Assembly (NCBI RefSeq): GCF_000020725.1
Contig: NC_011146.1
Location: forward strand, 2,975,501-3,039,500
Length of the DNA stretch: 64,000 nucleotides
Direction: 5' to 3'
Source: Citrifermentans bemidjiense Bem
GTDB taxonomy: Bacteria; Desulfobacterota; Desulfuromonadia; Geobacterales; Geobacteraceae
Part shown: positions 1 to 64,000 of the stretch, one piece after another
Position numbering within the stretch: position 1 is the stretch's first letter
Layout of the letters: every line of letters begins with the position of its first letter
Program-made: the position numbers and the translations under genes
Notes under the pieces: generated by a model
Seen by the model: the letters and a program-made list of their open reading frames with translations, nothing else
The model's database searches: none
Told to the model about the DNA's origin: nothing

Positions 1-16
1 AATTTGGCGGCCATGA

Positions 17-1273
17 TCACTCCAAAGGCTGGCGGCGACGAGAGACCTCGTCGTAGAGCCGGGCATGACGGCCGGCGACCAGTGATGACTCGAATTGTCT
101 CTCCGCTTTCTCTCTGGACAGGCACGACATTTCGTTGCGCAGAAGGTCATCCTTGAGAACCCGGGCGACAGCATCGGAAAAGTCTACCGGCTCAAGAGCT
201 GCGGCCAGAAAACCGTTCCCGCCATGCTCGATGAGATCGGGCATGCCTCCTACAGCAAAGGCGACGCAGGGAAGGCCGCAGGCGATGGCTTCGAGAACCA
301 TGTTGGAGAGGTTCTCCTCCCTGGAGGGGGCCACGAAAAGATCGGCTGCCCCGTAAGCCAACGAAAGGGTTATCTCATCATGCAGCATGCCGAGGTAGTG
401 GACAGGAAGCCCGAAATCCGGAACGACAGACGGCCGTGACGCACCCATGATAACCAGCTCGGCATCAGGCGAACTCTGTTTAAGCCGGCAAAGCGCAGTC
501 TGGAGCAGATCGAACCCTTTGCGCCGGTCACTGCTGCCGTCCATCGCCCCGGTCAAGATGATCTTTTTCCCCTTGGGAAGGGAAAGTATGTCGCGGCAAA
601 ACCCCTTGTCGCGCGATCTGAAACGGGTCAGGTCGACGCCGTTCGGGATCACCTCAATGTCTTTGTTCTTGAACAGGAGGCTTTTCTTCGCGCACTCCCC
701 GAGCCAGCGGCTGGGAGCTACAACAGTCATCTGGATGGCGTCCCAACACCTCACCTTGCGACTGAAGTTCCACCTGGAAAGGTCGTGAGGCCCGGATGAG
801 GAGAGGAGCGGACAGCAGCCGCAGCCGACGAGGTACCGGTCACAGCCATCCGAATAGTGGCACCCGCCCGTAAAAGGCCACATGTCGTGCAAGGTCCAGA
901 CGATTGGGGCATCTATGGCGGCAAGCGTCTCGATGCGCAGGAATCCGTAAGAGACCCAATGCAGATGCACGACGTCGGGGTTCAGTGCCGTCACTCGCGC
1001 CGTCAGCGCATCGGGCCAAACGGCGGAGGAGAACAAGGATTTCCGGCGTCCCGGGTAGAGGCAAAGGGGGACCGCGTCGAAATTGGCCCTGATCCTGGAA
1101 AGGAGGTAGTCGCTCTTGGTCTGGGGCCCGATCACCGCGAAATCGTCGGTTTTCTTCTCCTGTACCAGCATGCGGCTGTCCACGCCGGCTTGCCTTAACC
1201 CCTCGTGCAGCCGATAGGCGGCCCGGGCGGCTCCGCCGAAGATGTCGAAGGTACTGATGAGAAGTGGGTTCAC
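17..1273 (-). CDS. Glycosyltransferase family 4 (GT-B fold)
   Basis: Predicted cytoplasmic sugar transferase of 418 residues for surface polysaccharide assembly. The N-terminus has the Gly-rich acceptor-side loop FGGAARAA. The C-terminal half has the GT4 EX7E signature in EENLSNMVLE (about residue 340), followed by ACGLPCVAF. An HLHW stretch near residue 103 is usual in WcaC-like members. The start is GTG, overlapping the upstream methyltransferase stop as GTGA, so the two are probably translationally coupled. This is the last gene of the locus visible in the window; the operon may continue leftward. Donor and acceptor sugars cannot be told. Confidence 0.85.
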   Translation of the reverse strand: MNPLLISTFDIFGGAARAAYRLHEGLRQAGVDSRMLVQEKKTDDFAVIGPQTKSDYLLSRIRANFDAVPLCLYPGRRKSLFSSAVWPDALTARVTALNPDVVHLHWVSYGFLRIETLAAIDAPIVWTLHDMWPFTGGCHYSDGCDRYLVGCGCCPLLSSSGPHDLSRWNFSRKVRCWDAIQMTVVAPSRWLGECAKKSLLFKNKDIEVIPNGVDLTRFRSRDKGFCRDILSLPKGKKIILTGAMDGSSDRRKGFDLLQTALCRLKQSSPDAELVIMGASRPSVVPDFGLPVHYLGMLHDEITLSLAYGAADLFVAPSREENLSNMVLEAIACGLPCVAFAVGGMPDLIEHGGNGFLAAALEPVDFSDAVARVLKDDLLRNEMSCLSREKAERQFESSLVAGRHARLYDEVSRRRQPLE

Positions 1274-2115
1274 GGCTTGCCCCCTTCCATTACCAGGGAA
1301 TCGGGCTTGCGGACGACACCATCTACCACGTCCAGTCCGTACCGTGCAAAACCGGGAATGCGGCTCTCGAAAGCCGTCGTCACGCTGGGGTCCATAAAGC
1401 CGGCGTCAGTCATGAGGCGTTCCAGCGAAAACCGGTCGTACATCCACTGGTGAATCTCGCCTGAAGCCCGGAACAGCCCAGCTTCAAAGGCGCTCCTGCC
1501 TTGAGAGCCGGCAATCAGGAAAACTCCCCATGCGGCCAGCAACGTCCTGACCTTCCAGAGCCAGCGGCGCAAAGCGGCCTTCGGATCCGCGGTGAGCCTG
1601 CCGGGGGGGATCTCTTCCCAATAGGCAGCAGCTTCGCCACCCATTCTCTGCGCCACGAAGGCGGAATGCCTGGTCCCGGGTCTGCGGAGGAACTCCTCCA
1701 TGCGCCCGCCGCTGTCGACCCGGACGCACTGATCGTACAACTCCAGCATCATCCAGTCGTAATCGTCTGCCGCATCTGGCGTCTGCCCGAGTTTTTCCAG
1801 ATACAGCCTTGCTATCTGCTCCAGATCCGGCACCAATATCCGGAGGGTTCCGCCAGGTTTCAGGACACGGTGGCACTCGCGCATAAAGGGGAGCGCCTTC
1901 TCCGGCAGCAGGTGCTCCAGCAGGTGGGAGTGGTAGACCACGTCGAAGCTCTCGTCGGGGAAAGGAAGCCCCTGGGTAACGTCCCGGCACTCGACCGACC
2001 GGCTTCCCCGCAAGTCCAGGTTGGTCCAGTCAGGATGCGATGTGTCGCCGCAACCCACGTTCAGCATCATGAGAGGTTCCCTGCCGGCGGTCCGTATGTC
2101 GGGAGTAAGCGTCAT
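1270..2115 (-). CDS. Class I SAM-dependent methyltransferase
   Basis: Predicted methyltransferase of 281 residues. The SAM-binding motif I is LNVGCGDTSHPDWTNLD near the N-terminus, and a post-I region FDVVYHSHLLEHL is typical of the Methyltransf_11 family. The middle and C-terminus are not recognised. ATG overlaps the stop of the upstream glycosyltransferase by 4 bp. Context suggests methylation of a glycan residue or lipid-linked intermediate, which is inference from neighbours. Confidence 0.8.
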   Translation of the reverse strand: MTLTPDIRTAGREPLMMLNVGCGDTSHPDWTNLDLRGSRSVECRDVTQGLPFPDESFDVVYHSHLLEHLLPEKALPFMRECHRVLKPGGTLRILVPDLEQIARLYLEKLGQTPDAADDYDWMMLELYDQCVRVDSGGRMEEFLRRPGTRHSAFVAQRMGGEAAAYWEEIPPGRLTADPKAALRRWLWKVRTLLAAWGVFLIAGSQGRSAFEAGLFRASGEIHQWMYDRFSLERLMTDAGFMDPSVTTAFESRIPGFARYGLDVVDGVVRKPDSLVMEGGKP

Positions 2116-3011
2116 AGTGAGAATCTCGTGGTTAATTTGCGCAGTAGGTAACGGAACAGCCCAGGGTTCAGCTCCCTGAAAAACTTTTCCATTGCGGCGG
2201 CAACCGTGGCATCCGCGGCAAGCGGTACGTCCCCTATCAGGACCGCCGTATCCGAGAGGGTGACGTCAAAGTGGGAGGCGCCTTGGCAATTCACCCCGCT
2301 TCCGTCATGGCCTATGTTGTTGACCAGGGATCTGCCGGGAAAAAGCATGAGCCTGCCCGCGAGAAAGAGCGAGGCGTGCCACCGCACAGCCCACGAGTCA
2401 ACCTTGCCGCGGCACTGGTCCTCAAGCATCCGGGTGTAGGGATAGGCGCCCCGCATGTCGAACTCGTGGCTAAGGCCCCTCTTGCCGATTTCCGATAGGA
2501 GCTTTTCCCCCGAGGGCTCGAAGAGCTGCCAGCCCCTGCGCCAGGTACCCCACCCCCAGCAGGCCGTGTAGTTCAAGAGAAAGGTTTCGGCGGTTTTTAT
2601 GCCCAGAGGAAAGGAGTATCCGCTTACCGACGCCACCCTCTCCTCGTCCCGGTAGCGGCGCAATGCGTCACGCATGAACTTCAGAAAATAGGGAGAGGTG
2701 ACCAGATCGTCTTCCAGCACGATTATGGAATCGTACTCATCGAGGACCAAGCAGATCCCCCTTGTCAGGGAGGCGGCAAGACCTGCGTTCGCCTCGCTCT
2801 CGATCACCTCTACCGATGAAAATCCGTCGACGCCCTTAAGATAGGCTCGAACCTCGTTGACGGCGTCGAGATCGCGCTCGCTTTTGGGACCGTCGCAAAA
2901 GACGTAGAGGGGACTCTTGTCCGCACCATGGTTCTTTTGCAGTGCCTCGACGGTGCGCCTGGTGTGGGTCAGGCGGTTATACGCGAACAGAGCTATCGGC
3001 GGAGCGTCCAT
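2112..3011 (-). CDS. Glycosyltransferase with GT-A fold
   Basis: Predicted sugar transferase of 299 residues. The N-terminus PPIALFAYNRLTHTRRTVEA is the nucleotide-binding strand of GNT-I/GT2-like enzymes, and VLEDDLVTSPYF holds the metal-binding acidic motif. The open frame extends upstream to 3200, but that part lies inside the preceding gene. The start at 3011 is chosen because AGAAGGTGA sits just before it and it follows the upstream stop by only a few bases. Substrate unknown. Confidence 0.78.
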   Translation of the reverse strand: MDAPPIALFAYNRLTHTRRTVEALQKNHGADKSPLYVFCDGPKSERDLDAVNEVRAYLKGVDGFSSVEVIESEANAGLAASLTRGICLVLDEYDSIIVLEDDLVTSPYFLKFMRDALRRYRDEERVASVSGYSFPLGIKTAETFLLNYTACWGWGTWRRGWQLFEPSGEKLLSEIGKRGLSHEFDMRGAYPYTRMLEDQCRGKVDSWAVRWHASLFLAGRLMLFPGRSLVNNIGHDGSGVNCQGASHFDVTLSDTAVLIGDVPLAADATVAAAMEKFFRELNPGLFRYLLRKLTTRFSL

Positions 3012-3015
3012 GGTT

Positions 3016-4260
3016 TCACCTTCTGACTGCGTCTGTTCCGTCATGGCTCTGACTGTCATCGAACGGCACGTTGGCGTCCGCCCCCGTGGTTGTTTCACGC
3101 GACAGATAGGCATAGACGCTGCGCAGGTTATTCTCGCAGCGATAGAACCTCTCGAAGGCGGACAAGGCGTTCTCGCGGTAACCTTCGTAATCCGCCTCAA
3201 TCCTCTCTACTGCCGCCGGCAGCTCGGACATGTCCCGGATCAACTCCCCACAGCGGTAATGTTCCATCAGCAGTTCGTAGCTCTCGTTCGCGTAGGCTAT
3301 AACAGGCACGCCGGATTGCAGGTACAGCGCCATCTTTTCGGAGGAAAAAGCGGTGAGCCTGTCGTTCACCACGTTGTTCCGATAGAAGGAAAGCCCTATG
3401 TGGGCGGAAGCGATCAAGGCAGGAACCTCGCTATCATCCACGAAACCGCAGGAAAAAATCACCCTCTCGTTGCGCCGCTCTTCGCTAGTGATGTCCTGGG
3501 CCACCGGACCGTGCAGCACCACCTCGAAACTGCTGTCGATACCACAGGCATGCCGGATCACTTCGTCGATGCCTCTGTTACGGCTCACGCTGCCGAAATA
3601 CAGGATGATCTTCCTGGCCGGATCGAGGGAAAGACGGTCATGCAAAAAGCGGCTCCCCTCCCTGAACGCAGGCCCCGACACGGAGACTGGCAGGTATATC
3701 ACGTCCATGGAAGCGTCGAGGCCGTTGCTCTTCAACAACACCGCTCCCCTTGCGGCATCCTGAACGATGGTTGCCGCGGCTTTAGCATGCCAGAGACGCT
3801 CTTCTTCCCTTAGTGCCACGAATTCGCTTTTCCCATCGAAGGCGGGGTGCCCCTCGACGTACAACTCGAGGCTGTAATAGAGCAAGGGAACCTCAAGCAC
3901 GGCGGATACGCGCCCCGCCCAGATCAACCCCTTTTTTTCGACGCCAATAAGGTAGTCATACCCGGCAGCGCCCATGACTTCCAGGGAGCGCCTGACGACG
4001 CAATCGCGCACCGGCCCATCCTGTGCGCCGCAGCCGATCATCTTTCGAATCCGGTCCAGAACCTTTTTCACCCTCCCCCTATCGAGGCGGACCACTTTCA
4101 CCGAGGAGCCGGAAAGAAACCTGGAGAGGTTGACGAACCCTGTGTCGCAATCGTACAGGAACAGATCGACGGCGAAGTCGTGGCCGGCAAGCCCCGAAGC
4201 AAGGCTCAGTGTGTGGCTTTGCAGCGGCCATTCGTACTGGAAAATCGCGATTCTCTTCAT
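3016..4260 (-). CDS. Glycosyltransferase (GT4-like, GT-B fold)
   Basis: A 414-residue protein beginning MKRIAIFQYEWP. A mid-protein IILYFGSVSRNRGIDEVI is the usual start of the C-terminal nucleotide-sugar domain. Near the C-terminus FSSEKMALYLQSGVPVIAY resembles the GT4 donor-site helix, though the canonical EX7E pair is not perfect. It lies 4 bp after the upstream methyltransferase. Family assignment is fairly safe; substrate is unknown. Confidence 0.75.
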   Translation of the reverse strand: MKRIAIFQYEWPLQSHTLSLASGLAGHDFAVDLFLYDCDTGFVNLSRFLSGSSVKVVRLDRGRVKKVLDRIRKMIGCGAQDGPVRDCVVRRSLEVMGAAGYDYLIGVEKKGLIWAGRVSAVLEVPLLYYSLELYVEGHPAFDGKSEFVALREEERLWHAKAAATIVQDAARGAVLLKSNGLDASMDVIYLPVSVSGPAFREGSRFLHDRLSLDPARKIILYFGSVSRNRGIDEVIRHACGIDSSFEVVLHGPVAQDITSEERRNERVIFSCGFVDDSEVPALIASAHIGLSFYRNNVVNDRLTAFSSEKMALYLQSGVPVIAYANESYELLMEHYRCGELIRDMSELPAAVERIEADYEGYRENALSAFERFYRCENNLRSVYAYLSRETTTGADANVPFDDSQSHDGTDAVRR

Positions 4261-4264
4261 CCCT

Positions 4265-5038
4265 TCACGCCACGACCCCGGCGAAAAGCACCGCCCAAGT
4301 CCCGCTTCCCGGCTCGTTGCCGGTACCCCACTCCTCGCTCCCCGTCATTTCCATGCCGTGTGCGGCAAATAGCCCTTCGACCTCAGGCATGAACAGATAG
4401 CGCATGGTGTGCGTTTCCTTGAGAGTAGATACTCTTCCCGTTGCCTTTTCCGTTATCAGCACCTGGTAATTGACGTCCACGGTATTGGCGTTGTAGTGCA
4501 CTTCAGGCTCTGCGATGCGGACAACCTCGATGACGTCATCCTCGAGCCGTTTCACCCGGACCACCGGAGGGTCAGAGAGCACAGCGGGGCCGTACCAGCA
4601 GTCGAAGAGGAATAGTCCCCCCGGAGCGACATGCGCCTTCGCAGTGGCAAAGGCTTTGTGCAGGTCGTCATTGGTGGACTGGTAGCTCATGACGTGAAAA
4701 AGCGAGATAACGACGTCAAAGGTTTCGCCCAGTCGCACCGTGCGAACATCTCCCTGAAGAAAACGGAGCGCGGCCGGCGCGGGACCAGGATGCATGTCCG
4801 TAAGACGCTTGGCTGCCACTGCCAGCATTTCCTCAGAGAGGTCAAGCCCGGTGACCTGGTACCCGAGCTTCATCAGTTCGAAGTCGTGTCTGCCGGTGCC
4901 GCATCCAAGGTTGAGGATCCTCTTGGCGCCCGGGGAGTGCTTGCGGATCAGCTCATCGATATAACGCGCCTCGCCGGCGTAATCCTTATCCTTGTAAAGG
5001 AGGTCGTAATAGTGGGAGTAAGCACCGAAGCAGTTCAT
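4265..5038 (-). CDS. Class I SAM-dependent methyltransferase
   Basis: A 257-residue protein with a clear SAM motif I (ILNLGCGTGRHDFELMKLG, about residues 41-59) and acidic loop VTGLDLSEEML. The N-terminus FGAYSHYYDLLYKDKDYAGE resembles small-molecule or sugar methyltransferases near nucleotide-sugar genes. ATG overlaps the upstream aminotransferase stop by 4 bp. A deoxysugar N- or O-methyltransferase acting after the aminotransferase is plausible but unproven. Confidence 0.8.
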   Translation of the reverse strand: MNCFGAYSHYYDLLYKDKDYAGEARYIDELIRKHSPGAKRILNLGCGTGRHDFELMKLGYQVTGLDLSEEMLAVAAKRLTDMHPGPAPAALRFLQGDVRTVRLGETFDVVISLFHVMSYQSTNDDLHKAFATAKAHVAPGGLFLFDCWYGPAVLSDPPVVRVKRLEDDVIEVVRIAEPEVHYNANTVDVNYQVLITEKATGRVSTLKETHTMRYLFMPEVEGLFAAHGMEMTGSEEWGTGNEPGSGTWAVLFAGVVA

Positions 5039-6153
5039 CCGAGCACCTCTTTTACTCCCTTTGCCACCTTTTCGATATCAGGTTCAGTCAAAGCCATGCC
5101 GCTTGGGAGATAGAACCCGCGGCGAGCCAGGCGTTCCGCGACGGGGTAGCGCTCGGCAGGGAACAAGCCGAGTTTCTCGAACACGGGCTGCTGGTGCATA
5201 GGCCAGAAGAAAGGGCGGGTGCCGATGCCAAGGGCTGCAAGCCGCTTCATCGCCTCTTCCGCATCAAACGGCACCGAGTCTTCCAGCACCACCCCGTACA
5301 CCCAGTATATGTTTTCGGCGTAGCCGGTCCGGGGAAGGGGGGTCTGGATTCCCGCTGTTTCTCCGAGGAGCTCCGTGTAGCGCCTCCCCATGGCCCGCTT
5401 GCGGGCGACGAACCAGTCAAGCCTTTCAAGCTGCGCGAGCCCCAGTGCCGCCTGCAGGTTGGTCATGCGGTAGTTCCAGCCGAGTTCCTCGTGCACGAAA
5501 CGCTTATGCGCCTGGAAGCAGAGGTTGCGCAACCCCCTGCAGCGCTCGGCTAGATCCGGGTCGTCGCAGACGACCATGCCCCCTTCACCGGTCGTAATGT
5601 GCTTGTTGGGATAAAAGCTGAAGGTGCTGATGTCGCCGAATGAGCCACAAGACCTGCCACGGCAGGCCTGGCCGTGCATCTGTGCCGCGTCCTCGATTAT
5701 CCTTAGATCATGTTTTCGGGCCAACTCCAGGATCGGGTCGACATCGACAGGGAGGCCGTAGAGGTGCACCACCATGATGGCCTTGGTACGCTCGGTGATC
5801 CTGGCGGCGACCTGCTCCGCCGACATGTTCCAGGTGACCGGGTCCGCATCAACCAATACGGGCGTGGCGCCGGCCCGCACCACCGAGGCGGCGCAGGAGA
5901 TGATGGTAAAGGCCGGAAGGATAACCTCGTCCCCGGGCCCAAGCCGCAGGGCGTGGACTGCAATGTCGAGCGCGCCCGAACCGTTGGCGACGGCTACGCC
6001 TTGCTGCCGCCCTACCCTCCCGGCGAACCGCTCCTCGAACTGACGTACGAAGGGCCCTTCGGAGGAGATCCAGCCGGTATCGATGCACTCCTGAAGGTAC
6101 TTCTTTTCGTTGCCGTCCAGCAGGGGCTCATTGACAGGTATGAAGTCACTCAA
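5035..6153 (-). CDS. DegT/DnrJ/EryC1/StrS-family sugar aminotransferase
   Basis: A PLP-dependent enzyme of 372 residues predicted to aminate a keto-sugar nucleotide. The Schiff-base lysine is in FSFYPNKHITTGEGG (about residue 185), with the cofactor Asp/Gln pair in IIEDAAQMHG. VNEPLLDGNEKKYLQECIDTG is the family N-terminus. The start appears to be TTG, with only weak ribosome-binding signal. It is a paralogue of the enzyme at 11168-12265. Exact sugar product unknown; no 4,6-dehydratase is in the window. Confidence 0.88.
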   Translation of the reverse strand: MSDFIPVNEPLLDGNEKKYLQECIDTGWISSEGPFVRQFEERFAGRVGRQQGVAVANGSGALDIAVHALRLGPGDEVILPAFTIISCAASVVRAGATPVLVDADPVTWNMSAEQVAARITERTKAIMVVHLYGLPVDVDPILELARKHDLRIIEDAAQMHGQACRGRSCGSFGDISTFSFYPNKHITTGEGGMVVCDDPDLAERCRGLRNLCFQAHKRFVHEELGWNYRMTNLQAALGLAQLERLDWFVARKRAMGRRYTELLGETAGIQTPLPRTGYAENIYWVYGVVLEDSVPFDAEEAMKRLAALGIGTRPFFWPMHQQPVFEKLGLFPAERYPVAERLARRGFYLPSGMALTEPDIEKVAKGVKEVLG

Positions 6154-6586
6154 TGGGTTTCACCACGGCATCTGCTGCGGTTATGCCAGAAAAGCGGGTC
6201 TTGTCGGCCTCGCCGGCGTAAGGTCCCTGCTTCACCTCGACCATCTCGATCTCCTCCAGGGCCTCGAAGCCGTGTCCGCCGGAAGCAAGGAGAATGACGT
6301 CTCCGGCCTCCAGTATCCTGCTTTCCAAATAGCTCCTGTCCTCGTCGTAAAAGTCGACGCGCAGACGCCCCCGCTTGAGAAACAGGACTTCCTGGGTGTA
6401 AAAAACCTCGCGCAGGACAGGGTTGTGCACGTGGGGCAGGATGATCGCCCCGGCGGGATGCTTCATGTAGGCTAACTGCTGAGAGAACGCGTCGGGCGTG
6501 AAGAAGTGGACTCCCGGTTTAGCGAACGAGTTCGTGATGATTATGGCCAATAGAGTGCCGGCGTGGTTCACCTGCTCAAATATCAC
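6146..6586 (-). CDS. Small cupin-fold protein of a sugar-nucleotide locus
   Basis: A 146-residue single-domain cupin. Metal-binding cupin motif 1 is recognisable in LPHVHNPVLREVFYTQEVLF and motif 2 around AGDVILLASGGHGFEA; the tail ends VEVKQGPYAGEADKTRF. Similar proteins sit beside DegT aminotransferases, as here, but it does not match the FdtA/QdtA ketoisomerase pattern well, so no reaction is claimed. The GTG start forms GTGA with the upstream stop and has GGAGG 4 nt before it, preferred over the TTG 12 bp earlier. Confidence 0.7.
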   Translation of the reverse strand: MIFEQVNHAGTLLAIIITNSFAKPGVHFFTPDAFSQQLAYMKHPAGAIILPHVHNPVLREVFYTQEVLFLKRGRLRVDFYDEDRSYLESRILEAGDVILLASGGHGFEALEEIEMVEVKQGPYAGEADKTRFSGITAADAVVKPIE

Positions 6587-7449
6587 ACTACCTCCCAAGG
6601 TAACTCAAGGAGCTCCGCTCTCTTGGCATCACGTGCCGCCAGCACCTTCGGATGCGTCAGGCATGATTCCACCGAAACCTCTGGTAGGAGGGAGCCTGCC
6701 AGGTCATTGCGCACAAAGAAGGCGTTGAATCCGTATCTGTTGCACCCCACCAGGCGGTATCCTTTACGGCGCGCCAGCTTGACAAAGGCAGCCAGACTCG
6801 CCCCGAAATAATCAGGATGAACTGAGAACCTGTCGAAGTCCGGGCGGTACGGCACTGTCACAGCCTCGTCGTGATAAAAGAGATCCTGGTACTCGACCAT
6901 TACCACACGCGGCGATACTGCATCAAGGCTTTCCCAAAGCCAGTAGTCGACGCCGTCCACATCAAGTGATAAGAGATCGATCTCGCCGAAGAACCCCTCC
7001 CCAGTTATCAGCTGATTGATGTTTTCCGCAGTGACCCAGGCCTGCCGGATGCGCGGGGGGGCTAGCCTTGTGTCCGGATGACGCTGGTAAAAGATCCCCG
7101 ATTCCGCTACCTGCTTGGCATTCCCCTCGATGAGCAAGGCATGGCAGCCCCAGTTGGTTATGAGATTGGTGGTGTTACCGCCTACCGGCGCCCCAGCGGC
7201 TATGTCCAGCACCACCCTGTTGGTGAAGCCGATCAGGGCAAAAAGATAGAGGAGCAGGCCGTCCTCGTCGGTTTGCGAATAGACCCTGAACCCGGTATCC
7301 CTGAAGCAAGGAAGCGCGCAACCGCGGGACACTATCTCCTGGTACTGGAAAAAGAGGTTACGCTGGACCGGCTGACTGTTCTGTCGCGATTCAAATGGCA
7401 GCGAGGCGTCTACCGCCTTTCCCAATTTCCTCAGCACGAAATCTTTCAT
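6583..7449 (-). CDS. FkbM-like protein (paralogue of 12267-13193)
   Basis: A 288-residue protein of the methyltransferase-like group often called FkbM-related. FRVYSQTDEDGLLLYL is followed by a Rossmann-like VVLDIAAGAPVGGNTTNL and an acidic strand DLLSLDVDGVDYWLWES. The block DVDGxDYW...VTVPYxPxFDRF is shared almost word for word with the protein at 12267-13193, so the two are paralogues. ATG at 7449 has GGAG 5 nt upstream; a GTG at 7467 overlapping the previous stop is possible. A glycan methylation role is inference. Confidence 0.7.
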   Translation of the reverse strand: MKDFVLRKLGKAVDASLPFESRQNSQPVQRNLFFQYQEIVSRGCALPCFRDTGFRVYSQTDEDGLLLYLFALIGFTNRVVLDIAAGAPVGGNTTNLITNWGCHALLIEGNAKQVAESGIFYQRHPDTRLAPPRIRQAWVTAENINQLITGEGFFGEIDLLSLDVDGVDYWLWESLDAVSPRVVMVEYQDLFYHDEAVTVPYRPDFDRFSVHPDYFGASLAAFVKLARRKGYRLVGCNRYGFNAFFVRNDLAGSLLPEVSVESCLTHPKVLAARDAKRAELLELPWEVV

Positions 7450-7463
7450 GACATCTCCGTAGA

Positions 7464-8480
7464 TCACAACTTTGTTACCGCGTCCTTGAAGTCGTTCGTG
7501 TCACTGTTCAGCCAGTCGTCGACCTCGACGATTCTACGGAAGTCGTCATCAAAGTACAATTTTTTATCGTAGACGTTGCGGTTGTGGAGATAGGCGATGC
7601 GCGCCGGCAGGAAGTGCCATGATTCCAGGCCGAGCAGGATCTTCGCCATGGTGACGGCAACCAGTTTCACGGCGCCCACCGTGGAGCGCTTGAACATCTC
7701 CGGGATAATCCGCCCTCTCAGCCGGTGGCTGCGGTACGCCGTGTAGGAATCGCAGAACCCCTGGTTGCCGATCCTCTTGAGTAGGTACTTTGCCGTCATC
7801 CTCTGTGGTGGGATAAGGTGGCGAATCACGGAGCGGCCGGTATAGGCGAACTGGTACCCCAGGGCTTTCACCTTAAGATTCAGTCCGGTCTCGCCATCGC
7901 CGATCCAGGTGCCGGCCGTATTCTCGGGGTTGAAACCTCCGGCGGCAAAAAATGCCTCTCGGCGAATGCCCTGATGACAACTGTAGACCATGTCGTTGCG
8001 GGAAACGATGAGTTCCTCTGCCTTGTTCCGGGCAGTGAGGCTCAGGTACCCGTTCCACAGGTGACGCTTGACCCAGGCGGGCGGCTCAGCCTGGAACTCG
8101 GGAAGTATCAGCCCCGTGGCACAGCCGACTTCCGGGAAAAGCTCGAACACCCGGACCAGTTCGGATAGAAGCATCGGGTCAGCCACCATGTCGTCGTCGG
8201 TGAAATAAAGGATGGAGCCCTTCGCCTTTTTCGCCGCGCTGTTGCGGGCATAATGGACGCCCTGGCGCGGCTCGAAATGGTAGGAGACGTACACGGACCG
8301 GTCGCAGAGATAGGAAGCCGCCACCTCACGCGTTTGGTCCGTGGAGTTGTTGTCCGCGACGATGATCTCGAAGAGATCCTTGGGGTAGTCCTGTGCAAGG
8401 AAGCTGTCCAACGTGAGCGGGAGCAGTTGCGACCGGTTGTAGGTCGGGATGATGATCGATATGAAGGGAAGATGCTCCAT
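7464..8480 (-). CDS. Glycosyltransferase family 2
   Basis: A 338-residue GT-A glycosyltransferase. The N-terminal nucleotide-binding strand is ISIIIPTYNRSQLLPLTL; the second strand is IVADNNSTDQTREV; the metal-binding DDD is in LYFTDDDMVADPML. There is no membrane segment, so it is probably cytoplasmic at the inner face. ATG directly follows the stop of the neighbouring GT2. Acts in polysaccharide chain building by context; sugar unknown. Confidence 0.88.
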   Translation of the reverse strand: MEHLPFISIIIPTYNRSQLLPLTLDSFLAQDYPKDLFEIIVADNNSTDQTREVAASYLCDRSVYVSYHFEPRQGVHYARNSAAKKAKGSILYFTDDDMVADPMLLSELVRVFELFPEVGCATGLILPEFQAEPPAWVKRHLWNGYLSLTARNKAEELIVSRNDMVYSCHQGIRREAFFAAGGFNPENTAGTWIGDGETGLNLKVKALGYQFAYTGRSVIRHLIPPQRMTAKYLLKRIGNQGFCDSYTAYRSHRLRGRIIPEMFKRSTVGAVKLVAVTMAKILLGLESWHFLPARIAYLHNRNVYDKKLYFDDDFRRIVEVDDWLNSDTNDFKDAVTKL

Positions 8481-9332
8481 CTAAAGCTTATCCTCGGCGG
8501 CGAAAGGGCGTCGAATCAGGCGCACGGCCCTGATCCACGCCTCGATGGCCAGCAGGTAGACACGGTAATAAAGGGGTTGCTGTTGCCGGTAGCGCAGGGT
8601 CATCTGTTTCACTCTCGTCCCGTTGCCACCGGACTTATCGTCCTCATAGGTCTTGGTCCCTTCCAGATACCTGTAATTTCCCCAGGTCTCGTCCAGGTAG
8701 GTGACCTTTGCCTTCTGCACGGCCTGGAAGATGAACTGCAGGTCCATGCCGAAATGCTCGCCAGTGTCGTACATCCCGATCCGCTGGTGCAACGACTTGT
8801 GGTAGAAATAGGCGGACGGGTTCATCGGGAAGGCCTCCAGGAACCTCCCCAGCAGCAGGTTCTTCAGGCCGATCTGCGCCGGACGGCTCACGAACCAGAG
8901 CCTGCCCTCGTTGTCCCAGACGTTGCAGTTGCCCACGAGCAGGCTTGGCGCCGGCAGCCCTTGGAAAATTTCCACGATGCGGCAGAGGATATCGGGCTCG
9001 TAGTAATCGTCCGCATTCAGAAAACCAACGATGCTTCCGCGCGCCATGGCGATCGCTTTGTTCATGGCATGCGACTGCCCCTCGTCCTTTTCCGACACCC
9101 ACCTGATATGTGGATTGACTGCCGCGTACTTGCTGATGATTTCAGCGGTGCTGTCGGTGGAGCCGCCATCGATGATGATGTGCTCGATGCCGGGGCAGTT
9201 TTGGCCTATCACGTTCCGTATGCAGAACTCGATATAGTCCGCACCGTTGTAAACAGGCGTGATAATGCTTAAAAAGCAGGACTCCTCAGACGAAGCTTCC
9301 TGCCTGTACTGGCGCTCGCCTCCACCGCTCAA
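8481..9332 (-). CDS. Glycosyltransferase family 2
   Basis: A 283-residue GT2 enzyme with LSIITPVYNGADYI, HIIIDGGSTDSTAEI and the metal-binding FLNADDYYEPDI. The QSHAMNKAIAMARG stretch is typical of WcaA/SpsA-like transferases. The likely start is TTG, overlapping the upstream gene's stop (TTGA) with GGAGG about 9 nt upstream; no ATG lies before the first catalytic strand. Substrate not predictable. Confidence 0.86.
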   Translation of the reverse strand: MSGGGERQYRQEASSEESCFLSIITPVYNGADYIEFCIRNVIGQNCPGIEHIIIDGGSTDSTAEIISKYAAVNPHIRWVSEKDEGQSHAMNKAIAMARGSIVGFLNADDYYEPDILCRIVEIFQGLPAPSLLVGNCNVWDNEGRLWFVSRPAQIGLKNLLLGRFLEAFPMNPSAYFYHKSLHQRIGMYDTGEHFGMDLQFIFQAVQKAKVTYLDETWGNYRYLEGTKTYEDDKSGGNGTRVKQMTLRYRQQQPLYYRVYLLAIEAWIRAVRLIRRPFAAEDKL

Positions 9333-10558
9333 GACCCGGCCCTCCGTCTGACAACGGACTGCGCGGCTTCGAGCAGGCAGTTACCCAATCTTTCCAGGTT
9401 GGCCTCGCCAATCCGAATCAACTCCTTGCTTTCGGTACGCGGCGGCTCCGCGCTGAGGATCGCCCTCATGTCCCGGGCCAAAGCCTCGCTGTCGCCCGCC
9501 GCGAAAAAACGAAGATTGTCGCCCTGCACTTCACGGTTCACCGGTATATCGGAAAGGATCACCGGCACACCAAGACCGACTGCGTCAAAGACCGCACCGC
9601 CACCAGGCCCGCCTTCAAAAAGCGTAGGCTGAACGACGGCGACCGACTTCTTCATGATCTCGATCTGATCGCGCTTGGGGATGTGTCCAAGGATATGAAC
9701 GCGGCTGGTCAGACCATGATCCGTCAAAAACTTCCCTACCTGCTCGATGTACTCAGGCCGGCGGTAGTCCACAACAGTCCCAGTACATACGATGTGGGCA
9801 TCCACCGACAACAGCGCCTTGAACGCCGTCAGGTGATCCTTGTGCACCCAAAACTGGTTGCTGATCAGGAAGTATCTCTGCGGAAGGGAATATTTGTCTT
9901 GTACGTCGAAGGGAAGATCTTCGAACCACTCCGAAACAGGATTGGGAGAAAATGGCAGGTTGTACACCTCGGCAGCTGTATCTGGAAAAAACTTGAGGAT
10001 GTCTTCTTTTACCGCCTTCGAATTCACAATGACCGCGGCAGCATCTTTGAAAATAGCAGCAAACTCCTGATCCCGTGCAGAGCATTCTGACGGGCTGAAG
10101 TTACCAGGAAGATATTTATGCTGGAAGTCGAAAGAATAACCCAGCCACGATACGGGATAACCGACACCAAGCGTTCCGTTTACAGGAAGGACAACGTCGG
10201 CCCTTATTTTCCGCAGGCAGCGAAGCAGGCCCTCGGGGGAGTTCTCGTAGTAGCAGATCTCGACCCCTTTGCCTTGCGTCTGCCGGAAGTAATCGAGCAT
10301 GCTGGCGTGAAAGGCCGGTGAGGGCAGCGCAATTTGCGGACGCTTGTTCTTGGCGGAGACTCTGACGCTTCGTGTCACCAGGCGCAAAACATCCAGCGGC
10401 GTTTCGATCTTATTGTCAACAGCCAGCAGCAGGGATATCTTGATGCCGGTTGTTTTCTGCTTGAAAAGCAGTCCGTTGGCGAGGTGGCGTAGAAAGTCCA
10501 TGCCGCCCCCCCAGTCGAAACTGCGCCCCAAGAGCGCGATGGAAAGCTTGGTTCTCAT
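9329..10558 (-). CDS. Glycosyltransferase family 4
   Basis: A 409-residue GT-B enzyme. It begins LSIALLGRSFDWGGGMDFLR (acceptor-domain Gly-rich loop). The C-terminal domain has VVQPTLFEGGPGGGAVFDAV, a GT4-like donor site with the first Glu and a Gly-rich helix start, then GLGVPVILSDIPVNREV. ATG overlaps the upstream acetyltransferase stop by 4 bp. Probably extends the glycan; specificity unknown. Confidence 0.82.
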   Translation of the reverse strand: MRTKLSIALLGRSFDWGGGMDFLRHLANGLLFKQKTTGIKISLLLAVDNKIETPLDVLRLVTRSVRVSAKNKRPQIALPSPAFHASMLDYFRQTQGKGVEICYYENSPEGLLRCLRKIRADVVLPVNGTLGVGYPVSWLGYSFDFQHKYLPGNFSPSECSARDQEFAAIFKDAAAVIVNSKAVKEDILKFFPDTAAEVYNLPFSPNPVSEWFEDLPFDVQDKYSLPQRYFLISNQFWVHKDHLTAFKALLSVDAHIVCTGTVVDYRRPEYIEQVGKFLTDHGLTSRVHILGHIPKRDQIEIMKKSVAVVQPTLFEGGPGGGAVFDAVGLGVPVILSDIPVNREVQGDNLRFFAAGDSEALARDMRAILSAEPPRTESKELIRIGEANLERLGNCLLEAAQSVVRRRAGS

Positions 10559-11175
10559 TTGATCCTTACAGCCGGACAGCCGACATAGACGCCTGGCTCA
10601 GTGATATCTCTGACTACCGTGGCGCCTGCGCCGACGACCACGCCGGAACAGATGGAGATGTAGTCCTTGATGGTAGCGCCGACGCCGACAAAGACGAGGT
10701 CGCCGATTTTGCATCTGCCGGAGACCGTCGCATTGGGACCTACGTGGCAATAACTACCGATCTGAACCTCATGCTCGACGACCGATGCCGTATTAACAAT
10801 GGTCCCCTCGCCAATGACAGCCTCGGGGCCTACGTGACAAAAGTGCCCGACAAAGCAGCCGCGTCCGATGCGGGCCTTAAACCCGATATGGGCGTTCACA
10901 GAAACAACGGAGACCATGTCCCTGGCGTCAAGCCGCGACATGAGGGCCTTTCTTTTTTCGTTGTCCCCTATGGCAGGGAACCATGGGCCTTGCACATCAG
11001 CTAAGTTGGAGGTCATCTCGAACCCGTAGAGGGTCTCGTTTTCCCGGGCGTTTTCGTCGACGAAAACAAGAACGGCGTCAGGGTCTCCGCGCAAAATCAC
11101 GTCGGTGACGCTTCGGCTATGGCCGCCGCACCCAAGTATGAACAAGTGCCTCTTCTTTGCTGAATGCTCAGCCAT
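10555..11175 (-). CDS. NeuD/PglD-type sugar O/N-acetyltransferase (left-handed beta-helix)
   Basis: A 206-residue acetyltransferase. The N-terminal UDP-sugar domain starts with HLFILGCGGHSRSV, and the C-terminal half is made of hexapeptide repeats (IGEGTIVNTASVVEHEVQIG, then IGDLVFVGVG). It ends in the family signature GVYVGCPAVRIK. It immediately follows a DegT aminotransferase, the arrangement used to make N-acetylated amino sugars such as bacillosamine or perosamine derivatives. Start at 11175 overlaps the aminotransferase by 8 bp; the longer open frame to 11490 lies inside that gene. Confidence 0.85.
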   Translation of the reverse strand: MAEHSAKKRHLFILGCGGHSRSVTDVILRGDPDAVLVFVDENARENETLYGFEMTSNLADVQGPWFPAIGDNEKRKALMSRLDARDMVSVVSVNAHIGFKARIGRGCFVGHFCHVGPEAVIGEGTIVNTASVVEHEVQIGSYCHVGPNATVSGRCKIGDLVFVGVGATIKDYISICSGVVVGAGATVVRDITEPGVYVGCPAVRIK

Positions 11176-12265
11176 TGAGGAATCCGTTGATCTCACCGCA
11201 GATGAACTGCACCTGGTCTTTGGAAATCTCCGGCCAACTCGGCAGGCAGACACCGCGCCAACCGATGCGCTCGGAAACCGGGTGTCGCTGGAATTTCTGG
11301 GCGTACATCGGCATGGTGTGCAGCGGATAGAAAACGGGACGCGTTTCGATCCCGGCGTTGCCAAGAGCAAGACGCAGCGGCTCCCGCAAGGCCGGATCAA
11401 GAACCTGAAGCGAGCACATCCAGTAGGAATGCCGCACGTCCGCGGTTTCTCGGTGCAAGAGGACCGGCGCTCCTTCGAGTTCCTCGGCATACCACCGGGC
11501 TACCTCCCTTTTCTTATCCAGCAGTTCGTCAGAGCGCTCCAACTGCGCGAGACCGAGGGCGGCGCAAATGTTTGTCATGCGGTAGTTGTACCCGACTACA
11601 TCGTGCCAGTATTCCCGGTGTTTTGCCAGCCCCTGCCCCTTGAAATGCACTGCCCGGTCATGGAGGGTCTCGTCATTGGTCACCACCATCCCGCCCTCGC
11701 CGGTGGTGATGGTCTTGTTGCCGAAAAAGCTGTAGGTGGAGATATCGCCGAAGCTACCGACGTGCCGCCCCTTGTAACGAGCACCAAAGGCCTCGGCGCA
11801 GTCCTCTATCATGAAGAGCCCGCGCCCTTTGGCAATGTCGACCAGTTGGTCCATGTCGCAGGGGTGGCCGTAGAGATGCACCACCATGATGGCGCGCGTA
11901 CGGGGTGTAATCTTGCGCCTCACGTCATCCGGGTCCATCTGCCAGGTGCTCTCCAGGGCATCGACAAAAACGGGCGTGGCTCCGGTATAGGTGATGGCGT
12001 TGACCGAGGAGATGTAGGTCAGAGTGGGGACAATCACCTCGTCCCCCGGACCGATGCCTAGCGCCACCAAGGCGAGGTGCAGCGCCACCGTGCCGTTACA
12101 GACCGAAGCGGCGTAGCGCGCGCCGGTGTAATTGGCGAATTTCTCTTCGAATTCTGCGATGAAGCGCCCCTTGGATGAGATCCAGGTGGAATCCAGGCAT
12201 TCGTTGACGTACTTCTTTTCGTTACCCAGCAGCGACGGTTGGTAAATAGGAATCTGAAAAGTCAT
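11168..12265 (-). CDS. DegT/DnrJ/EryC1/StrS-family sugar aminotransferase
   Basis: A 365-residue PLP aminotransferase. The Schiff-base Lys lies in TYSFFGNKTITTGEGG (about residue 180), with the PLP-ring stacking region FMIEDCAEAFGARYKG. IYQPSLLGNEKKYVNECLDS is the family N-terminus. It is paired with the NeuD/PglD acetyltransferase just downstream, so this pair probably makes an N-acetylated 4-amino sugar from a 4-keto nucleotide sugar (inference). ATG start directly after the upstream gene. Confidence 0.9.
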   Translation of the reverse strand: MTFQIPIYQPSLLGNEKKYVNECLDSTWISSKGRFIAEFEEKFANYTGARYAASVCNGTVALHLALVALGIGPGDEVIVPTLTYISSVNAITYTGATPVFVDALESTWQMDPDDVRRKITPRTRAIMVVHLYGHPCDMDQLVDIAKGRGLFMIEDCAEAFGARYKGRHVGSFGDISTYSFFGNKTITTGEGGMVVTNDETLHDRAVHFKGQGLAKHREYWHDVVGYNYRMTNICAALGLAQLERSDELLDKKREVARWYAEELEGAPVLLHRETADVRHSYWMCSLQVLDPALREPLRLALGNAGIETRPVFYPLHTMPMYAQKFQRHPVSERIGWRGVCLPSWPEISKDQVQFICGEINGFLNG

Positions 12266-12266
12266 G

Positions 12267-13193
12267 TCAAAGTTCCTCTATGGTCTGCGTCGTGGTGTTG
12301 AAAACCTGCATGCCGCGAATGGATTCGACCGCGTCATGGCCCGGGATGAAGGTCAGATTCCCCTGCTCGTCCCGATGCTCGCGGAACTTGGAGGCGACGT
12401 AACCCTGCTGCGGGCTCAACGTCCTGATGGCGCCTACCTTGTCTTCTCTCACAAAGTAGGCGTTGTTGCCTGCAGAGTTGGAGCCGACAAACGCATACCC
12501 CTTGCTTTGCGCCAAGTTGCAAAGGGCAAGCAAAGAGGCCCCGGCGAAGATGCCGCTGTGATGAGAGGCGAATCTGTCGAAGCCTGGATCGTAGGGAACC
12601 GTGATGGGCCGCTCGATGCCGAAAAGGCTGTTGTATTCCATGATGACTATTAACGGATCCACAACATCGATTGCCTTCCATATCCAATAGTCGTTTCCAT
12701 CTACATCTATGTGCAGCAGGCCAATCTCATCGGAGAAGCCGGCTTGAGACAACTTTCCATTGATGTTCTCTGCCGTGATAAAACAGGACTGTGCCGTGAG
12801 GTCATACTTCCAATATATGTCGTCGTTTTTGATGTAATTTACGTTGTCTTCCGAACAGTCCATGACCAAGCCGGACCAGTTGTCATTTTGCAGCAAAAAC
12901 CTGGTATTTGCCTCTCTGTAATCGGAAACCCCGAACTCAATGAATTTCTTCACCCTAATATCAAGGTTGTTTATCAGGTACTGGATGATGCCGTCGTCCC
13001 CCCATTGAGAGAAAACCTTGAACTCAGCGTCGCCGAGACGTTCCAGCAGGGCCTTTCCCTTCGTTCTCTCGGCGAGCAGTTTTCCTAGCAGCAGGCGCTG
13101 GTCTTCCAGTTCCTTACGAAGGGTGCAGCCGGCGCTACAAGGTTGCGGTACCGAAAGGGTCTTGCCCAATAAGGATTTAAGCAGAGAGATCAT
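12267..13193 (-). CDS. FkbM-like protein (paralogue of 6583-7449)
   Basis: A 308-residue protein with a short N-terminal extension (CSAGCTLRKELEDQRLLLGK, possibly a helix), then FKVFSQWGDDGIIQYLINNL, KKFIEFGVSDYREANT, and the shared block LLHIDVDGNDYWIWKAIDVV followed by VTVPYDPGFDRF. This matches the 6583-7449 protein closely. ATG at 13193 has AAGGAAGGAAT in front and overlaps the upstream gene by 17 bp. No catalytic assignment beyond possible methyl transfer. Confidence 0.7.
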   Translation of the reverse strand: MISLLKSLLGKTLSVPQPCSAGCTLRKELEDQRLLLGKLLAERTKGKALLERLGDAEFKVFSQWGDDGIIQYLINNLDIRVKKFIEFGVSDYREANTRFLLQNDNWSGLVMDCSEDNVNYIKNDDIYWKYDLTAQSCFITAENINGKLSQAGFSDEIGLLHIDVDGNDYWIWKAIDVVDPLIVIMEYNSLFGIERPITVPYDPGFDRFASHHSGIFAGASLLALCNLAQSKGYAFVGSNSAGNNAYFVREDKVGAIRTLSPQQGYVASKFREHRDEQGNLTFIPGHDAVESIRGMQVFNTTTQTIEEL

Positions 13194-14520
13194 ATTCCTT
13201 CCTTGTACCGAAGTACATCATGACCCGGTTCAATCCATCAGTGGTTATTGGCTGACTCATGACAAGAACGGGAAACTTCCTGCTGAAAAATTTTGTCAGT
13301 CCTTCTATCGAATAGTCGGCTGGTATTGGTACATTCCAGCTCGCTACATGCTTATCGGCGGCGTCGACATATTCCAGGATCACTCCTTTGTCTGCATATT
13401 CCAGGCAGATGTCGCAGAAAACCTCAACCGGAATTCGTTGTCTCAGGCAGACATGGTGGACCAATCCAAGCGCCAGCACGACGTCCGATCTGAAACGCTG
13501 ATAGGAGTTCCTGCCGTAAAGCCCTATGCCATAGCAGGGAGTGGGCCTTGAAAAATCAAGTAGCGCCGGCGTAATCGGGAGTTTCTGTTCCTGCGCCAGA
13601 GACAGGCAGTAATCGACACAATAAGGTTCGTAATCACAGGCAACGACAGAGGCTCCAAGCCTTGCTGCCAAAACGGAATAGTACCCCTTGTTGGCAGCGA
13701 AATCGAGTACTTTCAGCGGTCGTTCGCCCTTCAAAATGTCAAGGACAAACAGCTGCTTGGGCGAGTCGGGCGCGAGATGGTCAGATGAGGCGCCAGACTG
13801 CTGGTAATCGGCCCATACTTCCTTTCCGACGGTGACCGGTTTGTGCTTATCGAGCCAGCAGTCCAGGCGAGAGAAGAATTCTGTGGGAGCATCAAGGTAC
13901 CGGCTGAGCAGGTTTAATCCACGGAAGATCGTCCTGGCCGGCAGGCGGGACTCGAAAGCGTTTATCGCGAAGCCAGCTCCATGCTGTCTGCGGTACTCGG
14001 CGGCATACCTGTGCCAGCGCGTGTGTGCAAGCCACACCGGCGCCGCGAAATACCTCCTGAATTCGTCCAACCAGCCTTGGGAGACACGACCGCTTTTTAC
14101 GATCGACCCGAAGTCTATGATCACCGGTGAGCCCATCTTGAACATCACATTCCAGGGGTGTGCGTCCTTGAGCAGGAAGCCTTTTTCAGAAAGGGCCAGG
14201 CAGACCCTTACCAATGTCTTCGCCGACAGCCAGTGCATGTAGGAGGTATTTTCCGCGGGGTGGGTTTCAAAGGGGATATGCTCGTGCTCGAGAGTCAGGA
14301 AAGAGCCGGGCAAAAGCATGTCGTCAGACACCCAGGTCCGGACCAGCCCTTGGGAAAAAACCTCGTTGATCCACTCGCGCCGGAGCAGGTCACGGTATAT
14401 CTCGGCATCCTCGCGGGAAAGGATGGCCCGGTATACCCTGTTGCCGTGGAAGAAGACCTTGCCAGCACGGTCCATTACCGACGTCGGCGCAAACTCAATA
14501 TCCTGCGAGGTCGTCGACAT
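13177..14520 (-). CDS. Kinase-like domain fused to SAM methyltransferase
   Basis: A 447-residue two-domain protein. The N-terminal half has a protein-kinase-fold catalytic loop in LLKDAHPWNVMFKMGSPVII plus the metal-binding DFG-like DFGSI, as in aminoglycoside phosphotransferase or lipopolysaccharide-core kinases. The C-terminal half has a SAM site LKVLDFAANKGYYSVLAARLG and acidic strand VVACDYEPYC. The start at 14520 overlaps the Wzt stop by one base (TGATG) with GGAGGG upstream. Because it sits directly after wzt, a chain-terminating kinase plus methyltransferase, as in WbdD-type O-antigen systems, is an attractive inference; order and sequence similarity to WbdD remain to be tested. Confidence 0.75.
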   Translation of the reverse strand: MSTTSQDIEFAPTSVMDRAGKVFFHGNRVYRAILSREDAEIYRDLLRREWINEVFSQGLVRTWVSDDMLLPGSFLTLEHEHIPFETHPAENTSYMHWLSAKTLVRVCLALSEKGFLLKDAHPWNVMFKMGSPVIIDFGSIVKSGRVSQGWLDEFRRYFAAPVWLAHTRWHRYAAEYRRQHGAGFAINAFESRLPARTIFRGLNLLSRYLDAPTEFFSRLDCWLDKHKPVTVGKEVWADYQQSGASSDHLAPDSPKQLFVLDILKGERPLKVLDFAANKGYYSVLAARLGASVVACDYEPYCVDYCLSLAQEQKLPITPALLDFSRPTPCYGIGLYGRNSYQRFRSDVVLALGLVHHVCLRQRIPVEVFCDICLEYADKGVILEYVDAADKHVASWNVPIPADYSIEGLTKFFSRKFPVLVMSQPITTDGLNRVMMYFGTRKEYDLSA

Positions 14521-15806
14521 CAACCAGTTACCCTCCAATCATGCCTCACCAGAAACTTTGAAAGAGCAGCGTCTCCCTCGTCGAAGGTTCTGCCCGTGTT
14601 GAAAAAATCTGAAGCAACGACATCGAAAAAGGCGGCATTGGAGAGGTAATCCTCCATCTCCCCGGAGCTGAAAAAAGCAACGTTGAGGAAAAACCTCCCC
14701 GGAACCAGGTTCATCGCCGCGGTGCTGCAGACGATTTCCCCCGTTGAGGAAAGCGACGCCGGGAGGTCCCCGGTAATTTGGGTGTCCAGCCTCGTGATGC
14801 CAACCCCGGTGCTGTCGTAAATGCCGATCACGACCCTTGGATTGCGCACATCCTTCTGACTGCGATACCTGATCCTGAATGAGATCTCGGTGCCGATGGC
14901 GAAAGTGGGGATGCCGCTCCCACTTCGGTCCTCTATAAGGAGCTGCGTCATCCTGACGCCACCTTTCCCCTTGCGGTCGCTACGCTCTTCAAGGTCGCGC
15001 GTCGCCTCCCCGGCGAACAGGCTCAGGTAGTTACTGATTCCCTGCGCCACCTCCCCCTGAAAGACCTTGGCGCCCTCCTTCAAAACAATTGCCGTACTGC
15101 AAAGGTTTGCCACTGCAGCCATGTTATGGCTGACAAACAACACGGTCCGCCCCTCTTTGCCGATGTCCTCCATCTTTCCAAGACATTTCCTTTGGAAGGC
15201 AAGGTCGCCAACCGCCAGCACTTCGTCCACCACCAGGATCTCAGGTTCCAGGTGTGCCGCCACGGCGAAAGCCAATCGTACGTACATCCCGGAGGAGTAC
15301 CGCTTCACCGGCGTGTCGAGAAATTGCTCAATCTCTGCAAAGGCGACGATCTTATCCAGCTTCCCGCGAACGTCCGACTTGGTCATGCCTAGGATCGAGC
15401 CGTTCAGGAAGATGTTCTCCCTCCCCGTCAGTTCGGGGTGGAATCCGGTCCCTATTTCCAGCAGGCTCGACATGCGGCCCTTGATGCGCACCTCTCCCTT
15501 GGTCGGGACAGTCACCTGAGACATGATCTTCAGCAGGGTTGACTTGCCGGCGCCGTTTCGCCCGATGACGCCGACGATGTCTCCGCGGTTGACCTCGAAA
15601 GAAACGTCTCGAAGGGCTAGGAAGCGCTCCTGTGGGGCATGAGGAGCGCCGGAAGAAGGGCCGTCGCCGATCTTGGAATTGGGATCTTCCTTGCCACGCA
15701 CCATGGCCCACCAGCTCTGCAGGTCTCGTGTGAGGGAGTGGTGGTTGGTTACGCCGAGACGGTACTCCTTCCAGAGCCCGTCCACCTGTATCACTGTATC
15801 GGCCAT
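14520..15806 (-). CDS. wzt: Polysaccharide ABC exporter ATPase with C-terminal glycan-binding domain
   Basis: A 428-residue Wzt/KpsT-type ATPase. Walker A is GRNGAGKST, the signature is YSSGMYVRLAFAVA, Walker B is ILVVDEVLAVGD. After residue ~260 a beta-rich C-terminal extension (EISFRIRYRSQKDVRNPRVV onward) matches the Wzt-C domain that recognises the finished chain terminus in some O-antigen exporters. Works with the permease immediately upstream. The extended form fits with the kinase/methyltransferase next door as a chain terminator. Confidence 0.92.
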   Translation of the reverse strand: MADTVIQVDGLWKEYRLGVTNHHSLTRDLQSWWAMVRGKEDPNSKIGDGPSSGAPHAPQERFLALRDVSFEVNRGDIVGVIGRNGAGKSTLLKIMSQVTVPTKGEVRIKGRMSSLLEIGTGFHPELTGRENIFLNGSILGMTKSDVRGKLDKIVAFAEIEQFLDTPVKRYSSGMYVRLAFAVAAHLEPEILVVDEVLAVGDLAFQRKCLGKMEDIGKEGRTVLFVSHNMAAVANLCSTAIVLKEGAKVFQGEVAQGISNYLSLFAGEATRDLEERSDRKGKGGVRMTQLLIEDRSGSGIPTFAIGTEISFRIRYRSQKDVRNPRVVIGIYDSTGVGITRLDTQITGDLPASLSSTGEIVCSTAAMNLVPGRFFLNVAFFSSGEMEDYLSNAAFFDVVASDFFNTGRTFDEGDAALSKFLVRHDWRVTG

Positions 15807-16676
15807 CTATACCGTATCCATGAAAGACTTCTCCACCTTGCTGAACAGTAGTATCCCGACCAGCAGAACACAGATCGTAGTGGCAAGACTGACAAGCCAG
15901 CTATGCACATCGATGAAACCGGTACCGAGAAAGGTATAGCGGAATATCTCGATCACTGGAGTCATGGGGTTCAACGCCAGGATCCAATGCAATTTGACCG
16001 GTATCGAGGAGGTGGAGTACACGACCGGAGTCATGAACATCCAAAGCTGCAGCCCGAAACCGACCAGGTGCGTCAGGTCGCGGTACCTGGTTGTCATCGA
16101 CGACACTACGATGCCGAAACCAAGTCCCAAAAGCGCCATCTGGAAAATCAGAACTGGGAGCAGCAGCACCGATGCCCCGGGATGAATGGCCACCCCTTGG
16201 GACAGAGAACTATAGACCAAGCATGCAAGGAAGAGAAGGAATTGTATGCCGAAGGCTATGAGATTACTGATGACTACCGAAACAGGCACCGTCAGCCGAG
16301 GGAAATATACCTTTCCGAAGATGTGGGCGTTGGTGACGAAGGTGTTGGAAGTACTGCTCATGCAATCGGCGAAATACCTCCACACAATGACCCCGGAGAG
16401 GTAGAACAGAAAAGGTGGCACTCCGTCGGTGGGGAATTTGGCGACCGACCCGAATATGAAGGTGAACACGATGGTGGTGAGAAGCGGCTGCAGTATGAAC
16501 CAAAGCGGTCCCAAAATGGTCTGCTTGTAGACGGACACGAAATCGCGCCAGACGAAGAGGGCAATCAGGTCCCTGTATCTCCAGATCTCGCCGGGATGGA
16601 TGTCGAACCAGTCGCTGCGCGGCCGCATCACCTTGTCCCACTTGACGCCGTCTGCCTTGGTCGGTTCACCGTTCAT
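15807..16676 (-). CDS. wzm: Polysaccharide ABC exporter permease
   Basis: A 289-residue integral membrane protein of the ABC-2 family, about six membrane segments, with a cytoplasmic start WRYRDLIALFVWRDFVSVYK and the family stretch LGPLWFILQPLLTTIVFTFI. It carries undecaprenyl-linked polysaccharide across the inner membrane with the ATPase encoded next. The stop is adjacent to the wzt ATG. ATG start overlaps the upstream glycosyltransferase by 4 bp. Confidence 0.93.
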   Translation of the reverse strand: MNGEPTKADGVKWDKVMRPRSDWFDIHPGEIWRYRDLIALFVWRDFVSVYKQTILGPLWFILQPLLTTIVFTFIFGSVAKFPTDGVPPFLFYLSGVIVWRYFADCMSSTSNTFVTNAHIFGKVYFPRLTVPVSVVISNLIAFGIQFLLFLACLVYSSLSQGVAIHPGASVLLLPVLIFQMALLGLGFGIVVSSMTTRYRDLTHLVGFGLQLWMFMTPVVYSTSSIPVKLHWILALNPMTPVIEIFRYTFLGTGFIDVHSWLVSLATTICVLLVGILLFSKVEKSFMDTV

Positions 16677-17404
16677 CTGACATCCTTAAAAGATCCCTTG
16701 TGAAGTGGGCGCAGCCTCTTGAAGATGGGAAGCGACTTCATCGCCAAATACCCCGTCAGAGCCGCCAACGCCCAGAAAACCCCGAAGTTCTTGCGTATCA
16801 CCCTCAGGGACTCGGTGAACCGTTGTTGATCGCTCACCCCCCCCGGGCGCGCGTGGGCCAGAAAATGCGGCGAGCGCACGAAGCATACCTTTGCCTTCAA
16901 CAGTCTCTGGTTGAAATCGAAATCCGCATAGGTCCCAAAGGAGGTGTCAAACGGCGCATCTGGATGCAGTAGCCTCTTTACCAAAAGAGCCTGATGATGC
17001 AGGGAGTTGTAGAGCCTCAGGTGAAAATCCGCACGCGACCTGAAAAGGCAGCGCTCCCCCATATAGACGTCGCCGTACACTACATCCCCCTGCTCCAACT
17101 CCTCGTCCCCTGGCAGTGAAAGGACCCGGTCGCCGGCTCCCATGAAAAGAACAAAGCTTTCGTCGTCTGCAGCCTCCCACCCCTTGTTCATCGCGTGGTA
17201 GATTCCGGCATCCGGCTCGCTGACCCAGTAATGGAGCCGACCGGCGTGGCGTCGGATGATATCGACGCTGCCGTCGGTAGAAGCGCCATCGATGACGATG
17301 TACTCCAAATCCCGCTGCGTCTTCTGCTCCAGTACGCTGAGCATGGTCTCTTCAAGACACTCGGCGCCGTTACGGACCACCGTGATGACGGAGATGCGCG
17401 CCAC
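16673..17404 (-). CDS. Glycosyltransferase family 2
   Basis: A GT2 enzyme of about 243 residues: ISVITVVRNGAECLEETM, YIVIDGASTDGSVDII, then the YHAMNKGWEAADDESFVLFM metal-site region (its acidic pair is replaced by MGAGDR, as in WcaA/WbyA-type members). GTG at 17404 is preferred because it follows the upstream stop by a few bases; a TTG at 17458 would overlap the preceding gene by 50 bp. Substrate unknown. Confidence 0.82.
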   Translation of the reverse strand: MARISVITVVRNGAECLEETMLSVLEQKTQRDLEYIVIDGASTDGSVDIIRRHAGRLHYWVSEPDAGIYHAMNKGWEAADDESFVLFMGAGDRVLSLPGDEELEQGDVVYGDVYMGERCLFRSRADFHLRLYNSLHHQALLVKRLLHPDAPFDTSFGTYADFDFNQRLLKAKVCFVRSPHFLAHARPGGVSDQQRFTESLRVIRKNFGVFWALAALTGYLAMKSLPIFKRLRPLHKGSFKDVR

Positions 17405-17408
17405 TGGG

Positions 17409-18401
17409 TCAGCGCCTCGGCTCACGGGCGGACGGGAGACCGCCGGTCCCTTCTCCAAAGAGAAGCTTGTAGATCATCACAGCCCTATCGAATTTCAAGA
17501 GCAGCAGCCGCAGCAGCATCGCCCAGAGAAGCACCAGGTAGACGGTCGGAAGCGCCCTGGGGAAATAGCGCCGGGTGAATAGGATGCGGTTGCGGACGTT
17601 GAAATAGTCGCAGGTATAGCTTTTCTTCCGGGGATTGCTGCGAGTGCCGATGCTCCTTCCGACCTTGTGGTAGACAACGCTCTTCGATGCGTAGGCAAGG
17701 GTGAAACGCCTCCGGGCCCGGTTGGCCCAGTCGGCCTCCTCGAAATACAGGAAATAATCCTCGCACATAAGCCCGATTTCCGCAATAAACTCCCTCGACA
17801 CCAAAAGCGACGCCCCCTCGACGTAGTTCAGGGAACGCTCGGCCGCGGCCGGGTCCGCCTTGAACCAGGGGGGGACGAAACGGCCGTAATGCCAGGGAAG
17901 CCCTACCCAACTGCAGTAATGGCCTCCGCCGTAGGCCTGCACCTTATACCTTCGGTCGTAATAGCGCACTGTGGAGCCGCACATCCCAGCCGATGGCTCT
18001 TCCTGCATGCGCCGCACCAGGGCGTCGAGCGCGTCCGGCTCCACCACGGTGTCGTTGTTCAAAAGCCAGGCGTAACCGAAGTCGTCGCGGGCCAGGGCGT
18101 AACGGAGCGCCACGTTGTTGCCGCCGGCAAAGCCCAAGTTCTCGCCGTTTCTGATCAGGACGAAGGGATAGTCCCAGGAGGGGACCCCGCCGGTCTCGGC
18201 CTCGGCGGCCGTGTATTCGGCCCACTCGATCTCCCGCTCTTCCATCCAGTCACGCAGCTTGTGCAGCGACTCGTCCTTGGAGCCATTGTCGCAGATAACG
18301 ACGGTGCAGGGTGAGTAATTGAGCGACAACAGGCTCTGTACGCAATCCACCGTGTCCTGCCAGCCGTTCCAGTTGACGATGACGATATAGACCTTTTTCA
18401 C
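17409..18401 (-). CDS. Glycosyltransferase family 2 (rhamnosyltransferase-like)
   Basis: A 330-residue GT2 enzyme. VYIVIVNWNGWQDTVDCV and VVICDNGSKDESLHKL are the N-terminal motifs, YAWLLNNDTVVEPDAL the metal site, and EDYFLYFEEADWANRARR the acceptor/catalytic loop typical of dTDP-rhamnose transferases. A C-terminal hydrophobic stretch near LYVLLLWAMLLRLLLL-like residues may anchor it to the membrane. GTG at 18401 forms GTGA with the UbiA stop and has GGAG about 9 nt upstream; TTG/ATG further up is possible. Confidence 0.85.
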   Translation of the reverse strand: MKKVYIVIVNWNGWQDTVDCVQSLLSLNYSPCTVVICDNGSKDESLHKLRDWMEEREIEWAEYTAAEAETGGVPSWDYPFVLIRNGENLGFAGGNNVALRYALARDDFGYAWLLNNDTVVEPDALDALVRRMQEEPSAGMCGSTVRYYDRRYKVQAYGGGHYCSWVGLPWHYGRFVPPWFKADPAAAERSLNYVEGASLLVSREFIAEIGLMCEDYFLYFEEADWANRARRRFTLAYASKSVVYHKVGRSIGTRSNPRKKSYTCDYFNVRNRILFTRRYFPRALPTVYLVLLWAMLLRLLLLKFDRAVMIYKLLFGEGTGGLPSAREPRR

Positions 18402-19240
18402 CAGTAGATGCTCCATGCGACGAGCACCATCCAGACGGTGCCCACCGCGAAAAGCACGCCGTCCTTCAGCAACGATTCCGTCGGGTCGCCGCTATGCCCC
18501 GACTGGATCCGCAGTATGTAGCGCAAAAGCCCGAAGCAGCATAGCGGCACACTGTAAACCAGGGTGTGACGGTTGACCGTGTACATGGCATAGGTGACCA
18601 GCACCGCGCCTCCCGTCATGTACATGGTCCCTTCCAAAAAGCCGGGAGGGTACGCACCCAGGTTTTTGCGGTGCTGCGTGGCGTCCGCCCCCAAGAGCCG
18701 GTACTCGCATAGCCTCTTGCCCGTGCTGAGAAAAATGGAGAGGAGAAAAACGGTCAAAAATAGCCAGGGCGAGATGGTGATGCCGAAAACCACTCCGCCT
18801 GCCTGAAGCCTCAGCAGGAATCCGGCAGAGATGCAGAAGAGATCGACCACCGGATACGATTTGAGCCAGGTGGAATAAAGAAGCGTAACGATGAGATAGC
18901 ACGACAAAAGCGCCAGGAAAGACCTCGACTCAAGCCCTCCCAGCGTAAGTCCGCAGGCGAGCAGGCAGGCGCAAAGAAGGCCGGCGCCGGTGACGCTCAC
19001 CCTGCCCGATGGTATGGGGCGTTTCTTCTTCAGGGGGTGACAGGCGTCGCGCCGCCGGTCGAGGATGTCGTTGCAGAGGTACCCTGCGCTGGAGACCAGG
19101 CAAAAGGCGAAAAAAGGGACTATCCCCGGAGCTACGTGTCCAAGGGAGAGCAATTGCCCACCCAGAAACGGCGGGAAGAACAGCATCAGGTTCTTGAGCC
19201 ACTGGGACGGGCGAAGGATGGTCAGGTAGGGCGCTGTCAT
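18398..19240 (-). CDS. UbiA-family prenyltransferase, decaprenyl-phosphate phosphoribosyltransferase type
   Basis: A 280-residue polytopic membrane enzyme. The first Asp-rich motif NDILDRRRDACHPLKKKRPI fits the NDxxDxxxDxxHPxKxxRPI pattern of 5-phosphoribosyl-1-pyrophosphate:polyprenyl-phosphate transferases (DPPR synthase, Rv3806c type), and the second is in GKRLCEYRLLGADA. Such enzymes make lipid-linked ribose/arabinose phosphate. Its place inside a glycosyltransferase operon suggests a lipid-linked pentose donor. The matching DprE1/DprE2 epimerase genes are not in the window. Confidence 0.82.
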   Translation of the reverse strand: MTAPYLTILRPSQWLKNLMLFFPPFLGGQLLSLGHVAPGIVPFFAFCLVSSAGYLCNDILDRRRDACHPLKKKRPIPSGRVSVTGAGLLCACLLACGLTLGGLESRSFLALLSCYLIVTLLYSTWLKSYPVVDLFCISAGFLLRLQAGGVVFGITISPWLFLTVFLLSIFLSTGKRLCEYRLLGADATQHRKNLGAYPPGFLEGTMYMTGGAVLVTYAMYTVNRHTLVYSVPLCCFGLLRYILRIQSGHSGDPTESLLKDGVLFAVGTVWMVLVAWSIYW

Positions 19241-20964
19241 TTCATGTTAACCAAACTCGACGCCTGCTTTCCGGCCGCCAAGCGGTAATGGGAGCCGGCA
19301 GGCGCCTCCGCGTATGCTTTTTGGAAGAAACCGGCGGCTTCGGGGTACGACTTGAGGGCGCGCGCCGTCTTGCCCCCTTGGTAAAGCCAGAAAGGATCAG
19401 TGGTTTTCTGGTACAGGACGAGGTAGGTATCGATGAGGTCGCGGAAAGCCAGTGCCTTCTCATCCGCGGCAAGGGAGGCCGCCCTCTTGGCGTCCGCTGC
19501 TTGCAGTATTTCGAGGAATTCGGCTGGGGCGTCTTTTTTCATACCGAAAAGGCGGAAGAAGTAGGTCCTGGCACCGGCACAGTCGCCTTTGGCCAGCATG
19601 CCGCGCATCACATTGGCCCTGATCGGCAGCGTCATCGACGGGCGCTTGTTGAGCCGGTCAGCTTTCGCGAACGCCTCGACGGCTTCGTCGCGCCTGTTGT
19701 TCTGAAGCATGAGGACGCCAAGCTCGTTGTAGATCGACCCGAAGGCCGGGGACTTGGCAGCTGCGTCCTGGTAAAAGAGGAGCTTGTCCTGCCACAAAAT
19801 GTTCCGCTTAAGGGTGATCACGCCCTGCCATGACAGCAGCAGCACCAAAAACGGTGCCAGCCCGGACAGCACCTTTTGCTGCCGGGCAAAGAGCAGGCAA
19901 GCGGCGGCCAGCGACAGAAAAGCCGTCGGCAGATACATATAGCGCTCGGCGTAGGGGGTCCAGGAGATATCCCTGAGGGCAACAAAGATGGCCGGCATCG
20001 CCATCAGAGCGGCAGCTGAAAGAAATAGCGGCGCCAGTTCACGCCGTTTCAGCAGCGCGTAGAGCAAAAGCAGCCCCCCGATGGCTCCCACGACCCCATA
20101 GGCAGGCGATACGTCGGTAAGGGCGAAATTCAGGGGGAGCGGAAGCAGCAATTTCTTCAGGTAGAAACCGAAAGCAACGGCGCACTCCCTTATCAGCCGT
20201 AGCACACCGGCATCGCCCGGCGCGAGCAGCTGTGCCGCAGCCGTTGCGCGGCCGCGCAGGAAAAGCGCAACGGCTAGAAAAAGCAACCCCGACGCCATGC
20301 CGGTGCAGCTTATCGTCAACCTCTGCCGGTAGGACAAAGAGCGCGGGGAAAGGGGCCATTTAAGGATCAGCAGCACGGCCACCGGCAGGAAGGCGAGAGC
20401 CGTCTCCTTGGTGAGTACCGCGCAGATGAAGAGCACAAAGGCCCAAGCCGCATGACGCCAGTTGGATTCATCGAGCCACTTGAGCAGGAAATAGCAGCAC
20501 GAAAGGACGAACAGCGCGAGCAGGGGGTCGGTGCGGCCGGCTACCCAGCCGACCGCTTCCACGTTGAGCGGGTGCAGGGCAAAGAGGAGCGAGGCGAATA
20601 GGGATACCAGCGGGCTCGACGGGGCGAATTGGGACGATACCCTCCGGGAGCAAAGGAATACCAGCACGACGTTGGCCATGTGGAGCAGGATGTTCTCCAG
20701 GTGCATGACCCTTGGCTCCATTCCCCATAAGAGGTTGTCAAGCCAGAAGGAGAACTCGATGAGCGGCCGGTAGTAGTAGCCACGGCTGGGGAGCAGCACG
20801 TGAGACAGGGACGGGGAGTTCGAGTAAAAAGAGACTATGCCGGGATCGTCAATGGTATGGAAACCGCCGAGCATCGCCGGATAGTATGCCGCCAGCACGA
20901 CGGCAATAAGCAGCACGGGGTACAGCAACCGGTGCGGCTGTCTGCTACTTGGAGACCAACTCAA
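19237..20964 (-). CDS. Polytopic membrane protein with C-terminal TPR-like region
   Basis: A 575-residue protein: about ten to twelve hydrophobic segments (LYPVLLIAVVLAAYYPAM first), an early IDDPGIV acidic loop resembling the GT-C catalytic DD/DE loop, NVEAVGWVAGRTDP in a periplasmic loop, then a soluble tail with helical repeats (GSIYNELGVLMLQNNRRDEA). The layout resembles TMTC/GT39-type membrane mannosyltransferases, so it may glycosylate proteins or lipids with a polyprenyl donor. The start is TTG with GGAGG 9 nt before it. Confidence 0.65.
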   Translation of the reverse strand: MSWSPSSRQPHRLLYPVLLIAVVLAAYYPAMLGGFHTIDDPGIVSFYSNSPSLSHVLLPSRGYYYRPLIEFSFWLDNLLWGMEPRVMHLENILLHMANVVLVFLCSRRVSSQFAPSSPLVSLFASLLFALHPLNVEAVGWVAGRTDPLLALFVLSCCYFLLKWLDESNWRHAAWAFVLFICAVLTKETALAFLPVAVLLILKWPLSPRSLSYRQRLTISCTGMASGLLFLAVALFLRGRATAAAQLLAPGDAGVLRLIRECAVAFGFYLKKLLLPLPLNFALTDVSPAYGVVGAIGGLLLLYALLKRRELAPLFLSAAALMAMPAIFVALRDISWTPYAERYMYLPTAFLSLAAACLLFARQQKVLSGLAPFLVLLLSWQGVITLKRNILWQDKLLFYQDAAAKSPAFGSIYNELGVLMLQNNRRDEAVEAFAKADRLNKRPSMTLPIRANVMRGMLAKGDCAGARTYFFRLFGMKKDAPAEFLEILQAADAKRAASLAADEKALAFRDLIDTYLVLYQKTTDPFWLYQGGKTARALKSYPEAAGFFQKAYAEAPAGSHYRLAAGKQASSLVNMK

Positions 20965-21808
20965 GGAAAAACGCCTCCATGTCCTTGCGGCGCGGTTCGA
21001 TCTTCTCGATGACCTGCTTGGCGCTGACCGTCTGTTGGAGAAACGACTGCAGGGCGGCCTTCTCCACGTAGACTTCTTCGCTGTGCCCGTCAGGTGTGGT
21101 CACATAGACGGTGTACCCTTCGACGCCGCGCTGCAGGATGTTTTCCACCCTGTCGACTGCCAGCAGTTCCCCCTTGTCGATCACGGCCACACGGTCGCAC
21201 ACTTTTTCCACATCGTCGGTGATATGCGTGCTGAAGAAAACGCACTTCCCCCGCCTCTTCAGGTCCAGGATGATGTCCTTCACCAAGGCGCGCCCGATGG
21301 GGTCGAGACCGCTCATCGGCTCGTCCAGAATGTACACCTCGGGATCGTGGACCAGCACCTGGGCCAGGCCTACCCGTTGTACCATCCCTTTGCTGTAGCT
21401 GCGGATAAGTCGCTTGCGCGCGTCCCACAGTTCCAGAAGCTTCAACATCTCAGCGACCCGCTGCGCCAACAACGGGGCCGGCACCTGATGCACGCGCCCC
21501 ACGAAACGCAGGTACTCCTCGGCGGAAAGGTAGTCGTAGAAGGCGGGGTTTTCCGGAAGGTAACCGACGACTTTTCTGGCGTCGGCTGAAGCTGTGTCCC
21601 GCCCCAGAATCTTCGCGCTGCCGGCGCTGGGGCGAATCAGCCCCATGAGGCACTTGATGGTGGTACTCTTGCCTGCACCGTTTGGTCCCAGAAACCCGAG
21701 CACCTCTCCACGCTCGATCGAAAGATGCAGCCCCTTGAGGGCTTCGACGCTTTTAAATTTTTTACCTTTGAACGTCTTAGCCAGCCCGTTAATCTCCAAA
21801 GCGTACAT
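20945..21808 (-). CDS. ABC transporter ATPase, PilH-like position
   Basis: A 287-residue ABC-2 type ATPase: Walker A GPNGAGKST, Q-loop region YLPENPAFYDYLSAEE, signature YSKGMVQRVGLAQ, Walker B VYILDEPMSGLDP, switch His in FFSTHITDDVEK. It is followed by a roughly 70-residue tail. In Myxococcus xanthus, pilG/pilH/pilI downstream of pilA encode an ABC transporter needed for pilus assembly, and this gene and its two upstream partners occupy the same place. Role in pili is inference from position. Confidence 0.88.
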   Translation of the reverse strand: MYALEINGLAKTFKGKKFKSVEALKGLHLSIERGEVLGFLGPNGAGKSTTIKCLMGLIRPSAGSAKILGRDTASADARKVVGYLPENPAFYDYLSAEEYLRFVGRVHQVPAPLLAQRVAEMLKLLELWDARKRLIRSYSKGMVQRVGLAQVLVHDPEVYILDEPMSGLDPIGRALVKDIILDLKRRGKCVFFSTHITDDVEKVCDRVAVIDKGELLAVDRVENILQRGVEGYTVYVTTPDGHSEEVYVEKAALQSFLQQTVSAKQVIEKIEPRRKDMEAFFLELVSK

Positions 21809-21817
21809 CAGCCATCC

Positions 21818-22684
21818 TCACTTGTTCTTGGTAGCAAAGGCAAACTTGCTGGTTGTGGACACCTTGCCGGCATCGTCGAAAAAGAAGCGGCCGCCGTAGG
21901 GATCGACGGGCGCCGGGGCGAGATAGCCGGACTGCACCAGTTGATTGACCGAGACCGGGCGGTTGCCGCGCTCCGCGAGAAAACGGTCTCTCGCCTGTTC
22001 AATACGCCTTACCCCTTGAAACGCCGCAAGGCGCGTCTGATAGCTCTTCTTCACGGCTTCGTTCTTGGCGGTCTTAACCATACCGGTTAGATAGGCGATG
22101 GCGAGGTCCGTGTGCCCGGATTCCTGCAAGTAGCGCCCGGCGAGGTTTATGTGCAATTGCTGCCCTGAGAGTTTTCCAGCCCTCTGGTAGAACTCGGCTG
22201 CCTTGCCGTAATCCTTCAAGAAAAACGCCGAGTTGAATCCAGCGAAAAAGGGAAGGTACCAGTCCCAGGTACGGTATTTCATCCCGTACTGCAGCATGTC
22301 GTTCGCCACCTTGATCTGTCCCGCATCCCAGGTAAGGAACCCTTGGGCGAAATAGTAGGCGTCCATATTGTAGGGATCTAGCTGAACCGCTCCGTGCAGC
22401 AGGCGCGACATCCCCTGCAGATCCGGCTGTTCGGTAACTACCGGCCCCTCATCCTGAGATCTCCCCACCACGTCGCCGAAATACATCATCACCTTGAACA
22501 CCAGCGCTGCGGCCGTCAACTCTTTCTGGTCGACGCTCATCGGCTTCAGGATCTTTATGCTGGGGACGTAACCGAGCTTCTCCTCGATCGGCTTGCTGCG
22601 CATGTACGAGGTGAAGGGGACGATCAGCAGCGTGTACGAGATCAGTCCGATCAAAAGGATGATAACTGGTGCACGATAGGTCAC
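21818..22684 (-). CDS. Membrane-anchored TPR-like protein, PilG-like position
   Basis: A 288-residue protein with one N-terminal membrane anchor (APVIILLIGLISYTLLIVPF), then helical repeats around YGKAAEFYQRAGKLSGQQLH and a C-terminal module that ends VDPYGGRFFFDDAGKV, a motif often seen in pilus-associated proteins. The GTG start forms GTGA with the permease stop and has GGAGAG upstream; the longer frame to 22957 lies inside the permease gene. It probably partners the flanking permease and ATPase. Confidence 0.75.
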   Translation of the reverse strand: MTYRAPVIILLIGLISYTLLIVPFTSYMRSKPIEEKLGYVPSIKILKPMSVDQKELTAAALVFKVMMYFGDVVGRSQDEGPVVTEQPDLQGMSRLLHGAVQLDPYNMDAYYFAQGFLTWDAGQIKVANDMLQYGMKYRTWDWYLPFFAGFNSAFFLKDYGKAAEFYQRAGKLSGQQLHINLAGRYLQESGHTDLAIAYLTGMVKTAKNEAVKKSYQTRLAAFQGVRRIEQARDRFLAERGNRPVSVNQLVQSGYLAPAPVDPYGGRFFFDDAGKVSTTSKFAFATKNK

Positions 22685-23475
22685 TTCATCTCTCTCCGGT
22701 TGAAAAGAAGCGTGGCAATCCCCAGCAGGACCGCGGTGTAGGAACAAAAATAAGCAACCGTCAGACCAAGACCGGCTAGGTTCGGGGCGATGCTGTAAAT
22801 GGCGTTCACATTGAGATCGAAGCCGGAAAGGTTGGGCAGGAGGTAGTAGGCGAAGGTAACCGTCGACTTCATGAGAGGGGTTACGGCCTTTATAGCGGCG
22901 GCGGAGTGGACATACTCGTATACCTGCTGGGTGATGGCGCTGGCCAAAAAGGTGCAAAGGGTGCCAAAGACCGGCAGGAAGAAGGAGGTGCTGACGGTCG
23001 AGAGCAGCAACGCGACGGCTACCAGCAGGATGTACTTAAGAGTCGCGAAACAGATCGCCAGCAGCACGTAGCCCATGACTACGGGGCGATCCGGCGGATA
23101 CATTCCCGACGCAATTTTTATCACCATGCAGGAGACGCCGCCAAGGAGCGACGCGGTCAGGGCGAGAAACAGGGCGAGGCCGAAAAAGCGCCCCAGAACA
23201 TACGAGGTCCTGGTGATCGGGAGGCTCAGCACGCTGAAGCTGTAGCGGCGTTCCATATCCTTCCAGATCGAGGTGGCGCCAAGAAATACCGAGAGCAGCA
23301 GCAAGATGAAACAGATCAGCGAAAGCGACAAGGTTATCGACAACTCGGTCACCTGGCGCATGGAAAGTGAAGCGGCGAAGGGAATGAAAATCAGCAGTAC
23401 GGCCAGCGCCATGATTCCCTGGAACACACGATCACGCAAGATACCTTTGAGGGTGATTCCTACGACCGCAAACAT
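22681..23475 (-). CDS. ABC-2 type permease, PilI-like position
   Basis: A 264-residue membrane protein with six predicted spans, including GIMALAVLLIFIPFAASLSM and SLICFILLLLSVFLGATSIW. The cytoplasmic KDMERRYSFSVLSLPITRT loop is typical of ABC-2 permeases. First gene after the pilA terminator, co-oriented with and overlapping the TPR protein and ATPase downstream, so the three likely form one transporter. Confidence 0.85.
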   Translation of the reverse strand: MFAVVGITLKGILRDRVFQGIMALAVLLIFIPFAASLSMRQVTELSITLSLSLICFILLLLSVFLGATSIWKDMERRYSFSVLSLPITRTSYVLGRFFGLALFLALTASLLGGVSCMVIKIASGMYPPDRPVVMGYVLLAICFATLKYILLVAVALLLSTVSTSFFLPVFGTLCTFLASAITQQVYEYVHSAAAIKAVTPLMKSTVTFAYYLLPNLSGFDLNVNAIYSIAPNLAGLGLTVAYFCSYTAVLLGIATLLFNRREMK

Positions 23476-23499
23476 AGCAACTCCATCTGTGTTTTAGGC

Positions 23500-23547
23500 G
23501 TTACACGAAAAAGCGGGATGTCGAGACATCCCGCTTTTTCGTGTAAC
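23500..23547 (-). terminator. Long perfect hairpin after pilA-C
   Basis: A near-perfect inverted repeat: GTTACACGAAAAAGCGGG at one end and its complement at the other, stem about 23 bp with a tiny loop. On the minus strand it follows the pilA-C stop by about 20 bp and the 3' arm carries CTTTTTCG. It should end the short pilA-N/pilA-C transcript and insulate the ABC transporter genes; partial read-through could still feed them. Confidence 0.8.
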
Positions 23548-23566
23548 AGTTTGAAAAAACTCTTTT

Positions 23567-23977
23567 TTAGTAGGAGGTCCAGCCTTTACCTGCGGCAAAG
23601 GTAGCGCCGGTCTCATCGTCGCTGCCGACATCGTTCGCCAGTGCCTGGCTAGCCGAAACGGAAGCAGTGATTGCGCTGGCCTGTTTCCAGAAGATGTTGG
23701 TCCTGTTGCTGGCGGTACCGAAATCCTTGGAGCCGGTAGTGTGCCTGGTGGCGATGACGTAACCGGTCGAGGTCTTGGCGGTGGTGTCAGGGGTGGAGTT
23801 GATCAGGCCCCAAACGCCAGTGGAAAACTTGATGAGCGGGGTCGGAGCTGCGCTAGCGGTGGCGGCGTCAGCGCCCCCCCTGATGGCGTAGCCGCTACCG
23901 GCGGTAACGAGGGTTCCTGCGGAAGCGGTTCCTGCAAAAGAAAGCGTAACGACCATTGCGGCCAGAATTTTCTTCAT
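23567..23977 (-). CDS. PilA-C, secreted partner of the short pilin
   Basis: A 136-residue protein with a Sec signal peptide (MKKILAAMVVTLSFAGTASA, cleavage probably after ASA), then a Ser/Thr/Gly/Ala-rich mature region ending FAAGKGWTSY. It lies 13 bp behind the short pilin gene, the position of GSU1497 in G. sulfurreducens, reported as a chaperone-like or co-polymerising partner of PilA-N. GGAGGAATAAC in front of ATG at 23977 sets the start; the 10 codons upstream are not needed. Confidence 0.85.
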   Translation of the reverse strand: MKKILAAMVVTLSFAGTASAGTLVTAGSGYAIRGGADAATASAAPTPLIKFSTGVWGLINSTPDTTAKTSTGYVIATRHTTGSKDFGTASNRTNIFWKQASAITASVSASQALANDVGSDDETGATFAAGKGWTSY

Positions 23978-23990
23978 GTTATTCCTCCGA

Positions 23991-24221
23991 TTAGTTAGTA
24001 GAAGCAACGTAAGCTGCCGGATAGGTCTGGAAATCAGCGTTGAAAGCCTCCAGGCCGGTTTTGAAGTTCTTCAGGTCGGAGTTGGAAGCAGCGTTGTACG
24101 CCTTCTCACGGTAAGCGGAGAACTGCGGGATCGCGATGGCGGCCAGGATGCCGATGATCGCAACGACGATCAGCAGCTCGATCAGGGTGAAGCCTTTGTT
24201 GCTCCTGAGTTTGTTTAACAT
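23991..24221 (-). CDS. pilA: Short type IV pilin PilA-N
   Basis: A 76-residue pilin: leader MLNKLRSNKG, prepilin peptidase site G/FTLIE, Glu5 of the mature form present, then the hydrophobic helix LLIVVAIIGILAAIAIPQFS. The mature chain is 66 residues, the truncated Geobacter type that lacks a globular domain. Aromatics fall at mature positions 1, 24, 27, 32, 43, 50, 54, 57 and 61. Preceded by a sigma-54 promoter and followed by PilA-C. Exported and assembled by PilB/C and retracted by PilT. Confidence 0.97.
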   Translation of the reverse strand: MLNKLRSNKGFTLIELLIVVAIIGILAAIAIPQFSAYREKAYNAASNSDLKNFKTGLEAFNADFQTYPAAYVASTN

Positions 24222-24300
24222 CTGTTTCTCCTTTTTCTGTGTGGGTTGCCGACTCTAAAAGCTTAGGTAAAAACCTAGGATGCTCAAGACGCTATCTCAT

Positions 24301-24318
24301 TAGCAATTAACAGGCCAA
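24301..24318 (-). promoter_or_regulatory. Sigma-54 (-24/-12) promoter of pilA
   Basis: On the minus strand TTGGCCTGTTAATTGCTA fits YTGGCACG-N4-TTGCW, with exactly 10 bp between the GG and GC elements. It lies about 80 bp before the pilA ATG, giving a leader of roughly 70 nt. pilS and pilR, the sigma-54 activator pair, are immediately upstream, consistent with PilR/RpoN control. Confidence 0.85.
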
Positions 24319-24423
24319 CTCTGGAAAAACCTGTAATAACCCGAAGCGACTGGGTTATTGCCAAGAAATATTAAAACAGCGATTTTTACCAAAAGCGGCA
24401 CAGCGACAATTTTGGGACCAAAC

Positions 24424-24444
24424 AGGTGACGTTTTTCGTCACCT
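24424..24444 (-). terminator. Hairpin overlapping the pilR stop codon
   Basis: AGGTGACG and CGTCACCT flank a five-base A/T loop, overlapping the last codon of pilR. No good T-run follows on the minus strand, so it is a weak terminator or mRNA 3'-end stabiliser rather than a clear terminator. Confidence 0.45.
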
Positions 24445-25816
24445 ATTCTTCGTCCATGCCGAATTTCGCCAGGCGGTAGCGGAAGGAGCGGAAGGTCATC
24501 CCGAGAAGCGCCGCCGCCCGCTTCTTCACCCCGCCGCACTTGTCCAGCGCTTGCACCAGGAGCTTTTGCTCCAGGTTGTCCAGGTACACCTGCAGGTCCA
24601 TCCCCTCGTCTGGTATCTCCGTCTCGCCGCTTGCCGGCGGCGCGCCTGTGTGCTCGCGCACGCTGGCGGGGAGGCAGTCGAGGGCGATGACGCGGCTGCC
24701 GAGCACCACGCAGCGCTCCACCAGGTTCTCGAGTTCCCTGACGTTGCCTGGGAAAGGGTAGTTGAAAAGGGCCTTCAGCGCGTCGGGGGTGATGATCTCG
24801 TCGGCGCCCGTCCAAAGGGAGTACTTCTTGTAGAAGTGCTCGACCAGGGCAGGGATGTCCTCGGCCCGCTCCTTGAGCGAAGGCATGCGCAGCATGACCA
24901 CGTTGAGCCGGTAGAAGAGGTCCTCCCTGAAGCTACCCTCCCGCACCTGCTCCTCGAGGTTGCGGTTGGAGGCCGCCACGATGCGCACGTCGGCCTTCAG
25001 CGATGTCGCCCCGCCGACCCGGCGGAATTCCCGTTCCTGGAGCACTCGCAGGAGCTTGGCCTGCAACTGCAACGGCACCTCCCCGATCTCGTCCAGGAAC
25101 AGCGTCCCCCCCTCGGACTGTTCGAAGAGGCCTGGGCGGTCGGCGAAGGCTCCGGTGAAGGCCCCCTTGCTGTGCCCGAAGAGCTCGCTCTCGATCAGGG
25201 TTTCGGGGATGGCGCCACAGTTGACCGCTACGAAGGGGGCCCCCTTGCGGGGACTGTTGTAATGAATGGCGCGGGCGGCGAGTTCCTTGCCGGTGCCGCT
25301 CTCGCCGGTAATGAGCACGTTGGCCATGCTGTCGGCGACCTTGGCGATCAGGTCGTACACCTCCCGCATCTGCTTGCTCTTGCCGATCAGGCCGGAAAAG
25401 CTGAAACGTTCCTGCACCTCGGCCTTCAGCCGCTTGTTCTCCTGGACCAGGCTTTGCTTTTCCAACGCGTTCCTGACCAGCACCTTCACCTCTTCCACCT
25501 TGAAGGGTTTGCCTATGTAGTCGTAGGCGCCCAGTTTCATCGCCTCGACCGCCTGTTCGGCTGTGGTGAAGGCGGTGATCATCAGTACCGCTGTCTCGGG
25601 GGACTCGCTCTTGATCCTGGAAAGGAGTTCGATCCCCCCCAATCCCGGCATTAGGACGTCGGAGATCACCATCTCGTAGCGCTGCTCCCCCATGCAGCGC
25701 AGCGCGTCCTCGGCGTTCTCCGCCTGGTCGACCAGGTACCCCTCCCCCTCCAGCAGGATGGAGAGAAACTCCCGCATGCTCAGTTCATCATCTACTACCA
25801 AAATTCTGGCGCGCAT
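24443..25816 (-). CDS. pilR: Sigma-54-dependent response regulator PilR
   Basis: A 457-residue NtrC-family regulator. Receiver domain with phospho-acceptor Asp53 (VISDVLMPG) and Lys104; AAA+ domain with Walker A GESGTGKE at 171-178 and the sigma-54 contact loop GAFTGA at 218-223; C-terminal Fis-type helix-turn-helix (CGGVKKRAAALLGMTFRSF). Activates the -24/-12 pilA promoter just downstream. Receives phosphate from PilS. Confidence 0.96.
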   Translation of the reverse strand: MRARILVVDDELSMREFLSILLEGEGYLVDQAENAEDALRCMGEQRYEMVISDVLMPGLGGIELLSRIKSESPETAVLMITAFTTAEQAVEAMKLGAYDYIGKPFKVEEVKVLVRNALEKQSLVQENKRLKAEVQERFSFSGLIGKSKQMREVYDLIAKVADSMANVLITGESGTGKELAARAIHYNSPRKGAPFVAVNCGAIPETLIESELFGHSKGAFTGAFADRPGLFEQSEGGTLFLDEIGEVPLQLQAKLLRVLQEREFRRVGGATSLKADVRIVAASNRNLEEQVREGSFREDLFYRLNVVMLRMPSLKERAEDIPALVEHFYKKYSLWTGADEIITPDALKALFNYPFPGNVRELENLVERCVVLGSRVIALDCLPASVREHTGAPPASGETEIPDEGMDLQVYLDNLEQKLLVQALDKCGGVKKRAAALLGMTFRSFRYRLAKFGMDEE

Positions 25817-25913
25817 CGCGTCACCTCTCAGACAAAAAGGGTCGCCCGTTTACTGCGGCAACCAGTGGTTTCTTACCGTCACTCATATTCCGGCCTTGAC
25901 CGCCCACGTCCAC

Positions 25914-27533
25914 TCACGTCGGAAGGTAGAGGGTCACCGTGGTCCCGGCCCCTTCCGCGCTGTCAACCACCATCCGCCCTCCGTGGGTCTCCACGATGCG
26001 GTAGACGGTGGCTAGCCCGAGGCCGGTCCCTCCCTTTTTTGTGGTGAAGAAGGGCTCGAAGACCCGCTTCACATCCGCCTGTTTCATACCGGAGCCGCTG
26101 TCTCTGACGCTGATCCGGGCCTCTTCCTTCTCGCCGTTGCTGGCGGCGCAGGCGTCAATGACGATGGTCCCCTCCCCGGCGATCGCCTCGGCGCTGTTCA
26201 CCACAAGGTTCCAGAAGACCTGCGAGCACTGGTCCTTGTCAAAGACCACCACCAGCTCTTCCGGCACCCGGTTCTCTATGGTTACGCCCCTAAGGCGCGG
26301 GTCGGTGGATAGAAGGGAGCAGAGATCGGCGATGACCCGGCGCAGCTTGAGGGGGATCTTGGTGGGCTGGGTTGGCTTGGCGTAGAAAAGGAAGTCGCGC
26401 AAGAGTCCGTCCAGCCGGTCGGTCTCCCTCAAGATGATGGAAAACAGGCGCTTGTCCTTCTCGTCGGCCCAGGGCCTGAGCGCGACCAACTGCACCGAGC
26501 CGCTGATGGCGGCAAGGGGATTTCTGATCTCGTGCGCCATGCGGGCGGAAAGCTCCCCGACGGCGGCGAGCCGGTCGGCTCGTTTCAGACCAGCGGCTAG
26601 GCGCTTCATCTCGGTCAGGTCGTGGAGATCGAAGATTGCCCCCACCGTAGCTCCGTCCTTGCCCGTGAGCGGAACCGACTTGAAGGAGAAGAGCAGTTCC
26701 CGTCCGTCGACCCCCTTGTGCGTGAACTCTCCCTCCCCCCCCTGAAAGAAAAGCCCGGCGAAGGGCGCTACCCCTGGCAGCACCTCGGCAAGCGGGTGGT
26801 CGTAGGCATCCTGCTGCGAGACCCCGGTCAGATGCTCGGCATATCGGTTGAAGACGCGGATCCTCCCGTCGGAGTTTATGGTGAGCAGGCCCGAATCTAT
26901 GGTCGAGACGATCAAGGAGTTGAGCCGTTCCAACTCCTCGTAATCGATGGCCTTTTCTTGGAGTGCGCTCTCCGAGAGCCGGGCGCGCTCCGATAGGTGG
27001 CCGGCCAGCAAGGCGGTGAGAAAGAACGCAGCGCAGTACATGAAGATGAGGAAGAACAGGTACTGCGCGCCATACTGCTGCGCCGGGAAAGGGCTCAAGC
27101 CTAGCGGCGCCAGCTTGCCGTAGTACTGCAGGTCGAGGATGGCACCGTAAAGGATGACGCAGAGCGAGGCGGTGTAGTACGCCTGCGAGCGTGCCAGAAG
27201 CGTGCTGGCGCTGATGATCGATAAAAAATAGAGAAAGGCGTAAGGCGATGTGACCCCGCCCGAGATCAGGATCATCACCGTAACCAGGATCAGGTCCCAG
27301 ACGATTTGAGCGTAAGTGAGGGTGCGGATCTGCCGGCGCGAGTAATAGAGGACCACCAACGAGCCGAGCGAGAAAAGATAGGTGGCGCCCATTAACCGGA
27401 TCAGCACCTTGTGGGCGATGTTGGTACCAACGTCATAGGTACGTACGTCGAGGAAAGTGGTGGTGGCCAGGAAAATGGACACCACCAACAACCTAAGCAG
27501 TATGAACCAAAAAACCCTTTTCCTGTCGATCAT
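25914..27533 (-). CDS. pilS: Sensor histidine kinase PilS
   Basis: A 539-residue inner-membrane kinase. Six N-terminal spans (FWFILLRLLVVSIFLATTTF first), a PAS-like region (VSTIDSGLLTINSDGRIRVF), HisKA with the phospho-acceptor in SARMAHEIRNPLAAISG, and a HATPase domain (FWNLVVNSAEAI; GSGMK; GGTGLGLA). Start chosen at 27533, just after the pilC stop; the longer frame reads into pilC. Cognate of PilR; in pili systems PilS senses pilin in the membrane. Confidence 0.95.
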   Translation of the reverse strand: MIDRKRVFWFILLRLLVVSIFLATTTFLDVRTYDVGTNIAHKVLIRLMGATYLFSLGSLVVLYYSRRQIRTLTYAQIVWDLILVTVMILISGGVTSPYAFLYFLSIISASTLLARSQAYYTASLCVILYGAILDLQYYGKLAPLGLSPFPAQQYGAQYLFFLIFMYCAAFFLTALLAGHLSERARLSESALQEKAIDYEELERLNSLIVSTIDSGLLTINSDGRIRVFNRYAEHLTGVSQQDAYDHPLAEVLPGVAPFAGLFFQGGEGEFTHKGVDGRELLFSFKSVPLTGKDGATVGAIFDLHDLTEMKRLAAGLKRADRLAAVGELSARMAHEIRNPLAAISGSVQLVALRPWADEKDKRLFSIILRETDRLDGLLRDFLFYAKPTQPTKIPLKLRRVIADLCSLLSTDPRLRGVTIENRVPEELVVVFDKDQCSQVFWNLVVNSAEAIAGEGTIVIDACAASNGEKEEARISVRDSGSGMKQADVKRVFEPFFTTKKGGTGLGLATVYRIVETHGGRMVVDSAEGAGTTVTLYLPT

Positions 27534-27537
27534 CCAA

Positions 27538-28761
<1,224 letters not shown>

Positions 28762-28801
28762 TACTTACTCCTTTGCAGCCCCGCCAAGGGACCGGCTAAC
28801 C

Positions 28802-29902
28802 TTACCTCTGGGGGGGGCGCCTCATCTGTCCGGCACCCGCACCCGGTGCGAGCATCTGCTTCAGTTCGTCCGGCTCGGAGGAGCGCCCGAGGGCGTCTTC
28901 AACGGTTATGATGCGCTTGGCCAAAAGGTTCATCAGGCATTGATTCATGGTCTGCATACCGAACTTCTCCTGGCCGACCTGCATCTGGGAATAGATCTGG
29001 TGCACCTTGTCCTCGCGGATCAGGTTCCTGATGGCGGGATTGGGAACCATGACCTCGAGGGCGAGCGCCCTCCCCCCGCCGTTTGCTTTCGGTATCAGGG
29101 TCTGCGACATGACCCCTTCGAGCACAAAGGAGAGCTGCGTGCGCACCTGGGTCTGCTGGTAGGGAGGGAAGACGTCGATGATCCTGTTCATGGTCTGGGC
29201 GCAGGAGTTGGTGTGCAGGGTCGCGAAGCAGAGGTGGCCGGTTTCGGCGAGGGTAAGCGCTGCCTCGATGGTCTCCAGGTCGCGCAACTCCCCGATCAGC
29301 ACCACGTCCGGGTCCTGGCGCAGCACGTACTTGAGCGCGTGCTTGAAACTCTTGGTGTCCGCCCCGACCTCGCGCTGGTTCACGATGCATCCCTTGTGCG
29401 GGTGCAGGTACTCGATCGGGTCCTCGACGGTCACGATGTGGTCGTGGCGCTCCAGGTTGATCCGGTCGATCATCGAGGCGAGTGTGGTGGACTTGCCGCT
29501 GCCGGTAGGGCCGGTAACGAGGATCAGGCCACGCGGCTTGTCGCAAAGCGTCCTCACTACCGGCGGAAGCCCCAGTTCCTCGAAGGTGAGGATCTTGTAG
29601 GGGATCACCCTGAAGACCCCGGCGACGGCGCCGCGCTGCACGAAGATGTTCCCCCTGAAGCGCGATAGCCCCTTGACGCCGAAGGAGAGGTCGAGCTCGT
29701 TCTCCTCCTCGAACTTATGCTTTTGCGAGTCGGTCAGGATGCTGTAGCAGAGCTGCTTGGTCTCGATGGGGGTCAGAGGCGGGATGTCCATCGGGGTAAG
29801 CTTGCCGTCGATGCGGATCTGCGGCGAGGTGTTGGTGGTTATGTGCAGGTCGGAACCGTTACGTTCCACCAGTTCCTTCAGCATTTGGTGAAAGTTGATC
29901 AT
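28802..29902 (-). CDS. pilT: Pilus retraction ATPase PilT
   Basis: A 366-residue hexameric ATPase. Walker A GPTGSGKST, Asp box VEDPIEYLHPHKGC, Walker B VVLIGELRDLETIEAAL, His box ETGHLCFATLHTNS, and the AIRNLIRE retraction motif, here AIRNLIREDK. Powers pilus disassembly and twitching. The tail codes QMRRPPQR through a C8 run just before the stop. Geobacter genomes often carry several pilT copies; this is the one in the pil array (pilT-4 position). Confidence 0.95.
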   Translation of the reverse strand: MINFHQMLKELVERNGSDLHITTNTSPQIRIDGKLTPMDIPPLTPIETKQLCYSILTDSQKHKFEEENELDLSFGVKGLSRFRGNIFVQRGAVAGVFRVIPYKILTFEELGLPPVVRTLCDKPRGLILVTGPTGSGKSTTLASMIDRINLERHDHIVTVEDPIEYLHPHKGCIVNQREVGADTKSFKHALKYVLRQDPDVVLIGELRDLETIEAALTLAETGHLCFATLHTNSCAQTMNRIIDVFPPYQQTQVRTQLSFVLEGVMSQTLIPKANGGGRALALEVMVPNPAIRNLIREDKVHQIYSQMQVGQEKFGMQTMNQCLMNLLAKRIITVEDALGRSSEPDELKQMLAPGAGAGQMRRPPQR

Positions 29903-29917
29903 GAGTACCTCGTCTCG

Positions 29918-31624
29918 TTAGTCGTCCGCAACCGTCACCCTCAGCACTTCCTCGAAGGAGGTGACCCCCTCCACCAGCTTGGTAAGACCGGACTGGCGCA
30001 TCGTCTTGATGCCCAGCCGCATCGATTCCCTTTTGATCTCGGCCGTGTTGGCCCCGTTCAGTATCAGCTCGCGAATCGGCTCCAGCATCGGCATGACCTG
30101 ATAGAAGCCGACCCTCCCCTTGTACCCGGTCCCGTTGCACTTGGGACAGCCGGCCCCCCTGTAGCAGACGGCGGATTCGGCCAGCTCGCGGGGAAGCCCC
30201 GCGTCGATAAGCGCCTGGGGGGGTACCTCCTCCACCTGCTTGCATTCGCTGCAGACCCGGCGCGCGAGCCTTTGCGCCGAGATGAGGTTGACGGCCGAGG
30301 CGACGAGGAACGGCTCGATCCCCATGTTGAGCAGGCGGTTGATGGTCGAGGGGGCGTCGTTCGTGTGCAGCGTGGAGAGCACCAGGTGGCCGGTGAGCGC
30401 TGCTTTCACGCCGATCTCCGCGGTCTCGAAATCGCGGATCTCGCCGATCATGATGACGTCGGGGTCCTGCCGCAGGAAGGCGCGCAGGGCTGCCGCGAAG
30501 TTGAGCCCTATGTCCTCGTGCATCTGCACCTGATTGATGCCGGCGAAGTTGAACTCGACCGGGTCCTCGGCGGTGGAGATGTTCTCGGTGACCTTGTTCA
30601 ACTCGGAGAGGGCCGAGTAGAGGGAAACCGTCTTGCCGCTGCCGGTAGGGCCTGTGACCAGCACCATGCCGAACGGCTTGTGGATCTCGCGCTGGAAGTG
30701 CGCCAGCGCTTCATGCTCGTAGCCCAGCTTCGACATGTCGAGCTGCAGGTTCGATTTGTCCAGAAGACGCAGAACGATCTTCTCGCCGAACAAGGTGGGG
30801 AGCACCGAGACGCGGAAGTCCATGTCCTTGCCGCCCCCCAGCTTGATCTTGATGCGGCCGTCCTGCGGGAGTCGCCTTTCGGCGATGTCCAGCTCGCTCA
30901 TGATCTTGATGCGGGAGGTGATGGCGTTTTTCAGCTTCAAGGGGGGCTTCATCACCTCGTAGAGCACGCCGTCGATGCGGTAACGGACCCGGAAGTACTT
31001 CTCGTAGGGCTCGATATGGATATCGGAAGCTTTCTTCTTGATGGCGTCGGTGAGGATCAGGTTCACCAGCTTGACGACCGGGGCGTCCTCGGTGGCGCGC
31101 TCCAGGGAGCCTACGTCCACCTCCTCGTCGTCCCCCACCACCTCGAGGTCGTCGATCTCCAGGTCGTTCATCACATCGGCTAAGGACGCGGACTGGTCGT
31201 AGAGCTTGTCGATGGCGGCCTTGATGGAGCTCTCGGCCACCACCACCACCTCGACGTTGTATCCGGTCATGAACTTGATGTCGTCGATGGCGAAGATGTT
31301 GGACGGGTCGCTCATCGCTATGATCAGCGTGGAGCCGGCCCGGTTGACAGGTACGATCTGGTATTTGTGAGCGATCTCGGCGGGAATGATCTTAACCACC
31401 GAGGGCTCAACCTCGTAGTCCGCGAGGTTTATGGTGGGCACGCCATATTGCTTGGATAGGAAGGAGGTGAGGTCGGCCTCGCTGATCAGGTTCTCCCTGA
31501 CCAGTATCGAGCCCAGACGCAGTTGGCCTCCGGCCGCTTTCTGTTCGGCCAGAGCTTGCTTCAACTGCTCCTTGGTTATGAGGCTGTTGCTGACCAGCAG
31601 CTCACCCAGTCTGCTTACGTGCAT
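29918..31624 (-). CDS. pilB: Pilus assembly ATPase PilB
   Basis: A 568-residue GspE-family ATPase. The N-terminal MshEN/T2SSE_N region starts RLGELLVSNSLITKEQLKQA; Walker A GPTGSGKTV, Asp box STAEDPVEFNFAGINQ, Walker B VIMIGEIRDFETAEI, His box LTGHLVLSTLHTND, and the tetracysteine zinc site CSECKQ...CPKC. MshEN domains can bind c-di-GMP; whether this one does is not visible. First gene of the pil array. Confidence 0.95.
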   Translation of the reverse strand: MHVSRLGELLVSNSLITKEQLKQALAEQKAAGGQLRLGSILVRENLISEADLTSFLSKQYGVPTINLADYEVEPSVVKIIPAEIAHKYQIVPVNRAGSTLIIAMSDPSNIFAIDDIKFMTGYNVEVVVVAESSIKAAIDKLYDQSASLADVMNDLEIDDLEVVGDDEEVDVGSLERATEDAPVVKLVNLILTDAIKKKASDIHIEPYEKYFRVRYRIDGVLYEVMKPPLKLKNAITSRIKIMSELDIAERRLPQDGRIKIKLGGGKDMDFRVSVLPTLFGEKIVLRLLDKSNLQLDMSKLGYEHEALAHFQREIHKPFGMVLVTGPTGSGKTVSLYSALSELNKVTENISTAEDPVEFNFAGINQVQMHEDIGLNFAAALRAFLRQDPDVIMIGEIRDFETAEIGVKAALTGHLVLSTLHTNDAPSTINRLLNMGIEPFLVASAVNLISAQRLARRVCSECKQVEEVPPQALIDAGLPRELAESAVCYRGAGCPKCNGTGYKGRVGFYQVMPMLEPIRELILNGANTAEIKRESMRLGIKTMRQSGLTKLVEGVTSFEEVLRVTVADD

Positions 31625-31679
31625 AGGTACCTCAGGGGGTTAAAGAACCTGTGAATGGTATTTTGTAATGACAGTAATG

Positions 31680-32552
31680 TCAAGGGTTACCTGGGGTTGT
31701 GAGCCGGGCGGCTAGCGCCTTTTCCATGCACCCCTCCGGAGGGATGGCCCCGGTCCAGATCCGGAATGCCGCCTCCCCCTGCGCGGCCAGCATCCCCAGC
31801 CCGTTCGCCCACGGCACACCGGCAGCCTCCGCCTGAGCCAGCAACGGGGTTACCGGAGGCGCATACACCATGTCGTAGACGCAGGCGCCGGGCTTCAGCG
31901 CGGCCAGATCGAGCCCGGCGAAGGCATCCCCCGCCATCCCCACCGAGGTGGTGTTGACCACGAGGTCGAAGCTGGACATGTATCCCTTATCGGATATTTG
32001 GCCCAGCGGCTGAAACCCGAAATCGGTCCCGGCGAGGCGCTCCCGCATCGCCTCTGCCAGGCAGCGCCCTGCGTCCGGGGAGCGGTTCGCCACCTCGACC
32101 CTGCCGGCGCCGGCAAGTCCCAGCGAGGCAACGGCGCTTCTGGCAGCACCGCCGGCTCCTAGCACCAGCACCGAGCGCCCCTCGGGGTGGAAGCCTAGCT
32201 TCGAGCGGAGCGCGGACAAAAGCCCGATCCCGTCCGTGTTGTAGCCGGTGAGGGCTCCTTCCTCTACTGCGACCGTGTTCACCGCGCCGATCAATTCGGC
32301 CTCCGGCGTGACCCGGTCCAAAAGGGGCAAGATCGCCACCTTGTGCGGGATGGTGACGCTGAAGCCGACCACACCCAGGGCGGCGAGGCCGGCTATCCCT
32401 GCGGCAAGGCGCTCCGGCGCAACGGGGAACGGGACGTAAGTAAAGTCGAGCCCGAGAGCCTCGAAGGCGGCATTATGCATCGGCGGCGAAAGGGAATGGG
32501 AGACCGGCCAGCCGATGATCCCGGCGACCTTGGTCTTTCCTGTAATAGTCAT
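31680..32552 (-). CDS. aroE: Shikimate 5-dehydrogenase
   Basis: A 290-residue enzyme that reduces 3-dehydroshikimate with NADPH. Substrate motif GWPVSHSLSPPMHNAAFEAL, catalytic Lys in TIPHKVAILPLLD, and NADP fold VLVLGAGGAARSAVASLGLA. Length is normal for AroE. Its ATG overlaps the stop of the upstream DUF2723 gene (TGATG). No other aro genes are nearby. Confidence 0.95.
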   Translation of the reverse strand: MTITGKTKVAGIIGWPVSHSLSPPMHNAAFEALGLDFTYVPFPVAPERLAAGIAGLAALGVVGFSVTIPHKVAILPLLDRVTPEAELIGAVNTVAVEEGALTGYNTDGIGLLSALRSKLGFHPEGRSVLVLGAGGAARSAVASLGLAGAGRVEVANRSPDAGRCLAEAMRERLAGTDFGFQPLGQISDKGYMSSFDLVVNTTSVGMAGDAFAGLDLAALKPGACVYDMVYAPPVTPLLAQAEAAGVPWANGLGMLAAQGEAAFRIWTGAIPPEGCMEKALAARLTTPGNP

Positions 32553-34411
32553 CAGCGCACCCCGTAGGTTCTGAGAATCTGCAGCGCCTGCTGCCCCGCC
32601 TGGGGCGTGATCCGCCCAGCCAGATCCAGCGCCCGCACCCCCTCGTCTTTGCGCCCCAGCTTCAGCAGGTTCTCACCCGACTCCAAAAGCGCCGCGCCGT
32701 AGATGAGGATCGCCTTGCCGGTGTCCAGGTCGCGGAAGAACATGTCGCTTTCCCCCAGGAGCCCCCGGGTGGAGTAGACCCCCCAGACATCGGAATCCGA
32801 GGGGGCCGGAGGAAGGTTCGCGGAATCCAGCCGGTAGATGATGCCGCGCTGGTGCAGCTGGAGGGTCTGGAACTCGACCGAGTACCTGGTGGAGAAGTCG
32901 ATGTAGACCGGGCGCTTCGCGTACTGTTCCATCACGGACATGAGCAGGGTGTTCTCCGGGGAACGCTGGTACAGCGGCAGGGCGTACAGGCGCGAGTGCT
33001 GGAAAAGCACCGGCACGCTGTCCAGGTACCAGTCGAAGACCAGGTGCGGGGTATGCGGCAGGGCGGTATCCTCGCGCATCCGCTCCACCCCCTGCAGGTA
33101 CCAAAGCGGGAAGGCCCCCGAATCCCCCCAGGTGTACATGACGGCGTTCTGCGGCAGGGACCTGAGCGTATTGGAGGCGTAGTCGAAGGCGATGTAGTTC
33201 TGGTGCTGGTCGTTCTCGCGGTAGTTCATCGCGCAGACGGCGACCGGAAGCGCGAAGAGAAACAGGAACATCCCGACCCGCAGCGCCGCGCGATCGGGAA
33301 GGTGATTCCCGATCTCCCTGATCATGACGAAGAGCCCGACCCCGATGAAGACCGCGCTCAAAAGGTAGAGCGGGGTGAAGAACTCCTCGGTGAGGAAGAT
33401 CATCTCGCCGGGTGTGTTGAAGTAGCCGACGATGACCAGAAGGAAGGAGGCGAGCGCGATCAGGTATCCCAGAACCAGATACCTCTTCCTGGTGAGGGCG
33501 AAACCGGCCAGACCCACCACCAGCAGCAACATGCCGAACATGGTGAACTCGTAGGGGATATTGAAGGCGTTCACCTGTGCCCACAACAGCTCCGGGCCGC
33601 GGGACGGCTTGTCCACCGGGTACCCCTTCCTGAGCAGGTTCCAGAGGAACTGGGTGAGGTTCTTCGAGTCCCCCCAGTTGAGTAACGGCTTTTGCAGCGC
33701 CCGTACTACCAGGTGCAGGTGGATGGCGAACCCTAAGAGGCCGAAGGCAAAGGCGATGAGGAACTCCTTCACCCGCAAGACCACGCGCCGGTCCGCCGAG
33801 ATGAGGAGCCAGGCGTAGGTCGGTATCATCAGCACGATGATCTGGTGCGCCCCGGTGGCAAGCCCGACCAGGAAAGCCCCCAGGTAGACGTAGGAAGGGC
33901 GTTCGCGCCCCTCCAGGTAGCTGTCGCGCCAAAGGAGCATGAGCCAGAAAACGATGGCGCAGATGAAGGCTAAGAGCGGATATGGCTTGTCGTGGTTCGA
34001 CTGCAGCCAAAGCCTCGCGGTGCAGGCGAAGGTGAGCGCGGCGCTCAGGGCGCTGAGCCTCGCGGGGAGGGTACCGAGCCGCTCTGGCCTAGGCCCTTGC
34101 TCGTCCCTGAGGAAGACCATGGTCAGGAAATAGACGCCGTAGCAGGCAGCGGCCGCCGAGATGGCGGTGGCCACGTTGACCCTGAAGGCGATGCTGCCGA
34201 AGGGGAGAAAGGTAAAGGGCTTGCCGTAGTTGATGAACAGGGGGTATCCGGGGGAGTGCGCGGTCCCAAGCGAAGCGATGGCGGTGATGAACTCGCCGCT
34301 GTCGAAAAAGGTGACCGTCGGCGCCAGGGTCAAAAGGTAGATGAACAAAGGGATGATGAAGGCCGCGATGGAAAAGGGGTCGAGCCTTCTGAGGGTTCCG
34401 TTCATGTTCAC
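32552..34411 (-). CDS. DUF2723 polytopic membrane protein (possible GT-C glycosyltransferase)
   Basis: A protein of about 619 residues with around 12 spans. The N-terminus has LAPTVTFFDSGEFITAIASL, the DSGE loop conserved in DUF2723, and GTAHSPGYPLFINYGKPF after it, as in protein O-mannosyltransferase-like families. The soluble C-terminal end has a short helical repeat. GTG at 34411 (GTGA with the upstream stop, AGGAG 7 nt before) is preferred; ATG at 34405 is equally close. Substrate unknown. Confidence 0.78.
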   Translation of the reverse strand: MNMNGTLRRLDPFSIAAFIIPLFIYLLTLAPTVTFFDSGEFITAIASLGTAHSPGYPLFINYGKPFTFLPFGSIAFRVNVATAISAAAACYGVYFLTMVFLRDEQGPRPERLGTLPARLSALSAALTFACTARLWLQSNHDKPYPLLAFICAIVFWLMLLWRDSYLEGRERPSYVYLGAFLVGLATGAHQIIVLMIPTYAWLLISADRRVVLRVKEFLIAFAFGLLGFAIHLHLVVRALQKPLLNWGDSKNLTQFLWNLLRKGYPVDKPSRGPELLWAQVNAFNIPYEFTMFGMLLLVVGLAGFALTRKRYLVLGYLIALASFLLVIVGYFNTPGEMIFLTEEFFTPLYLLSAVFIGVGLFVMIREIGNHLPDRAALRVGMFLFLFALPVAVCAMNYRENDQHQNYIAFDYASNTLRSLPQNAVMYTWGDSGAFPLWYLQGVERMREDTALPHTPHLVFDWYLDSVPVLFQHSRLYALPLYQRSPENTLLMSVMEQYAKRPVYIDFSTRYSVEFQTLQLHQRGIIYRLDSANLPPAPSDSDVWGVYSTRGLLGESDMFFRDLDTGKAILIYGAALLESGENLLKLGRKDEGVRALDLAGRITPQAGQQALQILRTYGVR

Positions 34412-35430
34412 GTACGCGCTCCTGATTCGTTGTTTTCGCCGATTTGCTTCAGGGACAGCTTGTCCCGCCAAAGGCAGAAGAGTCCGGCCGGGATCACCGG
34501 CAAAAAGCCCAGGGCGTGAATGACTATGGCGATGCTCAGCGCGCGCTCGCCGACGATGTCAAAGGCTGAGAGCGCCGTGACGCAGGCAAGATGATAAGTC
34601 CCGACGAACCCGGGCGAGGCCGGCACCATTACGGCAAAGACCAGGAACACCATGATGAACATGGAAGCCGTCAGCGGAAGCTCAACGCCGAAGGCACGCA
34701 GCAGCAGATCTATCGGCCAAATCGCAGCGCCCCAGATCAAGAACGAAGTGGCGGCCGTCGCCGCCATGCCGGCCGTCCCGGCCGGCATCCGGACGCCTGA
34801 GATGAAGGAGCCCAGAAGCGACGCGGCCTTTTCGGAGGCTTTTGCGGAAAAAGGCGCCAGAAGCCGGGTGACGAGCGCCAAGGTCCAGTCGGTCCGCTTC
34901 CTTAAAAGCGCCAGGAACAGCAAAACCCCGAGGTAGAGGATGAAGGTGACATAACCGCCGGTGACAAGCCCCTGCTGCATCCCCTCCTTTCCGGCGGGAA
35001 GCCGGATGGTGAAGAAGGTCGCGACCAGCACCAAAAGTACGGTGAAGCCGTCGCAGAGCCGGTCCACCACCAGCGAGGCGAAGACGGCGGAGGTGTCGAT
35101 CCCCTCCTTGCGCCCGAGGACGTAGGCGCGCACCAGCTCGCCCAGTCTGGCCGGGAGCAGGTTGTTCGCCATGTATCCGATCAGGGTGGAAGGGAAAAGG
35201 TTGGAGAGCCGGGTCTTCTTGATGGGCTCCAGGAGGAACTTCCAGCGCAGCGCTCGGAAGTAGTAGCTGACAAAGGTGAGGATGATTGCGGGGGCCAGGT
35301 AGCGGTAGTCCATTCCGGCGAAGGCCGCCGCCATCTTGCCGAAATCGATCTTCCTGAAGAGCAACAACAGGCAAAGCGCGCTGATCGCGAGGCCGACCAA
35401 GAGTTTCTTATCTAGTTTTTCCTTGAACAA
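34408..35430 (-). CDS. Flippase-like (LPG synthase TM / UPF0104) membrane protein
   Basis: A 340-residue protein with about eight spans. The family region RALRWKFLLEPIKKTRLSNL followed by NLLPARLGELVRAYVLGRKE is the lysylphosphatidylglycerol-synthase transmembrane signature, without the catalytic cytoplasmic domain. The AglD/GtrA-like role in lipid or polyprenyl sugar traffic is only suggested. TTG at 35430 has AGGAG at proper distance; the ATG at 35514 would overlap ribF by 55 bp. Confidence 0.75.
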   Translation of the reverse strand: MFKEKLDKKLLVGLAISALCLLLLFRKIDFGKMAAAFAGMDYRYLAPAIILTFVSYYFRALRWKFLLEPIKKTRLSNLFPSTLIGYMANNLLPARLGELVRAYVLGRKEGIDTSAVFASLVVDRLCDGFTVLLVLVATFFTIRLPAGKEGMQQGLVTGGYVTFILYLGVLLFLALLRKRTDWTLALVTRLLAPFSAKASEKAASLLGSFISGVRMPAGTAGMAATAATSFLIWGAAIWPIDLLLRAFGVELPLTASMFIMVFLVFAVMVPASPGFVGTYHLACVTALSAFDIVGERALSIAIVIHALGFLPVIPAGLFCLWRDKLSLKQIGENNESGART

Positions 35431-35458
35431 GCTGGCTCCTGTCTGCGACGGTGATGGG

Positions 35459-36430
35459 TTACTTGCAGCACTTAAGGGGGCCCCAGTCGCCGGCCCCGAC
35501 CGGTTCTGCATCATGCAAGATGCCCCGGCAGCGCGAAACGTCCAGCGCGATCTGTTCCTTGAGCGCCTGAAGGTCGTCGAAACGGCGCTCCTCCCTGAGC
35601 CTCTCGATGAAGAACACGGTGACCTCCAGACCGTAGAGGTCGCGGTCGAGGTCGAAGAGGAATACCTCCAGCGAAAGCGCCCCGTTGCCGAAGGTGGGGT
35701 TCGTTCCTATGTTGCAGGCGCCATCCAAAAGGTCGCTGCCGATGCAGACCTTGACCGCGTAGACTCCCGCCGCCGGAAGGAGGTCCTTCTCCATGGCGAG
35801 GTTCGCGGTGGGAAAGCCTAGCCCCCGGCCGCGCTGGTGGCCGTGCACCACGGTGCCGGTGATGGCGTAATGCCGCCCCAGGACGCCGACCACCCCTTCC
35901 ACGTCGCCCTTGCTCACCATGTCGCGGACCTTGGTTGAGCTGTAGACCGTGGCGCCGTTGGAGATGGGGTCCAGCACCTCGACGCTGTAGCCGTAACGCT
36001 CGCCCATCCCGCGCAGCAACTGCACGTTCCCTTCCCTGCCGCGGCCAAAGGCGTAATCGTAGCCGATGACGAGGCTTTCGACCCCGATGGCGTCCACCAG
36101 CACCTTTTGCACGAAATCGGCGGCGGGAACCGCGGCGAACTCCCGGTCGAAGGGGATCTCCAAGAGGTAGTCGATCCCGGCTGACTCGATGAGGAACTCC
36201 TTCTCGCGGCGTGTGGTGATGAGCCGGATCCCCTTGTGGGCGCCGAGCACCTTCAGCGGGTGCGGCACGAAGGTCACCACCACCGAGACCCCGGAAAGTT
36301 CTGCAGCCCGTTCGCGCACCCTCCGGAAGATCTCGCGGTGCCCCAGATGAACTCCGTCGAAGTTGCCGATGGTGACCGCCGGGTGGCGCAGTTTTTCCTT
36401 TATGTCGGAGATGCTTCTGAAAATAACCAT
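35459..36430 (-). CDS. ribF: Bifunctional riboflavin kinase/FAD synthetase
   Basis: A 323-residue enzyme: N-terminal FMN adenylyltransferase with VTIGNFDGVHLGHREIF and SSTKVRDMVSKGDVE, then riboflavin kinase with GRGLGFPTANLAMEKDLLPA and VFLFDLDRDLYGLEV. Converts riboflavin to FMN and FAD in the cytoplasm. Length is normal. Relation to its neighbours is loose. Confidence 0.96.
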   Translation of the reverse strand: MVIFRSISDIKEKLRHPAVTIGNFDGVHLGHREIFRRVRERAAELSGVSVVVTFVPHPLKVLGAHKGIRLITTRREKEFLIESAGIDYLLEIPFDREFAAVPAADFVQKVLVDAIGVESLVIGYDYAFGRGREGNVQLLRGMGERYGYSVEVLDPISNGATVYSSTKVRDMVSKGDVEGVVGVLGRHYAITGTVVHGHQRGRGLGFPTANLAMEKDLLPAAGVYAVKVCIGSDLLDGACNIGTNPTFGNGALSLEVFLFDLDRDLYGLEVTVFFIERLREERRFDDLQALKEQIALDVSRCRGILHDAEPVGAGDWGPLKCCK

Positions 36431-36445
36431 GTGCGGTGCGTTTCC

Positions 36446-37294
36446 TTAAGCCTCAGCCGGTTCCGCCTCCACCTGCGGCGCCTTCTTCTTCCCGAAGAGA
36501 AGGGCCACCCAGACGCTGACCTCGTACATGAAGTACAGAGGCAGCATGATCACGAACATGGTGATGAGGTCGGCATGAAAGGCGGCGACGATGGCGCTCG
36601 CCAAAAGGGCGTACTTCCTGCGCGTGGCCAGCATCTTGTAGTTGATGATGCCGAAGCGCGCCAGAAGCAGCGCAAGGATAGGGAGTTCGAAGATCAGCCC
36701 GAACATCAGGATGAGGCGCAGGCAGAAATTTATGTAGGCCGAGATGTTGTACCAGCTCTGCAGCCCGGTCGCCTCGTAGGAAAGCGAGAAGTTGATGATG
36801 ACCGGCCAGATGATGACCAGAAAGAACATCGCCCCGACGCAGAAGGCAAGCGACGCCGTGGTGACGAAGGGGACCACCATCCGCCTTTCCTTGCGGGTCA
36901 AGCCGGGCGCCACGAAGAGCCAGAGCTGATGGAAGAGAACGGGAAGCACGATGACCATCCCGGCCAGCATCGAGATCTTGCACTGAACGAAGAAAGGCTC
37001 CAAAGGCGCGCTGTAGTTCAGCATGCGCGGCTTCTGCGCCACGTCGTGCTGCTCGCCCAGCTTGAACTGCTGGTACGCCTGCGGGTAGCGCTCCTTCACC
37101 TTTTCATAGACGCTGTTCTTTATGTCGGTGAGGTAAGTCTTTCCGGTCAGCGGCTGTTCGACGAACTTCAGGAGGTCGGTGGAGAAGTTCCAGGCGACCC
37201 CCATGCCGATCACGATGGCGACCACGCAGACGATGAGCCGCTTCCTAAGTTCGACCAGATGTTCCATGAAGGGCAGAACTTTTTCTTGAACCAT
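36446..37294 (-). CDS. tatC: Twin-arginine translocase subunit TatC
   Basis: A 282-residue six-span protein. MEHLVELRKRLIVC is the signal-binding N-terminus, and FALLLARFGIIN-like text with LRLILMFGLIFELPILALLL marks the TatC core. The P48/E-equivalent region is ALEPFFVQ-like (LEPFFVQCKISMLAG). Moves folded, often cofactor-bearing proteins across the inner membrane. tatA/tatB are not in this window. Confidence 0.95.
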   Translation of the reverse strand: MVQEKVLPFMEHLVELRKRLIVCVVAIVIGMGVAWNFSTDLLKFVEQPLTGKTYLTDIKNSVYEKVKERYPQAYQQFKLGEQHDVAQKPRMLNYSAPLEPFFVQCKISMLAGMVIVLPVLFHQLWLFVAPGLTRKERRMVVPFVTTASLAFCVGAMFFLVIIWPVIINFSLSYEATGLQSWYNISAYINFCLRLILMFGLIFELPILALLLARFGIINYKMLATRRKYALLASAIVAAFHADLITMFVIMLPLYFMYEVSVWVALLFGKKKAPQVEAEPAEA

Positions 37295-37339
37295 ATACCC
37301 TATATCTCCTAATTAAAGCCGCGCCGAGCCCAAACAAAT

Positions 37340-37348
37340 TTTATAGCA
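37340..37348 (-). promoter_or_regulatory. Candidate extended -10 promoter before tatC
   Basis: On the minus strand TGCTATAAA lies about 46 bp before the tatC ATG, matching TGnTATAAT in part. No clear -35 is present. Offered as a weak candidate for the tatC-ribF run. Confidence 0.3.
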
Positions 37349-37375
37349 CAGCGGCTAAAGCGAGCGCAACAGCTT

Positions 37376-39589
37376 TCAGCGCCGCCGGGGCTTGGGGCGC
37401 TTACCCTTGACCGGTATCCGGTCATAGCTGTTCCTGACATCCTGGATCGGCTCGATGGGGCGTTTTTCCAGGGTCCCCACCAGCGAGAACTCCACCTGCT
37501 TGCGCGCCTCGTTGACGGCGGACACCTTGACCCTGATCTTGTCCGCGATGCGGTACATGGCGCGGGTCCTCTCCCCCACGAGGGCGTGGCTCTTCTCCAG
37601 GTGCACGTAGTAGTCCATGGGGAGCGTGGCAACCGGGACCATCCCCTCCACGAAAAGGTCCACCAGCTCGACGAAGAGCCCAAAGGGGGCGACGCCGGTG
37701 ATGTAGCCGTCGTACTCCTCGCCGATCTTGTCCCGCATGAACTGCATCTTTTTGAGGTCCACCATCTCCCGCTCCGCCTCCATGGCGACCCGCTCCCTCT
37801 TGGAGGTATGCGCCGCGGTCTCGGGGAGCCTCGCCTCAAGCCGGTCCTTGTCCACCTGCTTCATCTTCTGCGACAGCACCCTCTTCAGGATGCGGTGCAC
37901 CACGAGGTCGGGGTAGCGGCGGATGGGCGAGGTGAAGTGGGTGTAACTTCCCGCCGCAAGGCCGTAGTGCCCGAGGTTCTCGGCGCTGTAGCGCGCCTGC
38001 TTCATGCAGCGTAAAAGCACCTCGTTGATCAGGCGCTCCTCCGGTTTTCCCTCCACCTCGGCCAGGAGCCTCTGCAGCTCCAGCGGGTTCACCTTTTCGT
38101 CCTGCAGCTTCAGGATATAGCCGAAGCCGAAGACGAACTCGGCGAGATCCTTCAACTTCAGCGGGTCCGGGTTCTCGTGCACCCGGTACAGGGACGGGAC
38201 CGGCGTGTTCTCCAGGAACCCAGCCACCGCTTCGTTTGCAGCGAGCATGAACTCCTCGATGATGCGGTGGGCGAGGTTTCTCTCGGCCCTTACGATGGCG
38301 GTCGTCTCCCCCTGCAGGTCGAGGATGATCTGGGGCTCGGGGAGGTCGAAGTCGATGCTCCCCCTGGTGCGGCGCACCGCGTTCAGGCGCAGCGAAAGAT
38401 CCTCCATGACCTTGAGATCTTCAACAAGATGGGCGTTCTGCTCGACCGCCTCCAGATCTCGGTCCACCAGTATCCGCTTCACCGTCGTGTAGGTAAGGCG
38501 CGCGGCGCTCTTGATGACGCTCGTGTAGAAGCGGGCGTCGACCCGCTCGCCGGCGGCGTCGAAGAGCATCTCCGCGGTCATGGTGAGGCGGTCCACCTGC
38601 GGATTCAGCGAGCAGATCCCGTTGGATAGCTCTTCCGGAAGCATGGGGATGCAGCGGTCGGGGAAATAGACCGAGGTCCCCCTCAGGTACGCCTCGGTGT
38701 CGAGCCTTGAGCCCTCGACGACGTAGTGGGAGACGTCCGCTATGGAGACCCAGAGCCGGATCTTGTCACCTTCCCGGGCGACCGAAACCGCGTCGTCGAA
38801 GTCGCGCGCCGTCTCGCCGTCGATGGTGACGGTGAGCCTTTCGCGCAGGTCGGTGCGGCCGGCCACGGCCTCTTCGGTCACCTGCTGGGGCTGCTTCTGC
38901 GCCTCCTCCAACACCTTCTCGTCGAAGACGTGGGGGAGCTCGTACTTCTTGATCACGGTAAGCGCCTCGACCTCGGGGTCGTTGGCCTCGCCCAGCACCT
39001 CCGTTATCCTTCCCTCCAGCGGACGCGCGCCCGCGGGGTAGGCGGTGATCTGCGCCAGCACGATCTGCCCGTCCCTGGCCTTGGCCGCGCCGCCGGCGGC
39101 ACCCGGGGTGACGAAGAGGTCCCGCCCCAGTTTCGGGTCGTCGGGGATCACCCTCCCCCCCTTGCCGATCGCCTCGAAGCGCCCGACGATCTCTGTGACG
39201 CCCCGCTGCACCAGGGCGGTCACCCTCCCCTCCCGCTTCCCGTCGCGGCGCGTCGAGACCACCTGGGCCTCCACTATGTCGCCGTTCATGTACTCGGTGA
39301 GATAGCGCGCGGGAACGAAAAGATCCTCCCCTCCCTCTTCAGGCATGACGAAGCCGTAGCCGTCGCGGTGGACCGAGAGCTTGCCGCGCACGCTGTCGCC
39401 GGAGCCGGCCAGCGCGTAGATGCGCCCCGGCATCTTGACGATCTCCCCGGACTCGACCAGGAAGTCCAGTTGCTGGTCCAACTGATCCCGGTCGCGTCGG
39501 GATATATTGAGAGCCTTCAGCATCTGCCGGTACGGGATCGGTTCCCCCTTGGCCAAAAGCCTCATGACCGCGTCCTTACCCTTGCGCAT
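37376..39589 (-). CDS. rnr: Ribonuclease R
   Basis: A 737-residue 3'-5' exoribonuclease of the RNB family. N-terminal helix-turn-helix and cold-shock OB domains (VRGKLSVHRDGYGFVMPEEG), then the RNB domain with the acidic active site in TIDGETARDFDDAVSVAREG and DVSHYVVEGSRLDTEAYLRG, ending in an S1 domain (GEEYDGYITGVAPFGLFVEL) and a basic tail KGKRPKPRRR. Length is within the family's range. Confidence 0.95.
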   Translation of the reverse strand: MRKGKDAVMRLLAKGEPIPYRQMLKALNISRRDRDQLDQQLDFLVESGEIVKMPGRIYALAGSGDSVRGKLSVHRDGYGFVMPEEGGEDLFVPARYLTEYMNGDIVEAQVVSTRRDGKREGRVTALVQRGVTEIVGRFEAIGKGGRVIPDDPKLGRDLFVTPGAAGGAAKARDGQIVLAQITAYPAGARPLEGRITEVLGEANDPEVEALTVIKKYELPHVFDEKVLEEAQKQPQQVTEEAVAGRTDLRERLTVTIDGETARDFDDAVSVAREGDKIRLWVSIADVSHYVVEGSRLDTEAYLRGTSVYFPDRCIPMLPEELSNGICSLNPQVDRLTMTAEMLFDAAGERVDARFYTSVIKSAARLTYTTVKRILVDRDLEAVEQNAHLVEDLKVMEDLSLRLNAVRRTRGSIDFDLPEPQIILDLQGETTAIVRAERNLAHRIIEEFMLAANEAVAGFLENTPVPSLYRVHENPDPLKLKDLAEFVFGFGYILKLQDEKVNPLELQRLLAEVEGKPEERLINEVLLRCMKQARYSAENLGHYGLAAGSYTHFTSPIRRYPDLVVHRILKRVLSQKMKQVDKDRLEARLPETAAHTSKRERVAMEAEREMVDLKKMQFMRDKIGEEYDGYITGVAPFGLFVELVDLFVEGMVPVATLPMDYYVHLEKSHALVGERTRAMYRIADKIRVKVSAVNEARKQVEFSLVGTLEKRPIEPIQDVRNSYDRIPVKGKRPKPRRR

Positions 39590-39815
39590 GAAAACCCCCT
39601 TCGGGAAAAAAGCATATGTAAAAAATCATAGTTGTGGATAATGCAGAAGCGTCCGATGAAAGTCAAGAAGCGGGAACGGGCACGGTCGGATAAGCATCTC
39701 CGATGAACCAGCCGGATCATCGCCGGCTTTCCCCTTACAATTGGCCATTGCCTTTTCGGCTTCGCTCCGGTAAGAATACGGGTCGAGCTTTTTTGCCGAA
39801 CCCAAGGGAGAAATA

Positions 39816-41945
39816 ATGTTTAACCGCACCGCCATTGCCGCAGCCGCCGTACTTTTCTGCACCGCCCTTCCCGCCTCAGCACTGACCTTCAAGCCCGCCG
39901 ACGAAGCACTGGCAAGCGCCGCCTCCCGCATGCAGGCCAAGGATTACCGTACTGCCAAAGAAGCTGCGTCGAAAGTAAACGACAAAGGCGTCCGCAGCTT
40001 CATGGTCGGCATGGCGGCGGCCCGGCTGGAGCAGTGGGAAGAGGCGGCAGCACAGCTTCCCGCCGCGGCGGAGGGGTACCCGATCCTCGCCGATTACGCG
40101 CTCTACTACCAGGGGCTCTCCTTGGCCAAGTTGGAGCGGCACGATCAGGCTCTGACTCCCTTGTACCGGCTCCTCAAACATTACCCGGAAAGCCGCCTGG
40201 TGCGCGCAGCGCTCATCCTGTACGCCGACACCCTCGCGGCGGCGGGCCATTACAACGAGGCTCAACAAAGTTACGCCACCTTCGTCGAGCGCTACCCGTC
40301 CGGCAGCGACTCCATCTCCGCGCTCTACGGCTCCGCCCTTTGCAAGGAGAAGCTTGGCGACCCGATTGCGGCGGCGAAAGTCCTGCGCGGCATCTATCTC
40401 AACTACCCCGCCTCCTCCTTTTCCGACAAGTCCGCCCGCGACCTGCAAAGGTTAACCGGCGCCGGGACCAAGGTCGATCCGTACACCAGCGCCGAACTCT
40501 TCAAGCGCTGCGGCACGCTGTACGGACTGGGACGCTATCTGCAGGCGGCAGAGGCCTACGCGGAGATACCGCTTTCCGGGGAGAGCGCCGATTTCGTCGC
40601 CAAGCTCAAGCTGAAGAAGGGACAGGCGCTCTATAAGGCAAGGCACTACCAGCAGGCGCAGGCGACCTTCTCCAACATCTCCGGCGCCCGCCACGAATCA
40701 GATCTCTGGCTGGCGCGGACCCTGGACAAGACCGGGGAGCAGGACCAAGCCTTCAAACTGTACATGCAGCTGGCGCAGGACCGGGACAGCGGGAATGCCG
40801 GCCAGGAGGCGCTCCTGGAGGCGGCATACCTGAAAAGGTTCCAGCGCAAGTGGAGCGAGGCGCTGCCGCTTTTCAAGCAATACCTGACAGCCGTCCAGCA
40901 GAAACCTTCCAACGTGCTCTGGGAGTCCGCCTGGGCCAGCTACCAGTCCCGCAATTACGAAGATGCCGCCGCGCAGTTCAAAAAGCTCACCGAGCGCGAA
41001 GACCTGCGGGACAAGTCGCTCTACTGGCTGGGCAAGACCCTCGCCGCCACCGGCGACGCCAAAGGTGCGCAGCAGGCGTTATCGACCCTGGCAGCGGAAT
41101 TCCCGCTCGGGTACTACGCCCTGATCAGCAACAACCACGCGGGGGAAGAGCTTCCGCTCCCCCCAAAGAGCATCACCGAGGCGCTCCCCATGCCTTCTGG
41201 TTTCGAGCGGGAAAAGGCGCTGATCTCGCTCGGATTTTACGATGAGGCGGTCAGGGAACTCTCGATCGGCAAGAAGAACAGGAGTGCTGCGGGGATCGCC
41301 CGGCTCTACCTGGAGATGGAGAACTTCAACGGCGCCTTCCACGCCATGTCCAATGAGAAGCCAAAGCGCGGCGACAAGGACAACGCCACCATCTGGGGGG
41401 TCGCCTACCCGCTCGCGTACAAAGAGGACGTGGCGCGCCACGCAGCCGCCAACGCCATACCGGAAAGCCTCGTCTACGCCGTCATGCGCCAGGAGAGCAA
41501 CTACTTCCCGGCGGCTCTCTCGCCCGTCGGCGCCGTAGGTCTCATGCAGATCATGCCCGCCACAGCCGAAGCGATGTCGAAAGGGGATTCGAAGCGCCTG
41601 ACCACCCCGGAGCTGAACATAAGGCTCGGGACCAGGCACCTTAAAGACCTGCTGGATAGCTACGACCGCAACTTAACCCTCGCTATCGCCGCCTACAACG
41701 CAGGGTCCGGCAACGTGAAACGGTGGCAGAAAGGGTACGGGCATCTGCCCCAGGACGAATTCGTGGAGAGCATCCCCTTCAAGGAGACGCGCGAGTACGT
41801 GAAGAAAGTGGTGACGGGCATGGAGATGTACCAGCGTTTGTACCGCCTTCCCCCTTACCAGCAGCCGAACCTGCAGAAGAAGGTGAACCCTGCAAGTGGG
41901 CATCCCGGCGAGCAGAAAGTAGCGCAGGCGATTTCGGGACATTAG
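39816..41945 (+). CDS. slt: Soluble lytic murein transglycosylase
   Basis: A 709-residue periplasmic enzyme. Signal peptide MFNRTAIAAAAVLFCTALPA; a long superhelical region of TPR-like repeats (residues ~30-520); C-terminal SLT domain with the catalytic Glu in VYAVMRQESNYFPAALSPV, then GLMQIMPATAEAMSKG and LAIAAYNAGSGNVKRW. Cleaves peptidoglycan to anhydromuropeptides. Divergent from rnr across a 226-bp gap in which no strong promoter could be chosen. Confidence 0.95.
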   Translation: MFNRTAIAAAAVLFCTALPASALTFKPADEALASAASRMQAKDYRTAKEAASKVNDKGVRSFMVGMAAARLEQWEEAAAQLPAAAEGYPILADYALYYQGLSLAKLERHDQALTPLYRLLKHYPESRLVRAALILYADTLAAAGHYNEAQQSYATFVERYPSGSDSISALYGSALCKEKLGDPIAAAKVLRGIYLNYPASSFSDKSARDLQRLTGAGTKVDPYTSAELFKRCGTLYGLGRYLQAAEAYAEIPLSGESADFVAKLKLKKGQALYKARHYQQAQATFSNISGARHESDLWLARTLDKTGEQDQAFKLYMQLAQDRDSGNAGQEALLEAAYLKRFQRKWSEALPLFKQYLTAVQQKPSNVLWESAWASYQSRNYEDAAAQFKKLTEREDLRDKSLYWLGKTLAATGDAKGAQQALSTLAAEFPLGYYALISNNHAGEELPLPPKSITEALPMPSGFEREKALISLGFYDEAVRELSIGKKNRSAAGIARLYLEMENFNGAFHAMSNEKPKRGDKDNATIWGVAYPLAYKEDVARHAAANAIPESLVYAVMRQESNYFPAALSPVGAVGLMQIMPATAEAMSKGDSKRLTTPELNIRLGTRHLKDLLDSYDRNLTLAIAAYNAGSGNVKRWQKGYGHLPQDEFVESIPFKETREYVKKVVTGMEMYQRLYRLPPYQQPNLQKKVNPASGHPGEQKVAQAISGH

Positions 41946-42033
41946 GAGAGGCCGCTTTCTGGTTCCCAAGCTGCAATTCGGGAGTCTCTGCTGCGCAGCC
42001 GCTACTTTCCACCCATCAGGAGCAGTCACACCC

Positions 42034-43311
42034 ATGCAGATAGTTTTTGGTATCGATTTTGGCACCACCAATTCCGCCCTCTCCATCTACCGCAATAACA
42101 AAGTCGAAGTCGTGAACGTGGACGAACTGAACGCAGGCAGCGCACTGATGCGCTCGGTACTGTACTTCACCGAGGATCAGGAGATCTTCGCCGGACAAGA
42201 GGCGATCAACACCTACATCAACGAAGGCGCGGCAGGCAGATTCATGCAGTCGATAAAGACCTTCCTTCCCAACAGCAGCTTTGAAAGCACCGAGGTCTTT
42301 GGCAGGAAGTACGGCATCGACGATCTGGTAGCGATCATCCTGAGGAAGATCAAGAAAAGGGGCGAAGAGTACGTCGGCTGCAGCGTCGACACGGTAGTGC
42401 TGGGGCGGCCCGTGCTCTTTTCCGAGGACCCGGCGAAAGACGCACTGGCCCAAAAGCGCCTGGAGCAGGCGGGCCGCAAGGCAGGCTTCAAGCAGATCTA
42501 CTTCCAGTGGGAGCCGGTGGCGGCCGCACTGGCTTACGAGGAATCGCTGGCCGCGGGCGAGGAAAAGCTCGTCTTCATCGGGGACTTCGGCGGAGGCACC
42601 TCCGACTTCACCGTCATCAAGGTGCGCGGCGGCGACTTTGCCCGCTCCGACCGCCGCAGCGACGTCCTTTCGCTGGGAGGCGTCTATACGGCCGGGGACA
42701 AGTTCGATTCTCAGATAATGTGGGAGCGGATAGCCAAGTACTTCGGCCGGGGTGTCAGATACAAAGGAATGGGAAAGGACGAACTGTTCGACATACCACT
42801 CAGCATCATCTACACCCTGTGCCAGTGGCACAGAATTCCGCTTTTGAGAGCAAGGAAAACCAGGGAACAGATCAGGCTGATCAAGCATGCAGCGACAGAC
42901 AAGCAAGCCATAGAGAACCTTGAGCACCTGATCGGCGACAACTACGGCTTCTTCCTGTTCCAGTCCATAGAGAAGGCAAAATGCGAGCTCTCAGATCAAG
43001 AGCTGAGTCACGTCCGCTTCAGCGAGCGCGATCTCTGCATAGAGGAACCGGTAACCAGGCAGGCTTTCGAGGAGATGAATGGCGAGAATCTCGCTAAAAT
43101 CGCGGGCTGCGTAGACGAGGTAGTGAGAGAATCCGGCGTCCCGCACAGCCAAATCGACACCGTCTTTCTTACCGGCGGCACGTCGCGCATTCCGATGATA
43201 CGCAGGCTGTTCGAGGAGCGTTTCGGCGCGGAGAAGTTGGAGAACAAGAATGCCTTTACCAGTGTCGCCCACGGATTGGGGACCAGCGTCCCGCTCTTCG
43301 TGGCATCGTGA
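42034..43311 (+). CDS. Hsp70/DnaK-family protein (YegD-like)
   Basis: A 425-residue actin-fold ATPase. Phosphate-1 GIDFGTTNSALSIY, phosphate-2 FIGDFGGGTSDFTVI, and adenosine motif VFLTGGTSRIPMIRRLF are all present. It is much shorter than DnaK and lacks the substrate-binding lid, matching the YegD group of unknown function. A decayed copy of its last ~40 codons lies at 51548-51671, on the far side of the kdp genes. Confidence 0.88.
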   Translation: MQIVFGIDFGTTNSALSIYRNNKVEVVNVDELNAGSALMRSVLYFTEDQEIFAGQEAINTYINEGAAGRFMQSIKTFLPNSSFESTEVFGRKYGIDDLVAIILRKIKKRGEEYVGCSVDTVVLGRPVLFSEDPAKDALAQKRLEQAGRKAGFKQIYFQWEPVAAALAYEESLAAGEEKLVFIGDFGGGTSDFTVIKVRGGDFARSDRRSDVLSLGGVYTAGDKFDSQIMWERIAKYFGRGVRYKGMGKDELFDIPLSIIYTLCQWHRIPLLRARKTREQIRLIKHAATDKQAIENLEHLIGDNYGFFLFQSIEKAKCELSDQELSHVRFSERDLCIEEPVTRQAFEEMNGENLAKIAGCVDEVVRESGVPHSQIDTVFLTGGTSRIPMIRRLFEERFGAEKLENKNAFTSVAHGLGTSVPLFVAS

Positions 43312-43412
43312 CCGGGATGCCGCACTAAGCGCTATCGGATGCTGCGCGGCAGTACGCACCCGCCAGGTTCGCTCATCAACAGACCTCTCCCCCGCCAACA
43401 ACTTCAAGCCAT

Positions 43413-44153
43413 TTACTCACTGCGAAGCCGATACCCCACCCCGACCTCTGTGGTGATGTAGAACGGCCGGGATGGATCCGGCTCGATCTTCTGGCGCAGG
43501 TTACGTATGTTGACCCGCAGGACGTTTTGCTGCTCTACGTAGGCAACTCCCCATATCTGTTTGAGGATCTGGCTGTGCGTTAGAACTCTGCCAGCATGAG
43601 TCACCAGCAGGCGCAGGAGCTCGTATTCGGTGGGTGTTACCTGAACCTCCTTCCCTGAAAGCAGCACCCGGCGCAGCGCCAGGTCAACCTCCAGCTCGTT
43701 GCAGCGGTACACCGGCTCGGGCGCTTGCTGCAAGCTCCTTCTGAGCGAAACACGGATGCGGGCCTGCAACTCTGCGACGCTGAAGGGCTTGATCAGGTAG
43801 TCGTCCGCACCGGCGTCGAGGGCGCCCACCTTATCGTCGTCGCTGTCCCGGACCGAAAGCACGATGATGGGAACCTGGGACCACTCCCGGATCCTCTTGA
43901 TCACCTCGACCCCGTCCATGTCGGGAAGACCCAGGTCCTGCAGGATGATGTCGGGCCTGACCGCAGCTGCGGCCGCGAGAGCGGCGTGTCCATTCTGCGC
44001 CTCGTACAGCCTGAATTCTCCGGTATTCAATGCCGCTCGCAGAAAGCGCAATACCGCTAACTCATCATCCACCATGAGCAGGCGCGGAAGGTTTTCCCCT
44101 CTTTGTTTTTCAGTACCCGCTCCAACGGATTCCGTCCTTATTGCACTAGCCAT
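43413..44153 (-). CDS. kdpE: Response regulator KdpE
   Basis: A 246-residue OmpR-family regulator. Receiver domain with phospho-acceptor Asp73 (IILQDLGLPDMDGVEV) and conserved Lys in ADDYLIKPFSVAEL; C-terminal winged helix with QVTPTEYELLRLLVTHAGRV and a recognition-helix region VNIRNLRQKIEPDPSRPFYI. It overlaps kdpD by 8 bp. Activates kdpABC under potassium limitation or osmotic stress. Confidence 0.95.
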   Translation of the reverse strand: MASAIRTESVGAGTEKQRGENLPRLLMVDDELAVLRFLRAALNTGEFRLYEAQNGHAALAAAAAVRPDIILQDLGLPDMDGVEVIKRIREWSQVPIIVLSVRDSDDDKVGALDAGADDYLIKPFSVAELQARIRVSLRRSLQQAPEPVYRCNELEVDLALRRVLLSGKEVQVTPTEYELLRLLVTHAGRVLTHSQILKQIWGVAYVEQQNVLRVNIRNLRQKIEPDPSRPFYITTEVGVGYRLRSE

Positions 44154-46824
44154 GTCCTTCTCCTTCCACGGGAAGCTGTACCGTTATCTTCAGGCCGCCC
44201 CCTTCACGATTCTCTGCATGAATCGTCCCGCCGTGCGCCTCCACAATGCCCTTACAAATGGAGAGCCCAAGTCCCGTGCCGCCGGCCCCCTCAGGCACCG
44301 GAACGCGGTAAAACTTGTCGAAGATCCGTTCCAGGTCCTGCGGTGGAACCCCGGGGCCTCGGTCGGCCACCTTAAGCGTCACCTTTCCGTCAAGCGCCCT
44401 CGACTCCAACTCTATCAACTCGTTGGAGGGAGCATATTTTAGGGCATTATCCAGAAGGTTAACCAGCACCTGCGTCATTAACACCATATCCATGCTCACC
44501 AAAGGGAGACCTGGATCGACCCGGACCGTCAGCTTTCTCTTGCTAAGCTGCGGCTCTAGAGAGGCCAAAGCGCAACCGATCAAATCCTGGAGGTCGGAGG
44601 GGACCCGCTTCGGCTTCATTGCGCCTGCCTCGAGCCTAGTCATGTCGAGGAGGTTCCCCACGAACCGGTTGAGCCGACCCGCCTCTTCCCAAGCCGCCTC
44701 CAAAAGGTCCCGCCGGCTCTCCTCTTCGAGATAGGTGGTACGGTCGCGCAAGGCGCCCAAGGCCCCTGAGATGGAGACCAAGGGGGTGCGCAGATCGTGC
44801 GAGATGGAATTGAGCAGCGCCCTTTCCAGGTTCTCACGTGCCCGAAGGATCTGGGCCTGCTCGGCCTGTTTGACCAGAAGGACCCTTTCTATGGCAAACG
44901 CAGTCTGTGTAGCGAAGGCATGCAAAAGACGTCTGGTCAGTGGAGAGGTGTACTCTGTTTCGCTCTTGAGCCGCACACCAAGTACGCCCAGCACATCCCC
45001 TGAGGTGAGCAGCGGCAGATACAAAAGCTCCGAGGAACCCAGCGTCTCTGTCCCGCGGCCGGCAGGGGAGCTGTTCCTGAAGGACCAGTCAGCCACCGCA
45101 TGCTCTTTGGTGTCCAGGGTCAGTCCCCCGCTCGCCGCCTGTAATTCAAGCCGCTCTCCTTCCGGCAGCAAAACCGCTACCATCCCACCGACGCTGTCCT
45201 CGATGTTCTTTAGAGTCGCAGCCAGTATGCCGCGCAGGTCAGAGGCCACGGTCAGGTCGCGACTCAGGTAGTAGAGAGTTGCCGTCTGCTCCTCGCGCTC
45301 CCTGATCGACTCGGCCCGTTCACGAGTTTGCGAGACCAGCGTGCTTATGACGAAACCGACAGTGAATAAAGCGATGAAGGTTATGAGGTACTCCGTGTCG
45401 GCGACGGCGAAGGTCAGACGTGGCGGCACGAAGAAGAAATCGAAGGCGAGGACGCTCAGAAGCGCTGTAAGTACAGCCGGACGGCGCCCTAGTTTGGTTG
45501 CAGCCAATACCAGCCCCAACAGGTAGATCATCATCAGGTTGGTGGGGGCCAGAAATCCCTGCAGGACCTTGCAGAGAAGGGTAACTGCCACAACCAGGGC
45601 GCTCCCCTTCAGATACCCTGTCCACTGCACCGGCTTTTTGGGATGGACCTGCGCCGCCTTTGGCGTCTCACCGGTAGCGGCAATGCTCACTACGTAGACA
45701 TCTACGGGACCGGAGAGCCTGATGATCTCGTCCACCAGGGGCTGGCGCAGGAACTCGCGCCAGCGCGGCTTCTTCGGCTTGCCCACGACGATCTTGGTGA
45801 CGTTGTTGTGTACCGCGAACTCCACCAACGCCTGAGCCACCGAGGCCGAGCTCAGGGTCGCCACCTCTGCGCCAAGGCTCTCCGCCAGGCGCAGGTCGCG
45901 CCAGACCCGTTCCCGGTTCTCGCGGGCGTGCTTGCTTAGCCCGGGAGTCTCGATGTACACGGTGTGCCAACGTGCCTTCACTTCATCGGCGAGCCGCCTG
46001 GTGGTCCGGATCAGCTTCTCGCTGTAGGGACTGCCGCTCACGCAGACCAGGAGCTTTTCCGCCGCCGGCCAGGGCCCCGCAATCGACCGTGCTTCCATGT
46101 AGGCGCGCATCTGGTCGTCCACCCTGGAGGCGGCGCGCCGCAGGGAGAGTTCCCGCAGAGCCATTAGGTTCCCCGGCTTGAAAAACTTCTCCGTCGCCAG
46201 CATCGCCTTTTCCGGGATGTACACCTTTCCCTCGCGCAGACGCTCCAGGAGGTCTTCCGGAGGGATGTCCACCACCCTGATCTCCAGGGCCAGGTCGAGC
46301 AGTTTGTCCGGGACCGTCTCGCGCACGACGACGCCGGTTATCTGGGCCACGATGTCGTTCAGGCTGTCGAAGTGCTGCACATTGACGGTGGTGTACACGT
46401 CGATGCCGGCGTAAATCAGCTCTTCGACGTCCTGCCACCGTTTCTCGTGGCGCGATCCAACTGCGTTGGTATGCGCCAGTTCGTCCACCAAGGCTATCTG
46501 CGGCTTGCGGGCCAGCACCGTATCGATGTCCATCTCGGACAGTTGCACCCCCTGGTACTCGATCCGCAGCTTCGGAATCACCTCGAGCCCTTCCAGCAGA
46601 AGATCCGTCTCGGCTCTGCCGTGGGATTCCACGTAAGCCGCCACCACGTCGCGCCCTTCGCGCTTTCTCATCTGCGCGGCCTCGAGCATGGCGTACGTCT
46701 TCCCCACGCCCGGCGCGTACCCCAGGAAGATCTTCAGCTTGCCGCGCCCGCTCTGAGCCTCTTCCTCGGCCTTGGCCACCTTGAGCAGCGTTTCCGGTGA
46801 TGGTCGTGCAGCGTCATCTCTCAT
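44146..46824 (-). CDS. kdpD: Potassium sensor histidine kinase KdpD
   Basis: An 892-residue sensor. N-terminal KdpD domain with Walker-like GYAPGVGKTYAML, then a universal-stress domain (LLVCVSGSPYSEKLIRTTRR), four membrane spans (SALVVAVTLLCKVLQGFLAP on), GAF-like region, HisKA with ISHDLRTPLVSISGALGALR, and HATPase with LVNLLDNALKYAPSNELIEL. Full length for the family. Phosphorylates KdpE. Confidence 0.96.
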   Translation of the reverse strand: MRDDAARPSPETLLKVAKAEEEAQSGRGKLKIFLGYAPGVGKTYAMLEAAQMRKREGRDVVAAYVESHGRAETDLLLEGLEVIPKLRIEYQGVQLSEMDIDTVLARKPQIALVDELAHTNAVGSRHEKRWQDVEELIYAGIDVYTTVNVQHFDSLNDIVAQITGVVVRETVPDKLLDLALEIRVVDIPPEDLLERLREGKVYIPEKAMLATEKFFKPGNLMALRELSLRRAASRVDDQMRAYMEARSIAGPWPAAEKLLVCVSGSPYSEKLIRTTRRLADEVKARWHTVYIETPGLSKHARENRERVWRDLRLAESLGAEVATLSSASVAQALVEFAVHNNVTKIVVGKPKKPRWREFLRQPLVDEIIRLSGPVDVYVVSIAATGETPKAAQVHPKKPVQWTGYLKGSALVVAVTLLCKVLQGFLAPTNLMMIYLLGLVLAATKLGRRPAVLTALLSVLAFDFFFVPPRLTFAVADTEYLITFIALFTVGFVISTLVSQTRERAESIREREEQTATLYYLSRDLTVASDLRGILAATLKNIEDSVGGMVAVLLPEGERLELQAASGGLTLDTKEHAVADWSFRNSSPAGRGTETLGSSELLYLPLLTSGDVLGVLGVRLKSETEYTSPLTRRLLHAFATQTAFAIERVLLVKQAEQAQILRARENLERALLNSISHDLRTPLVSISGALGALRDRTTYLEEESRRDLLEAAWEEAGRLNRFVGNLLDMTRLEAGAMKPKRVPSDLQDLIGCALASLEPQLSKRKLTVRVDPGLPLVSMDMVLMTQVLVNLLDNALKYAPSNELIELESRALDGKVTLKVADRGPGVPPQDLERIFDKFYRVPVPEGAGGTGLGLSICKGIVEAHGGTIHAENREGGGLKITVQLPVEGEGHG

Positions 46825-46826
46825 CG

Positions 46827-47399
46827 CTAGCGATTCTCCCGGTTATCCAGCGCCAGGTTCAGTTCAAGCACGTTCACCCGCGGCTCGCCCAGAAAGCCAA
46901 GTTGGCGCTCCCTGGTGTGGGCGGCCAGGATCCTTTCGACCTGCTCAGCCGTCATGCCGCGTACCTTTGCGACACGCGCCACTTGAATCCTTGCCGCCTC
47001 AGGGGAGATGTCGGGGTCGAGGCCGCTGCCGGAGGCCTGGACCAGAGCGGTCGGGATGGATCCCGCGGCGCCTGCATCATGCAGCGTTTTGACCCTCTCG
47101 GCAACGGTTTTGAGGTACTCAGGGTTGGTCGGACCGGAGTTGGATCCCCCCGATGCCATGGAGTTGTAGCCGAAATCGACCGTGGCCGAGGGGCGGGGCC
47201 AGAAGTACTTCGCATCGGAGAAGGGCTGGCCTATCAATGAAGAACCCACCACCCGATGGTCCTTGCCAGTGACGAAGCTCCCCTGTGCCTGTTTAGGGAA
47301 TACCGCATTGGCAATGCCGGTTACCACGGAAGGATAGATCCCGCCGCAGATGATGGTGAACAGGATGAACATGACTAGTGCTGATCGAATATCTTTCAT
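46827..47399 (-). CDS. kdpC: Potassium-transporting ATPase subunit KdpC
   Basis: A 190-residue subunit with one N-terminal span (ALVMFILFTIICGGIYPSVV) and the conserved FPKQAQGSFV, GSSLIGQPFSDAKYFWPRPS and ASGSGLDPDISPEAARIQVA stretches. It stabilises the KdpFABC complex. ATG at 47399 follows GGAGGACTTT; the open frame runs 14 codons further. Ends 2 bp from kdpD. Confidence 0.95.
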   Translation of the reverse strand: MKDIRSALVMFILFTIICGGIYPSVVTGIANAVFPKQAQGSFVTGKDHRVVGSSLIGQPFSDAKYFWPRPSATVDFGYNSMASGGSNSGPTNPEYLKTVAERVKTLHDAGAAGSIPTALVQASGSGLDPDISPEAARIQVARVAKVRGMTAEQVERILAAHTRERQLGFLGEPRVNVLELNLALDNRENR

Positions 47400-47479
47400 A
47401 AAGTCCTCCGGACTTATTTCCTTTGCCAACCAGTGGGGCAACGTCCCCCTCCCCCATCCTTCCCATGAGGTAAAACCGC

Positions 47480-49549
47480 TCAGGCAAATAGAGCTACCAC
47501 CATGTCTATTGCCTTGATGCCGACGAAGGGAGCGATCATGCCACCCAGACCGTATATGAGCAGGTTGTGGATCAAGAGCTTCTCGGCAGGCATGGGACGG
47601 AACTTCGTTCCTTTAAGCGCCAGCGGCACCAGTACAGGTATGATCAGCGCGTTGAAAATGACCGCTGAGAGTATCGCGCTGAAAGGGCTGGCAAGGTGCA
47701 TCACATTCAAGACGTTCAATTGCGGGTAGATCGACAACATCATGGCCGGGATGATGGCGAAATACTTTGCAACGTCGTTGGAGATGCTGAAGGTGGTCAG
47801 GTTTCCCCGCGTCATCAGGATCTGTTTACCCACCTCCACGATGTCCAGTACCTTGGTCGGGTTGGAGTCAAGGTCGATGATGTTTGCCGCCTCGCGCGCT
47901 GGCTGGGTGCCGGTGTTCATCGCAACCGCGACGTCCGCCTGGGCCAGCGCCGGAGCGTCATTGGTACCGTCGCCGGTCATGGCCACCATAAACCCTTGCT
48001 CCTGGTTCTCCTTGATGAGACGCAGCTTGTCTTCCGGTTTGGCCTGGGCCAAGAAGTCGTCCACCTGGGCCTCTGCCGCGATTGCCGCGGCGGTAAGGGG
48101 GTTGTCGCCGGTGATCATGACTGTTTTGATCCCCATGCTACGCAGTTGCTGAAAGCGCTCTTGGATGCCGCCTTTGATGATGTCCTTCAGATTGATAACC
48201 CCGAATATCTCCGCATCGCAGCAGACCACGAGCGGAGTGGCGCCAGCTCGGGCAATCTTGTCGACCACGTCTTTGAGGTTCGCGGGGATAATGGCTGCGC
48301 CCATGTCCTTCACGAAGGAAATTGCGGAGTCCGAGGCGCCCTTGCGGTACTTCCTCCCGCCGACATCGACGCCGGAGAGGCGCGTTTCGGCGCTGAAGGC
48401 GATGCTCTGCGCGTCTGCAGGAAGCGACTCCATGCTCATGCCGTACTTTTTCCTGGCCAGGGCCACGACGCTCCTCCCCTCCGGAGTCTCGTCGGTCAGC
48501 GATGCGATCAGCGCGGCTTCAGCCAATTCCTTCTCGGTGTGCCCACCAACCGGGACCAGTTCCACCGCCTCGCGATTGCCCAGCGTGATGGTGCCTGTCT
48601 TGTCCAGCAGGAGCACGTTGACGTCGCCTGCGGCCTCGATGGCGCGACCGGAGAGGGCGATGACGTTTTTCTGGAAGAGCCGGTCCATTCCCGCGATGCC
48701 GATGGCGGGAAGGAGCGCCGCGATGGTGGTCGGAGCCAGACAGACGAACAGCGCCACCAGCACGGTGAGCGATACCGGAGTCCCATGTCCCGCCGCCTTT
48801 ACGGAGTAGACGGAGAGAGGGCTTATGTTGGCGCAGACCAGCAGGAAGACCAGGGTGAGCGCGATGAGGAGCACCTCCAGGGCGATCTCGTTCGGGGTTT
48901 TTCTCCGCTTTGCCCCCTCGATCAGCGAGATCATCCGATCGAGGAAGGTTTCGCCAGGATTGGCCGTGATCCTCACGATGATGGAGTTGGCGATCACTTC
49001 CGTGCCGCCGGTGACCGCGCTCCGGTCGCCGCCTGATTCCCGCACCACCGGAGCGGATTCGCCGGTCACCGCGGCTTCGTTGACCAGGGCGGCTCCTGCC
49101 ACGACGTCGCCGTCACCGGCGATCATCTCGTGAGCCTCGACCAGTATGTAATCGTCCTTTCTGAGCGATTCCGCGGCGACGGTCTCGTAAGAGCTGCCGT
49201 ATTCCGGGTTTTTCAGGCGTTTGGCAGTCACCTCGGTACGGCTCTTCCTGAGGCTTGCGGCGCGGGCCTTGCCGCGCCCTTCCGCCAGCGCCTCGGCGAA
49301 GGTGGCAAAGATAACGGTGAGCCAGAGCCAAATGGAGACTAGGCCTGTGAACCAGGCCGGCTCCCTGTTGGCGCCGGTGAGCGACATGACGAAGGTGATC
49401 AGGGTGATGCAGCTGGCGATCTCGACGCACAGCATGACGGGATTACGCCACAGCCCTCTCGGGTCGAGCTTCTTTATCGATTCCAGCAGCGCGGGCTTCA
49501 GGATCCGCGCATCGAACATGGATATGGGTTCCGGTGCGTGTTTGGACAT
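47480..49549 (-). CDS. kdpB: Potassium-transporting P-type ATPase KdpB
   Basis: A 689-residue P-type ATPase. The phosphorylated Asp is in [15 protein letters not shown], the actuator motif is VTGESAPV, and the hinge motif is [20 protein letters not shown]. Membrane spans are placed as usual for KdpB. Drives K+ uptake by the KdpA channel. Spacing to kdpA is 1 bp. Confidence 0.97.
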
Positions 49550-49550
49550 G

Positions 49551-51335
49551 TTACTTACCTCCCAGCATGATCAGGTGTTCGACGATCGGCCCCAGCGAAA
49601 GGGCGGGGAAGAAGGTGAGCGCACCGACGATGAGTATCACCAGCGTCAGCCATAGTGCGAAGGGTATCTTGTCCGTGGGAAGAGTTCCGAGGCTGGCGGG
49701 AATGAACTTCTTCTGCGCCAGGGACCCCGCCATGGCAAGCGAGGCGACAATGGGGGCGAAGCGCCCGAGGAACATGGCAATCGCGCCGGTTACGTTGTAG
49801 AAGATGGTGTTGCCGTTTAGCCCCGCGAAGGCGCTGCCGTTATTGTTGGACATGGAGGCGAAGGCGTAGAGCACCTCCGAGAGCCCGTGCGCGCCCGGAT
49901 TAGCCATAGAGGAGACGGCGGACGGGACCACAAGCGCAAGGCCCGAAAAGATCAGCACCAGTATTCCGGAAGTAAGCACGGTGATGATCGACATCCACAT
50001 CTCGCGCACCTCGATCTTTTTCCCGAGCAGCTCCGGAGTGCGGCCGATCATCAACCCCGCAATGAAGACCGAGATCACCACGAAGGCGATCATGGTGTAT
50101 AGGCCGGTTCCCACCCCGCCGACCACCACTTCCGAGAGGAGGATCAGCGACAGGGGGATCATTCCGCCTATCGGGGTCATGGAATCGTGCATGGCGTTGA
50201 CGGCTCCGCAGGAGGTGCCGGTTGCGGCGGAAGTGAACAGGGAAGTCCCGGCGACGCCGAAGCGAGTCTCCTTACCTTCCATATTGACTCCGTGCACCCC
50301 GAGTTTGGCGACCAGGGGATTGCCGCTCGTCTCGGCCCAGTAGAGGGTCCCGACCGCCGTCACCAGGATGGCCAACATCACCGCCAGAATAGCCCACCCC
50401 TGTCGCGTATTGCCTGCCATCACCCCGAAGGTGTAGGTGAGGCTGCCGCCGATGAGGAGCATCAGGAAGACCTCGACGACATTGGCGAGCGGGGTCGGAT
50501 TCTCGTAAGGATGCGCCGAATTGGCGTTGAAGAACCCGCCGCCGTTGGTGCCCAGTTCCTTGATAGCCTCCTGGGAGGCGACCGGTCCCATGGGGATGGT
50601 GACCTCCTTAACCTGGATGGTTTCGGTAATGCTGTTCCCTTTGGGGTCCTTCAGCGCGTTACCTGTTGCATCCAGTTTGGGCTTTAGGTAGCTGGTCGCC
50701 TGGACCAGCGGCACCGTCCGATAGCCGCTGAAGTTCTGGATCACCCCCTGGGAAACCAGGAAGACCGCGAAGACAAGGGAGACGGGGAGCAGGAGGTACA
50801 GAGTGCACCTGGCGATGTCGACGTAGAAGTTGCCGATCTTGGAAACCCTGCGCCGGACAAACCCGCGAATGGTGGCGATCGCAACGACGATGCCGGTGGC
50901 GGCCGATAGGAAGTTGTGCACTGCAAAGCCGAACGTCTGGGTGAAGTAGCTTGCCGTCGATTCGCCGCCGTAATTTTGCCAGTTGGTGTTGGTCATGAAG
51001 CTGACGGCCGTGTTGAGCGCCAAATGCCAGGAAAAGGCAGGGAACTTCTGTGGATTCAGAGGAAGGACCCCCTGGAGCAGAAGTATGAAAAAGAGGGCGA
51101 CGCCGCAGATGAGGTTAAACAGAAGCAGGGCCCAGGCGTACTGCTGCCACCCCATTTCCTCGTCCTTGTCGATGCCGCAGACGCGGTAAATAAAACTCTC
51201 ACAGGGGACCAACAACCGCGAGAGAAACGTCCTGTCCCCCTGGAAGATCTTGGCCATAAAGCTTCCCATCGGCTTTATTGCCAACAATAGGACCGCGAAA
51301 AGAACCACCGACTGTATCCATTCATATGCGTTCAT
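49551..51335 (-). CDS. kdpA: Potassium-transporting ATPase channel subunit KdpA
   Basis: A 594-residue channel-like subunit with ten spans. The four K+-selectivity repeats can be found, e.g. [40 protein letters not shown] and [20 protein letters not shown]. First gene of the operon. No kdpF-like small hydrophobic peptide can be read in the 200 bp upstream. Confidence 0.97.
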
Positions 51336-51701
51336 GATGTTCTCCGCTTATGCGACTTTTTATAACTCGCTGCTGAGTATCACCATATCGCCGAGCGCCT
51401 AAAGACGGTGTTAAAATGCCTGTTGAAGGTATTAAGAAGATGTGAAGAGAAAACCACTGAGAGAAGCCTAGCGGCTGTACCTTCCGATGCAACCGGTTTC
51501 TCCATCGAAAGGAGGATCCGTTTACGTCGTCACTGCGATGGATTGTTGATTGGTATTAGGCGAAGGCTTTTTGAGGAGTGTTAAGGTGGTGCGAATTTTG
51601 AGAACAAGAATGTCTTTACCAGCGTGGTCTACGGGTTAGGGATCAGCGTCCCGCTCTTCGTGGCATCAGCGGGCGTCTCAATCATTACCTGCGGCAAATT
51701 G
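51336..51701 (-). other. Intergenic region upstream of kdpA
   Basis: About 365 bp between kdpA and the lipoprotein gene. It should contain the kdp promoter and KdpE site (nearest kdpA), but no convincing -35/-10 pair was found. The right-hand third carries the hsp70 gene remnant. No small gene with a good ribosome-binding site was seen. Confidence 0.5.
51548..51671 (+). pseudogene. Remnant of the hsp70 (YegD-like) gene 3' end
   Basis: On the plus strand this reads LFEEC-stop-GGANFENKNVFTS, then VVYGLGISVPLFVAS, against LFEERFGAEKLENKNAFTS and VAHGLGTSVPLFVAS at the end of the gene at 42034-43311. Over the last 68 bases about 60 match by eye. A stop (51582-51584) interrupts the frame and most differences are C-to-T or G-to-A. 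No other part of the gene is visible upstream. Confidence 0.82.
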
Positions 51702-52499
51702 TCATGCTGCTCGCAATGTGCCAATAAATGTTTGTAGCATTTCATACACCTTGACGTTGAAGGCAGCAGCAAACTCTGCTTCGAACGGTTTACCTTCCTG
51801 CAACCCTTTCACTAGCGTTTCAAACTGCGTCGGATACCTGCCGGCCATGTATTGGACCAACATGCCGCTTTGGCGGTAAAAGATCCTAGGTTCCAACCCT
51901 TTCGAACCTGGGAGGGTGAGATTTAACAGAGCCCCTTCCGTCTCCGGCGTGAAGTGGATCCCTCTCAGAAACTGCTCTTTCGCTTCAGCTTCGTTGACAG
52001 AAGTGGCGCCGCCGCCATCTGCGACGTATATGGCGAGCCCCTCGCGAAACCAGCGAGGCAGGCTGCGATTGTAGGTCATGGTGCCGAGCGCCTGCGACAT
52101 CTGAACATGGGAAAGCTCGTGCCCAAGCATTCCGCGAACCTCATTCATCTTGCCCAGCAGCTGGCCCGAAAGATAAACCTCGCTCCCCAAACCCGCCCCT
52201 TTTACTACTTCTGGAACGCCGGCATATCTGGCAAAGCTCTTGGTACCGGCAAAGGCATAGACTTTTACGGGCTCTTTAAATCTGCCGAATTGCCTTGACT
52301 CAACCGCCTTCATCATCTGGGGCAACTGTCTGGCCGCTTCCTCGGCGAGAGCCTCGGCTCCTCTTTCATAGAGAATACGATTGTCGGAAGGAAGGACTTC
52401 AAAGTCAGTGGTGAATCTGGCTACCTTGCTCCCCACGAATCCACAGCCGCTCAGAGTAAACATCGTCACGAGCAAGGCCCACACAGACGTTCTTTTCAT
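51702..52499 (-). CDS. Lipoprotein with gluzincin-type HExxH motif
   Basis: A 265-residue predicted lipoprotein: signal peptide with lipobox LSGC, then a zinc-peptidase motif GMLGHELSHVQMSQAL and a downstream third ligand in PRWFREGLAIYVADGGG. This is the peptidase-MA/DUF1570-like arrangement. It has its own position between kdp and mod genes; no substrate can be inferred. Cell-envelope location is likely. Confidence 0.75.
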   Translation of the reverse strand: MKRTSVWALLVTMFTLSGCGFVGSKVARFTTDFEVLPSDNRILYERGAEALAEEAARQLPQMMKAVESRQFGRFKEPVKVYAFAGTKSFARYAGVPEVVKGAGLGSEVYLSGQLLGKMNEVRGMLGHELSHVQMSQALGTMTYNRSLPRWFREGLAIYVADGGGATSVNEAEAKEQFLRGIHFTPETEGALLNLTLPGSKGLEPRIFYRQSGMLVQYMAGRYPTQFETLVKGLQEGKPFEAEFAAAFNVKVYEMLQTFIGTLRAA

Positions 52500-52541
52500 T
52501 CTTTTTCTCTGCTCCCCTATCGGAATATTGCCGCTTAAGGT

Positions 52542-53033
52542 TCAGGTGATTGCCAGTTCGTAGACCGGTATGGTACGGCCCGGGATGCTCGAATCCGAAT
52601 CCCGTCTAAATTTCGCACCGACCTTCCCATAGAAGCCTTCGGCATTTGGGTCCACGAAAATAAGAACTGCATCGACCTTCTTGCCGGCGAGATAGGATTT
52701 CATATGTGCCGTGAATTCTGTTCCTATCCTTTTACCTATATGCTTCGGATAGATGAACATGTGATCCAACCACACGCCTTTTTCTATCAAAATGGTTCCG
52801 ACCTTCAGGTCATCTTTCATTTCAGCAAGGGAATAAAACCCTACAGGTTCGCCTTCAAGCTCTCCAACAAATACCGTATTGTTCGCGATGTAAGCAGCCG
52901 TTATGGTTAGCTCCTCTTTCCAAAGCTCCATGTACTCATCAGGGTATTTCCAATGTCTTTTCGCCTGAAACGATATATCAGTCAGGGTACTGCAGTCAGA
53001 CGCTTGCGCAGGTCGTATCCTGAGTTGTGTCAC
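52542..53033 (-). CDS. GNAT-family N-acetyltransferase
   Basis: A 163-residue acetyltransferase. LRIRPAQASDCSTLTDISFQ is the N-terminal strand-helix, and WLDHMFIYPKHIGKRIGTEF holds the acetyl-CoA loop (usual Q/RxxGxG/A, here HIGKRIG). The C-terminal FVDPNAEGFYGKVGAKFRRD is a typical GNAT end. GTG at 53033 has AGGAGAG upstream and is preferred over longer alternatives. Confidence 0.8.
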   Translation of the reverse strand: MTQLRIRPAQASDCSTLTDISFQAKRHWKYPDEYMELWKEELTITAAYIANNTVFVGELEGEPVGFYSLAEMKDDLKVGTILIEKGVWLDHMFIYPKHIGKRIGTEFTAHMKSYLAGKKVDAVLIFVDPNAEGFYGKVGAKFRRDSDSSIPGRTIPVYELAIT

Positions 53034-53129
53034 TTGTCTCTCCTGTACTAAAGCACACATGACCAAGGGCAAAAAATTAGACGGCAATATATATAAATCG
53101 CTCATCAATGTCAAAGACCAAAGCCATTG

Positions 53130-54185
53130 CTAGCCCCTTCTGCGAAAAGCGGAAGCCTTGATTGCCGCATAAAGCTCGCTGCCGACACCAATATCCAGTT
53201 CGTCTGCTGCCTGGTTCACAACCTCTGCAACCAATCGACCTTCGCCGCTCGCCAGTTCCACCCCTACCTTGTTCCCAGAGATAAAAGTACTGGTCACCGT
53301 GCATTGCAGCAGATTCCGCGCGCTGATTACCTCGGGGTGCTTCTTGCACAAGATGATGTCCTTGGATGAAAGTTCGAAGAGTGCCTCATGCTGCTCACTG
53401 CCTGCGGAGATAAGAAGTTCGCCTGCGCCCCATCTGTAAGCGTACAGGTCATTTGCCCTACGGCGGCGGGTGAGTTTCAGCAGATTGATGTAGCCTACCG
53501 GACTAAGATCCATACGGGACCGGGCAAGTTGCTCGGACGTCGTCTGTGCGACGATCGCACCGCCCGATACGACAACAACCTGATCCGCCATGAGCCGCGT
53601 TTCCACAAGAGAATGCGAGATGAAGAGATAAGGAATCCGCAACTGCTCACTGACTCTCTTGAGATAGGGAATAATCTGAAACCTGAGAGTATCGTCAAGC
53701 GCAGACAAAGGCTCGTCCATCAGCAGAAGCCGGGGATTGGAAAGCAGAGCCCGCCCAAGCGCTACCCGCTGTTTCTCGCCACCGGAGAGGTTGCTGATGC
53801 CGCGCCTCAGTAGATCCCGCAGGTTGAGTACCTCTACCAGTGCATCGAAATCTATGCTGCGATGTTCCGGTTTGCAGCGCCGGTATCCATACAGCAAATT
53901 AGTCTTCACATCCAGGTGGGGGAAGAGACAATGTTGCTGAAATACAATGGCGATCCTCCGTTGTTCCGGCGGAACATTGATCCTTTTGCTGCTGCTGAAA
54001 AGGGAGTCCCCATCGACGCTGATTTCCCCCCGATCCGGCTGCTGCAACCCGGCCAGAAATCCGACCAAGGTTGACTTGCCGCTACCCGACGGACCGAAAA
54101 TGCCTATACGCTCACCTGCCATCGCCACATCGGCCTGCAAAGAGAAGTCTCCGAGCCGTTTCTCTACGGAAATCCTGATATCCAT
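53130..54185 (-). CDS. modC: Molybdate/tungstate ABC transporter ATPase
   Basis: A 351-residue ABC ATPase. Walker A GPSGSGKST, Q-loop VFQQHCLFPHLDVKTNLLYG, signature LSGGEKQRVALGRAL, Walker B LLLMDEPLSALDD; a C-terminal TOBE/Mop-like domain (SARNLLQCTVTSTFISGNKV on) that may bind the oxyanion for feedback. ATG at 54185 has GGAGGTGA before it. Last gene of the riboswitch-led operon. Confidence 0.93.
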   Translation of the reverse strand: MDIRISVEKRLGDFSLQADVAMAGERIGIFGPSGSGKSTLVGFLAGLQQPDRGEISVDGDSLFSSSKRINVPPEQRRIAIVFQQHCLFPHLDVKTNLLYGYRRCKPEHRSIDFDALVEVLNLRDLLRRGISNLSGGEKQRVALGRALLSNPRLLLMDEPLSALDDTLRFQIIPYLKRVSEQLRIPYLFISHSLVETRLMADQVVVVSGGAIVAQTTSEQLARSRMDLSPVGYINLLKLTRRRRANDLYAYRWGAGELLISAGSEQHEALFELSSKDIILCKKHPEVISARNLLQCTVTSTFISGNKVGVELASGEGRLVAEVVNQAADELDIGVGSELYAAIKASAFRRRG

Positions 54186-54186
54186 T

Positions 54187-54870
54187 TCACCTCCTCCTTG
54201 CCAGCTTCTTGCCGAATACTTCATGGGAGAAGAGAACTAGCACTGAAATGGCGATGGACACGGCACAAAGCGACAGTGCAAGATCTTCGCTTGTGGGGGA
54301 ACTGGCATAGTCGTAGATGGCCAGCGGGATGGTCTGGGTGACGCCGGGAATATTGCCGGCCACAATGATAGTCGCGCCGAATTCTCCAAGACTGCGGGCA
54401 AACATGAGGGACGAACCGGCTATGATCCCGTGCAAAGAAAGCGGCAGAATTACGGTAACTAGGGTGTCATGCCACGTGGCGCCTAGAGTTCGCGACGCCT
54501 GAATCAGTTGAATGTCAATTGACTCCATCCCGATCCTGATGGACCTGACCAACAGAGGGAACCCGACACAAGCAGATGCAATAACCGCAGCCTTCCAGGT
54601 GAAGATGAGCCGGATCCCGGCTGCATCCAGTAGCGAACCGAGCCACCCGTTCTTGCCCAGCAGCAGAAGAAGTAAATAGCCTATTACCACAGGAGGCAGC
54701 GTTAACGGCAGGTTAACCACCACTTCAAGCAACACTTTCCCCTTGAAATCGCGAAAGGTAAGCAGGTAGGCAAAGGCAACCCCAAAGGGAAGCGATACGG
54801 CCATAGCCGCCGCAGCCACCTTTATGGAGAGCCGTATGGCATCGTAATCTGTGCTTGTCAGCGCGAGCAT
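54187..54870 (-). CDS. modB: Molybdate/tungstate ABC transporter permease
   Basis: A 227-residue permease with five or six spans and the EAA-loop cytoplasmic text IQLIQASRTLGATWHDTLVT. LTLPPVVIGYLLLLLLGKNG is typical of ModB. ATG at 54870 has GGAG 6 nt upstream; TTG at 54900 is the next alternative. Forms the channel with ModC. Confidence 0.92.
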   Translation of the reverse strand: MLALTSTDYDAIRLSIKVAAAAMAVSLPFGVAFAYLLTFRDFKGKVLLEVVVNLPLTLPPVVIGYLLLLLLGKNGWLGSLLDAAGIRLIFTWKAAVIASACVGFPLLVRSIRIGMESIDIQLIQASRTLGATWHDTLVTVILPLSLHGIIAGSSLMFARSLGEFGATIIVAGNIPGVTQTIPLAIYDYASSPTSEDLALSLCAVSIAISVLVLFSHEVFGKKLARRR

Positions 54871-54919
54871 TTGCATCTCCAGGATAAAAAGCAAGTTCAA
54901 GTCTGGTTGGCAGCCAGCG

Positions 54920-55663
54920 TTATTTCACAAAGCCGTATCTTCTCAAAACGACTTTGGCCTCCGCACTTTGGAGGAACCTATAAAATGAAGCAGCGTCACT
55001 GTTCTTCGCTCCGGTGACAGTCAGAGCCATGGGGTAGATCACCGGCGGATAGAGTCCCTGAGGAACGGTGAAGAGAACTGTTGCCTTCTTTGCCTGCAGC
55101 GCATCGGTCAGGTAAACAAATGCGCCATCTACCTCTCCCCGTTCGGCGTAGGTGAGACAGTCGCGCGCGTCTCTGGCCATGACCAGCTTGTTCTCCCATT
55201 CTTTGTCCTTGCCGGCTCTTTTGATAGCCTCCATGGCATATGCTCCTGCCGGAACACTCTTCGGGCTGCCGATAGCGATGTTGTGGAGTTTGAAGAGATC
55301 ATTCATGCCGGATACCTTCTTGCCTGAAGAGCCTATAAAAACCAGCGTATTGTAGGTGAAGGTGCCGATACTTGCTGCATCCACCAATTTCCTGTTCTTC
55401 AAATAGCTCATCCACTCAAGGTTTGCTGAGATGTACATGTCGGATGGCGCACCGCTTTCTATCTGCTTTGCCAGAGCGCCCGAAGCACCATAATTTTTCT
55501 GAAATCTTACGTCGGGATGCTTCTTGGCAAAACCGTCAGCCAATTCATTCACCACGTCCTTGAGACTGGCTGCGACCGATAGTTTGACCTCGCCAGCCAA
55601 TGTCCGCACCGGCAATAGCAGAAGACAGAAAAGACACAGCAGCTTAATTGTCGGCTCTTTCAT
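54920..55663 (-). CDS. modA: Molybdate/tungstate-binding periplasmic protein
   Basis: A 247-residue substrate-binding protein with a signal peptide (LLCLFCLLLLPVRTLA). VKLSVAASLKDVVNELADGF, NYGASGALAKQIESGAPSDM and GQVDGAFVYLTDAL-like text (ERGEVDGAFVYLTDALQAKK) are the ModA ligand-binding segments. ModA proteins bind both oxyanions; given the neighbouring W-enzyme, tungstate may be the working substrate. Confidence 0.92.
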   Translation of the reverse strand: MKEPTIKLLCLFCLLLLPVRTLAGEVKLSVAASLKDVVNELADGFAKKHPDVRFQKNYGASGALAKQIESGAPSDMYISANLEWMSYLKNRKLVDAASIGTFTYNTLVFIGSSGKKVSGMNDLFKLHNIAIGSPKSVPAGAYAMEAIKRAGKDKEWENKLVMARDARDCLTYAERGEVDGAFVYLTDALQAKKATVLFTVPQGLYPPVIYPMALTVTGAKNSDAASFYRFLQSAEAKVVLRRYGFVK

Positions 55664-55685
55664 TTATTCATCCTCTTGCCCTCAT

Positions 55686-57069
55686 TCAGATACGAAGCGC
55701 GGTTATGACCGCTGAACAGCTTGAGGCTCTCTGGGATAGATCTATTCCCCGCCTGTCCAGGATTTGACGCTTGGCAACGCCTGTCCCCGGCCATCCAGTC
55801 GGACAAAACGTGATGCTCCCCAAGGCCAGTACCTTATCCCGCCAAAGCACCCTCGTGGCATCCTGGCTGAGCAGGGCCGACCTCGCCTTTCGGGCTACCT
55901 GCTCCTCCTCCCCTTTAACGGTTTGAAAGCAAAGACGAAGCTGGTCCCGCCCCACCCGCACCTCAATCTCTGCCCTGTAGTCCAGCACACCCGGGATCGC
56001 GAAGAGCGCCTCGTCCAACTCGTTCATTCGAAGACGTCTCCCGTCCTTGAGAGCGACTTCCGCCGCGATCCTGCCCTGCACCCGTCCAAGGCGCTTCAGC
56101 ACGGTGCCGCAGGGGCATGGTTCTTTGATAAGACGTGCCAGATCACCGGTCCGGTAACGCACCAGCGGCATGCCGCGACGGGAAATGGTCGTGAATACCA
56201 CCTCCCCTTCCTCCCCGTCGGCCACAGTCAATCCGGTGCCAGGGTCGATGATTTCGGTGTAAAGATCCGCCTCGCGCAGGTGGTACCCCTCCCCGGCCTG
56301 GCATTCGACCCCTCCTCCCAGGCCGGTCTCGGTCATGCCGTAATGTGTCAGCACCCGGCAGCCCCAAAGCTGCTCCAGCTCCCGCTCTATTGCCTCCGGA
56401 ACGTAATCGGTGGAAAGAAGGACGCTCTCCACCCACCCCCTCGGAATCGCCCCCGCGAGGTCCCCGCGTGCCAGGGCCAGCATCTGGGTGGGGATTCCGA
56501 CCAGGCAGGGGCGAGGGTGCTTCATTATTTCCGCTCGCGCCGCAGCCGGGTCACGCACCGGTCCCCACACCACCGGGTTCACCTTTGTCCTGACCAGGGC
56601 CCGCGCCAACAGATCGCCCACGCTGTCCCGCAACTCCCCGGGGAGAAAGATGAGCACCGTGGCGCCCGGAGCCACCAGGGTCGCCATCCCGTGCGCGAAG
56701 AAGTCGACGGTGGCCTCCAGGTCCTCGGCTGTGAAGTAAATCCTCTTGGGCTGGCCGGTGGTTCCCGAACTCTGCAGCGTTACCACCCTTTTGATCTCGT
56801 CCTGCGACGTGCACAACATCCTCCCCCCCTTGCTCCCGAAGGTCGTTTGCGGTCGTGAAGGGTAGCTGGGAGAAGCTTTTAAAGTCAAAGGTGGACTCCG
56901 AGTCGATGCCGGAGAAGAGGTCGCGGTAGAAGGGGCTCTTTTCCCTGACGTAGGCGACGGTCTCACTCAGTTTCCGTAATTGGTACCGGGCGATCTGCTC
57001 ATCCAGGGTTCCGTCACGGTGACCACTCACCTTTCCCCGAAGCCATCCCTCAAGCGGGGTCATTTTCAT
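55686..57069 (-). pseudogene. AMP-dependent CoA ligase (DVU_1553 type), frame broken at a G7 run
   Basis: Two overlapping frames together give one adenylate-forming ligase of about 460 residues, in the phenylacetate-CoA-ligase-like DVU_1553 group. Frame one (from ATG 57069, ATGA with the radical SAM stop) has MKMTPLEGWLRGKVSGHRDG ... FTTANDLREQGG; frame two continues GGRMLCTSQDEIKRVVTLQS with P-loop SSGTTGQPKR and acyl-AMP motif YGMTETGLGGG. They meet at seven Gs (56823-56829); six Gs would join them. Loss of function, phase variation, ribosomal slippage or a sequencing error are all possible. The rest is intact, and its usual partners (TrsS etc.) flank it. Confidence 0.8.
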
Positions 57070-58481
57070 AATCCGTCTCCTGGCTGCTTTCTGTAGAGGC
57101 TTTTCCCCTCTCGGCTGGTGAGGTTGTAGGCGCAGAAGGGGACCAGCTTTCCGTCGGGGGATATCACCGAAATGCAGCATCCCTTAAGCCGCTCCAGATC
57201 AAGGTTCTCGGCATCCTGAAAGGCCATGGCGGATATGGTGAAGCTCCTGGTGGAGACCTCCTTGAGAAATACGTCCAAGTCGACCGGGCCCTCGACCCGG
57301 GTGGTCTCAGGCGCGCTCCCGCCGCAGCAGCACGATCCAGAAGTCGAAGTGGCGTTGGGAAATTGAACTCCAGGCGGCAGTTTCCAGCGACGCGACACCG
57401 TATCGACGGTTTGCCGGATCCCCCCGCTGCCGCAATCCGTCGTACAGCAGGAGTCGCCGCCCACAGCCCCCAACGGGCGGAGTCCGCCGTTTGCCGAGTA
57501 GAGGTACGTGGCGTGCATGGAGCAGTGAGCATGTTCCCCGCCGGGGGGAGAAAAATCCTCCACCTTGAGCAGTTTCCCGGTCTGTTCTTCAAGGCACCTC
57601 ATCAGTTCGGGAAGGGTGAACCGGTCCGCGCCACACTCTTCCTCGGGGAAGCGGCCGAAATAGCTGACCGGCTGGAAATGGATGCCCCGCACGACCGGGG
57701 CAAGCTGCAGGGCTTGCCGCACTATGGCTCCGACAGCATCGGTGTTGACCCCTCTGACCAGCGTAGGGACGAAGACCACCCCGAGGCCGGCCTCTCCGGC
57801 ATTTCTGACGGCCAAAAGTTTCTGCTCCAAAAGCGCTCTTCCCCTCAAGGTACGGTAAATTTCGTCGTCAACACCGTCGAACTGGAGGAAGACCGACGAA
57901 AGCCCCGCAGCCTGCAGCCGCTGCGCGTACGCTCTGTCACTGGCAAGGCGCAGGCCATTGGTATTCACCTGGATGAAGGAGAAGCCGATCCGCCGCGCTG
58001 CTTCCACGATCTCCGGAAGGTCGTCCCGCAGGGTCGGCTCGCCCCCCGACAGCTGCAGGCTGCACGCCCCCGCCGCCGCCATGGCCCGTTCCAACAACCA
58101 GGAGATCCGCTCAAGGGAAGGATCCTCTGTACCCTTAGGGCCGGCATCGGCAAAGCAGAACGCGCATTGCAGGTTGCAGCGGTCCGTCACTTCGAGCAGG
58201 ACGGAACAAGGGAGCTGCCGATGGTCGCTGCAGAGGCCGCAATCGAAAGGGCACCCCTTGTCGAGGGTTCCATAGCAAAGTTCGGGATGGACAGGTGCCT
58301 TAGGCCTGCGCCATTTTGCCAGCGAAGGCTCTCCGCGCCAGATGAGGGTCTTGAAGGCGCCGTGTTCTGCGCACCGTTTGACCTGGAACACCTCGTCGGC
58401 CACCAATAATCGTTCGGCCGGGATTCTTTTGAGGCAAACGGGGCAGACGCTTTCGGTTGCATCGGGACCGGTAGTTTTCAT
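57066..58481 (-). CDS. trsS: Radical SAM protein, TrsS-like
   Basis: A 471-residue radical SAM protein. N-terminal zinc-type cysteines (CPVC at 13-16; CPFDCGLC at 77-84), then the SAM cluster CNLQCAFC with C102, C106 and C109, and a Cys-rich C-terminal part (SCCTTDCGSGG; GSCCCGGS), closing with LKGCCISVISPDGKLVPFCA. The layout fits the MJ0619/TrsS group, known as a (seleno)protein next to TrsM and a DVU_1553-type ligase in Desulfovibrio; here it uses Cys, no in-frame UGA seen. Reaction unknown. ATG at 58481 follows AAAGG; 5 bp after the C_GCAxxG_C_C gene. Confidence 0.8.
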   Translation of the reverse strand: MKTTGPDATESVCPVCLKRIPAERLLVADEVFQVKRCAEHGAFKTLIWRGEPSLAKWRRPKAPVHPELCYGTLDKGCPFDCGLCSDHRQLPCSVLLEVTDRCNLQCAFCFADAGPKGTEDPSLERISWLLERAMAAAGACSLQLSGGEPTLRDDLPEIVEAARRIGFSFIQVNTNGLRLASDRAYAQRLQAAGLSSVFLQFDGVDDEIYRTLRGRALLEQKLLAVRNAGEAGLGVVFVPTLVRGVNTDAVGAIVRQALQLAPVVRGIHFQPVSYFGRFPEEECGADRFTLPELMRCLEEQTGKLLKVEDFSPPGGEHAHCSMHATYLYSANGGLRPLGAVGGDSCCTTDCGSGGIRQTVDTVSRRWKLPPGVQFPNATSTSGSCCCGGSAPETTRVEGPVDLDVFLKEVSTRSFTISAMAFQDAENLDLERLKGCCISVISPDGKLVPFCAYNLTSREGKSLYRKQPGDGL

Positions 58482-58486
58482 GACCT

Positions 58487-58927
58487 TTATCCTTTCCTGC
58501 CAGCTGCGGGTTCGAACCCGTGGCTTGCCAGTATTTCCATGCATTTGTCATAGGTTTCCGCCACAATCTGGCCGCATTTGCCGTGACCGGGAAACTTCTC
58601 AAGGATTTCGTCGCATCGCGTCCCGCCGTACTCACGGGCGGCAACCTCCCTGAACCACCCCGCCAGCTCGCCCATCATCGTCATATGCCGCTCGTCGAGG
58701 GCCTCTTCCTCGCCTCCTTTGCCAGAATACAGGGAGATAACGCAGGCTCCTCCGGAAAGGGCTCCGCAGAACTCGCCGCTCCAGTTGCCGAAACAGAGTC
58801 CCCCGACGGATCTCACCAGGTCGTCATTGGTCTTCCCTTGGGCCTTGAGGGCGAGTATTACGATGAGTTGTGCGCAACAGTACCCTTTGGGCCTCAGCTT
58901 TATTAGCTGCAGGAATATGTCGTTCAT
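58487..58927 (-). CDS. C_GCAxxG_C_C family protein (DVU_1555 type)
   Basis: A 146-residue Cys-rich protein. GYCCAQLIVILALKAQGKTN, then FGNWSGEFCGALSGGACVIS (the GCAxxG stretch, here CGALSGG), and later Cys in GTRCDEILEKFPGHGKCGQI. Members are thought to hold metal or redox cysteines. ATG at 58927 overlaps the upstream methyltransferase stop (ATGA) and follows GGGAGGGGAAATC. It has the same neighbours in Desulfovibrio trs loci. Confidence 0.88.
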   Translation of the reverse strand: MNDIFLQLIKLRPKGYCCAQLIVILALKAQGKTNDDLVRSVGGLCFGNWSGEFCGALSGGACVISLYSGKGGEEEALDERHMTMMGELAGWFREVAAREYGGTRCDEILEKFPGHGKCGQIVAETYDKCMEILASHGFEPAAGRKG

Positions 58928-59610
58928 GATTTCCCCTCCCTTACGTTTCCGGTTGCTTCGAAAATCGCCCCCTCTCTCCGGGCAACCAAAATGTAGTAGC
59001 TGAGGCCGCACCCCGAAAACTGCGGCAGGGATCTGCCGGCAAATATCATGCGTACGGCGAACTCCTTGAGCAGCCGGTCGTGCACTTCCCAAAGCAATAC
59101 GGTGAACCCCCGCTGCGATAGCGAGTCAAGGAGTTCCTCCTGCGAGAAAAGCATGTCCGCTTTTTCCTTCTTTCCGTGACAGGCTTTGCTGAAAACGTCA
59201 CTTAAGACCAGAAAACCACCGTCCTTAACCACCCGAGTAAACTCGTCGAGAGCCGCCGGCTTGTCGTCGACAATTGAAAGGACGCATTCGCAAAAGAGGG
59301 CATCGAAGGTTTCCTGCTCGAAGGGGAGATTTTCTGCCCGCCCGTAGACGAGTCGAGCCGTTTCCAGCCTGGCGGCTGCCACCGCGAGAAGCGGCGCTGA
59401 AGCGTCGACCCCTACCAGCCGGAAAAAGCGGGTTCGTTCAAGGTGCAGCAACGTCCCGCCCGCGCCGCAGCCGATATCGGCGACCAAAGAACCAGCCGGA
59501 AGATCGCAGACCTCCAACGCCCTCTCCGTCAGCGCCGGGCCTCCCGGACGCAGGCACGTCCCCACTGCGTCATGAATCTCCAGCCAGTTACATGCAGTAT
59601 CGTTCATCAT
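58924..59610 (-). CDS. trsM: SAM-dependent methyltransferase, TrsM-like (DVU_1556 type)
   Basis: A 228-residue class I methyltransferase. Motif I VADIGCGAGGTLLHLERTRF, acidic loop LVGVDASAPLLAVAAARLET, and motif VYGRAENLPFEQETFDALFC. The C-terminus ends with FSGCGLSYYILVARREGAIF. By neighbours it belongs to the TrsM group. ATG at 59610 has GGGAAGG 5 nt upstream. The target is unknown, possibly the product of TrsS chemistry. Confidence 0.78.
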   Translation of the reverse strand: MMNDTACNWLEIHDAVGTCLRPGGPALTERALEVCDLPAGSLVADIGCGAGGTLLHLERTRFFRLVGVDASAPLLAVAAARLETARLVYGRAENLPFEQETFDALFCECVLSIVDDKPAALDEFTRVVKDGGFLVLSDVFSKACHGKKEKADMLFSQEELLDSLSQRGFTVLLWEVHDRLLKEFAVRMIFAGRSLPQFSGCGLSYYILVARREGAIFEATGNVREGKS

Positions 59611-59632
59611 TGTCACCTTCCCAGCGGTAGCA

Positions 59633-60115
59633 CTACTTGTCTTCCAGCGCCTGCTCTGCCTCGGCCACCTTTCCTATTGCCAGTTCCTCGTCGATCAGTA
59701 TGAATCCGCAACTGGAACAGGCCGGAAGATTGATGGGGAATATCGACTGCATGTACTGAAGTCGAACTGTTTGAACTTCAAGGGGAGTCCGGCACTGGTC
59801 GCAATGCCAGTCGCTCCCGGCTCCGGACTTGACCCATTCATTTGTGCTTCCGCTCGACTTCAACACCATCCTGTGCGAATAGGCGGTAAAGACACGATAG
59901 GCTTCATCGGTCCGGCTGTACTCCACCCAGTAGGTGACCGCTTTCGGGCGGTAGAAGGCGAGAGACCGGCCGGTACACCTGTGGACCAGCTTCTTCCCCG
60001 TGGCCTCGGCATGCTGGATGACTTTTTGTACGTCCTCTCTCAGGATCAGGCGACCCTCCAAAAGGCGCTCACCCTCCTCGGAAATGTCTAAAACAATATG
60101 CTCATAAGAGTTCAT
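59633..60115 (-). CDS. Small CxxC-CxxC redox protein (DVU_1557 type)
   Basis: A 160-residue protein with two Cys pairs, WHCDQCRTPLE and LPACSSCGFILIDEE, spaced as in a zinc ribbon or rubredoxin-like site in the C-terminal half; the N-terminal half (ILREDVQKVIQHAEATGKKL, FYRPKAVTYWVEYS) has no recognised motif. The DVU_1557 family is described as a redox protein with TrsS/TrsM. ATG at 60115 has GGAAG 8 nt before it; an ATG four codons earlier lacks one. Confidence 0.75.
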   Translation of the reverse strand: MNSYEHIVLDISEEGERLLEGRLILREDVQKVIQHAEATGKKLVHRCTGRSLAFYRPKAVTYWVEYSRTDEAYRVFTAYSHRMVLKSSGSTNEWVKSGAGSDWHCDQCRTPLEVQTVRLQYMQSIFPINLPACSSCGFILIDEELAIGKVAEAEQALEDK

Positions 60116-60178
60116 AGATTCTTCCATCTTGATGCGGAACTGTAATGAGAGTTCGATGCATCATCCCCTGCGTCCATG

Positions 60179-60329
60179 CCCCCTCTCCCTCTGGGAGAGG
60201 GTTGGGGTGAGGGCGTCGTTTTAGCTTGTTGCATCTCCCTCACCCGACCTTCGGCCACCCTCCCCCAGGGGAGGAGGGTATAAAGGACCTTCCTGTCTAT
60301 CCCCCTCCCTCGGAGGGAGGGGGATAGGA
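60179..60329. repeat. Palindromic C-rich intergenic repeat
   Basis: Three inverted segments in a row: CCCTCTCCCTCTGGGAGAGGG, then CCCTCCCCCAGGGGAGGAGGG, then CCCCCTCCCTCGGAGGGAGG. The first and second can also pair with each other across the TCTCCCTCACCCGACC stretch. It resembles a REP/MITE-like element commonly scattered in Geobacter-like genomes. Sits between the ferredoxin and DVU_1557 genes, so it may attenuate or stabilise the operon mRNA. Confidence 0.7.
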
Positions 60330-60341
60330 CTCTGCTAAGTA

Positions 60342-60875
60342 CTACCCCTTCTTTGCCATGCGGGCGACTGTGTCTACTACATTCTGCAACCCGTGTTTCT
60401 TTGCGAACTGTTCCAGGCCGATCTCCATCTGTGTCATATTCGGTTTTTCCTCTTCCACTTCCTCTTCCCGTTCCTCGTAGCTCAAGGCGTCCACGAGGCA
60501 CCACTTGACGCAGATCGGCTCATCTTCGCCATCGCACATGTCGCACTTGAGAGGAAGGCCGGAGTCGGGCTCCTTGAACAGGTCCCTTGCCGGGCAGGAA
60601 GCACGGCAGGAGTCGCACTCGCGGTACTCCTTGCCGTCGATGATGTACTTGTTTCTCCCCATGCACTCGGCCTCGGTGTACTCTCCGGCAAATACGGGAA
60701 GCCAGATGTCCTCAAGCCGGTCGGTGATGATCTGGATGCGGGACCGTCCCGGATTGTTGCTGCTGTAGGGGGGAACAGCGTGGAAAGCCGAACACATCAC
60801 CTCACAGGTCCGACAACCGTTGCACTTGTCCGCATTGACAGTGATCGTTCTGATCTTTTTCTTAATTTTCGCCAT
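60342..60875 (-). CDS. Ferredoxin-like electron-transfer protein, BamC-like
   Basis: A 177-residue protein with exactly 12 cysteines: C18, C21, C24, C28 (CNGCRTCEVMC), C71, C87, C90, C94 (CDSCRASC), C111, C114, C122 and C126 (CDMC...CVKWC). That is enough for three [4Fe-4S] clusters. The pattern, with a charged C-terminal helix, resembles the BamC subunit that partners BamB in class II benzoyl-CoA reductase. Its ATG overlaps the tail of the W-enzyme gene by 14 bp, supporting a complex. Electron partner unknown. Confidence 0.85.
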   Translation of the reverse strand: MAKIKKKIRTITVNADKCNGCRTCEVMCSAFHAVPPYSSNNPGRSRIQIITDRLEDIWLPVFAGEYTEAECMGRNKYIIDGKEYRECDSCRASCPARDLFKEPDSGLPLKCDMCDGEDEPICVKWCLVDALSYEEREEEVEEEKPNMTQMEIGLEQFAKKHGLQNVVDTVARMAKKG

Positions 60876-62832
60876 TTTTCAGTATCCCCCTTTTTTCCAA
60901 GTCGTTAGCGACATAGCCCAGTCCCAGCTCTTCCAGTTTTTCTCTAGTGGGAATACCGTCTTCGTTCCATCCCTTGTATCTGTAATAGGTCGACAACAGT
61001 TCTTCTTCCAGCTCGGGGAATCTCTTTTTCCAGTGATCGGTTGGCGGCTTCTCATCGGCCCTTCTGATCCCTTTCCTGTTGTTGTATGCCCTGTGCAGGT
61101 TCCGGTTCCTGTTGGCGATTTCTTTCAGCCCATCCTCGTCCAGGTCCATTCCGGTCGCGGCAGAGATCAATTTGGGATAGTTGTGGATGTGGTAAGGAGG
61201 TTTCAGGCAGAACGACGACATGCCGCAGCACATGCCTACTGCATCGTCGATGTTGTGCATCATCTCCATCCAGTCGACGATTTCGGAGCACATGTCCGGT
61301 GTCGGATAATACGGGATGGCCTTTTCTCCCCTCAGTTCCCAGTCCAGTACCCATTGCTTGAATTTATCATGGGGAATTTGGGGCCAATCCCTTACGAACT
61401 CCTCTCTCTGCTCCGGGGTTGGAAAAGCCGACTGGGGCCATTGCCCTTCCATCTGGGTGATGCTTATCTTCTCGTTGGTGGCGTACATGAGGAAGTAGAG
61501 CGGATCCAGCGTTCCGAGCTTGACCGGGAGTTGCTCGTGCTTCTTGATGGTGTTGTGATCGAAGGCCTCGGCGCCGTTGCCGATCTTGCGGGCCGCGAAA
61601 TAAACGCCGTCAGCCAGGACGTCGCCGATTCCTTCCCGCCGCACGACCCTGTCGAGAAGCCAGAAGAACCTTCCCTCTTTATCGGATGGACAGCCGGCGA
61701 AGTCCTTGTCCGTCAGGATGCCCGCTTCATAGAGTTCAACGGCGAAGGCCAGGATTTGAGGGGTCGAGAATGAGTCGACGCCGTACTCGGTAGCGCGTTG
61801 CAGGATCTTCCAGGAGAAGTCCAAGTCATCGACGTAGGCCGCCATGGCATAGGTGAGTTTCCCGAAGCATTTCGCCATATATCGCGGGGTATCTTTGTGG
61901 GAAATCAGCGCCCCGCAATGCGTAGGACAGTTAAAGCAGCTTATCAACCGCTTTACCGCTGCATGTTGTGACTTCGACCAGGACTCGTCGATTTCTTCGG
62001 TCCAGAAGTCTCTTCTCCTGGTGCGGGCATTGCCCCAGGCAAAGTTCTCCGTGTGCCACTTTTCGTCCGTATGCAGCATCTCCTGCGGCGAGCCGATGCC
62101 GGACAAGATAGTCATGACATCCTTGATGGGGTTGGCCCACCTGTACTTGATGTAGTCCGTCACCCCCTTCATCTGTTCCATAAACTCTTCAGGCCGGGCG
62201 AGATAGATGTCCTTCGTTCCACGAACGGCAATTGCCTTTATCTTCTTGTCTCCCATGACAGCGCCGCCGCCGAGCCTGCTGGCGCTCGACCTTGACTGCT
62301 CGATAGAAGCCGTGAAGACCCGGTTCTCGCCGGCAAGGCCTATTGCCGCCACCTGTGCTTTGGGCAGATTCAGTTCTTTGCGAATAAGCTCCTGAGTTTC
62401 AACGGCGCCTCTTCCCTGCAGATGCGAGGCGTCGCGTATCTCTACCTTGTCGTTGTTGATGTACAGGTACACCCAGTTGGGCGACTTGTTCTTGAAGATC
62501 ACCTTGTCGTAGCCGGCATACTTCAGTTCCGCCGCGAAAAATCCCCCCATCATGGGGTAGGCCAACGTCCCCGACTGCGGTGAAACGAAGGTGACAACGG
62601 AACGGTTGGCACTGAAAGCAGGCGTAGCATTCAAAAGGCCGGTACTGAAGATAAGGTGGTTTTCAGGGTCAAACGCCTTAACCTCTGGCGGGACCCGGTC
62701 CCAATGTTCCTTGATGCTGGTACCCAATCCTCCCAGATGAAGTTGCATCAGCTTGGGGTCGGTTGCTACGCGTTCGATGTTCCCCGTCGCCAGGTCGATT
62801 TCCAAATAGTATCCTGCCTCTGCGTATCTCAT
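60862..62832 (-). CDS. Tungsten aldehyde:ferredoxin oxidoreductase family enzyme, BamB-like
   Basis: A 656-residue AOR-family enzyme expected to bind a bis-metallopterin tungsten (or molybdenum) cofactor and one [4Fe-4S] cluster. The cluster ligands are CFNCPTHCG (C299, C302, C306) and the DxxGxC motif DAVGMC (C535). RYAEAGYYLEIDLATGNIER opens the AOR N-terminal domain and NTIKKHEQLPVKLG lines the cofactor side. It resembles BamB from memory, but no other bam genes are here, so aldehyde or benzoyl-CoA chemistry cannot be chosen. ATG at 62832 has AGAGAGGTGAAA before it; an in-frame GTG is 6 bp upstream. Confidence 0.9.
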   Translation of the reverse strand: MRYAEAGYYLEIDLATGNIERVATDPKLMQLHLGGLGTSIKEHWDRVPPEVKAFDPENHLIFSTGLLNATPAFSANRSVVTFVSPQSGTLAYPMMGGFFAAELKYAGYDKVIFKNKSPNWVYLYINNDKVEIRDASHLQGRGAVETQELIRKELNLPKAQVAAIGLAGENRVFTASIEQSRSSASRLGGGAVMGDKKIKAIAVRGTKDIYLARPEEFMEQMKGVTDYIKYRWANPIKDVMTILSGIGSPQEMLHTDEKWHTENFAWGNARTRRRDFWTEEIDESWSKSQHAAVKRLISCFNCPTHCGALISHKDTPRYMAKCFGKLTYAMAAYVDDLDFSWKILQRATEYGVDSFSTPQILAFAVELYEAGILTDKDFAGCPSDKEGRFFWLLDRVVRREGIGDVLADGVYFAARKIGNGAEAFDHNTIKKHEQLPVKLGTLDPLYFLMYATNEKISITQMEGQWPQSAFPTPEQREEFVRDWPQIPHDKFKQWVLDWELRGEKAIPYYPTPDMCSEIVDWMEMMHNIDDAVGMCCGMSSFCLKPPYHIHNYPKLISAATGMDLDEDGLKEIANRNRNLHRAYNNRKGIRRADEKPPTDHWKKRFPELEEELLSTYYRYKGWNEDGIPTREKLEELGLGYVANDLEKRGILKNGEN

Positions 62833-62923
62833 TTTCACCTCTCTTTAGATGTGCCCATTCCATGTCTTGATGTCTGTCTTATCTACCAATGCGCTCGTAA
62901 CGTTCCTCCTTGGGCTATCGCTT

Positions 62924-63112
62924 TCATTCACTTTCTTCCACGCGGAGGCAGGTCTTGACCGAATGCTGGCAAAACCCTCCGCACGGTTCATTGATGCTGA
63001 TTCCCTGCCTGCAGATGTTTTGTTCCATTACCTTAGGGTCGACCGCCACCCGGTCTATGTTTCCCGTCAAGACGTCGACTTCGAGATAGCATCCCGCTTC
63101 TGTGTATTTCAT
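62924..63112 (-). CDS. 62-residue fragment resembling the AOR N-terminus
   Basis: MKYTEAGCYLEVDVLTGNID and RVAVDPKVMEQ match the first ~35 residues of the W-enzyme 92 bp downstream (RYAEAGYYLEIDLATGNIER...); after SINE the two part and the fragment ends in a Cys-rich tail NEPCGGFCQHSVKTC. It has an excellent ribosome-binding site (GGAGGAAAGGAAA) and sits first behind the riboswitches. It may be a leftover of a duplicated enzyme gene, or a functional leader/small protein. Confidence 0.65.
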   Translation of the reverse strand: MKYTEAGCYLEVDVLTGNIDRVAVDPKVMEQNICRQGISINEPCGGFCQHSVKTCLRVEESE

Positions 63113-63233
63113 TTTCCTTTCCTCCTCCCTGTTTGATTTGGTGATCAGCCAATAAAGTCATCTTTGCGGTTGCGTCTGTTGATGAACGCTCGCGGCCGGC
63201 GCCCGACAATCGAGGTTGGGACACCCTATGAAT

Positions 63234-63268
63234 AAAAAAGGGGCGTCTCTTGGATAGAGAGGCCCCTT
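63234..63268 (-). terminator. Rho-independent terminator of riboswitch copy B
   Basis: On the minus strand GGGGCCTCT...AAGAGACGCCCC is followed by TTTTTT. The same GGGG also pairs with CCCC next to the aptamer as part of an antiterminator, so only one structure can form at a time. It lies about 122 bp before the 62-residue gene. Confidence 0.85.
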
Positions 63269-63298
63269 GACGGTTCCGGACGCACTCCGGCCGTTGGG

Positions 63299-63395
63299 GT
63301 CTCCTTTGCAAAAGGGAGGCACCGCCGTTTCCAGCGATACCCATAGGCCGGCCCACCCTGAGGGAGATCCCTTTTAGGCGCCACGGCTCGGAGAC
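63299..63395 (-). promoter_or_regulatory. Moco/Tuco riboswitch aptamer, copy B (gene-proximal)
   Basis: On the minus strand GTCTCC (63395-63390) pairs with GGAGAC (63304-63299) as P1; inside are CTCCGAGCC, GGCGCC pairing with GGTGCC, AAAAGGGA and GGTGCCTCCC, the conserved blocks of the molybdenum-cofactor RNA motif. It differs from copy A at one base. The sequence after P1 (CCCCAACGGCCGGA... TCCGGAACCG) can form an antiterminator. The Moco and Tuco forms differ by one stem, which I cannot settle by eye. Confidence 0.85.
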
Positions 63396-63463
63396 TGATT
63401 TTCGGATTTTGGTTGCCGCTACACGCGCTCTCGCTTGGGTGCGGCTTCAAGTACAACAAACGC

Positions 63464-63494
63464 AAAAGGGGCATCTCTGGATAGAGAGGCCCCT
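63464..63494 (-). terminator. Rho-independent terminator of riboswitch copy A
   Basis: On the minus strand GGGGCCTCT...AGAGATGCCCC followed by TTTTGCG. One base shorter in the loop than copy B and a poorer T-run, so it may be leakier. Confidence 0.75.
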
Positions 63495-63525
63495 TGACGG
63501 TTCCGGACGCACTCCGGCCGTTGGG

Positions 63526-63622
63526 GTCTCCTTTGCAAAAGGGAGGCACCGCCGTTTCCAGCGATACCCATAGGCCGGCCCACCTTGAGGGAGATCCCTT
63601 TTAGGCGCCACGGCTCGGAGAC
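63526..63622 (-). promoter_or_regulatory. Moco/Tuco riboswitch aptamer, copy A (promoter-proximal)
   Basis: Same structure as copy B: P1 GTCTCC (63622-63617) with GGAGAC (63531-63526), GGCGCC/GGTGCC stem, and the conserved CTCCGAGCC and GGTGCCTCCC blocks. The 97-nt aptamers differ only at a C/T in the middle. When the cofactor holds P1 closed, the antiterminator cannot form and transcription should stop; this OFF logic is inference from competing pairings. Confidence 0.85.
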
Positions 63623-63716
63623 TGACGTTTAAGTTTTTACAGAAACAAGGACGTGTCTGGCATGAAACCCGGCCTACAGTTCTGCCTTTACCAGTCCATT
63701 AACCATTTCTGGCAAA

Positions 63717-63745
63717 AAGGTACTTTAATACCATTATACTGTCAA
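63717..63745 (-). promoter_or_regulatory. Candidate promoter of the riboswitch-led operon
   Basis: On the minus strand TTGACA (63745-63740) stands 17 bp before TACCTT; a TATAAT lies 1 bp after TTGACA (63738-63733) and could instead be the -10 of a promoter without a clear -35. Either would start RNA about 90-100 nt before aptamer A. Weak but well placed. Confidence 0.35.
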
Positions 63746-64000
63746 GCAAAAATCAGTGTGCACCAGAAGGATATCCCCGCAACGGTAAATGCTGCACCTC
63801 TTTGCTCTCATGTCGGTCTGGAATCTGCCGTCAAAAAGCACTTCCCGCGGCTACTGCAGCTGTGGACAGCGCCAAAAATTGTTCTTCCGTATACGCAGGA
63901 GTTGTGTTAAATGCTTTGCCCATAACCAATCATCTCTCGGAGCTGCGCTGCTTTTCCATGTCCACCGTTATATAAATTTTTATACGTCGCAAGAGGACCC
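63746..64000. other. Right-end intergenic DNA
   Basis: About 255 bp upstream of the promoter candidate. It is more A/T-rich than the rest. A 30-codon minus-strand frame (63923-63831, MGKAFNTTPAYTEEQ...) lacks a good ribosome-binding site, and an 85-codon plus-strand frame has no recognisable content. Nothing can be supported here. Confidence 0.4.

Follow-up and report, generated by a model that had tools for sequence, protein, structure and literature searches.

A serial pair of P3-less Moco-family RNAs, probable OFF riboswitches, upstream of the bamB-2 operon of Citrifermentans bemidjiense

Moco RNAs (Rfam family RF01055) occur in a form without the P3 stem, which tracks genes for the tungsten cofactor (Tuco, also called Wco) in 17 of 19 organisms; the link between the P3-less form and Tuco was published as a correlation and not as a binding measurement, and deletion of P3 from the E. 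coli RNA abolished regulation without a switch to tungsten (Regulski et al. 2008, PMC2408646). Tandem Moco RNAs are described in the same work for Geobacter metallireducens and for Syntrophomonas wolfei, where one operon carries three in a row. A 2022 review (PMC9481103) includes Moco and Wco in its Table 1 of tandem pseudo-cooperative riboswitches, counts two Moco triplets and defines a tandem by the same ligand class, no ORF between the units and a gap of at most 300 nt. For the organism studied here, the Geobacter bemidjiensis genome paper (PMC2996986) reports the presence of riboswitches already known in G. sulfurreducens and G. metallireducens and describes bamB-2 and bamC-2 (Gbem_2620-2619), by description the same genes as those downstream of our locus. 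The passages of that paper on these genes place no riboswitch before bamB-2, and its additional files may list one. In the literature we found no title or abstract start describing an array on bamB-2, with most subscription journals lying outside the coverage of the search.

The window analysed here comprises 64,000 nt of the Citrifermentans bemidjiense Bem chromosome (NC_011146.1, 2,975,501 to 3,039,500). Its locus shares with the P3-less Tuco (Wco) members of RF01055 the full-length matches, the missing P3, the terminator platform and the tandem layout, and with the tandems of the review (PMC9481103) two complete units of the same ligand class with their own platforms before one operon. Its target is bamB-2, whereas the genes that the review names for Wco are others (hydrogenases, arsenic response). 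The locus is a real and conserved serial Wco-type riboswitch on a benzoate-linked operon, in an arrangement of a type already described; the promoter element, a triplet before bamB-2 in a relative and the turnover of copies are the additions of this analysis. We consider it likely that the two RNAs are transcription-terminating OFF riboswitches of the Tuco/Wco type, forming an old array in which the second copy mainly lowers the leak.

The initial annotation had recognized two nearly identical Moco-family aptamers, and the covariance model bears this out. Using cmscan we obtained two RF01055 matches on the minus strand (E 9e-13 for copy 1 and 1.5e-12 for copy 2; Table 1), both spanning the full model (1-135) and lying above its curated gathering score of 36, while no other Rfam family reached its gathering threshold in the 64-kb window. 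As described before, each aptamer measures 97 nt from P1 to P1 and a single base separates them (A versus G, at a position in the internal loop of P2; 1 of the 99 aptamer columns aligned). They are embedded in a wider direct repeat of 148 nt with 99% identity and a pitch of 227 nt. The two matches are 106 nt apart with no gene-like ORF between two complete aptamer-plus-platform units, as in pseudo-cooperative tandems; a 107-aa mechanical ORF that overlaps the array does not look gene-like by eye (the listing covered ORFs of at least 80 aa). The P3 columns are deleted in both cmscan alignments, and this absence is the mark of the proposed Tuco/Wco variant. In total the genome contains four RF01055 copies. 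Besides the pair, one (L001/L053; L and G numbers are our handles for loci and genomes) precedes a moeA-like gene and lacks P3 by alignment, and another (L004) precedes an aldehyde-oxidoreductase-like gene, its P3 status being judged from length alone (122 nt against 135 model positions); both gene identities were assigned by eye.

Table 1: Features of the array and of the operon downstream, in window coordinates
Feature	Position	Strand	Basis
Promoter element TTGACA..TGGTATTAAAGTAC	63720..63745	-	pattern made from this site; resembles element near bamB-1
Aptamer copy 1, without P3	63512..63632; P1 to P1 63526-63622	-	RF01055, 63.0 bits
Copy 1 P1 3' strand plus CCCC (GGAGACCCC), half of P1 or of antiterminator	63523..63531	-	folding; pairing counted over 14 units
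Copy 1 terminator 5' arm, also antiterminator 3' half	63483-63493	-	folding
Copy 1 intrinsic terminator, short U-run	63464..63495	-	-18.4 kcal/mol; nT 3.22
Aptamer copy 2, without P3	63285..63405; P1 to P1 63299-63395	-	RF01055, 62.2 bits
Copy 2 P1 3' strand plus CCCC, common half of P1 or antiterminator	63296..63304	-	folding
Copy 2 intrinsic terminator, longer U-run	63234..63268	-	-18.5 kcal/mol; nT 4.36
62-aa ORF, BamB-N-like, Cys-rich tail (CGGFCQHS...C)	62924..63112	-	similarity to first 42 BamB residues
bamB-2, homolog of tungsten benzoyl-CoA reductase subunit BamB	60862..62832	-	4z3w_A, 1000.3 bits, residues 3-656
bamC-2, Fe-S subunit homolog	60342..60875	-	4z3w_E, 271.4 bits
DVU_1557/DVU_1556/DVU_1555/TrsS/DVU_1553 family genes (maturation-type)	55686..60127	-	all five above NCBIfam cut-off
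modA, modB, modC, molybdate-type ABC importer	53130..55663	-	TIGR01256, TIGR02141, TIGR02142, all above cut-off

The association with a tungsten-enzyme gene that marks the Tuco/Wco type is found here as well, as the operon encodes a homolog of the BamB of 4z3w. The modABC genes are probably co-transcribed with the bamB-2 genes, judging from the common strand and the short gaps, and since ModABC is of the molybdate type it does not decide which metal is concerned. The DVU_1553 family gene matches only positions 65-331 of the 331 profile positions; a DVU_1553-type ligase gene is apparently split over two reading frames at 55686-57180 (minus strand), while a homolog in L193 reads in one frame. 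The 62-aa ORF, which is the first ORF downstream of the array and has a conserved Cys-rich tail, could be aligned in seven loci, the window included, with 48-98% identity to the window's ORF. Comparison of three Citrifermentans genomes gave dN/dS values of 0.05-0.06 for this ORF; most of the wider pairs lie at 0.08-0.45, and a single close pair has 1.17, based on five changes. Four database proteins were found for it, and it probably corresponds to Gbem_2621, called a 'ferredoxin gene' in the genome paper (PMC2996986). In G. metallireducens the bamB2 homolog Gmet_1802 is up 23.6-fold on benzoate (PMC1924859).

The promoter element upstream of the array resembles sites near benzoate-degradation genes. 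Upstream of the eight arrays compared, TTGAC...GGTA...GTAC is invariant. We searched the genome with a 26-position pattern made from the window's site, allowing three mismatches. Apart from this site, which is exact by construction, the pattern matched with one mismatch at three places and with three mismatches at one; the backward-read control gave 0 matches in the genome. The three one-mismatch places (1665956, 1678494 and 1689590) lie around bamB-1 (1667335), and the genes following them encode a 6-oxocyclohex-1-ene-1-carbonyl-CoA hydratase (TIGR03200, 710.8 bits), an acyl-CoA dehydrogenase (best match glutaryl-CoA dehydrogenase Acd, 435.1 bits, under the cut-off of 470) and a thiolase. The bamB-1 locus (L112) has no RF01055 match, the nearest of the four genome copies being more than 100 kb away. 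A promoter resembling that of benzoate-degradation genes, combined with the aptamer pair, suggests that the pair may add a cofactor gate to the operon. On the far side of the promoter, CGTTATATAAATTTTTATACG at 63966-63986, just before a divergent gene starting beyond the window, resembles a ModE box; a genome search allowing up to three mismatches gave no second site.

Among relatives we searched 57 loci with BamB-like genes. RF01055 doublets are located upstream in five of them (L054-L058), and one full and one cut copy in L094; at least seven of the 57 have less than 400 nt of upstream DNA, so the absence of RF01055 is uninformative there. At the L094 locus of Geotalea toluenoxydans (G063), three copies in series stand upstream of a bamB-2-type gene (L148:747-1295), with pitches of 217 and 213 nt. 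Together with the window and G009 (L034) this gives arrays before bamB-2-type genes in eight loci, with other genes standing between array and bamB in L055 and L094/L148. A ninth is probable on the contig of L060 (L193), where one full match and a cut copy at the contig end (by eye) precede a bcrC-like gene with bamB further on. L089 and L090 each have one longer match 1 to 2 kb upstream.

RF01055 matches were found in 47 of the 58 genomes searched, the window's own included, and at least 11 of these 47 hold a copy pair within about 410 nt (by eye, among the matches listed). Downstream of the doublets in L038, L041 and L042 come an ORF that matches no NCBIfam family and a tupA-like gene (by eye in L041 and L042). 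The tupA-like gene of L038, in G028, scores 250.2 bits to TupA, under the cut-off of 400, and an array upstream of such a tungstate-uptake gene is as feedback OFF control predicts. A further doublet (L037) precedes a gene for a TonB-dependent receptor (237.1 bits). Two other arrangements were observed on minus strands. G023 (L044:4918-5147) carries two back-to-back aptamers before an aldehyde-oxidoreductase-like gene, at a pitch of 110 nt and with no terminator seen between them, possibly a two-aptamer, one-platform form; the matches overlap by about 6 nt, and cmscan reported only one of the two. A sequence pattern for such back-to-back aptamers had candidate matches in 93 of 395 genomes of the phylum (G023 lying outside this sample), but the backward-read control matched many genomes too and the candidate was rejected. 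In G034 (L045:4736-5261) two RF01055 matches flank a Moco-II RNA match (RF01713, 47.1 bits).

The near identity of the copies had been ascribed to recent duplication or gene conversion. In a tree of 17 units the six Citrifermentans units form one clade (100/98), and so do the five Geotalea units (96/98). In G063, copies 2 and 3 group as sisters (98/95); they differ in 7 of 155 columns and have similar spacers. G. argillaceus and SKS3 depart from this genus pattern, their copies 2 pairing across both genomes (85/88). The number of columns in which copies 1 and 2 differ is 3 (of 158) in the window's genome and, out of 157 columns each, 9 in SKS3, 13 in G. argillaceus, 20 in Geotalea sp. SG265 and 31 in STC69. 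Forcing all seven copy-1 units into one clade was rejected (p-AU 2.9e-70) and forcing only the three Citrifermentans copy-1 units was borderline (p-AU 0.0455), tests to be read with the caveat that units under conversion do not evolve as a tree. As copies cluster largely by genus and arrays occur in eight loci, an old array subject to turnover or conversion is a better explanation than a single recent duplication, which is unlikely; a one-off event was also rejected as the source of the near identity because the array is present in seven other loci and not confined to the species. Both an old array with intermittent homogenisation and repeated expansion and loss would fit. In the window's genome the sequences hint that copy 1 may have been locally converted by copy 2, column 40 being a clean and column 51 an unclean site (copy 2 of G009 is without the copy-2 state at 51).

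The gain from a second copy was modelled for identical units that act independently and terminate at most 70-100% of transcripts. Two such units have an effective Hill coefficient of 1.06-1.19, while the leak is squared (e.g., from 10% to 1%), which makes leak control the more likely benefit in this model. The expectation of a sharper response or lower leak would therefore be borne out mainly in its second half, the modelled steepening being small. Together with the single base between the aptamers, this small gain in steepness is what one would expect if the second copy were a recent, selectively neutral duplication with no added effect. We regard this as unlikely, as arrays stand before bamB-2-type genes in eight loci, with three copies in G063, and as the flanks and U-runs of copies 1 and 2 differ in the same manner in three Citrifermentans genomes. 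Moreover, direct repeats are easily lost by recombination, so that their long persistence suggests selection.

The structures were compared on an alignment of 14 units from seven loci. For the bound structure, 89.6% of cells can form the pairs, compared with 41-59% in slid controls, although its inner hairpin (helix 6) is formed in only 65.1%. It contains 9 pairs changed on both sides, where shuffled alignments have a mean of 3.4 and none of 500 reaches 9; further pair types (22 against 19.8 shuffled) are not distinct, as 62 of 500 shuffles reach this value. For the antiterminator the figure is 92.9% of cells, compared with 39-72% in slid controls, with no pair changed on both sides and all 500 shuffles reaching its values, so that its support is conservation and not covariation.

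Each aptamer is followed by a G+C-rich hairpin and a U-run, the energies in Table 1 including the A-U pairs of the hairpin; a simple consensus terminator scan listed neither of the two. It had been proposed that each copy has a terminator and an antiterminator sharing a GGGG segment, and this was confirmed, since the GGGG lies in the terminator 5' arm and also pairs with the CCCC beside the P1 3' strand. In both copies GGAGA of the P1 3' strand and the adjoining CCCC can pair with TCTCT and GGGG of the arm, around the inner hairpin. P1 and antiterminator are mutually exclusive in the computed folds and the terminator lies downstream, which gives each copy an expression platform tied to P1. In secondary-structure energies, which are without ligand or tertiary contacts, P1 (-62.2 kcal/mol) and a nine-pair antiterminator (-61.3 kcal/mol) are less than 1 kcal/mol apart at the end of the 5' arm, with mean pair probabilities of 0.36-0.37 for P1 and 0.47 for the antiterminator. 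Once the terminator is complete, P1 plus terminator reaches -76.2 (copy 1) and -76.3 kcal/mol (copy 2) against -65.7 and -67.8 kcal/mol with the antiterminator enforced, i.e. it is ahead by 10.5 and 8.5 kcal/mol, and the mean P1 pair probability becomes 0.67 and 0.96. In these models both copies look like a poised OFF switch.

The claim that P1 closure would block antitermination, so that either copy alone could stop transcription, agrees with the modelled anatomy of both units, which predicts OFF. Their U-runs are unequal, being short and interrupted in copy 1 (TTTTGCG) and longer in copy 2 (TTTTTTA). With nT values of 3.22 and 4.36 the two terminators are probably not equally strong, and the weaker U-run of copy 1 would lower its share of termination. 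A weak-then-strong order was rejected as a general rule because it fails outside Citrifermentans. In the three Citrifermentans genomes nT is 3.22 for copy 1 and 3.95-4.36 for copy 2, in SG265 the values are about equal (3.90 and 3.95), and in G. argillaceus, SKS3 and STC69 the order is reversed.

An ON switch, in which the bound cofactor promotes read-through, would be natural for a target that uses this cofactor. The folds speak against it, because P1 and antiterminator use the same strand and a closed P1 frees the terminator, and so does the presence of modABC in the operon; we consider it quite improbable. When the 405-nt leader is folded as a whole, the two copies pair with each other in the minimum-energy structure, so independent serial modules require local co-transcriptional folding. 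That the near-identical copies form one composite structure is nevertheless very improbable, since terminator 1 is made before copy 2 is transcribed and relatives outside Citrifermentans retain the array with copies that have diverged further (9-31 differing positions in about 157 columns). Equally hard to credit is a two-input gate with one copy for the molybdenum and the other for the tungsten cofactor, for although the importer is of the molybdate type and mod and tup systems are both reported in the genome paper (PMC2996986), P3 is absent from both copies and the single differing column shows all four bases among the 14 aligned units.

For the serial OFF pair that we favour, the following course can be proposed. 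Transcription would start at a promoter like those of benzoate-degradation genes, known as a sequence element only, and RNA polymerase would pass two independent checkpoints in series. With the cofactor bound, P1 would be held closed, the terminator 5' arm freed and the transcript ended; without it the P1 3' strand would pair with this arm and the polymerase would read on. The operon of bamB-2, bamC-2, maturation genes and modABC would then be made in the presence of an aromatic substrate and under shortage of the tungsten (or molybdenum) cofactor. The main effect of the second copy would be less leak, and recombination or repeated duplication would keep the copies alike within a genus. Why a tungsten enzyme should be turned off by its own cofactor is not self-evident, and such control would make most sense via modABC or via a switch between isoenzymes.

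It is conceivable, though less likely than not, that the array helps to switch between benzoyl-CoA reductase isoenzymes according to tungsten status. A second, scarcity-type reductase with its own metal importer would then be made only under shortage of the tungsten cofactor, and the main bam genes would be transcribed from the same promoter type without a riboswitch. In G016, which matches a metagenome-assembled genome, an RF01055 doublet with a similar promoter (by eye) stands directly before bcrC (L036:1991-2383, contig C252), a class I ATP-dependent benzoyl-CoA reductase gene (TIGR02263, 652.1 bits, cut-off 421.15). If the isoenzyme reading is true, the tungsten enzyme would there be replaced by the tungsten-free class I reductase; cobalamin riboswitches similarly control cobalamin-independent replacement enzymes. 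The bcrC-like gene of L193 (393.5 bits, under the cut-off) also follows RF01055, within a bamB-type gene cluster. As a general rule, a Wco switch before bcrC was rejected: bcrC over the cut-off was found in two of 58 relatives (G016 and G022), with the doublet before one G016 gene only. The contig of the second G016 bcrC (C287) has no RF01055, and in G022 bcrC and RF01055 are on different contigs, which weakens the isoenzyme reading. We take G028 to be Geotalea daltonii, and no RF01055 was found near the bamB genes of G028. In Geotalea daltonii bamB transcripts are down 1.5- to 3-fold with added tungsten, and bamB3 is up with selenite or molybdenum (PMC13119186). As the G028 bamB genes have no RF01055 nearby, the tungsten-linked fall need not come from this riboswitch, and these data were dropped as direct support.

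In Geobacter, anaerobic degradation of aromatics depends on tungsten at the step catalysed by class II benzoyl-CoA reductase. A doubled cofactor switch on the bamB-2 operon that is absent at the main bamB would tie the use of a pollutant-degrading isoenzyme to trace-metal status, and the arrays of two to three copies in related genomes are a natural series for studying what serial riboswitches gain, be it leak or steepness.
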